Origin: a virus
Direction: 5' to 3' (one strand)
Length of the DNA stretch: 25,086 nucleotides
IMG/VR virus record: IMGVR_UViG_3300033144_002995
Location: 1-25,086 of that record
Positions 1 through 25,086 of this stretch are shown here, in pieces. How positions within the stretch are numbered: position 1 is the stretch's first letter; the number at the start of each line of letters is the position of its first letter. The position numbers and the translations under genes were made by a program. The notes below the pieces were generated by a model, which worked only from the letters and a program-made list of their open reading frames with translations, did no database searches and was not told the origin of the DNA.

Positions 1-72
1 CAGTTGCGGAAAATCATTCCAGTCTCTCTTAAGTGCTGACAACTTCTCAATACCAATTTCTCTATATTTATC
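1..72 (-). CDS. Possible partial coding frame at the left edge
   Basis: On the minus strand, a frame running off the left edge reads protein-like (it includes EKLSALKRDWNDFPQL) but is preceded at 73-75 by an in-frame stop, and no ATG lies between. It could be the 5' end of a gene with an unusual start codon, a gene remnant, or chance. A second frame is also open to about position 150 without an ATG. There is too little sequence to decide. Confidence 0.2.
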
Positions 73-115
73 TCAGCTTGTTGAGCTAAGGAGTGATTAC
101 AACTCACTCGAGATA
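69..115. other. Potential three-way-junction structure downstream of the 172-450 gene
   Basis: Read on the plus strand, 69-74 (TATCTC) pairs perfectly with 110-115 (GAGATA). Inside are a small hairpin at 75-87 (AGCT stem, TGTTG loop) and a 6-bp hairpin at 91-109 (GAGTGA/TCACTC) with a 7-base loop TTACAAC. The last hairpin abuts the closing stem, as acceptor and T stems do in tRNA, but the loop does not match the T-loop consensus. It lies just past the stop of the leftward gene and has no T-tract, so a simple terminator is unlikely. Function unknown. Confidence 0.3.
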
Positions 116-171
116 GTGTACTTTGATAAGTTAACTTTTTCTCATTATCTTAGCTTTATATGTAGTGGGCA

Positions 172-450
172 TTAAGCTGCCTCTTTAAGCTCACTATCTT
201 CAGTAGTTGCTTTTACTACTTCAATTACCGCATCAGTTTCTCTGATTACTTTAGGTATATTGTTAGTTGCAGTGTAACTTTTGTACTTTTCAAAGCAAGC
301 TAGTTTGTCAAGTGTTGGCTTCATTAACTCATACGCTTTATCGTGGTCATAAGTTATTACATCGCCTTTTTTGTTAGTAAATTCTATTACTACTCCGCTT
401 CCGATTAGTGATTGTCTAATCATGAATCTTTTAGATTTTAGTGTTTCCAT
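172..450 (-). CDS. Hypothetical small early protein, paralogue of the 1882-2103 product
   Basis: A 92-residue protein of unknown function. Residues 1-70 align with the 73-residue product of 1882-2103: both have KRF.I..SLIG near residue 10, then FTNKKG, TYDHD, ACF..Y and a closing N.IP. The two are therefore tandem paralogues. This copy has an extra C-terminal tail of about 20 acidic residues. I see no membrane segment or catalytic motif; the alternating strands and short length suggest a small soluble beta-rich protein. The gene has its own copy of the repeated promoter (490-521), about 40 bases upstream of the ATG, overlapping the stop of the gene before it. The start is the first ATG and has no Shine-Dalgarno sequence. 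Confidence 0.75.
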   Translation of the reverse strand: METLKSKRFMIRQSLIGSGVVIEFTNKKGDVITYDHDKAYELMKPTLDKLACFEKYKSYTATNNIPKVIRETDAVIEVVKATTEDSELKEAA

Positions 451-489
451 GTTTTTATTATTATTAGTTATTAATTCGTTTTCATGTCT

Positions 490-521
490 ATTATCTGACT
501 TGTGTCGTATTTAGTTTGCAA
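490..521 (-). promoter_or_regulatory. Repeated promoter element, copy 1 (drives 172-450)
   Basis: On the minus strand: TTGCAAACTAAATACGA, 8 bases, then AGATAAT. It is the most diverged of five copies (AAC replaces ATG after TTGCA) but keeps the spacing exactly. It overlaps the 3' end and stop codon of the upstream gene 511-801. Confidence 0.65.
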
Positions 522-801
522 AACCATTTTCCACCGCAAAGTCTATTAGTGCATCTTCAGTAGAATCTAAATACTCAATGTAGTATTCGCCTACGTAGAA
601 ATCTACTTTGCCTTGTACTATATCTTCTCGCATCCATTCTCGCATATCTTGAATGTCATTTAGTGCTTCACTAAATTCTACTTGATTTTCAATAGTTAAT
701 TCTTCTGTTACTTCTACTGCTTCTGTGACTTTCACACCAATGCTAAAGCTTGACAAGCAACCAATAGCGAACAGTATTAATGTTTCTGTACTTTTATTCA
801 T
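511..801 (-). CDS. Hypothetical small acidic protein, possible lipoprotein or membrane-anchored
   Basis: A 96-residue protein not recognised as a known family. The N-terminus has a short polar start, then a hydrophobic stretch (about residues 8-23) containing FAIGC, which resembles a lipoprotein signal-peptidase site (A-I-G before Cys; residue -3 is usually L, V or I, so the match is imperfect). The rest is strongly acidic and probably helical (EVTEEL, DMREWMREDI) with aromatic YVGEYYIEYL near residue 72. If exported, it would sit at the host inner membrane or in the periplasm. Superinfection exclusion or an envelope-modifying role are possibilities only. It lies 5 bases after the tiny gene 807-926 and has no promoter of its own, so the two probably share the promoter at 945-976. 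Confidence 0.65.
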   Translation of the reverse strand: MNKSTETLILFAIGCLSSFSIGVKVTEAVEVTEELTIENQVEFSEALNDIQDMREWMREDIVQGKVDFYVGEYYIEYLDSTEDALIDFAVENGFAN

Positions 802-806
802 ATTAT

Positions 807-926
807 TTATTTTTTAGGTGGAGTGCAAGTTACTTCTTCAAATTCTTGATTGGTGATTAAACCCACCATTAAACCTAAGTATTCTCTTGACACATCTCGT
901 TTAGTTATTTTATTTACTATTTTCAT
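807..926 (-). CDS. Hypothetical 39-residue protein
   Basis: The ATG at 926 opens a 39-codon frame ending in TAA at 807-809. The product begins MKIVNKITKRDVSREYLGLM and ends EEVTCTPPKK. Its charge pattern and amphipathic middle look like a real small protein. The start is 19 bases downstream of a well-conserved copy of the promoter element, the same distance as for the gene 1125-1322. This positional agreement is the main evidence that it is translated. It has no recognisable motif and is probably co-transcribed with 511-801. Confidence 0.55.
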   Translation of the reverse strand: MKIVNKITKRDVSREYLGLMVGLITNQEFEEVTCTPPKK

Positions 927-944
927 GATTTGTTATTTTATTAT

Positions 945-976
945 ATTATCTTTTCTACATCGTATTTACATTGCAA
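945..976 (-). promoter_or_regulatory. Repeated promoter element, copy 2 (drives 807-926 and 511-801)
   Basis: On the minus strand: TTGCAATGTAAATACGA, 8 bases, AGATAAT. Its upstream half contains the near-palindrome TTACATTGCAA (966-976). The rest of the gap up to 1124 holds only A/T-rich sequence with a short palindrome (ACTATTAATAGT near 1065); I see no further gene there. Confidence 0.75.
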
Positions 977-1124
977 AAGGTGTACTTTTGTTTGTTACTT
1001 CAATTTGATGAGGTAGTATTACACTTGATCTCTCAATAACTTACTCAGTTATATTAATATTATACTATTAATAGTGTGACAATAGCATTATATAGTTACT
1101 TTATAAGTGGCTAGTGTCATAGTT

Positions 1125-1322
1125 TTAGTTATTAGACATTTCTACTAACAAGTAAACTACTTCATCAAATTCACTTGGTTCAAGCGTACTTCCGTAAGTG
1201 AACAAATACTCGTCGAGTGTCACTTCACTACTTCGCTGATACTTCAAGTTGAGGTTTTCCATTAATACTATAGCTCTATTACTTAGCCATTCTGCTTGTA
1301 CTTTTCTACTTATTCTTCGCAT
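1125..1322 (-). CDS. Hypothetical 65-residue protein
   Basis: Unknown function. It has a basic N-terminus (MRRISRKVQAEW) followed by a helical, acidic C-terminal half (LEPSEFDEVVYLLVEM). There is no membrane span or cysteine pair. The gene is monocistronic: it has its own promoter copy at 1341-1372, 19 bases upstream of the ATG, and a terminator for the preceding leftward operon lies immediately upstream of that promoter. The size, charge split and regulation fit a small early phage protein that binds a host factor, but nothing in the sequence names the target. Confidence 0.7.
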   Translation of the reverse strand: MRRISRKVQAEWLSNRAIVLMENLNLKYQRSSEVTLDEYLFTYGSTLEPSEFDEVVYLLVEMSNN

Positions 1323-1340
1323 TTTATTTATTTTTATATT

Positions 1341-1372
1341 ATTATCTTGTTGAGGTCGTATTTACATTGTAA
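1341..1372 (-). promoter_or_regulatory. Repeated promoter element, copy 3 (drives 1125-1322)
   Basis: On the minus strand: TTACAATGTAAATACGA, 8 bases, AGATAAT. This is a full consensus copy. The upstream half contains the 11-bp palindrome TTACATTGTAA (1362-1372). Confidence 0.8.
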
Positions 1373-1377
1373 CGAGT

Positions 1378-1407
1378 AAAAAATCGCCCAATGGGTGGTG
1401 GGTGGGC
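1378..1407 (-). terminator. Rho-independent terminator of the leftward operon ending at 1417
   Basis: Read on the minus strand, GCCCA (1403-1407) pairs with TGGGC (1386-1390) around a 12-base C-rich loop. Then GA and six T follow. It sits between the stop of 1417-1665 and the promoter of 1125-1322, as expected for a transcription boundary. The stem is only 5 bp. Confidence 0.55.
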
Positions 1408-1416
1408 CGTTGAGGT

Positions 1417-1665
1417 TTAATTATACTGAAGTATATCTACTTCTATCTTAGCAGTCAATGCTAACATACCAACTAAACCATTTACTGGTTTCACCTCATC
1501 ACGGTATTGTACACTGTAAAAATCTTCATTACCAAGTAGCATTAACAATTGTCTTGTCTTCATCTCTTTATAATCTTTACAATCTAGCTTCATCCATCGC
1601 CACGCATCGAAGCGAGCTTTCAATGATACATCTTTAGTGGTTAATCCATATTTAAATTTCTTCAT
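1417..1665 (-). CDS. Hypothetical 82-residue protein
   Basis: Unknown function. I chose the ATG at 1665 (MKKFKYGLTTKDVSL), which overlaps the end of the upstream membrane-protein gene by 14 bases; an ATG at 1695 would add ten residues and overlap 44 bases. The protein is basic and tryptophan-containing in its first half (ARFDAWRWMKLDCKDY) and hydrophobic-helical towards the end (VGMLALTAKIEVDIL). It is probably translationally coupled to 1652-1798 and is the last gene before the terminator at 1378-1407. Confidence 0.65.
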   Translation of the reverse strand: MKKFKYGLTTKDVSLKARFDAWRWMKLDCKDYKEMKTRQLLMLLGNEDFYSVQYRDEVKPVNGLVGMLALTAKIEVDILQYN

Positions 1666-1798
1666 GCCATTCAATTTTCCATTGTTCATATTCATCTCTT
1701 AATTCTTTTAACTCATCACTGTAGCTGTAAGGCCAAGTCAAGATCAACAGCGTTATTGGTAGTACGCTAAACATTATTAATAGTATTATACTTAACAT
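1652..1798 (-). CDS. Small single-span membrane protein
   Basis: A 48-residue protein with a hydrophobic N-terminal segment of about 22 residues (MLSIILLIMFSVLPITLLIL), then a charged helical tail (DELKELRDEYEQWKIEW). The topology fits an inner-membrane protein with a cytoplasmic or periplasmic amphipathic tail. The frame stays open upstream to an ATG at 1843, but that extension is encoded by the tRNA-like hairpin (1820-1862), so the ATG at 1798 is preferred. It is co-directional with 1882-2103 and 1417-1665 and probably transcribed from the promoter at 2140-2171. No family recognised. Confidence 0.6.
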   Translation of the reverse strand: MLSIILLIMFSVLPITLLILTWPYSYSDELKELRDEYEQWKIEWHEEI

Positions 1799-1819
1799 AG
1801 TATTTAATTTAATTGTTAG

Positions 1820-1862
1820 AGCTTGCGAGTGGAATCGAACCACTCCAAAAACCGTTCAAGCT
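1820..1862 (-). ncRNA. tRNA-like minihelix (T-arm plus acceptor-like stem) or tRNA remnant
   Basis: On the minus strand a perfect T-arm is visible: stem AGTGG/CCACT (1840-1844 with 1828-1832) and loop TTCGATT, which matches the tRNA T-loop consensus; one more G-C pair extends the stem. AGCTTG (1857-1862) pairs with CAAGCT (1820-1825) as a 6-bp acceptor-like stem. Only about 12 bases separate the 5' acceptor strand from the T-arm, so there is no D arm, anticodon arm or anticodon, and no CCA is encoded. I could not fold a standard cloverleaf from the neighbouring sequence. It may be a decayed tRNA, an RNA-processing signal between two co-transcribed genes, or an attachment-site-like tRNA 3' fragment. 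Confidence 0.45.
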
Positions 1863-1881
1863 GAGTACTCAAGTGAGCGAA

Positions 1882-2103
1882 TTACTTCGCCCAACTTGGT
1901 ATCTTATTACTGTTAGTATAATTTCCATACTCATTGAAGCACGCCATACTTAGTAATTTTTCTTGATTATTAGAGAATACTTCGTCATGATCGTAAGTAT
2001 ACGTTTCACCTTTTTTATTTGTGAAAGTTATTTCTACATTTTTACCGATTAGTGATTTTGAAATTACAAATCTTTTCTTAGTTAATTGTGTTAATTTACT
2101 CAT
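1882..2103 (-). CDS. Hypothetical small early protein, paralogue of the 172-450 product
   Basis: A 73-residue protein of unknown function that aligns over most of its length with residues 1-70 of the 172-450 product (shared KRF.I.KSLIG, FTNKKGE, TYDHD, ACF.EY, N.IP). It ends soon after the shared region. The first 8 residues are basic and polar. The ATG at 2103 is 37 bases downstream of a consensus copy of the promoter element. The tRNA-like hairpin lies between its stop and the next leftward gene. Confidence 0.75.
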   Translation of the reverse strand: MSKLTQLTKKRFVISKSLIGKNVEITFTNKKGETYTYDHDEVFSNNQEKLLSMACFNEYGNYTNSNKIPSWAK

Positions 2104-2139
2104 GTTATTATATTTTAGTTATTAATTATTTACGTTTAT

Positions 2140-2171
2140 ATTATCTTAATTTAGTCGTATTTACATTGTAA
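2140..2171 (-). promoter_or_regulatory. Repeated promoter element, copy 4 (drives 1882-2103 and probably the genes down to 1417)
   Basis: On the minus strand: TTACAATGTAAATACGA, 8 bases, AGATAAT. Full consensus, with the palindrome TTACATTGTAA at 2161-2171. It begins 2 bases past the stop of the small gene 2173-2271. Confidence 0.8.
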
Positions 2172-2172
2172 T

Positions 2173-2271
2173 TTATTTAAACAATTTAGAAACAAATTCA
2201 ATTACTTCAACGATTATGTAAGGAGTTAGTGCGAGTAATGCTGCGAGCATCATGATTATTAAGTCAGTCAT
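2173..2271 (-). CDS. 32-residue single-span membrane peptide
   Basis: The ATG at 2271 opens a 32-codon frame ending in TAA at 2173-2175. The product begins MTDLIIMMLAALLALTPYII and ends in an amphipathic tail (EFVSKLFK). It is almost entirely one hydrophobic helix. Its start is 29 bases downstream of the outermost promoter copy (2300-2331), and no other start lies nearby, so it is probably the first leftward gene. A holin- or toxin-like peptide is conceivable but there is no direct evidence. Confidence 0.55.
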   Translation of the reverse strand: MTDLIIMMLAALLALTPYIIVEVIEFVSKLFK

Positions 2272-2299
2272 TTTATTTAAGTTTTAATGTTATGTAATT

Positions 2300-2331
2300 A
2301 TTATCTAAAACGAGTCGTATATACATTGTAA
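2300..2331 (-). promoter_or_regulatory. Repeated promoter element, copy 5 (drives 2173-2271)
   Basis: On the minus strand: TTACAATGTATATACGA, 8 bases, AGATAAT. One base differs from the consensus. This is the outermost copy and marks the left side of the divergent control region. Confidence 0.75.
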
Positions 2332-2500
2332 TACTCTAAAATTTTATGTTTTAAAATAACTACACAATATTATAATAAAAAGCTAAAAGTTTTCAAAACA
2401 TTATATTATACAAAGGGGGACCCATGAAACAATATTGCGTTTTTTTTAGTTAGCGCACAATAAAATTTTGCAGTAATACACTATGGTTCCCTATATCTAA

Positions 2501-2545
2501 TACTCCTGTGAAAAGTATGACATAAGGGTTATAAGTATAGGAGTA
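2501..2545. repeat. Inverted repeat TACTCCT/AGGAGTA
   Basis: TACTCCT at 2501-2507 and AGGAGTA at 2539-2545 are perfect inverted copies, 31 bases apart. A competing pair, CCTATA near 2490 with TATAGG near 2537, overlaps the right arm. Transcribed rightward, this would form a leader structure upstream of the tail-fibre gene. Confidence 0.4.
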
Positions 2546-2572
2546 AGGGGCTATTGTCACAAAAGGCTAAAA

Positions 2573-2592
2573 TGTAAATTTATTAATTTACA
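2573..2592. promoter_or_regulatory. Candidate operator, perfect palindrome TGTAAAT-N6-ATTTACA
   Basis: Perfect 7-bp inverted repeat with a 6-base spacer, 62 bases upstream of the first rightward ATG. Its half-site TGTAAAT also occurs in four of the five leftward promoter elements (in AATGTAAATACGA; copy 5 has TGTATAT in that place), suggesting that one DNA-binding protein acts on both sides of the region. Confidence 0.45.
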
Positions 2593-2653
2593 AGTGAAGT
2601 ACTAATATATGCACGATGCACACAAAATATAAAAAAAGATTTAAAAAGATAAA

Positions 2654-5047
2654 ATGGCAATAATATATTCCTACCCAAAAAAGAATTCGCCAACCGTAGA
2701 AGATTTACTCGTAATAAGTGATGTAGAAAGTACAGATCCTAAGTTTCAAACTAAACAGATAACTATACAAAGCGTTATAGATTTATTACCTGTTACGTTT
2801 GCAGAAAACGCTTGGTCAACTTTAAAGGTAACTAATTCATTAGTACCTCAAGACGATATAGTAGCTGTTGGTATAGATCAAACTTGGACAGTAGCTCCAG
2901 CAGATAGTTCGATAGAGTTAACATCTGATGCAGCTACTAGTACTTTATTTATTAGAGCTATTGGTGATGGTTTTGATAACATGGCCAATGCTAACTTAGT
3001 ATTTAATGATAACCATACAGCAGATTTACAAGATGCAACAGGTGCTCCTAATTGGAATTGGAACCTAACATGCGGTCCTGAAAGCGTAATGTGGTTTAGT
3101 AAAGATTTAGTAACAGTTGGAAACATAACTGGAATTACTAATCCATTATCAACTTATGAGGGAGGATGGTATATACCAATTAATGGGCAATTAGGTGGAA
3201 GAGATAATGTTTACTTAGGTGGTGGTGCAGAAGTTGTCGGTCTTCCAGCTGACGAAGAATGGAGACCTTTTATTAATAGTAACCATGAGTATATACAAAA
3301 ATCTACTGCTGTAGGCATAGGGGCTTTAGCTTTTTCTGGAGCCACTAATTACTTTGGCTTAGTAACCAGTGCTGCTATAGCGTTACAAGGAGCTGGTTTT
3401 GTTGATGGAGCATATACTAATGTGGCTACTGTAGGTGGTACTGGTACTGGATTAACTGTAGATTTTAATGTATTAGGGGGTGTTGTTCAACCGCCAGTAA
3501 CTATCAACCAGGCAGGTTCAGGGTATACAAATGGAGAGATTGTAGATATTCCAGGAGGAACACTAGATGCGCAAATAACTATTACAGCATCTACCGATGG
3601 TAATAATATTGAAAACACAGCTGTAGGACATACGTCACAGTACAACTTTGGACAAGCAGTTAGCACACCTGGTACAGATCAATTTGGTCAAAACACTAGT
3701 TTAGGATATAGATCTTTATTTAGCAATACTGGTGGGAGTGGTGTTGATACAGGATCTTTTAATATAGCAATTGGTGGTAGAGCTTTAGAAGCTTTAGATT
3801 TTGGAGATCGAAATACTGCTGTAGGACATAATGTAGCTTTAGACTTAACAACTGGTTATAGCAACGTTATTATTGGAATGGAAGCTGGTGTTGGTCAAGC
3901 AACTGGAGCATTATCATTACAAACTGGAGCTAATAACGTATTAATTGGACATCACGCTGATACTGCTAACTTTGATAATAACATCGTAATAGGAGAATCT
4001 AGTTACGTCATTCCTACTTTTGGAGGATTGTTTAATGGTGGTAGTATTAATATTGGTGTAAATTCCGGTGTTCAAGGAACTAATAGTATTAATATTGGAA
4101 ATAACTTTAACCCTCTTAGCAGTGCTGCATTGCAAGAAGGAGAATATATAATAGTAGGTAATGATTGTATATATGATGTAGGTACTTTTGGAGTAGGAGA
4201 AAATAGTACATTTAGTACACATGTAGGAAATAGCTCAAGTATTTATGGATGGTCTTGTGACACATTTGGTCACGGCATAACATTAGGAAACGCTTTTGGA
4301 GCTAATGATATACAAGACAATGTTATTATAGGTAATAATAGTGACTGGAACGCTTCTAAGTCCTCTCAATATAATGTGGGTGTTGGTGTTTTTGGTACTC
4401 AATTACCGGCCCCGGGAGAATTAGGAGTAGGTGCTGTAGGTTTAGGATGGAATTATCTTCTTGAATATGATGGACAATTTGCAGTATATCTAGGTCAAGG
4501 TCAAAAAGATATAGATCTACAAGGATTTGCTGGAGGATTAGGGGTTGCAAGAGATTCTAATATTAACTTAACTGGTAATTTAACTATAACTGGTAACGGT
4601 AGTCTAGTCACTCCAAACACTTTGTCATTAGATTATGAAAACACCAAGTTTGATGGGCAAACTGAATTGAAACGTGAACCAGTTACCGCTGCGCCTATAA
4701 CACAGTTAGATTTTAATAACGGTGATATGGTAACTATTGATTTAGCTAATCAAGCTGCTGTTACTTTAGCATGGCCACAAAATTTGAAAAATGGAACTTA
4801 TATTATTAAGTTTATTCAAGGAGCTGTAACACCTACTGTATTAACTCTTCAAAACGGACCTATTGTTGGAGCGTTTACCCAACAATGGAAATGGACTAGT
4901 CCAGGTGCTCCAGCTCCAATATTAACTGCTGTAACTGGAGCTGTAGATATATTAACTATTGTAGCTGTAGAAACGTATGACTTTGCTGTAGGAACAGATA
5001 CCAATGCGTTTAATTGCTACGTGAACATACTTAAAGACTTTGTATAA
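2654..5047 (+). CDS. Tail fibre / receptor-binding protein with beta-helical repeats
   Basis: A 797-residue structural protein. Residues 1-45 (MAIIYSYP...PTVEDLLVISDV...) look like the short virion-attachment module of phage tail proteins and resemble the start of 12738-13565. Around residue 287 is a GSGYTNGEIVDIPGG strand module of the kind also seen in 11997-12590. About residues 315-600 hold many short repeats with N.[AV][VI]G cores (NTAVGH, NVIIGM, NVLIGH, NIVIGE, INIGNN, NVIIGN), as in trimeric beta-helices of YadA-head type. The last 120 residues form a beta-rich C-terminal domain (NGTYIIKFIQG) of a sort common at the ends of such proteins. I infer a trimeric fibre that contacts the host surface. 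It is the first rightward gene and its stop overlaps the next start by one base. Confidence 0.8.
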   Translation: MAIIYSYPKKNSPTVEDLLVISDVESTDPKFQTKQITIQSVIDLLPVTFAENAWSTLKVTNSLVPQDDIVAVGIDQTWTVAPADSSIELTSDAATSTLFIRAIGDGFDNMANANLVFNDNHTADLQDATGAPNWNWNLTCGPESVMWFSKDLVTVGNITGITNPLSTYEGGWYIPINGQLGGRDNVYLGGGAEVVGLPADEEWRPFINSNHEYIQKSTAVGIGALAFSGATNYFGLVTSAAIALQGAGFVDGAYTNVATVGGTGTGLTVDFNVLGGVVQPPVTINQAGSGYTNGEIVDIPGGTLDAQITITASTDGNNIENTAVGHTSQYNFGQAVSTPGTDQFGQNTSLGYRSLFSNTGGSGVDTGSFNIAIGGRALEALDFGDRNTAVGHNVALDLTTGYSNVIIGMEAGVGQATGALSLQTGANNVLIGHHADTANFDNNIVIGESSYVIPTFGGLFNGGSINIGVNSGVQGTNSINIGNNFNPLSSAALQEGEYIIVGNDCIYDVGTFGVGENSTFSTHVGNSSSIYGWSCDTFGHGITLGNAFGANDIQDNVIIGNNSDWNASKSSQYNVGVGVFGTQLPAPGELGVGAVGLGWNYLLEYDGQFAVYLGQGQKDIDLQGFAGGLGVARDSNINLTGNLTITGNGSLVTPNTLSLDYENTKFDGQTELKREPVTAAPITQLDFNNGDMVTIDLANQAAVTLAWPQNLKNGTYIIKFIQGAVTPTVLTLQNGPIVGAFTQQWKWTSPGAPAPILTAVTGAVDILTIVAVETYDFAVGTDTNAFNCYVNILKDFV

Positions 5048-5430
5048 TGAAAGGTAAAGAAGAACAAACAAATGATCCTAGAAAGGAATTTCCAAATGGA
5101 GTAGATGCTCCAATGGACGACAGAATAGAATCACCTATAAAGAAAAAAAGCCTAACAGCATCTCCTAAAATTAAAAGTGTTGCTACATCTAAAGGAGTAA
5201 AAGAGTATAAATCTAAAAAAGTAGGTGATATTAAGAATAGAGTAGTTGACAACAGTAACATTGTTAACCAACTAAAAAAGGAATTAGAAATGAAAAGTCC
5301 TAATCCTGACTCTATTAGAAGATTAAGAAAACACATTGAACCTATTTCTAAAGTTACATTAGAAAATGACGAATTGGTGGAGTTAATAAACCTTGCAAAA
5401 AATAAAGAAAATGGCTTACCAACAGAATAA
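5047..5430 (+). CDS. Hypothetical lysine-rich protein with Ser-Pro motif
   Basis: A 127-residue hydrophilic protein with no known family. It starts within the stop of the fibre gene (TAATG), so translation is probably coupled. It contains ESPIKKKS at residues 28-35 and ASPKIKS shortly after, a short motif that recurs in small proteins of this region. A basic middle is followed by a helical C-terminus (ELEMKSPNPDSIRRLRKHI). It could be a small virion-associated or DNA-contacting protein; no direct evidence. Confidence 0.65.
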   Translation: MKGKEEQTNDPRKEFPNGVDAPMDDRIESPIKKKSLTASPKIKSVATSKGVKEYKSKKVGDIKNRVVDNSNIVNQLKKELEMKSPNPDSIRRLRKHIEPISKVTLENDELVELINLAKNKENGLPTE

Positions 5431-5665
5431 TTATCCATTCAAAAAAGTAGAATGGCCTAGAAAAAGGAAGAAAAAGAAAAATAAAAACCAATACACAACA
5501 AAAAGTAAAGGCCCGGGTGGTCACAAAAAGAAAAAGAAAAAAGGAGTAAATCCAGAAGCTATAGGACTTGCGACAGTTCTTGGTGGTTTAGGCGCTGCTA
5601 TAGGACTTACAACTTACAAAGGAGGACTAGATAGTCGAACTCCTGGCAAATGGAAGAATCCATAA
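5411..5665 (+). CDS. Hypothetical basic protein with hydrophobic C-terminal segment
   Basis: 84 residues using the ATG at 5411 (MAYQQNNYPFKKVEW); an in-frame ATG at 5393 would give six more residues. The start overlaps the preceding gene by 20 bases. The first 50 residues are extremely lysine- and arginine-rich (KRKKKKNKN, HKKKKKKG). Then a glycine-rich hydrophobic stretch (AIGLATVLGGLGAAIGL, about residues 51-67) could insert in a membrane. The combination of a poly-basic domain and one apolar helix suggests a nucleic-acid- or membrane-binding internal virion protein, or a small lysis accessory. No family recognised. Confidence 0.6.
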   Translation: MAYQQNNYPFKKVEWPRKRKKKKNKNQYTTKSKGPGGHKKKKKKGVNPEAIGLATVLGGLGAAIGLTTYKGGLDSRTPGKWKNP

Positions 5666-5683
5666 ACTAAAAAACAACAAACC

Positions 5684-5983
5684 ATGACATTTTTATACCG
5701 TACTAGAACGTGGAATAGTGCACCACAACACCCAGATCAAGAGATCATTAACCTTTGGAAGCATGTTTCAGAAAAGAAAAACTGGAGAATAGTGCAATTA
5801 CCCAACGGATTTTACCAAACAGAGTATAAAAGCCCAGAAGATGAAGAATTATGGGTTGATGTAACGCGCAGAGAGACCTTAAGTGGCGCAGAAAGTGCGA
5901 TAGATGGTTCAATAGAGCATTATACTAAGAAATTAGAGTTCTTGGATGGACCTAAAGTAGTTAAAACGTTTGATAAAGAGTAA
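5684..5983 (+). CDS. Hypothetical 99-residue phage protein
   Basis: No recognised family. The protein is soluble, with several tryptophans (TWNSAPQHPDQEIINLWKHV, NWRIVQLPNGFYQTEYKSP) that predict a compact alpha/beta fold. An RRETLSGAESAIDGSIEHY helix resembles the conserved segment of small single-domain phage hypotheticals. There are no catalytic motifs or membrane spans. It lies 18 bases after the previous gene and 22 before the chaperonin gene. Confidence 0.65.
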   Translation: MTFLYRTRTWNSAPQHPDQEIINLWKHVSEKKNWRIVQLPNGFYQTEYKSPEDEELWVDVTRRETLSGAESAIDGSIEHYTKKLEFLDGPKVVKTFDKE

Positions 5984-6005
5984 AATATAAATTAAATTTA
6001 ATTAA

Positions 6006-7547
6006 ATGCAATCAGAAACGATAGTAAAGCACCTTAATTTTGGTGAAGATGCAAAAAATAAGATATTTTCAGGCATCGAACAACTTACACGGGCTGTTGG
6101 TTCCACTTTAGGAGCCAATGGTCAATGTGTTATCTTAGAAAACACTGTAGGAGACCCACAAATTACAAAAGATGGGGTAACAGTAGCCGATTCTATTATA
6201 CTTTTAGATCCAGTGGAAAACATGGGGGCTAAATTACTAAAAGAAGCAGCTCGTAAAACAGTAAAAGAAGCTGGTGATGGCACTACGACTGCCACGGTTT
6301 TAGCGCACGCCATATTACAAGAGGCATATAAGGCGATAAAATCGGAATCTCCGCGAAATATTAAAGAAGGCATTAATTTGGCTGTAGAAAAAGTAGTAAA
6401 ATACTTAGAAACACAAACCGCTCCGGTGGAGGGAAGTGTTATAGAACAAGTAGCTACCATATCAGCCAATAACGATTTAAAACTAGGTGGTATTATTGGA
6501 GAAGCTTTTAGAGCTGTAGATGAAACAGGTATAGTAATGATGGAAACTCATGAGGAACCTAATACTATAGTAGAAAAGATCGAAGGAATTCAATATGATA
6601 GAGGTTTAATAAACATGCACTTTGTAAATAATAAAGAAAAAGGCATTTCAGAACTTCACAACCCCTTAGTACTAATAATAGAAAACCATATCCAAAGCAT
6701 AAGGCAAATTCAAAGTGTATTGGAATATGTTATTAAAAACAACAAGTCATTATTGTTAATAGCAGATGTAGAACCTCAAGTATTATCTGCTTTAGCTATG
6801 AACAAGGTAAAAGGAAATATTAAAGTAAATGTTATTGAAGCTCCTGTTTATGGAGTAAACAAGAAAGATACTTTAGATGATCTAGCCTTATTGACCGGTG
6901 CTACTGTAATTAATGAAGATTTAGGAGATGATTTAGATTTAATAGACATTTCCATGTTAGGTACTTGTTTAAAAAGTACAACCAATAGAACCGAAACTAT
7001 ACTGCAACTTGAAAAAATACCGGAAGAAGTAAACGACTTAGTTTCTACTCTGCAAAAGCAAATGAATGAAACTTCTAATCCAGCAATTAAAGTAAAAATT
7101 GAAAAAAGATTAGCTAGATTATTGGCAAAGGTTGCAATTGTCAAAGTTGGAGCTAATTCAGAAGTGGAATTAAAAGAAAAAAAAGATAGAGTAGAAGATG
7201 CAATATGTGCTACTAAAGCCGCGATTAAAGAAGGAATAGTACCAGGTGGTGGTATTGCTTTAATAAATGCTTCTGAAAATATAAAACCTAAATGCAAAGG
7301 GGAAGAAGTATTACTTAAAGCTATACGAGCTCCTTTTGAAACTATATTAAGTAATGCAGGAATTGAAGAAATTCCCATAATGAAAAAAGGAGAAGGATTG
7401 GATGTGGTTACAGGTAAAAAAGTAAGTATGGTAAAGTCCGGAATAATAGATCCTTTACTTGTTACTAAAAGCGCTTTAAAAAACGCGGCTTCTGTAGCTA
7501 CTACTATTTTATCTACTGATTGTGTAATTAACAATGTAAGAGCATGA
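6006..7547 (+). CDS. groL: Phage-encoded GroEL-like chaperonin (Cpn60)
   Basis: 513 residues, aligning end to end with bacterial GroEL (548 in E. coli). The ATP-site motifs are present: ITKDGV (Asp56), GDGTTTATVLA (Asp91), VEDA (Asp398), PGGGIAL (414-416) and GIIDP (Asp482), so ATP hydrolysis should be intact. The usual TLGPKG loop reads TLGANG (34-39), losing the near-invariant Pro and Lys. The apical substrate/GroES groove is changed: RGYLSPYF in E. coli corresponds to RGLINMHF. The C-terminal Gly-Gly-Met tail is absent; the protein ends at NNVRA. It should form a folding chamber for virion proteins or for host proteins the phage needs. The next gene is a GroES-like protein overlapping by 4 bases (ATGA), the reverse of the bacterial groES-groEL order. 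Confidence 0.95.
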   Translation: MQSETIVKHLNFGEDAKNKIFSGIEQLTRAVGSTLGANGQCVILENTVGDPQITKDGVTVADSIILLDPVENMGAKLLKEAARKTVKEAGDGTTTATVLAHAILQEAYKAIKSESPRNIKEGINLAVEKVVKYLETQTAPVEGSVIEQVATISANNDLKLGGIIGEAFRAVDETGIVMMETHEEPNTIVEKIEGIQYDRGLINMHFVNNKEKGISELHNPLVLIIENHIQSIRQIQSVLEYVIKNNKSLLLIADVEPQVLSALAMNKVKGNIKVNVIEAPVYGVNKKDTLDDLALLTGATVINEDLGDDLDLIDISMLGTCLKSTTNRTETILQLEKIPEEVNDLVSTLQKQMNETSNPAIKVKIEKRLARLLAKVAIVKVGANSEVELKEKKDRVEDAICATKAAIKEGIVPGGGIALINASENIKPKCKGEEVLLKAIRAPFETILSNAGIEEIPIMKKGEGLDVVTGKKVSMVKSGIIDPLLVTKSALKNAASVATTILSTDCVINNVRA

Positions 7548-7804
7548 AAGCAATTGGTAAGTATATAATCATAACAGAACCTACTAAGAAATCTACTTCT
7601 ACCAAAGGTGGTTTACTTTTAAACGAAGAAAGCAGAGATGATATTAGATATAGGGAAGGTGTAATAGTTATGCCAGGAACTGAAGTAAAAGGAATTGAAA
7701 TTGGTAATACTATATATTTTGATAGACATGCTGGTTTTGGAATAGAAATAAATAATAACACTTACAAGGTCATTAAAGAAACAGATGTTGTAGTAATACT
7801 TTAA
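7544..7804 (+). CDS. groS: Phage-encoded GroES-like co-chaperonin (Cpn10)
   Basis: 86 residues (E. coli GroES has 97). It begins like Cpn10 (KYIIITEPT), then has a polar mobile-loop region (residues 14-33) with the hydrophobic GroEL-contact tripeptide in GGLLL (22-26; GGIVL in E. coli). It continues with REGVIVMPG, an IGNTIYFD strand matching the Cpn10 VGD.V.F core, and an ending ETDVVVIL that matches ESDILAI. The roof hairpin is shortened. Its start overlaps the GroEL stop by 4 bases, so the two are translated together. It should cap the phage GroEL ring, or possibly the host ring. Confidence 0.9.
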   Translation: MKAIGKYIIITEPTKKSTSTKGGLLLNEESRDDIRYREGVIVMPGTEVKGIEIGNTIYFDRHAGFGIEINNNTYKVIKETDVVVIL

Positions 7805-7807
7805 AAT

Positions 7808-8176
7808 ATGGAAGATCAATTTAAAGGAATAAGTAAGTTTGGTGGAGCAGCAAAATTAGGTATGCCAAAAGATCATAAAAACATGATGAGTGCTTTACAT
7901 AAAAGAGGAATGTTACAAAGTCCATTATTAAACGAAGGAGAAATGAGTTTAATAGGTAACCAAAGTTTAGATCCTAATGTGATTAATGCTGAATCATTAA
8001 GTACAGCAGGTCCTGTACAAGGGAGTCCTGATCCTATGCAGAAAACAGGAGGAACTTGGGAAAACCCAACACCTATGGTAGACGATAGCTTGGGTTACTT
8101 AACAAAATCCATGGACGATTATATGGAAAATATAACTCCAAAAGACACCGAGGAAAACGAGGATGAGGAAAATTGA
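7808..8176 (+). CDS. Hypothetical protein with Ser-Pro motif, acidic C-terminus
   Basis: 122 residues, not recognised. The N-terminal third is basic and methionine-rich (KLGMPKDHKNMMSALHKRGM), followed by LQSPLLNEG with the recurring Ser-Pro-hydrophobic motif (Ser38-Pro39). The middle is low-complexity (SPDPMQKTGGTWENPTP) and the end strongly acidic (DTEENEDEEN). It appears largely disordered. It starts 3 bases after groES and overlaps the next gene by 14 bases. Confidence 0.65.
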   Translation: MEDQFKGISKFGGAAKLGMPKDHKNMMSALHKRGMLQSPLLNEGEMSLIGNQSLDPNVINAESLSTAGPVQGSPDPMQKTGGTWENPTPMVDDSLGYLTKSMDDYMENITPKDTEENEDEEN

Positions 8177-8618
8177 TTCTGGAGATTTAAAAGAATTAAA
8201 TTTATTTAAACATTATAGGATAATAAGAAAATGGGTGAGTAAAACTTATCATATAAAAGAAGCTGATTTAGAATTGTTATTTTATTTGGAAGGAATAGGT
8301 TTATTTACCAAACAAGACTTTAAAGATGGTATTCATTCTTATAGTTGGGACAACAGAAGATGGAATAGACTATTAAAAGAAGATTGGATAAAAGTTTTTA
8401 GAACTAGAAATCGTACTACACAAAAATACAATATATATAAACTATCATTTAAAGCTAAACAACTTATTGCTAGAATATATAGAATTATATTAGGAGAAGA
8501 AGATATACCTGAAACTACTAGATCAAATAAAGTAATGAACAAGGATACATATTCTAATACGGTTTTAGCAACTTCCATTATTAACCTGAACAAAGATAAA
8601 AATAGATATGGCTTTTAA
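8163..8618 (+). CDS. Putative winged-helix-like DNA-binding protein
   Basis: 151 residues. The layout is helix (HYRIIRKWVSKTYHI), then ADLELLFYLEGIGLFTKQDF, then a basic segment with SWDNRRWNRLLKEDW and a beta wing-like turn (IKVFRTRNRTTQKYNIYKLS), then a last helix (FKAKQLIARIYRIIL). This order is what MarR-type winged helices show, and the protein is very basic. I infer DNA binding, perhaps as a late regulator or a virion DNA-associated protein. It overlaps both neighbours by 11-14 bases. Confidence 0.6.
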   Translation: MRKIDSGDLKELNLFKHYRIIRKWVSKTYHIKEADLELLFYLEGIGLFTKQDFKDGIHSYSWDNRRWNRLLKEDWIKVFRTRNRTTQKYNIYKLSFKAKQLIARIYRIILGEEDIPETTRSNKVMNKDTYSNTVLATSIINLNKDKNRYGF

Positions 8619-9204
8619 AATGAAAGGATATCCCGCACATAAAAGCGGAGTACAACCAAAAAGAAGTGATTCTCCAGTTAAAGCAATGTCTGAATCTGGT
8701 CAAGCAACTTTGACGGGAGTAGGAATGGGTGCGGCATCTGGAGCCGCAGCAGGAGCATCGTTTGGTCCTTGGGGTGCAGCGATTGGAGCTGTTATAGGTG
8801 GAGTAGCTGGTGGTATTACCGCCGATCAACAATGGAAGAAGGAACAAGAAATGGCCCGTCAAGAAGAAGCATTAGCAAGAAGAGTAAAGATTCAAGAAGA
8901 GATGACAGGTAGAAGAGAGAGACAGCAATTAGCTTTAAGTGACATGGGAAGAACTTCTGTTAAACTACCAGGAAAAACAGAAAATATAAATCCAGATGGA
9001 ACAGTATCTAATAGTACTACTGTACAATCAAAACCAATAAATTTAGGTTCTTTATACTCTCCATCGCAAAATTCTAAAAACATAGCTAAAAAAGGTTACA
9101 TAAAAAAAACACAAGGAGAGAAAATAACAGAGTTCAACAGTAATTCTATTAACATAGCTAATGAACCTACTGGAACTAACGTTTCTATTAACAAAAGAAA
9201 ATAA
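8608..9204 (+). CDS. Glycine-zipper membrane protein, possible internal virion protein
   Basis: 198 residues. It starts MAFKMKGYP; the alternative ATG at 8620 would remove four residues. DSPVKAM (Ser22-Pro23) carries the recurring Ser-Pro motif. Residues 36-70 are a glycine/alanine zipper (GAASGAAAGASFGPWGAAIG, then AVIGGVAGG), which could span or permeabilise a membrane. Next comes a charged coiled coil (KEQEMARQEEALARRVKIQE), then a polar Ser/Thr/Asn-rich tail. Such proteins are often ejected with DNA or sit in the tail of podoviruses, but this is an inference from composition. Confidence 0.65.
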   Translation: MAFKMKGYPAHKSGVQPKRSDSPVKAMSESGQATLTGVGMGAASGAAAGASFGPWGAAIGAVIGGVAGGITADQQWKKEQEMARQEEALARRVKIQEEMTGRRERQQLALSDMGRTSVKLPGKTENINPDGTVSNSTTVQSKPINLGSLYSPSQNSKNIAKKGYIKKTQGEKITEFNSNSINIANEPTGTNVSINKRK

Positions 9205-9209
9205 TTATT

Positions 9210-9368
9210 ATGCCAAGTAACGGACAAAAACAAAAACCTGCTGGAGTTAAAAAACCTATGCCAGGTCCTAGCAATGGAACAAAGACAATGATTTGTGGAA
9301 AGATTATGAAAATTAAACCACAAGAATATACTGCTTACCCTAACGCTGTAATGCAGGCAAACAAATAA
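9210..9368 (+). CDS. Hypothetical 52-residue basic protein
   Basis: ATG at 9210, stop TAA at 9366-9368. The product starts MPSNGQKQKPAGVKKPMPGP and ends YTAYPNAVMQANK. It is proline- and lysine-rich with one Cys (MICGKIMKIKPQEY). It fills a gap exactly between two other genes, 5 bases after one stop and 2 bases before the next start, which is the main argument for translation. No family recognised. Confidence 0.6.
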   Translation: MPSNGQKQKPAGVKKPMPGPSNGTKTMICGKIMKIKPQEYTAYPNAVMQANK

Positions 9369-9370
9369 CA

Positions 9371-9526
9371 ATGGAAGTAGCTGACTCAATAAAACTATAT
9401 GCTGTGAATACGGGAGCATTTATGGCAAGCTGTTGTGATTGGTTAGAGCCAACATTAAAAATATTATTATTGGGTGCTACTTTAGGGTACACTTTACATA
9501 AGTGGTATTTATTAAAAAAGAAATAA
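9371..9526 (+). CDS. Small single-span membrane protein, candidate holin or lysis accessory
   Basis: 51 residues, ATG at 9371 and TAA at 9524-9526. It has an N-terminal helix (MEVADSIKLYAVNTGAFMAS), then Cys-Cys-Asp-Trp, then one membrane helix (about 29-44, LKILLLGATLGYTLHKW) with a positively charged end (LLKKK) that should stay cytoplasmic. It is close to the amidase gene, and similar tiny proteins occur near lysis genes in flavobacterial phages as I recall them. A pinholin- or holin-like role is possible; the larger candidate holin is at 11525-11995. Confidence 0.65.
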   Translation: MEVADSIKLYAVNTGAFMASCCDWLEPTLKILLLGATLGYTLHKWYLLKKK

Positions 9527-9528
9527 AA

Positions 9529-9741
9529 ATGGGAAATTTTAGTAAAAGTTTTTGTAGTAAGTCTCCTTTCAAAAAAGAAGAGCCAACAGAAGAAAAAGAA
9601 AAAAAAGGAGTTAGTATCAATGATGGTGTTGAAAAATTTACTCCAGAAATGGCTAGAAAGTGGTTAGATCGTCATGATAAAGGAGAGATTAAATTAAATA
9701 GAATTGAATTAGCGAAAGCTAATGAAAGAGCTAACGAATGA
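9529..9741 (+). CDS. Hypothetical charged protein with N-terminal KSPFKK motif
   Basis: 70 residues from the ATG at 9529 (MGNFSKSFCSKSPFKKEEP), 2 bases after the preceding stop; an upstream in-frame ATG at 9502 lies inside that gene and is not favoured. Residues 11-16 carry the clearest form of the recurring Ser-Pro motif (Ser12-Pro13-Phe). A lysine/glutamate-rich linker follows, then a helical end (FTPEMARKWLDRHDKGEIKL) that could be a small folded domain. It overlaps the amidase start by 4 bases. Function unknown. Confidence 0.65.
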   Translation: MGNFSKSFCSKSPFKKEEPTEEKEKKGVSINDGVEKFTPEMARKWLDRHDKGEIKLNRIELAKANERANE

Positions 9742-10151
9742 GAAAGATAAATAAACTTATTGTTCATTGTTCCGCTACTCGCGAAGGACAAGATGTAACT
9801 GTTGAGACCATTAGAAAGTGGCATGTTGAAGGTCGAGGTTGGTCAGATATAGGTTATCATTTCTATATAGATATCTTTGGTAAAATACATAAAGGTAGAG
9901 ATATAGCAAAAATGGGGGCTCATTGTAAAGGCTACAATAGAAATTCAATAGGAATATGTTATGCGGGTGGTGTAGAAGAAGATGGAAAAACACCAGCTGA
10001 TACTCGAACATTTGAACAAGAGGAAGCTTTATTATGTGTACTTAGAACTTTAAAAGCTATGTATCCAGAAGCTGTTATTCACTCCCATAGAGACTTTGCA
10101 AAAAAAGCATGTCCATCTTTTGATGCAACAGAAGAATATAAAAATTTATAA
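9738..10151 (+). CDS. N-acetylmuramoyl-L-alanine amidase (T7-lysozyme type endolysin)
   Basis: 137 residues, a single-domain zinc amidase of the Amidase_2/PGRP family that cuts the bond between muramic acid and L-alanine in peptidoglycan at lysis. The motifs are IVHCSAT (zinc His10), IGYHFYID (catalytic Tyr40), SIGICYAGG (about 70-78), SHRD (zinc His117) and KKACPSFD (Lys123, zinc Cys125), the arrangement of T7 lysozyme. There is no cell-wall-binding domain or signal peptide, so release to the periplasm needs a holin. T7 lysozyme also inhibits T7 RNA polymerase; there is no sign of that partner here. The ATG overlaps the preceding stop (ATGA). Confidence 0.95.
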   Translation: MRKINKLIVHCSATREGQDVTVETIRKWHVEGRGWSDIGYHFYIDIFGKIHKGRDIAKMGAHCKGYNRNSIGICYAGGVEEDGKTPADTRTFEQEEALLCVLRTLKAMYPEAVIHSHRDFAKKACPSFDATEEYKNL

Positions 10152-10152
10152 T

Positions 10153-10437
10153 ATGAGAAACGTTAATACACCGTTCGGATCAGTATCTAGTCCTTTCATG
10201 AAAAAAGACATGGAAGAGATTAGAGAGAAACCTGGAAGTTCTAATGCTGGTAAATATCCAAACGTAAAAAAATCAGATTTCTGTGGCCCAGCAGGGGGTG
10301 CAGCAGAAGGTACATATCCAGTCAACACATTAGCTAGAGCAAAGTCAGCTCTTAAACTAGCACACAACGCTCCTAACCCAGCAGGGATTAAGAAATGTGT
10401 ATATAGAAAATATCCTGAATTAAAACCTAAAAAATAA
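10153..10437 (+). CDS. Small protein with DUF6582-like module and Ser-Pro motif
   Basis: 94 residues from the ATG at 10153, one base after the amidase stop; the longer frame from 10096 lies inside the amidase and is rejected. Residues 10-17 hold SVSSPFMK (Ser13-Pro14-Phe). The second half has the pattern GTYPVNTLARAKSALKLAH, a linker with proline, and CVYRKYPEL. I associate this YP[IV]...A..AL........V..KYP pattern with the DUF6582-type module, usually found appended to larger phage proteins. Two cysteines (FCGP, KKCVY) are present. Its role is unknown. Confidence 0.65.
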   Translation: MRNVNTPFGSVSSPFMKKDMEEIREKPGSSNAGKYPNVKKSDFCGPAGGAAEGTYPVNTLARAKSALKLAHNAPNPAGIKKCVYRKYPELKPKK

Positions 10438-10598
10438 TGATAGATAAAATGAAAAAAGTAGTATCATCTCCACTGTTTGCTTGTGCTTGCGCAGTAGCAA
10501 TGGGATTAATATTTCTTATGGAAAAACATCCGTTATATGCAGGTGTAGCGTTTGGATTTGCAGGATGCAAATTTTTAGACGCTTTTAGAACAGTTTAA
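10437..10598 (+). CDS. Small membrane protein with Ser-Pro motif
   Basis: 53 residues, ATG at 10437 overlapping the previous stop by one base (TAATG), stop TAA at 10596-10598. It has a basic N-terminus, then VVSSPLF (Ser11-Pro12-Leu) leading straight into a hydrophobic stretch (ACACAVAMGLIFLM) and a second apolar segment (LYAGVAFGFAGCKFL). It may have two membrane helices. Three cysteines lie in or near the spans. A lysis accessory or virion membrane role is possible. Confidence 0.6.
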   Translation: MIDKMKKVVSSPLFACACAVAMGLIFLMEKHPLYAGVAFGFAGCKFLDAFRTV

Positions 10599-10608
10599 AA
10601 CAAATACA

Positions 10609-10767
10609 ATGAAATCAAATAAAGCAGAAGGACTTGGAGATACTATCGAACAAATAACTAAAGTCACCGGCATTAAAAAAATGGTGGAAACAGTTAAGAA
10701 AGGTAAATGCACTCCATGCGAAGAACGAAGAAAAAAATTAAATGAAAAATATCCTTACAAAAAATAA
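10609..10767 (+). CDS. Small CxxC protein, conserved-looking phage hypothetical
   Basis: 52 residues, ATG at 10609, TAA at 10765-10767. The pattern GLGDTIEQITKVTGIKKMVE followed by GKCTPCEERRKKLNEKYPY matches a small protein type I recall from many unrelated tailed phages, with a helical N-terminal half and a CxxC in a basic C-terminal half. The CxxC could bind zinc if it dimerises. Function unknown. Confidence 0.7.
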   Translation: MKSNKAEGLGDTIEQITKVTGIKKMVETVKKGKCTPCEERRKKLNEKYPYKK

Positions 10768-10772
10768 CGGTT

Positions 10773-11111
10773 ATGGGCTTAATGAAGAAAATGTTTAGTA
10801 AAAAGTTTAAGTTAAATTCTCCTTATCATATTGATAATACTCCGGTATATCACGTGCCTGAAGAAGAAGGAACTTTAGGTAGAGCATTGGATACAGAAGT
10901 TGTAACTGTTAACGAAAATGTAACAGATATAGATCAAGAAAAAGAAATTGTATCACATGAGAAAGTTCATGTAGATCAAATGAAGAGAGGCGATCTTTCA
11001 TACACAGATAAACATATAATTTGGAAAGGAAAGAAATACTCTAGAAATTATAACAAAAAGTCTCCTTGGGAAAAAGAAGCTTATTCCAAAGAGATAAAAG
11101 CTAAAAAGTAA
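10773..11111 (+). CDS. Putative minimal zinc metallopeptidase (HExxH) with Ser-Pro motif
   Basis: 112 residues. SHEKVHVDQM gives a canonical HExxH (His62-Glu63-x-x-His66). PWEKEAY near residue 98 offers Glu100 or Glu102 as the third zinc ligand, in the manner of gluzincin-like peptidases. GDLSYTDKHIIWKGKKY between them should form the active-site sheet. KLNSPYHID (Ser16-Pro17-Tyr) is an N-terminal copy of the recurring motif, and KSPW recurs at 96-99. No signal peptide is seen. If active, it could process neighbouring small proteins or scaffold, but activity is not shown by sequence alone. An in-frame ATG three codons in is an alternative start. Confidence 0.6.
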   Translation: MGLMKKMFSKKFKLNSPYHIDNTPVYHVPEEEGTLGRALDTEVVTVNENVTDIDQEKEIVSHEKVHVDQMKRGDLSYTDKHIIWKGKKYSRNYNKKSPWEKEAYSKEIKAKK

Positions 11112-11114
11112 ATT

Positions 11115-11525
11115 ATGGGTTTATCAAGTAAACAACACAAAAAAGATCTAATGGAAGATAAGAGTCCAGTAGATTCAAGTAGAAGTGCTACTAAAAAAAC
11201 TGGATCTCCAGCTAGAAAAGCTAATTATGACAAAGATATGGCGGAAGAAAGAATTAAAATTAGACACGCTAAAGAAGATATCTATGAAGATGACAAGAAA
11301 AAAAGAGCATCTGAAAAAAGAGGTCCGGTAAAAAAAGATGGTTCTATGAAAGGTGATCAATCAGCTACACATAAGGATTATGCTAATTACAAAGGTACTG
11401 ACAAAGGATATCACGGTCATACTGGTGCTTCTCACGGAGATCAATCAGCTACACATAGAGATTATGAAGAGCATGGTCACATGAGTTCAGTTCATAAAGT
11501 GTTGAAGCATTCTCATAGAATGTAA
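11115..11525 (+). CDS. Hypothetical His-rich repetitive protein with Ser-Pro motifs
   Basis: 136 residues, hydrophilic and probably disordered. KSPVDSS (17-18) and GSPARK (31-32) carry the recurring motif. The charged middle is helical (DMAEERIKIRHAKEDIYEDD). The C-terminal third repeats GDQSATH[KR]DY twice and is rich in histidine (HGHTGASHG, EEHGHMSSVHKVLKHSHRM), which could bind metal. Its stop overlaps the holin start by one base (TAATG). No known family. Confidence 0.65.
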   Translation: MGLSSKQHKKDLMEDKSPVDSSRSATKKTGSPARKANYDKDMAEERIKIRHAKEDIYEDDKKKRASEKRGPVKKDGSMKGDQSATHKDYANYKGTDKGYHGHTGASHGDQSATHRDYEEHGHMSSVHKVLKHSHRM

Positions 11526-11995
11526 TGAAGAAAGAAAAAAAAGATCGTAAGAAATTTAAGGATACAAGACTAGGGGTTTTCTTAAAAGAGAAAGCTCCTA
11601 AAGTCTTAGATACTATAGGGGATATATTACCTAATCAAGGTGTATATGGTATTGTAAAAAATATTATATCAAGTGATACTAATATAGAGCCCAAAGATAA
11701 GGAAATGGCTATGAAGCTATTAGAGTTAGATATAGCTGAAATGGAGAATGTTTCAAAACGATGGGAGTATGACATGAAGTCAGATTCTTGGTTATCTAAA
11801 AATACTAGACCATTAACTTTAATATATTTAACAGTATGTATGACTTTGTTTATAGTATTTGATTCCTTAGATTTACTTTTTGACATGAAAAACATTTGGA
11901 TAGAATTGTTAAAAACATTATTGGTTACAGTTTATGTAGCTTACTTTGGATCACGTGGAGCGGAAAAAGTATTTATAACAAAAAATAAAAATTAA
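11525..11995 (+). CDS. Holin, GTA/3TM-holin-like family
   Basis: 156 residues. It has a basic N-terminus and amphipathic helices (residues 15-75), then RWEYDMKSDSWLSKNTRPLT at 79-98, a segment typical of the 3TM-holin family of phages and gene-transfer agents as I know it. Two membrane helices follow (about 98-117 and 125-142) and a charged end (RGAEKVF). It should form inner-membrane lesions that let the amidase (9738-10151) reach the wall. No spanin pair was identified in the window. Confidence 0.85.
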   Translation: MKKEKKDRKKFKDTRLGVFLKEKAPKVLDTIGDILPNQGVYGIVKNIISSDTNIEPKDKEMAMKLLELDIAEMENVSKRWEYDMKSDSWLSKNTRPLTLIYLTVCMTLFIVFDSLDLLFDMKNIWIELLKTLLVTVYVAYFGSRGAEKVFITKNKN

Positions 11996-11996
11996 A

Positions 11997-12590
11997 ATGG
12001 CACAAAAGCAATTTAATGATTGGGATCCTACTAGATCAGGATTAGAAGGTAACATGATGGCAGAGCCAAGAGTTTTTGCTCATGACGCTGTAGCTATTAC
12101 TATCGGAGCAATAAATTGTTCTGATGCTAATTATGGCATACAAATAACAGATCCAGGACAAGATTTCGTAGTAGGTGAAACTGTAGATTTAACACATGGA
12201 GGAACTGATGCAACATTAACTGTGGTATCTATTGATCCAGATAATAACGATGCAATTGCCAAATACCGAATCGACTGTGGAGATGTAGGTGATGGATATG
12301 AAGTAGGTGATGCCTTAGCTGGCTTATCAGGCAGTGCGGCAGGTAATGGAGTAGACATAACTATTACAAACATAGATATTCCTAATACTCAAAAAAGAGG
12401 ATGTTGTATTTATAATGGTAGTGCAGCTGCACAAAACATTACAGTGGTAATGGAAGCCGCTACTTATGATGGAAGTACAGGAACAGGGTATGATAGAACT
12501 GTTACTTGGTCAAATGTTCCATCTGGAGCAATAATGCCAATGCAGATAGTACAAGTTACTTCAGGAACAAACCTTTTAGCGATTTACTAA
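11997..12590 (+). CDS. Small tail/virion beta-protein with GxGY modules
   Basis: 197 residues, probably a virion surface or tail protein. It has two copies of a beta module of the form G.DF.VG..V.L..GG (about 52-70) and GDGYEVGDALAGLSG (about 98-113). The same module occurs once in the tail fibre 2654-5047. The C-terminal half has a QNITVVMEAATYDG strand pattern typical of immunoglobulin- or jelly-roll-like virion domains. Start at the ATG one base after the holin stop. It leads a run of likely adhesion genes. Confidence 0.65.
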   Translation: MAQKQFNDWDPTRSGLEGNMMAEPRVFAHDAVAITIGAINCSDANYGIQITDPGQDFVVGETVDLTHGGTDATLTVVSIDPDNNDAIAKYRIDCGDVGDGYEVGDALAGLSGSAAGNGVDITITNIDIPNTQKRGCCIYNGSAAAQNITVVMEAATYDGSTGTGYDRTVTWSNVPSGAIMPMQIVQVTSGTNLLAIY

Positions 12591-12591
12591 A

Positions 12592-12738
12592 ATGATAAAT
12601 AGAATTGGTATTGCAGTTCCCATTATTAAAAATTTAATATCTACAGGTGGACCACCACCTCCGTTAGATGATTTTATATTAATGGAAGGTACAGGTTTTA
12701 TTTTAATGGAAGATGATTCAAAAATAATATTAGAATAA
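12592..12738 (+). CDS. Hypothetical 48-residue protein with repeated short strands
   Basis: ATG at 12592, TAA at 12736-12738. The product begins MINRIGIAVPIIKNLISTGG, then PPPPLDD, then three related strands: DFILMEG, GFILMED, KIILE. This Leu-rich strand ladder resembles short linker or cap proteins found between tail genes of flavobacterial phages as I recall them. It overlaps the next ATG by one base, so it is in the middle of a coupled tail-gene run. Confidence 0.6.
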   Translation: MINRIGIAVPIIKNLISTGGPPPPLDDFILMEGTGFILMEDDSKIILE

Positions 12739-13565
12739 TGGCAGATACAAAAATAAGTGGATTTCCGAGTAATCCAACACTAAGTGAAATACAAGGATTA
12801 GCAGGATACGATGCTGGAGGTAACGCTAGAATAAGTGGAGACGATATTATAGCAGCAGTTAAATCATCAATGATTAGCGATGGTTTACTTTGTTTGTATG
12901 ATGCCGCTGACTACGATGTAGCTACAAATACTTGGGCGGATAGTTCAGGCAATAGCTTTGGAACCGCTACTCTTGAAAATCCAGGACCAGCTACCCCAAC
13001 TAAAGTTACTGTAGGAACAGGAGCTCCTTATTTAGAGTGTGATGATACTCACATGCTAGTTGATAAAACTGCTAATCCATGGGTTCAATTTAGTTATACA
13101 CAAGAAGCATGGGTAAATTTTACAGGTAACAGTTCTTTTTCTGGAATAACTGATTTTCACCCTGGAGAAGAATATGCTATGTATTGGGGAGGAGCTGGAG
13201 CTTTTTTCCCAGCAGATGAAGTTGTTATGTCGGTAGATGGCTTAGATTCATTTCCTATATCAGGAGGTGCTAGTTTACCATTCGGCGTAGGACCAACTGG
13301 GTGGTATCAAATAGTGATTACTTTTACAGGAACTACGGTGACTATATATTTAAATGGAGAACCAGTAGTTACTTCTACGGGAAAGACAAATGTTGGTATA
13401 GGACCAGGTTCAAATGCAGAACTTGACTTGTTATGTGCACAGAGTGGTGGAACCGTATATGGGTTTGAAGGAAATTGTGGGTTAATAGGTATTTATACTA
13501 GAGCATTAAACCCTTCAGAAGTAAAACAAAATTTTGAAGCAAACCGATCAAGGTTTGGACTATAA
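12738..13565 (+). CDS. LamG/concanavalin A-like tail protein
   Basis: 275 residues. The N-terminal module (MADTKISGFPSNPTLSEIQG, about 1-42) is the short virion-anchoring sequence common in phage tail proteins. From about residue 48 there is a laminin-G-like jelly roll: LLCLYDAADYD, AWVNFTG, GWYQIVITFTGTTVTIYLNG and IGIYTRALNPSEVKQNFEAN are its characteristic strands. Such domains bind carbohydrate, so I infer attachment to host surface glycan. No enzyme motif is seen. Confidence 0.85.
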   Translation: MADTKISGFPSNPTLSEIQGLAGYDAGGNARISGDDIIAAVKSSMISDGLLCLYDAADYDVATNTWADSSGNSFGTATLENPGPATPTKVTVGTGAPYLECDDTHMLVDKTANPWVQFSYTQEAWVNFTGNSSFSGITDFHPGEEYAMYWGGAGAFFPADEVVMSVDGLDSFPISGGASLPFGVGPTGWYQIVITFTGTTVTIYLNGEPVVTSTGKTNVGIGPGSNAELDLLCAQSGGTVYGFEGNCGLIGIYTRALNPSEVKQNFEANRSRFGL

Positions 13566-13576
13566 AAAAATAAAAT

Positions 13577-14917
13577 ATGGGTTTAGCTTTTCCTTTTGGT
13601 TTTTGGGTAGATAATGCACCTACTTCAAATAAGTTTGCATTAACAGATTGTAGTAATCCTGAAATAGTTTTATATAGTGATACTAATTTAGAAGAATACA
13701 CAAATGGATCTATAATAAACTATGAAGGTAATTGTTTTAATGTAGAAAGCTTAGAAGAATTTCCACCTGGAGCAGAAGTTATCGAAATAGGTGAGATTGA
13801 AAGAGTATATCCACCAGAAGAAGAACCAGCAGGGTGTGATTGTTGCCAAAATGGAGATACATATCAAATAACAGATTGTGAAGGAACGGTAGTTGGAGTA
13901 GTTAATTTAACAGACTTAGAAGTTACTACAGGAAATGTCGTTAAGATAGAAGAGAATGAAAACTGCTTTATAGTTGGAGAAAAAGTATGTACTCCAGCTG
14001 ACTTAGTATTTTTTGAGCAAGTACCATGTTTAGAAGATCCTACTGACTGTTGTAACGAATGTGGAGAAGAACCTCCAACAGAGAATTTTAGTTATACGGT
14101 TTGTGGGGGTGAGGAAATAGCTTTTGTATCAGAAATACAATTACATGAGGAAGGTGCTCAATCTATTTGGTTTAATTGTCAATGGTATGGAGTTGGAGAA
14201 ACAACACCTTTAGGTCCTGGTCCTATAACTCCTTTATTAGAAGAAGTAGTTTCTTCTTTATTACCATGTGAAGAAGCTCAATCAACTCAACAAGTGTTAA
14301 AGTGGGTTAAATGTGATACTGAAGAAGAGTTTATATATACAGACTGTTGCGAATTACCTGACGGAAATAATTATACTCCAAGCGTTACAACTACAAATAA
14401 CTTTATTTTACCAGAACCAAGTGCAGATTGTTACACATTTGTAGGACCTGCTCAATTACCAGAAGACGTAGAAACGGTAGGATGTCCTGAGTTTGTAGTA
14501 CCTTTAAACTGTGGTGAAGAGCCTTGCGCTGAAGATCCTGGAATTGTTATTACACCTGAAATGTTTGTAGAACCGGAAGACACGGGTATTAATATGACAG
14601 TTGGAATTAATGCTGGTGAAGTATTAAACAGTCCTTATCAAGGAGGTCAATTAGGTGCATTTTTTGATTTAAACGGTGATGATAACCTTCAGTGTGTTGG
14701 ATTAGCAACTATACTAGACGGCTTTTTTGGTGTAGCTGTTTGGGGAAACAATGGAGCTACTCCTGAAAAAGATGGTTTAGATACTGGTGATGTCCCTATA
14801 TTTGCTATACTATATGAGGACGAAGTTTATTTATTTGAACCATCACCTGCTTTTAGTGGATATGTAGACAACGGTATAGTTCTTATAACAGACGGATCTG
14901 TTAGTCCCTTAGTATAA
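13577..14917 (+). CDS. Cysteine-rich repeat tail/adhesion protein with Bacteroidota secreted-protein-like C-terminus
   Basis: 446 residues. About residues 20-300 hold four diverged repeats of roughly 45-75 residues, each with a DC or VC near its start and an F/Y-containing [GE].CF or NCQWYGVGE near its end (21-57, 96-138, 171-210, about 243-300), separated by Glu/Pro/Cys-rich linkers (PAGCDCCQNGD, TDCCNECGEEPP). The C-terminal domain (about 345-446: GQLGAFFDLNGD, FGVAVWGNNGATPEKDG, FAILYEDEVYLFEP) resembles a beta-domain of secreted Bacteroidota proteins. I infer an extracellular virion adhesin, possibly disulfide-stabilised. The protein is very acidic. The gap up to 14951 is only 34 bases. 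Confidence 0.7.
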   Translation: MGLAFPFGFWVDNAPTSNKFALTDCSNPEIVLYSDTNLEEYTNGSIINYEGNCFNVESLEEFPPGAEVIEIGEIERVYPPEEEPAGCDCCQNGDTYQITDCEGTVVGVVNLTDLEVTTGNVVKIEENENCFIVGEKVCTPADLVFFEQVPCLEDPTDCCNECGEEPPTENFSYTVCGGEEIAFVSEIQLHEEGAQSIWFNCQWYGVGETTPLGPGPITPLLEEVVSSLLPCEEAQSTQQVLKWVKCDTEEEFIYTDCCELPDGNNYTPSVTTTNNFILPEPSADCYTFVGPAQLPEDVETVGCPEFVVPLNCGEEPCAEDPGIVITPEMFVEPEDTGINMTVGINAGEVLNSPYQGGQLGAFFDLNGDDNLQCVGLATILDGFFGVAVWGNNGATPEKDGLDTGDVPIFAILYEDEVYLFEPSPAFSGYVDNGIVLITDGSVSPLV

Positions 14918-14951
14918 ATAACTAATTAGTAATAAATAAAATATAAATAAA

Positions 14952-15221
14952 ATGAATAAAATTAAAGACGAACAATTAAATAAAATAAAAGAACAACAAC
15001 AAGCATTAACTTCTACTTTACATGAGATAGGATACATTGAAGCTACAAAACATGGATTGCTACATAAATTAGCAGGAATTAATGAAGATGTGGAATCCTT
15101 TAAGAATCAGTTAGAAAAAGAGTATGGAGCTGTAAATATCAATTTAGAAACAGGAGAATATACTGAAATAGTTACTGAAGATCCTCAACCTGAATTAGTA
15201 AAAGTAGAAACTGATGAGTAA
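14952..15221 (+). CDS. Hypothetical coiled-coil protein
   Basis: 89 residues. Residues 1-60 are predicted helical with heptad spacing (NKIKDEQLNKIKEQQQALTS, AGINEDVESFKNQLEKEYGA). The end has NINLETGEYTEI strands and an acidic tail. I recall similar proteins in flavobacterial phages near the packaging genes, without an assigned function. A scaffolding or chaperone-adaptor role is possible. Overlaps the next gene by 8 bases. Confidence 0.65.
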   Translation: MNKIKDEQLNKIKEQQQALTSTLHEIGYIEATKHGLLHKLAGINEDVESFKNQLEKEYGAVNINLETGEYTEIVTEDPQPELVKVETDE

Positions 15222-15438
15222 TATAAGAAAAATTAGCATTGGATCAGATTATAAAAATGATGCTATGCATTACTCTGTAGGACAGGAAGTATATGGAGGA
15301 CATAAAATATGCGATATAATAGGAGATGAGAAAGATGGGGAATATATGATTTATATTGAAAAAGATAAAGAAGTATTACCTTGGAAAAAATTCAACTCTC
15401 ATATGGCTATTGCCATTGAATACGATTTACAATATTAA
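15214..15438 (+). CDS. Hypothetical 74-residue phage protein
   Basis: Unknown function. A compact beta-rich protein (RKISIGSDYKNDAMHYSVGQ, GEYMIYIEKDKEVLPW, HMAIAIEYDL). It resembles small proteins encoded beside terminase genes in marine flavobacterial phages, from memory only. It has no catalytic motif or membrane span. Its first ATG overlaps the preceding gene by 8 bases, and its stop overlaps the next start by one base (TAATG), so it is translated with its neighbours. Confidence 0.7.
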   Translation: MSNIRKISIGSDYKNDAMHYSVGQEVYGGHKICDIIGDEKDGEYMIYIEKDKEVLPWKKFNSHMAIAIEYDLQY

Positions 15439-16064
15439 TGCAAAGTTTATATAATTTTATTATTACTCCTAAAAACGATCGATATAATAACACTATAAAA
15501 GTAAGTGATAAAACACTGATAGTAAACACTAAAATAGAAACTTACCAAAGTGTTAGTAAAGAAGCAATCGTAAAAGAAGTTCCTAAACTTTATAAAGGAC
15601 CAATAAAAAAGGGAGATTCAATAATAGTTCATCATAATATTTTTAGAAAATTTTATGACATCAAGGGAAGAATAAAAAATAGTTCTTCTTACTTTAAAGA
15701 AAATCTTTTTATTTGTGATCTTCATCAAATATATCTTTATAAATCAAATAATAACTGTTCCAAATGTACTAACACTTGGAAGTCTAATTTAGATTATTGT
15801 TTTGTATCTCCTGTAAAAGATACAGAAATTCTAACCAATAATAAAGAAAAAGAGTTGATGGGAATAATAAAATATGTTAATCCAAGATTAAAAGAAAAAG
15901 GAATTAAAGTTGGAGATTTAATAACGTTTACTCCCAATTCAGAATTTGAATTTATGTTTGAAGGAAAACGTTTATATTGTATGAAATCAAATGATATTGC
16001 TATAACTTATGGAAACGAAAGAAACGAAAAAGAGTATAATCCAAGCTGGGCGTATTGCAGTTGA
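15438..16064 (+). CDS. Tandem GroES-like (Cpn10-fold) protein
   Basis: 208 residues with two Cpn10-like halves. Half 1 (about 1-103): NFIITPK start, a polar loop with TLIVN (26-30) in the place of the GroES mobile-loop tripeptide, IKKGDSIIVHHNIF (56-69) and DLHQIYLYK (94-102). Half 2 (about 118-191): CFVSPVK (121-127), MGIIKY (141-146), IKVGDLITF (156-164, against VKVGDIVIF in E. coli GroES) and CMKSNDIAI (181-189, against IMSESDILAI). Between them is a CxxC (NNCSKC) and a third nearby Cys that may bind zinc. It could be a second co-chaperonin for the GroEL at 6006-7547 or a virion protein using the same fold. It overlaps the next gene by 56 bases. Confidence 0.65.
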   Translation: MQSLYNFIITPKNDRYNNTIKVSDKTLIVNTKIETYQSVSKEAIVKEVPKLYKGPIKKGDSIIVHHNIFRKFYDIKGRIKNSSSYFKENLFICDLHQIYLYKSNNNCSKCTNTWKSNLDYCFVSPVKDTEILTNNKEKELMGIIKYVNPRLKEKGIKVGDLITFTPNSEFEFMFEGKRLYCMKSNDIAITYGNERNEKEYNPSWAYCS

Positions 16065-16287
16065 AGAACTCATCAAGGTCGCTAAGGAGCCAATTATCGA
16101 CACTCCTGATGATATATCTGCAGATAGACTTAAGAATGCTGCTGCCACTAAAAAACTTGCTATATTTGATGCTTTTGAAATTCTGCACAGAATGGAAGAA
16201 GAAGAGAATTTACTTAATGGTAAAGCTAAAGAAGTAGACAAACCTCAACGTGATTTTAGAGGTTTTGCAGAAGGGAGAAGCAAGTAA
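16009..16287 (+). CDS. terS: Probable small terminase subunit (TerS-like)
   Basis: 92 residues. Mostly helical (IIQAGRIAVEELIKVAKE, SADRLKNAAATKKLAIFDAF), with a charged C-terminal tail. The size, the all-helical layout and the position directly before the large terminase (start overlapping its stop by one base) support the small-subunit role: recognising phage DNA for packaging. I recall very similar short proteins in this place in marine Bacteroidota phages. No HTH is certain by eye. The start at 16009 overlaps the preceding gene by 56 bases; no later ATG keeps the helical start. Confidence 0.6.
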   Translation: METKETKKSIIQAGRIAVEELIKVAKEPIIDTPDDISADRLKNAAATKKLAIFDAFEILHRMEEEENLLNGKAKEVDKPQRDFRGFAEGRSK

Positions 16288-18509
16288 TGTACCAACAAAC
16301 ACTTTGGAGTGAAATAAAAGATGTTGTAAATCCTAAAATTCTATCTAAACAAAATAGATTAAAAAAATGGGAGTATGGATACAACGCAGAATATGATTTT
16401 ATTTGTATAAGTAAAACTGGTAAAATTGGACAAATAATTCAAATACAAAATCTTCGCGTTGCATTACCATTAGAAAATGATTCATACAAAAGATCTGAAA
16501 AAAAAGAAGATCAATATTGGGAACAATTTGAATATCCTGCAGAACTAAAACGAATTAAAAGTAGATTTGATTGGGAAAAATATCCACAGGATTTCAGAGA
16601 AGAATGGTGGGATTATATTGATGAAGAATTTAAAAGAAGAGATGAAGGATTTTGGTTTTATAACAATGGTGAACCTACTTACATTACTGGTACTCATTAC
16701 ATGTACTTGCAATGGTCAAAAATTGATGTTGGAGCACCAGACTATAGAGAAGCAAACAGATTATTCTTTATTTTTTGGGAAGCCTGTAAAGCAGATTCCA
16801 GAGCTTACGGAATGTGTTACCTTAAAAACCGACGATCAGGATTTTCATTTATGTGTTCTGCCGAGCTTGTTAACCAAGCAACAATTTCCAGTGATTCAAG
16901 ATATGGTATATTGTCCAAGACAGGTGCTGATGCTAAAAAAATGTTCACTGATAAAGTTGTCCCCATATCGATTAACTATCCGTTTTTCTTTAAGCCAATT
17001 CAAGACGGTATGGATCGACCTAAAACAGAACTGGCCTATAGAGTTCCAGCGTCAAAACTTACACGTAGAAAAATTGAGGTTAACGAGGAACTTAGAGAAT
17101 TAGAAGGATTAGATACTACTATAGATTGGAAGAATACAGGTGATAACAGTTATGATGGTGAAAAATTAAAACTATTAGGTCATGATGAGAGTGGTAAATG
17201 GGAAAGACCTGATAATATTAAAAACAATTGGAAAGTAACTAAAACTTGTTTACGATTAGGTAGTAGAATAGTTGGTAAATGTATGATGGGATCAACTTCA
17301 AACGCTTTGGATAAAGGAGGACAAAACTTTAAAGATATTTATTACGGATCCAACTGTTTAGAACGCAATAGAAACGGACAAACTAAAGAAGGGTTATATT
17401 CATTATTTATACCCATGGAGTGGAACTTTGAAGGTTTTATAGATAGGTATGGTTATCCAGTTTTTGATACACCTGATGAACCAGTTGAAGGTATAGATGG
17501 AAATTATATAGATGTTGGAGTAATAGAACATTGGGAAAATGAAGTTGAAGGATTAAAAAATGATCAGGACGGGTTAAATGAATATTATAGACAATTTCCT
17601 CGTACTGAAAAACATGCCTTTAGAGATGAAACTCAAGAATCACTTTTTAACTTAATTAAAATATATGAACAAATAGATCATAACGAAAGTGTAGACAATG
17701 ACAAAATGATAACAACAGGAAACTTTCAATGGGTCAACGGTATCAAAGATACTTCGGTTCAGTTCATGCCAAACGTTAAAGGAAGATTTAAAATAACTTG
17801 GTTACCTCCTACAATTGCACAAAATCGTGTAATAATAAAAAATGGGACAAGATGTCCAGGTAACGATCATATAGGAGCTTTTGGATTAGATAGTTACGAT
17901 ATATCAGGTACGGTAGATGGAAGAGGATCTAATGGGTCTTTTCACGGATTAACTAAGTTTAGTTTAGAAGATGCTCCTCCTAATCACTTTTTTTTAGAAT
18001 ATATATCTAGACCTCCAACCGCAGAGATATTTTTTGAAGATATTCTCATGGCTTTGGTTTTTTATGGAATGCCTGTTTTAGCAGAAAACAATAAACCGAG
18101 ATTTCTTTATTATTTGAAAAGAAGAGGATATAGAGGTTTTAGTATTAACAGACCAGATAAGACTTGGAACAAATTATCTAAAACTGAAAAAGAGATTGGA
18201 GGAATACCAAACTCTAGTGAAGATATTAAACAAGCTCACGCTGCTGCAATAGAATCTTATATAGATAAATACGTAGGATATAATAATGAAGAATGTGGTG
18301 ATATGTATTTCCAACGCACATTAGAAGATTGGAGTAAATTCAATATAAACAATAGAACCAAACACGATGCTTCTATTAGTTCTGGACTAGCTATTATGGC
18401 GTGCAATAGAAATTTATACAGACCAACAGCGTTAAGGTCTATGAAAACAGTACCACTAGGTATTAAACGATATGACAATAAAGGATTACTTTCAAAAATA
18501 ATAGAATAA
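16287..18509 (+). CDS. terL: Large terminase subunit (ATPase and nuclease)
   Basis: 740 residues. It translocates and cuts DNA into the prohead. The N-terminal ATPase has a Walker-A-like RRSGFS (182-187) instead of GxxGxGK[ST], followed by a coupling-like GSTSNALDKG region near 330. The C-terminal RNaseH-like nuclease has motif I GLDSYD (Asp535), motif II LAENNK (Glu600) and motif III HDASISSGLA (Asp694), the three acidic metal ligands. The size fits the long terminases of Bacteroidota podoviruses. It is followed immediately by the portal gene. Confidence 0.9.
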   Translation: MYQQTLWSEIKDVVNPKILSKQNRLKKWEYGYNAEYDFICISKTGKIGQIIQIQNLRVALPLENDSYKRSEKKEDQYWEQFEYPAELKRIKSRFDWEKYPQDFREEWWDYIDEEFKRRDEGFWFYNNGEPTYITGTHYMYLQWSKIDVGAPDYREANRLFFIFWEACKADSRAYGMCYLKNRRSGFSFMCSAELVNQATISSDSRYGILSKTGADAKKMFTDKVVPISINYPFFFKPIQDGMDRPKTELAYRVPASKLTRRKIEVNEELRELEGLDTTIDWKNTGDNSYDGEKLKLLGHDESGKWERPDNIKNNWKVTKTCLRLGSRIVGKCMMGSTSNALDKGGQNFKDIYYGSNCLERNRNGQTKEGLYSLFIPMEWNFEGFIDRYGYPVFDTPDEPVEGIDGNYIDVGVIEHWENEVEGLKNDQDGLNEYYRQFPRTEKHAFRDETQESLFNLIKIYEQIDHNESVDNDKMITTGNFQWVNGIKDTSVQFMPNVKGRFKITWLPPTIAQNRVIIKNGTRCPGNDHIGAFGLDSYDISGTVDGRGSNGSFHGLTKFSLEDAPPNHFFLEYISRPPTAEIFFEDILMALVFYGMPVLAENNKPRFLYYLKRRGYRGFSINRPDKTWNKLSKTEKEIGGIPNSSEDIKQAHAAAIESYIDKYVGYNNEECGDMYFQRTLEDWSKFNINNRTKHDASISSGLAIMACNRNLYRPTALRSMKTVPLGIKRYDNKGLLSKIIE

Positions 18510-20894
18510 ATGATTTTAACGAATACTTATAGTTCATTTCCCGATCAGGTAGTTTCTGAAGCCGAAAAAAACGAGATTGATTACGGTTTACAAGTTGGTA
18601 GAGCGATAGAAGGAGAATGGTTTAGAAATTATCGTGGTTTAGGATTTAGATATGCTACGAATTTTGAAAATTATCATAGATTAAGGTTATATGCTAGAGG
18701 AGAACAACCAGTTCAAAAATATAAAGATGAATTAGCAATTGACGGTGATTTATCCTATCTTAACCTTGATTGGCAACCTGTACCAGTGATATCTAAATTT
18801 GTAGATATAGTTGTAAATGGTATTTCTAGTAGATCATATTCTATAAATGCTTTTGCTCAAGATCCCACTTCTATTAAAACTCGAACAGAATATGCTAACA
18901 TGTTGAATAGAGATCTTCAACAAAGAGAGTTATTACAGCAGATTGAAGAGATGACTGGTAGAAACTACACTTCTCCTAAAGGTAAAGAATTAAATCTCCA
19001 AAGTGAAGAAGATCTAAAACTTCATTTACAATTAGATTATAAACAGTCTATAGAAATTGCTGAAGAAGAAGCTATTAACAACACGTTAGCATTTAACAAA
19101 TATGACTTAATTAATAGAAGAGTTAACTATGATTTAACTGTATTAGGTATTGGAGCTACAAAAACAGACTGGAACCGAAGTCAAGGTGTAACTGTTAAAT
19201 ACGTAGATCCAGCTAATTTAGTTTACTCTTATACAGAAGATCCTAACTTTGAAGATTTATATTATGTAGGTGAGGTTAAACCTGTTGCTTTAGCTGACTT
19301 AAAAGAGCAGTTTCCATGGCTTACGAAAGATGAAATGATTGAAATTCAAAAATATCCTGGAAATGCAGAATATTTAAGAAATTGGAATGGAAGAGCTGAT
19401 GATCAAACTGTACAAGTATTATATTTTGAATATAAAACTTACATCGATCAAGTATTTAAAATAAAAAACACTGATCATGGATTAGAAAAAGCTTTACAGA
19501 AAAATGCAGATTTTAATCCTCCAGCTAATGATAATTTTAAAAGAGTCTCAAGAACAATTGAAGTAATTTACTCAGGAGCAAAAATATTAGGTCATCCTAT
19601 GATGTTAAAGTGGGAGTTAGCTGAAAATATGACAAGACCACTTGCTGATACTACTAAAGTGTATATGAATTATTCTATATGTGCTCCTAGAATGTATAAA
19701 GGACGAATAGAGTCTTTGGTTGGTAGAATAACAGGTTTTGCTGATATGATTCAACTAACTCATCTTAAATTGCAACAAGTGTTATCTAGAATGGTTCCCG
19801 ATGGAGTATTTGTAGATGTAGATGGATTAGCGGAAGTAGATTTAGGAAATGGAACAAATTACAATCCAGCGGAAGCATTGAATATGTATTTCCAAACTGG
19901 TAGTATTGTTGGAAGATCCATGACACAAGATGGTGAATTAAATCATGGAAAGGTGCCTATTCAAGAATTACAATCTTCTAATGGAATGCCGAAAATACAA
20001 GCTTTAATATCTACTTATCAATATTATTTACAAATGATAAGAGATGTCACCGGTTTAAATGAGGCAAGAGATGGAAGTACACCAGATCCAAACTCGTTGG
20101 TAGGTTTACAAAAATTAGCAGCCGCTAATTCTAATACTGCAACAAGACATATTTTACAATCTAGTTTATATTTAACACTTAGGACATGTGAGAATATATC
20201 TCGCAGAATTGGTGATAGCTTAGATTTCCCTTTAACTTTAAAAGCTTTACAACAAAGTATTTCTATCTTTAATACTGAAACTTTAAAAGAATTAAAAGAA
20301 AGTCAATATCATGATTTTGGTATATTCTTAGAATTAGAACCAGATGAAGATGAAAAAGCATTGCTAGAACAAAATATCCAAATGGCTCTTCAACAAAATC
20401 AAATATTCTTAGAAGATGCTATAGATGTTAGAGAGATTAGAAATTTAAAATTAGCTAACCAAGTTTTAAAACAAAGAAGGTTACAAAAACAAGCTCAAGA
20501 TCAACAAGCACAACAAGCTAATATTCAAGCTCAAGCTCAAGCTAATGCTGAGCAATCAGAAAGATCAGCTATGGCAGAAATGCAAAAGCAACAAGCTTTA
20601 GCAGAATCTACATTACAAATTGAACAAGGAAAATCTCAATTTAAAATACAAGAAATGCAAACCCAAGGAGAGATTGATAAACAACTAATGGCAGAAAAGT
20701 TTAGATATGATCAACAATTAAAACAAATGGAAATGGGGCAAATGCAACAAAAAGAACAATTTATAGAAGATAGAAAAGATAACCGAACAAAACTTCAAGC
20801 TTCTCAACAAAGCCAAATGATATCACAAAGAAACAACGGTGGAGCAGCAATTGATTTTGAAGAAGGAGCGCCTGGAGTAGGACAAGCGGTTTAA
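18510..20894 (+). CDS. Portal protein
   Basis: 794 residues, the dodecameric DNA gate at the head vertex to which the terminase docks. Identification rests on position directly after TerL, size, and segments typical of portals: YDLTVLGIGATKTDW with VDPANLVYSYTEDP, MIRDVTGLNEARDG, and PNSLVGLQKLAAANSNTATR, which forms the long crown helix. The last about 140 residues are a Gln/Ala-rich coiled coil (KQRRLQKQAQDQQAQQANIQ), a large helical barrel extension. No gap to TerL, 25 bases before the scaffold gene. Confidence 0.85.
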   Translation: MILTNTYSSFPDQVVSEAEKNEIDYGLQVGRAIEGEWFRNYRGLGFRYATNFENYHRLRLYARGEQPVQKYKDELAIDGDLSYLNLDWQPVPVISKFVDIVVNGISSRSYSINAFAQDPTSIKTRTEYANMLNRDLQQRELLQQIEEMTGRNYTSPKGKELNLQSEEDLKLHLQLDYKQSIEIAEEEAINNTLAFNKYDLINRRVNYDLTVLGIGATKTDWNRSQGVTVKYVDPANLVYSYTEDPNFEDLYYVGEVKPVALADLKEQFPWLTKDEMIEIQKYPGNAEYLRNWNGRADDQTVQVLYFEYKTYIDQVFKIKNTDHGLEKALQKNADFNPPANDNFKRVSRTIEVIYSGAKILGHPMMLKWELAENMTRPLADTTKVYMNYSICAPRMYKGRIESLVGRITGFADMIQLTHLKLQQVLSRMVPDGVFVDVDGLAEVDLGNGTNYNPAEALNMYFQTGSIVGRSMTQDGELNHGKVPIQELQSSNGMPKIQALISTYQYYLQMIRDVTGLNEARDGSTPDPNSLVGLQKLAAANSNTATRHILQSSLYLTLRTCENISRRIGDSLDFPLTLKALQQSISIFNTETLKELKESQYHDFGIFLELEPDEDEKALLEQNIQMALQQNQIFLEDAIDVREIRNLKLANQVLKQRRLQKQAQDQQAQQANIQAQAQANAEQSERSAMAEMQKQQALAESTLQIEQGKSQFKIQEMQTQGEIDKQLMAEKFRYDQQLKQMEMGQMQQKEQFIEDRKDNRTKLQASQQSQMISQRNNGGAAIDFEEGAPGVGQAV

Positions 20895-20919
20895 TTACGT
20901 TTAATTATTATATTATATT

Positions 20920-22029
20920 ATGTCAAAAAAAGAAGAAACAGGATCTTTGCAGATCAAAAAACCATCATTAAAAAGAGAGAATGATGAAACATTTAAAGTT
21001 AAATTAGATAAAAAAGAGGATAAAAAAGATGCCATTCCAATCGGAGAAACAAAGAAGGTGGATGTGGGCGAACAATCCGGAGATGGCAAAAAAGTGGACG
21101 GAAGAGGAGAAGCAGTTGGGAATAGCCAAGAAGGGAAAAGTGAAGCAACGCCTATTAAAGAAATTACTAAAGAAGAATTAAGTAAACCAATAGTAAAACA
21201 AATTAAAGTACCAGAAAATCTTAACAAGTTAGTGGACTTTATGCAAGATACTGGTGGATCTGTAGAAGACTATGTAAGATTAAATGCAGATTACAACAGT
21301 GTAGACGAAAATGTTTTACTCTTCGAATACTATAAAAAAACAAGACCACATTTAACTACTGAAGAAATACAGTTTACTTTAGAAGATAAGTTTGATTTTG
21401 ATAAAGATATTGATGAAGAGAGGGACATCAAAAAAAAGACCCTCAATAAAAAAGAAGAAATTGCAAAAGCAAAAAGTTTTTTAGAAGATTTAAAGAACGA
21501 TTATTATGAAGAGATCAAGTTGAACTCAACTCATATGTCTGAAGATCAGAAAAAAGCCTTTGACTTTTTCAATAGATACAACAATGAACAAGACATAGCG
21601 CGTGCACAACACGAGGATTTTAAAAATGTTACACAAGAGTATTTTGGCGATGGATTTGAAGGTTTTGAATTTAAAGTTGCCAATAAACACTATAAGTACG
21701 GAATAAAAGATCCTAGCAAAGTTGCAGAAAATCAATCAAATCTTAACACTTTTATCGGGAAGTTCTTAGATAAAGACGGAGCTGTTAGTGATCACAAAGG
21801 TTATCATAAGGCTATTTATGCTGCACAACACGTGGATACTATTGCAGAGCATTTTTATGAGCAAGGCAAAGCCGATGCTATTAAAGATATTACTGCTAAA
21901 TCTAATAACGTTTCAAAAGAAGCCAGGTCTACGCCCGGTGGAGAAATTACATTAAACGGATGGAAGGTAAAAGCGATAAGTGGTGTGGATAGTTCTAAGT
22001 TGAAAATTAAAAATAAAACTAAAAACTAA
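20920..22029 (+). CDS. Probable capsid scaffolding protein
   Basis: 369 residues. Charged and mostly helical. The first 90 residues are Lys/Glu/Gly-rich and disordered. A long helical middle (LEDKFDFDKDIDEERDIKKK and SEDQKKAFDFFNRYNNEQDI) and a basic end (GWKVKAISGVDSSKLKIKNK) follow. Its place between portal and major capsid protein and its composition are those of scaffolds, which organise capsid subunits and leave the head. No protease motif is visible by eye, so a fused maturation protease is not supported. Confidence 0.7.
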   Translation: MSKKEETGSLQIKKPSLKRENDETFKVKLDKKEDKKDAIPIGETKKVDVGEQSGDGKKVDGRGEAVGNSQEGKSEATPIKEITKEELSKPIVKQIKVPENLNKLVDFMQDTGGSVEDYVRLNADYNSVDENVLLFEYYKKTRPHLTTEEIQFTLEDKFDFDKDIDEERDIKKKTLNKKEEIAKAKSFLEDLKNDYYEEIKLNSTHMSEDQKKAFDFFNRYNNEQDIARAQHEDFKNVTQEYFGDGFEGFEFKVANKHYKYGIKDPSKVAENQSNLNTFIGKFLDKDGAVSDHKGYHKAIYAAQHVDTIAEHFYEQGKADAIKDITAKSNNVSKEARSTPGGEITLNGWKVKAISGVDSSKLKIKNKTKN

Positions 22030-22034
22030 AAATT

Positions 22035-23564
22035 ATGGGTTTTGAAGTTGGCGGGTCTTTTCCCGCAAGTTTATCCCCTGCTCAACAGCGAATGACATTA
22101 ATTTCAAATTATTTGTCTTTTGATGACGCTGCTGGTGGTGGTACTTTCGCTCAGCAATATTTACCTGAGCTATACGAAAGAGAAGTAGAAAGATATGGTA
22201 ATAGAACTATCGGATCTTTCTTAAGAATGGTTGGCGCTGAAATGCCAATGACATCTGATCAAGTAATTTGGTCTGAACAAAACAGGTTACATGTTGCTTA
22301 TAAAGACAACGCAGTTGTATCTGCTGGTGCTGCTTTTGATATTGACATTACCTTAAATTTAGGTGCTGCTCCTGGTGGTGCTGCTGACAGTGGTGCGGTT
22401 AGAATAGGTCAAACTATTTTAATTTCTGATGCTGCTACAGGTTTAGTTACTTGTAAAGCGTTAGTACAAAATGTTACAAACGCTGGTGGTGATCCTGCAG
22501 ATACTTTAGAGTGTTCTATTTATGGAACTGCTGTACCTGCAGCTATTGACCAAACTGTTACTCCAGGTGCTTTATCAAACCTATTTGTATATGGTTCTGA
22601 ATTTGCTAAAGGAACGGTTGGGATGGATGCGTCTATTGAGCCACAATTGACTCAATATCACAATTCACCTATTATCATTAAAGATTCTTTTCAGATCAAT
22701 GGTTCTGACACTGCTCAGATCGGTTGGGTTGAAGTATCTACTGAAGCTGGTCAGGATGGATATTTGTGGTACTTAAAGTCTGAATCTGAAACAAGATTAA
22801 GATTTGAAGATTATCTAGAAATGTCTATGGTTGAAGGTGTTCTTTATGAGAATGCTGGTGCTGAGGTATACAACTATGGTGATTTAACAGGTTTATTTGG
22901 TACTCCACAAGGTGCTGCAACAAACCAAGTTATCAAAGGTACGCAAGGTCTTTTTGCTGCTATCGAAGAAAGAGGTAATGTATACGCTGGTTTTGCTGGT
23001 GCTGCTGCTCCTGGTTCTGGTGCATTAGGTGATTTCGATGAAATCCTTAAAAACCTAGATAAGCAGGGTGCTATTGAAGAAAATATGCTTTTCTTGAAAA
23101 GACAAACTGCTCTTGATTTTGACGACATGGTTGCAGCTATGAATGGATCTTATGCATCTACTCAGGCGGCTTCTTACGGACTTTTCGAGAATGATGGTGA
23201 TATGGCATTAAACTTTGGATTTAATGGATTTAGAAGAGGTTCTTATGACTTCTACAAAACTGACTGGAAATATCTTAACGATGCTTCTACTAGAGGTTTG
23301 TCTAATGAAATTGACGGAGTTTTAGTTCCAGCTGGTACTAGTACTGTTTACGATCAAATGCTTGGATCTAATATTAGAAGACCTTTCTTACATGTAAGAT
23401 ATAGAGCTTCTGAAACTGAAGATCGAAGAATGAAGTCGTGGATCACTGGTTCTGTTGGTGGTGCTTATACTGATACTTTAGATGCGATGACTGTAAGTTT
23501 CTTATCTGAAAGATGTTTAGTAACTCAAGCGGCTAACAACTTCGTGTTGTTTAAAGCAGCTTAA
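22035..23564 (+). CDS. Major capsid protein (HK97-fold, N4/crAss-like)
   Basis: 509 residues. It follows portal and scaffold, has the expected length and has the features of HK97-type shell proteins: a helical N-terminal arm (SLSPAQQRMTLISNYL, FAQQYLPELYEREVERYGNR), an SEQNRLHVAYK E-loop-like region, and a compact C-terminal domain with a long helix (SESETRLRFEDYLEMSMVEG). The codons are biased to GGT and GCT for Gly and Ala, while neighbours use GGA and GCA more; this fits very high expression. It starts 5 bases after the scaffold stop and has no Shine-Dalgarno sequence. Confidence 0.85.
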   Translation: MGFEVGGSFPASLSPAQQRMTLISNYLSFDDAAGGGTFAQQYLPELYEREVERYGNRTIGSFLRMVGAEMPMTSDQVIWSEQNRLHVAYKDNAVVSAGAAFDIDITLNLGAAPGGAADSGAVRIGQTILISDAATGLVTCKALVQNVTNAGGDPADTLECSIYGTAVPAAIDQTVTPGALSNLFVYGSEFAKGTVGMDASIEPQLTQYHNSPIIIKDSFQINGSDTAQIGWVEVSTEAGQDGYLWYLKSESETRLRFEDYLEMSMVEGVLYENAGAEVYNYGDLTGLFGTPQGAATNQVIKGTQGLFAAIEERGNVYAGFAGAAAPGSGALGDFDEILKNLDKQGAIEENMLFLKRQTALDFDDMVAAMNGSYASTQAASYGLFENDGDMALNFGFNGFRRGSYDFYKTDWKYLNDASTRGLSNEIDGVLVPAGTSTVYDQMLGSNIRRPFLHVRYRASETEDRRMKSWITGSVGGAYTDTLDAMTVSFLSERCLVTQAANNFVLFKAA

Positions 23565-23594
23565 TTATTGTTTAACATTTAAAGAATAGAAATT

Positions 23595-23864
23595 ATGGGA
23601 CATATAAGAATAGCAAAAGAAGCTGGTGCATTTGATATTGCATCAGCTGATGGTGTTTTGAGTGTAAAACTAGACACTGGGGATGTTGTAGTTAGTTATA
23701 GTGGAAGCACTAAAACAACTATTGCATCTACTGCTGGTACTTTAGATCAAGATGACGTACAATTAGTTATTAACGCGATTGATGTTATGGACGGAGCCTC
23801 AGGCCCTGCTCCATTAACAACATTAAGTGAAGTAGATATAACTATTACAGGCGAAACCTTGTAA
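23595..23864 (+). CDS. Small structural protein following the capsid gene
   Basis: 89 residues. Beta-rich and acidic (FDIASADGVLSVKLDTGDVV, TTLSEVDITITGETL) with an inner helix (LDQDDVQLVINAIDVMDGAS). Candidates are a capsid decoration protein or a head-tail joining protein; the position right after the capsid gene and before a strong terminator supports a structural role. No certain family. Confidence 0.6.
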   Translation: MGHIRIAKEAGAFDIASADGVLSVKLDTGDVVVSYSGSTKTTIASTAGTLDQDDVQLVINAIDVMDGASGPAPLTTLSEVDITITGETL

Positions 23865-23874
23865 AACAACTACT

Positions 23875-23902
23875 AAGATCCCGTTTCGGCGGGATCTTTT
23901 TT
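23875..23902 (+). terminator. Rho-independent terminator after the capsid operon
   Basis: AAGATCCCG (23875-23883) pairs perfectly with CGGGATCTT (23890-23898) around a 6-base loop TTTCGG. The T tract continues to 23902. A 9-bp GC-rich stem in an A/T-rich genome is a strong signal. It should limit read-through from capsid into tail genes. Confidence 0.9.
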
Positions 23903-23925
23903 AATAATTTATATTATATTATATC

Positions 23926-24693
23926 ATGGAAGAAACAAAAACAAAACCAACAAAAAAAGATAGTTGGGAATATAGAGATAGAAATTACTATTTACTATAT
24001 GGAAAAGAACCTTTAACATACACTTTACCATCTAGACATTCACAAAGATATTCTTTAGTATGGTTTGATCCAGAACAAGGATATGAAAGAGAATTAAGAT
24101 ATGCTACAAATCAAAAAAGTATTTTTGTTGATGAGCAAGAAGGTCAAGTTACATTAAAGCATATTATTTTTGAAAAAGGACATTTATTTGTTCCTAAAGA
24201 AAAAAGAAATCTTCAAGAATTTCTAGATCATCATCCTCACAGAGGTTTGATATTTCAAGAGTTTATTCCTGAAAGACAAGCAGAAAATGAAGTTGATAGA
24301 ATAGAACTTGAAGTAGACGCTTTAAATATTGCTAGAAACCTTGACATTGATCAAGCTGAAGCAGTACTAAGAGTAGAATTTGGATCTAAAGTTATTAAAT
24401 TAACATCGAAAGAAATAAAAAGAGATTTACTTAGATTTGTTAAAAGAAATCCAGCACTTTTTATGGACTTAGTTAATGATGAAAATGTAATGCTTAGAAA
24501 CTTTGCTATAAAAGCAGTTGAAGCGAAAATCATTAAATTAGATGCAGATCAAAGAACTTTTAAATGGGGTTCTAATGGACGTAAGCTAATGACGGTTCCA
24601 TTTGATGAAAATCCATACTCAGCAATGGCTGCGTGGTTTAAAACAGATGAAGGGTTAGAAGTTTATAAGTCTATAGATAAAAAACTCAAATAA
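23926..24693 (+). CDS. Conserved phage protein, unknown function
   Basis: 255 residues. N-terminal beta-rich domain (YRDRNYYLLYGKEPLTYTLP, LVWFDPEQGYERELRYATNQ, VDEQEGQVTLKHIIFEKGHL), then a helical domain about 120-235 (RIELEVDALNIARNLDIDQA, KEIKRDLLRFVKRNPALFMD) and a short end with FDENPYSAMAAWFKTDEG. I recall close relatives in many uncultured marine Bacteroidota phages, always near the capsid genes, with no assigned role. The first domain looks DNA- or capsid-binding. It lies alone between two strong terminators, so it probably has its own promoter at about 23903-23925. Confidence 0.65.
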   Translation: MEETKTKPTKKDSWEYRDRNYYLLYGKEPLTYTLPSRHSQRYSLVWFDPEQGYERELRYATNQKSIFVDEQEGQVTLKHIIFEKGHLFVPKEKRNLQEFLDHHPHRGLIFQEFIPERQAENEVDRIELEVDALNIARNLDIDQAEAVLRVEFGSKVIKLTSKEIKRDLLRFVKRNPALFMDLVNDENVMLRNFAIKAVEAKIIKLDADQRTFKWGSNGRKLMTVPFDENPYSAMAAWFKTDEGLEVYKSIDKKLK

Positions 24694-24704
24694 CAGGTGA
24701 TTAT

Positions 24705-24738
24705 AAAAAGGGTGGCTTAACCGCCATCCTTTTTTTTT
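24705..24738 (+). terminator. Rho-independent terminator before the last gene
   Basis: AAAAAGGGTGGC (24705-24716) pairs with GCCATCCTTTTT (24723-24734), one G-T wobble, loop TTAACC, and the T run continues to 24738. The stem's A/T base means it could work on both strands, but only rightward genes lie beside it. Confidence 0.85.
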
Positions 24739-24749
24739 AAACTAACAAA

Positions 24750-25086
24750 ATGGCAATAAACGTAAATGAAGTTTACCAAACTGTTTTATTTATACTTAAT
24801 AAAGAACAGAGAGGATACTTAACCCCGGCTGAATATAACAAGATTGGTACTCAAGTTCAATTAGAAATCTTTGAAAAGTATTTTGAAGATTTAAATCAAC
24901 AATTGCGCGCACCTGAAACTGATAGTGAATATGCAGATAGAATTAGAACTATTGAAGATAATATTCAAATTTTTGAAACAAGAGAAGAATTAACTTTTAC
25001 CAATGGAGAGTTTTCTGCTATAAATATTCCAGAAATTCATAGATTAGGTACAGTTCAATTTGAACCTGCTGGAATAAATCCTACAG
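24750..25086 (+). CDS. Probable tail/connector protein, 5' part only
   Basis: The window ends inside this frame, so only the first 112 residues are seen. It begins MAINVNEVYQTVLFILNKEQ, followed by RGYLTPAEYNKIGTQVQLEI, a long helical opening, then LGTVQFEPAGINPT. I recall this opening from a conserved protein encoded after the capsid gene in crAss-like and related Bacteroidota podoviruses, where it is thought to be a head-tail or tail-ring component. That assignment is from memory and needs a search. ATG at 24750, 12 bases after the terminator. Confidence 0.7.
   Translation, partial: MAINVNEVYQTVLFILNKEQRGYLTPAEYNKIGTQVQLEIFEKYFEDLNQQLRAPETDSEYADRIRTIEDNIQIFETREELTFTNGEFSAINIPEIHRLGTVQFEPAGINPT

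Follow-up and report, generated by a model that had tools for sequence, protein, structure and literature searches.

Why should eight small, otherwise unrelated proteins encoded in one block of a phage genome carry the same Ser-Pro-hydrophobic motif near their N-termini? The window, meaning the whole stretch of 25,086 nucleotides analysed here, is an IMG/VR virus fragment (IMGVR_UViG_3300033144_002995) in which the terminase, portal, and capsid genes are found at 16-24 kb. The block in question (5047-11525) is flanked by a fibre-like gene and structural genes, and contains GroEL/GroES, an amidase, an HExxH protein, and numerous small unannotated genes. The window TerL shares 62% identity with the Caudoviricetes ctfjg026 protein and 45% with the Elemovirus one, and the portal has a more remote likeness to those of Pervagoviridae (phi38:1) and Pachyviridae (phi46:3). 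Because every isolated relative with a named host infects Flavobacteriia, the host of the window phage is likely a member of the Bacteroidota. The closest relative, and the sole close syntenic one, is the locus L165, which was used for orthologue comparison.

Some further small genes of the window were noted. A small family with the pattern KRFxIRKSLIGxNxxITFxNKK...YDHD (window 172-450 and 1882-2103, both minus strand; relative G006, 63706-65143) is present in at least two divergent copies per genome. Two GroES-related proteins, one beside GroEL (7544-7804) and a longer one just upstream of the terminase (15438-16064), share one cluster, and the elemovirus gene at the latter position is annotated as co-chaperonin GroES. 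The small protein 10609-10767, with a GLGDTI-TK-TGI pattern and a cysteine pair, has an untagged counterpart in ctfjg026 (L082, 24587-24757).

The initial annotation listed eight proteins with the Ser-Pro-hydrophobic motif, and recheck of the translations places every motif at the residue given. The features concerned are the following:

5131..5139, plus strand: SPI, Ser29 (ESPIKKK), present in the 127-aa protein 5047-5430
5432..5440, plus strand: YPF, a degenerate tag in MAYQQNNYPFKK, the N-terminus of the basic protein 5411-5665 (84 aa), by likeness to the relatives' leader MAYTQNNSPFAKK
7919..7927, plus strand: SPL, Ser38 (QSPLL), present in protein 7808-8176, a gene lacking in L165
8614..8634, plus strand: leader FKMKGYP of the glycine-zipper protein 8608-9204, with a related 19-residue leader in two L165 proteins
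8671..8679, plus strand: SPV, Ser22 (DSPVKA), in protein 8608-9204, with KSPV in the L165 orthologue 7938
9562..9570, plus strand: SPF, Ser12 (KSPFKK), present in protein 9529-9741, without L165 orthologue
10189..10197, plus strand: SPF, Ser13 (SSPFMK), in protein 10153-10437, with NSPFSKK in the L165 orthologue 9565 (matched part 75% identical)
10467..10475, plus strand: SPL, Ser11 (SSPLFA), in the 53-aa predicted membrane protein 10437-10598, a doubtful member, with NHPL (Ser lost) in L165
10773..11111, plus strand: minimal metallopeptidase-like protein with an HExxH motif, present in most of the tagged clade
10818..10826, plus strand: SPY, Ser16 (NSPYHI), in the HExxH protein 10773-11111, with SSPY in the L165 orthologue 10001
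11163..11171, plus strand: SPV, Ser17 (KSPVDS), in protein 11115-11525, a weak member, absent from the L165 orthologue
11205..11213, plus strand: SPA, Ser31 (GSPARK), in protein 11115-11525, outside the enriched pattern

The proposed N-terminal clustering holds: all 8 SP[FYVILM] matches among the 17 block proteins fall in residues 1-45. When the first 45 residues of each block protein were permuted in 2000 trials, the mean number of matching proteins was 0.69 and the maximum 4, against 8 of 17 observed. The motif is not equally frequent in the remaining proteome, since none of the 22 other window proteins has an SP-hydrophobic match, and the window amidase, GroEL/GroES, terminase, portal, and capsid proteins carry no N-terminal tag. 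This window statistic is post hoc, the pattern having been picked from the window proteins themselves. The HExxH protein, mentioned initially as a further nearby carrier, does bear the motif, but it is no additional carrier: it is the product of 10773 (HEKVH) and already among the eight.

Positional conservation in L165 extends to part of the list. The genes at 8608, 10153, and 10773 keep the motif, which supports their putative tags, whereas the orthologues of 10437 and 11115 are without it; these two members are therefore doubtful, and their tags may be chance occurrences. The protein at 9529 has the full KSPFKK form of the tag, and the tags of 5047 and 7808 are unconfirmed. An orthologue of protein 5047-5430 was sought and none was found; the L165 protein 1236-1904 has an analogous DSPIGK near its start. 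The leader of 5411, missing from the initial list, looks like that of the relatives with Tyr for Ser. In the HExxH-selected loci of relatives, SPA shows no enrichment (2.2 observed and 1.6 expected).

Because the pattern had been chosen from window proteins, the test was moved to relatives, in two partly overlapping locus sets that both include the window: one selected by the HExxH gene (80 viral and 7 MAG contigs) and one by TerL. Genes came from a simple greedy caller and families are single-linkage clusters, so that family counts are approximate; expected values are from composition-preserving shuffles. Near the HExxH gene, 28.1 of 122 late-gene families are tagged versus 5.1±1.9 expected (z 12, HExxH-selected loci); among late small genes upstream of TerL, the count is 22.0 of 139 families versus 5.4±2.3 (z 7, TerL-selected loci). 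In the TerL-selected loci, opposite-strand and distant genes show no enrichment (7.5 families, 10.7 expected), and residues 46-89 of late small proteins yield 3.8 families only. Mid-protein and C-terminal segments have SP-hydrophobic at chance, and PS-hydrophobic, hydrophobic-PS, S-x-hydrophobic, and TP-hydrophobic are at chance level in both sets, as is SP before a non-hydrophobic residue. The early genes of the long relatives G006 and G004 have no SP-hydrophobic in residues 1-45, whereas their late small genes are repeatedly positive. The shared SP-hydrophobic tag is thus confirmed as real, and it extends far beyond the window. Among 120 motif instances there are 67 different 9-mers; because the Ser and Pro codons are mixed, selection is at the protein level, and a nucleotide-level element is ruled out.

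On the TerL tree, tags are spread across the clade and absent from the three outgroups placed; 12 of the 58 rows are without tags, these three included, and numerous late small proteins of the clade are untagged. The analysis turned up no cultured phage of the tagged clade. When 50,697 phage records were queried with a synthetic tag of 27 residues, nothing matched, although a query of this length is insensitive. Nothing relevant to DUF5872 and no description of an N-terminal phage tag of this kind was found in the literature searched (open-licence PMC text).

In 34 families the consensus is SP[LF][NK]xK, at residues 3-38. Leu or Phe follows Pro in 27 of the 34, the next residue is mostly N or K, and K is the commonest residue three places past the hydrophobic one. 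Longer leaders recur on unrelated proteins: those of the MAFKMKGSPL type precede DUF5872 parts and the HExxH enzyme as well as several unknown, unrelated families, and MAYxQxNSPF leaders precede DUF6321 and the WPSAYASG part. Two L165 proteins have 19 leader residues in common at 79% identity and no other likeness that could be found. The pattern MxFKMKx[ST]P[LF] matched 54 IMG/VR stretches. Nineteen leader-pattern loci lack nearby core genes; 13 of them are in records with a TerL of the clade (68-74% identity), and the other 6 are in records of 5-25 kb with no TerL of the clade. The DUF6321-containing family exists in both states, tagged in L068 (MAFTQPSSPFLKKK) and untagged in L053 (MARKKAPSRKKS); its conservation is 0.79 at S and 0.97 at P versus 0.50 at other N-terminal columns. 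Small proteins in L074 (4434-4781) and L076 (330-617) consist mostly of repeated KSPMKM/KSPAKM units, a tandem tag.

With moderate confidence, the motif is probably an N-terminal docking tag, portable between proteins, through which small late accessory proteins are recruited into the virion. The core, Ser-Pro-[Phe/Leu], set in a brief leader of the type MAFKMKGSPL or MAYxQxNSPFxK, would be bound by a single common virion or prohead component (candidates are scaffold, capsid, and portal), and this binding would bring the proteins into the particle. Late-gene specificity, unrelated payloads, and the presence of tagged and untagged members in one family support docking, and the tandem copies in L074 (4434-4781) fit avidity binding. 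From these observations we infer binding as the mode of action, the virion as the destination, and a head protein as the partner. Two of the three initial readings, virion-targeting tag and docking site, agree with the late-gene specificity, the payloads, and the homologues in S-CREM2 described below; the third, a cleavage site, is unsupported.

The payload domains point toward the particle. Pfam DUF5872 matches two different small proteins, its first part in one (weakly, below the curated cut-off) and its second in the other; the two parts are adjacent genes, both tagged, in L263, L290, L295, L296, and L297, a tally in which some of the loci had been picked by their leader pattern. In cyanophage Syn9, the single 443-residue protein gp114 combines the WPSAYASG part with DUF6321; it has an additional DUF5872-like WF stretch, recognised by eye, and its gene is one removed from the small terminase gene. 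S-CREM2 gp137 holds DUF6321 (E 9e-14) and gp160 the WPSAYASG part (E 1e-20); both were detected by mass spectrometry in purified virions, with few peptides (4 and 7, respectively; PMC10665884 Table 3). The S-CREM2 carriers are larger untagged proteins of a distant myovirus, and only their domains are homologous to tagged payloads. These payload domains are the same as in the tagged clade (up to 85% identity), but in Syn9 and S-CREM2 they lie within long untagged polypeptides, whereas in the tagged clade each is a small protein of its own, in many cases tagged. Domains that are virion-associated elsewhere within longer proteins thus often have their own tag here, and we therefore infer that the tag does the joining. 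Because the DUF5872 parts are separately tagged here and fused in Syn9 gp114, the tag may stand in for covalent linkage between domains.

Short peptides that load cargo into protein shells are known from other systems. In encapsulins, cargo-loading peptides are short linear motifs that tether varied cargos to a capsid-like shell; they typically lie at the C-terminus and have other sequences. The internal proteins of T-even phages are diverse, and the capsid-targeting sequence (CTS) is their only conserved part (review, PMC3012670). The T4 CTS (IPI-III) and the SP tag are alike as short N-terminal peptides on otherwise diverse small phage proteins, and the SP tag would act in a similar way; no relatedness is claimed. 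The SP tag differs in its SP-hydrophobic core, its position anywhere from residue 3 to 38, and its possible tandem arrangement; no cleavage site or prohead protease is seen with it, and its virion destination is proposed. In P1 DarB, likewise an N-terminal peptide signal, the first 30 residues suffice to carry a reporter into the capsid (PMC9024508); that signal is described for one large protein, whereas the SP tag is on dozens of unrelated small ones. T4 internal proteins and P1 DarB are precedents for N-terminal capsid-loading peptides.

An unlikely alternative to virion docking places the partner outside the particle, in a host protein, in a phage complex for replication or at the membrane, or in an assembly of the lysis stage. 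The tag is defined solely as a common N-terminal motif of late proteins, and one possible carrier, 10437, is a predicted membrane protein, both of which would suit such a partner; however, payload domains are virion-detected in S-CREM2, and the lysis amidase and chaperonins have no tag. Docking on GroEL is rejected: the GroEL-encoding outgroups ctfjg026 and Elemovirus have no real tags, the sole ctfjg026 match being the MKSPFYF start of a GroES-like family.

The HExxH protein raises the question of processing. HExxH and PWExEAY are invariant in 57 aligned homologues, as are H62, E63, H66, and E100, the last a predicted metal ligand. The AF2 model has a pLDDT of 85, and the nearest PDB folds by Foldseek are abylysin, PprI/IrrE, CapP, and selecase, all weak (best abylysin, E 0.18, prob 0.91). 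Minigluzincins and ImmA/IrrE-like metallopeptidases resemble the 10773 protein in having ~100 residues and an HExxH helix with a conserved downstream Glu, but no fold match is better than E 0.18, and peptidase activity of 10773 is predicted. Against phage records the protein matched two jumbo-phage records only. The N-terminus of the family is usually a relaxed tag, FK[LMI] and then [SAP]P[YF], in which Pro is conserved, Tyr or Phe is usually next, and Ser varies with Ala or Pro; the strict leader MAFKMKPSPF is found in L260 and L300, and the protein may itself be cargo. In G002 (C1:8809-10227), L006 (4793-6202), L026 (6258-7466), and G003 (C1:6692-7873), HExxH has no gene to itself: the domain forms the N-terminal portion of proteins of 390-470 residues. 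Three contigs with the HExxH gene, L245, L246, and L249, were binned, probably in error, into MAGs that bear the labels Woesearchaeota, Aliivibrio, and Alphaproteobacteria.

In T4, a prohead protease processes internal proteins during head maturation. It is distinctly improbable that the SP motif is a comparable processing site, at which a protease, perhaps the co-encoded HExxH enzyme, would cut the leader during head maturation. T4 IPI is proteolytically matured (PMC3012670), the HExxH and PWExEA motifs of the enzyme family are invariant, and the gene is present at 54 of 57 tagged versus 5 of 15 other loci, a biased count with half of the loci fetched with HExxH. Against cutting, the 34-family comparison shows no conserved cleavage residues downstream of the motif, doubled or tandem tags are frequent and poorly explained as single cut sites, the HExxH protein bears a form of the leader itself, and on the TerL tree tags and HExxH gene are both spread over the clade. 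No Pfam protease was found in five head-region proteins of the relative G006.

Very little credence can be given to DNA minor-groove binding through SPXX/SPKK-like turns, by which small basic proteins would be packed on the genome: many carriers are rich in lysine, and past the motif Lys or Asn is frequent, but SP before a non-hydrophobic residue does not exceed chance (7.3 versus 11.7 expected, HExxH-selected loci), and the prevalence of Leu/Phe is the opposite of the SPKK preference for a polar or basic residue after Ser-Pro. Chance, or a compositional artefact of short disordered Ser/Lys-rich N-termini, is hardly credible for a motif that, although short and chosen after inspection of the window, is enriched in relatives at z 7 to 12 against shuffles and reversed-order and positional controls, by which this origin is rejected.

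Within the virion-docking reading, it is possible rather than probable that SP[LF] tags are read throughout this marine podophage clade by one hub, located in the head or portal, and that further accessory proteins enter the particle through gain of a 10-residue leader, in place of the gene fusions that carry the same domains in other phages. A receptor scan by family co-occurrence found no receptor; the HExxH gene alone stood out, and it was rejected as a receptor signal, its co-occurrence being explained by locus selection and clade membership. If virion docking is true, a label of ~10 residues would predict which small proteins of a widespread uncultured marine phage group enter the particle, and would offer a way into the function of DUF5872, DUF6321, and other families without annotation. 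It would also be a small, swappable capsid-loading tag, through which a phage would accrete cargo proteins by motif gain instead of fusion.
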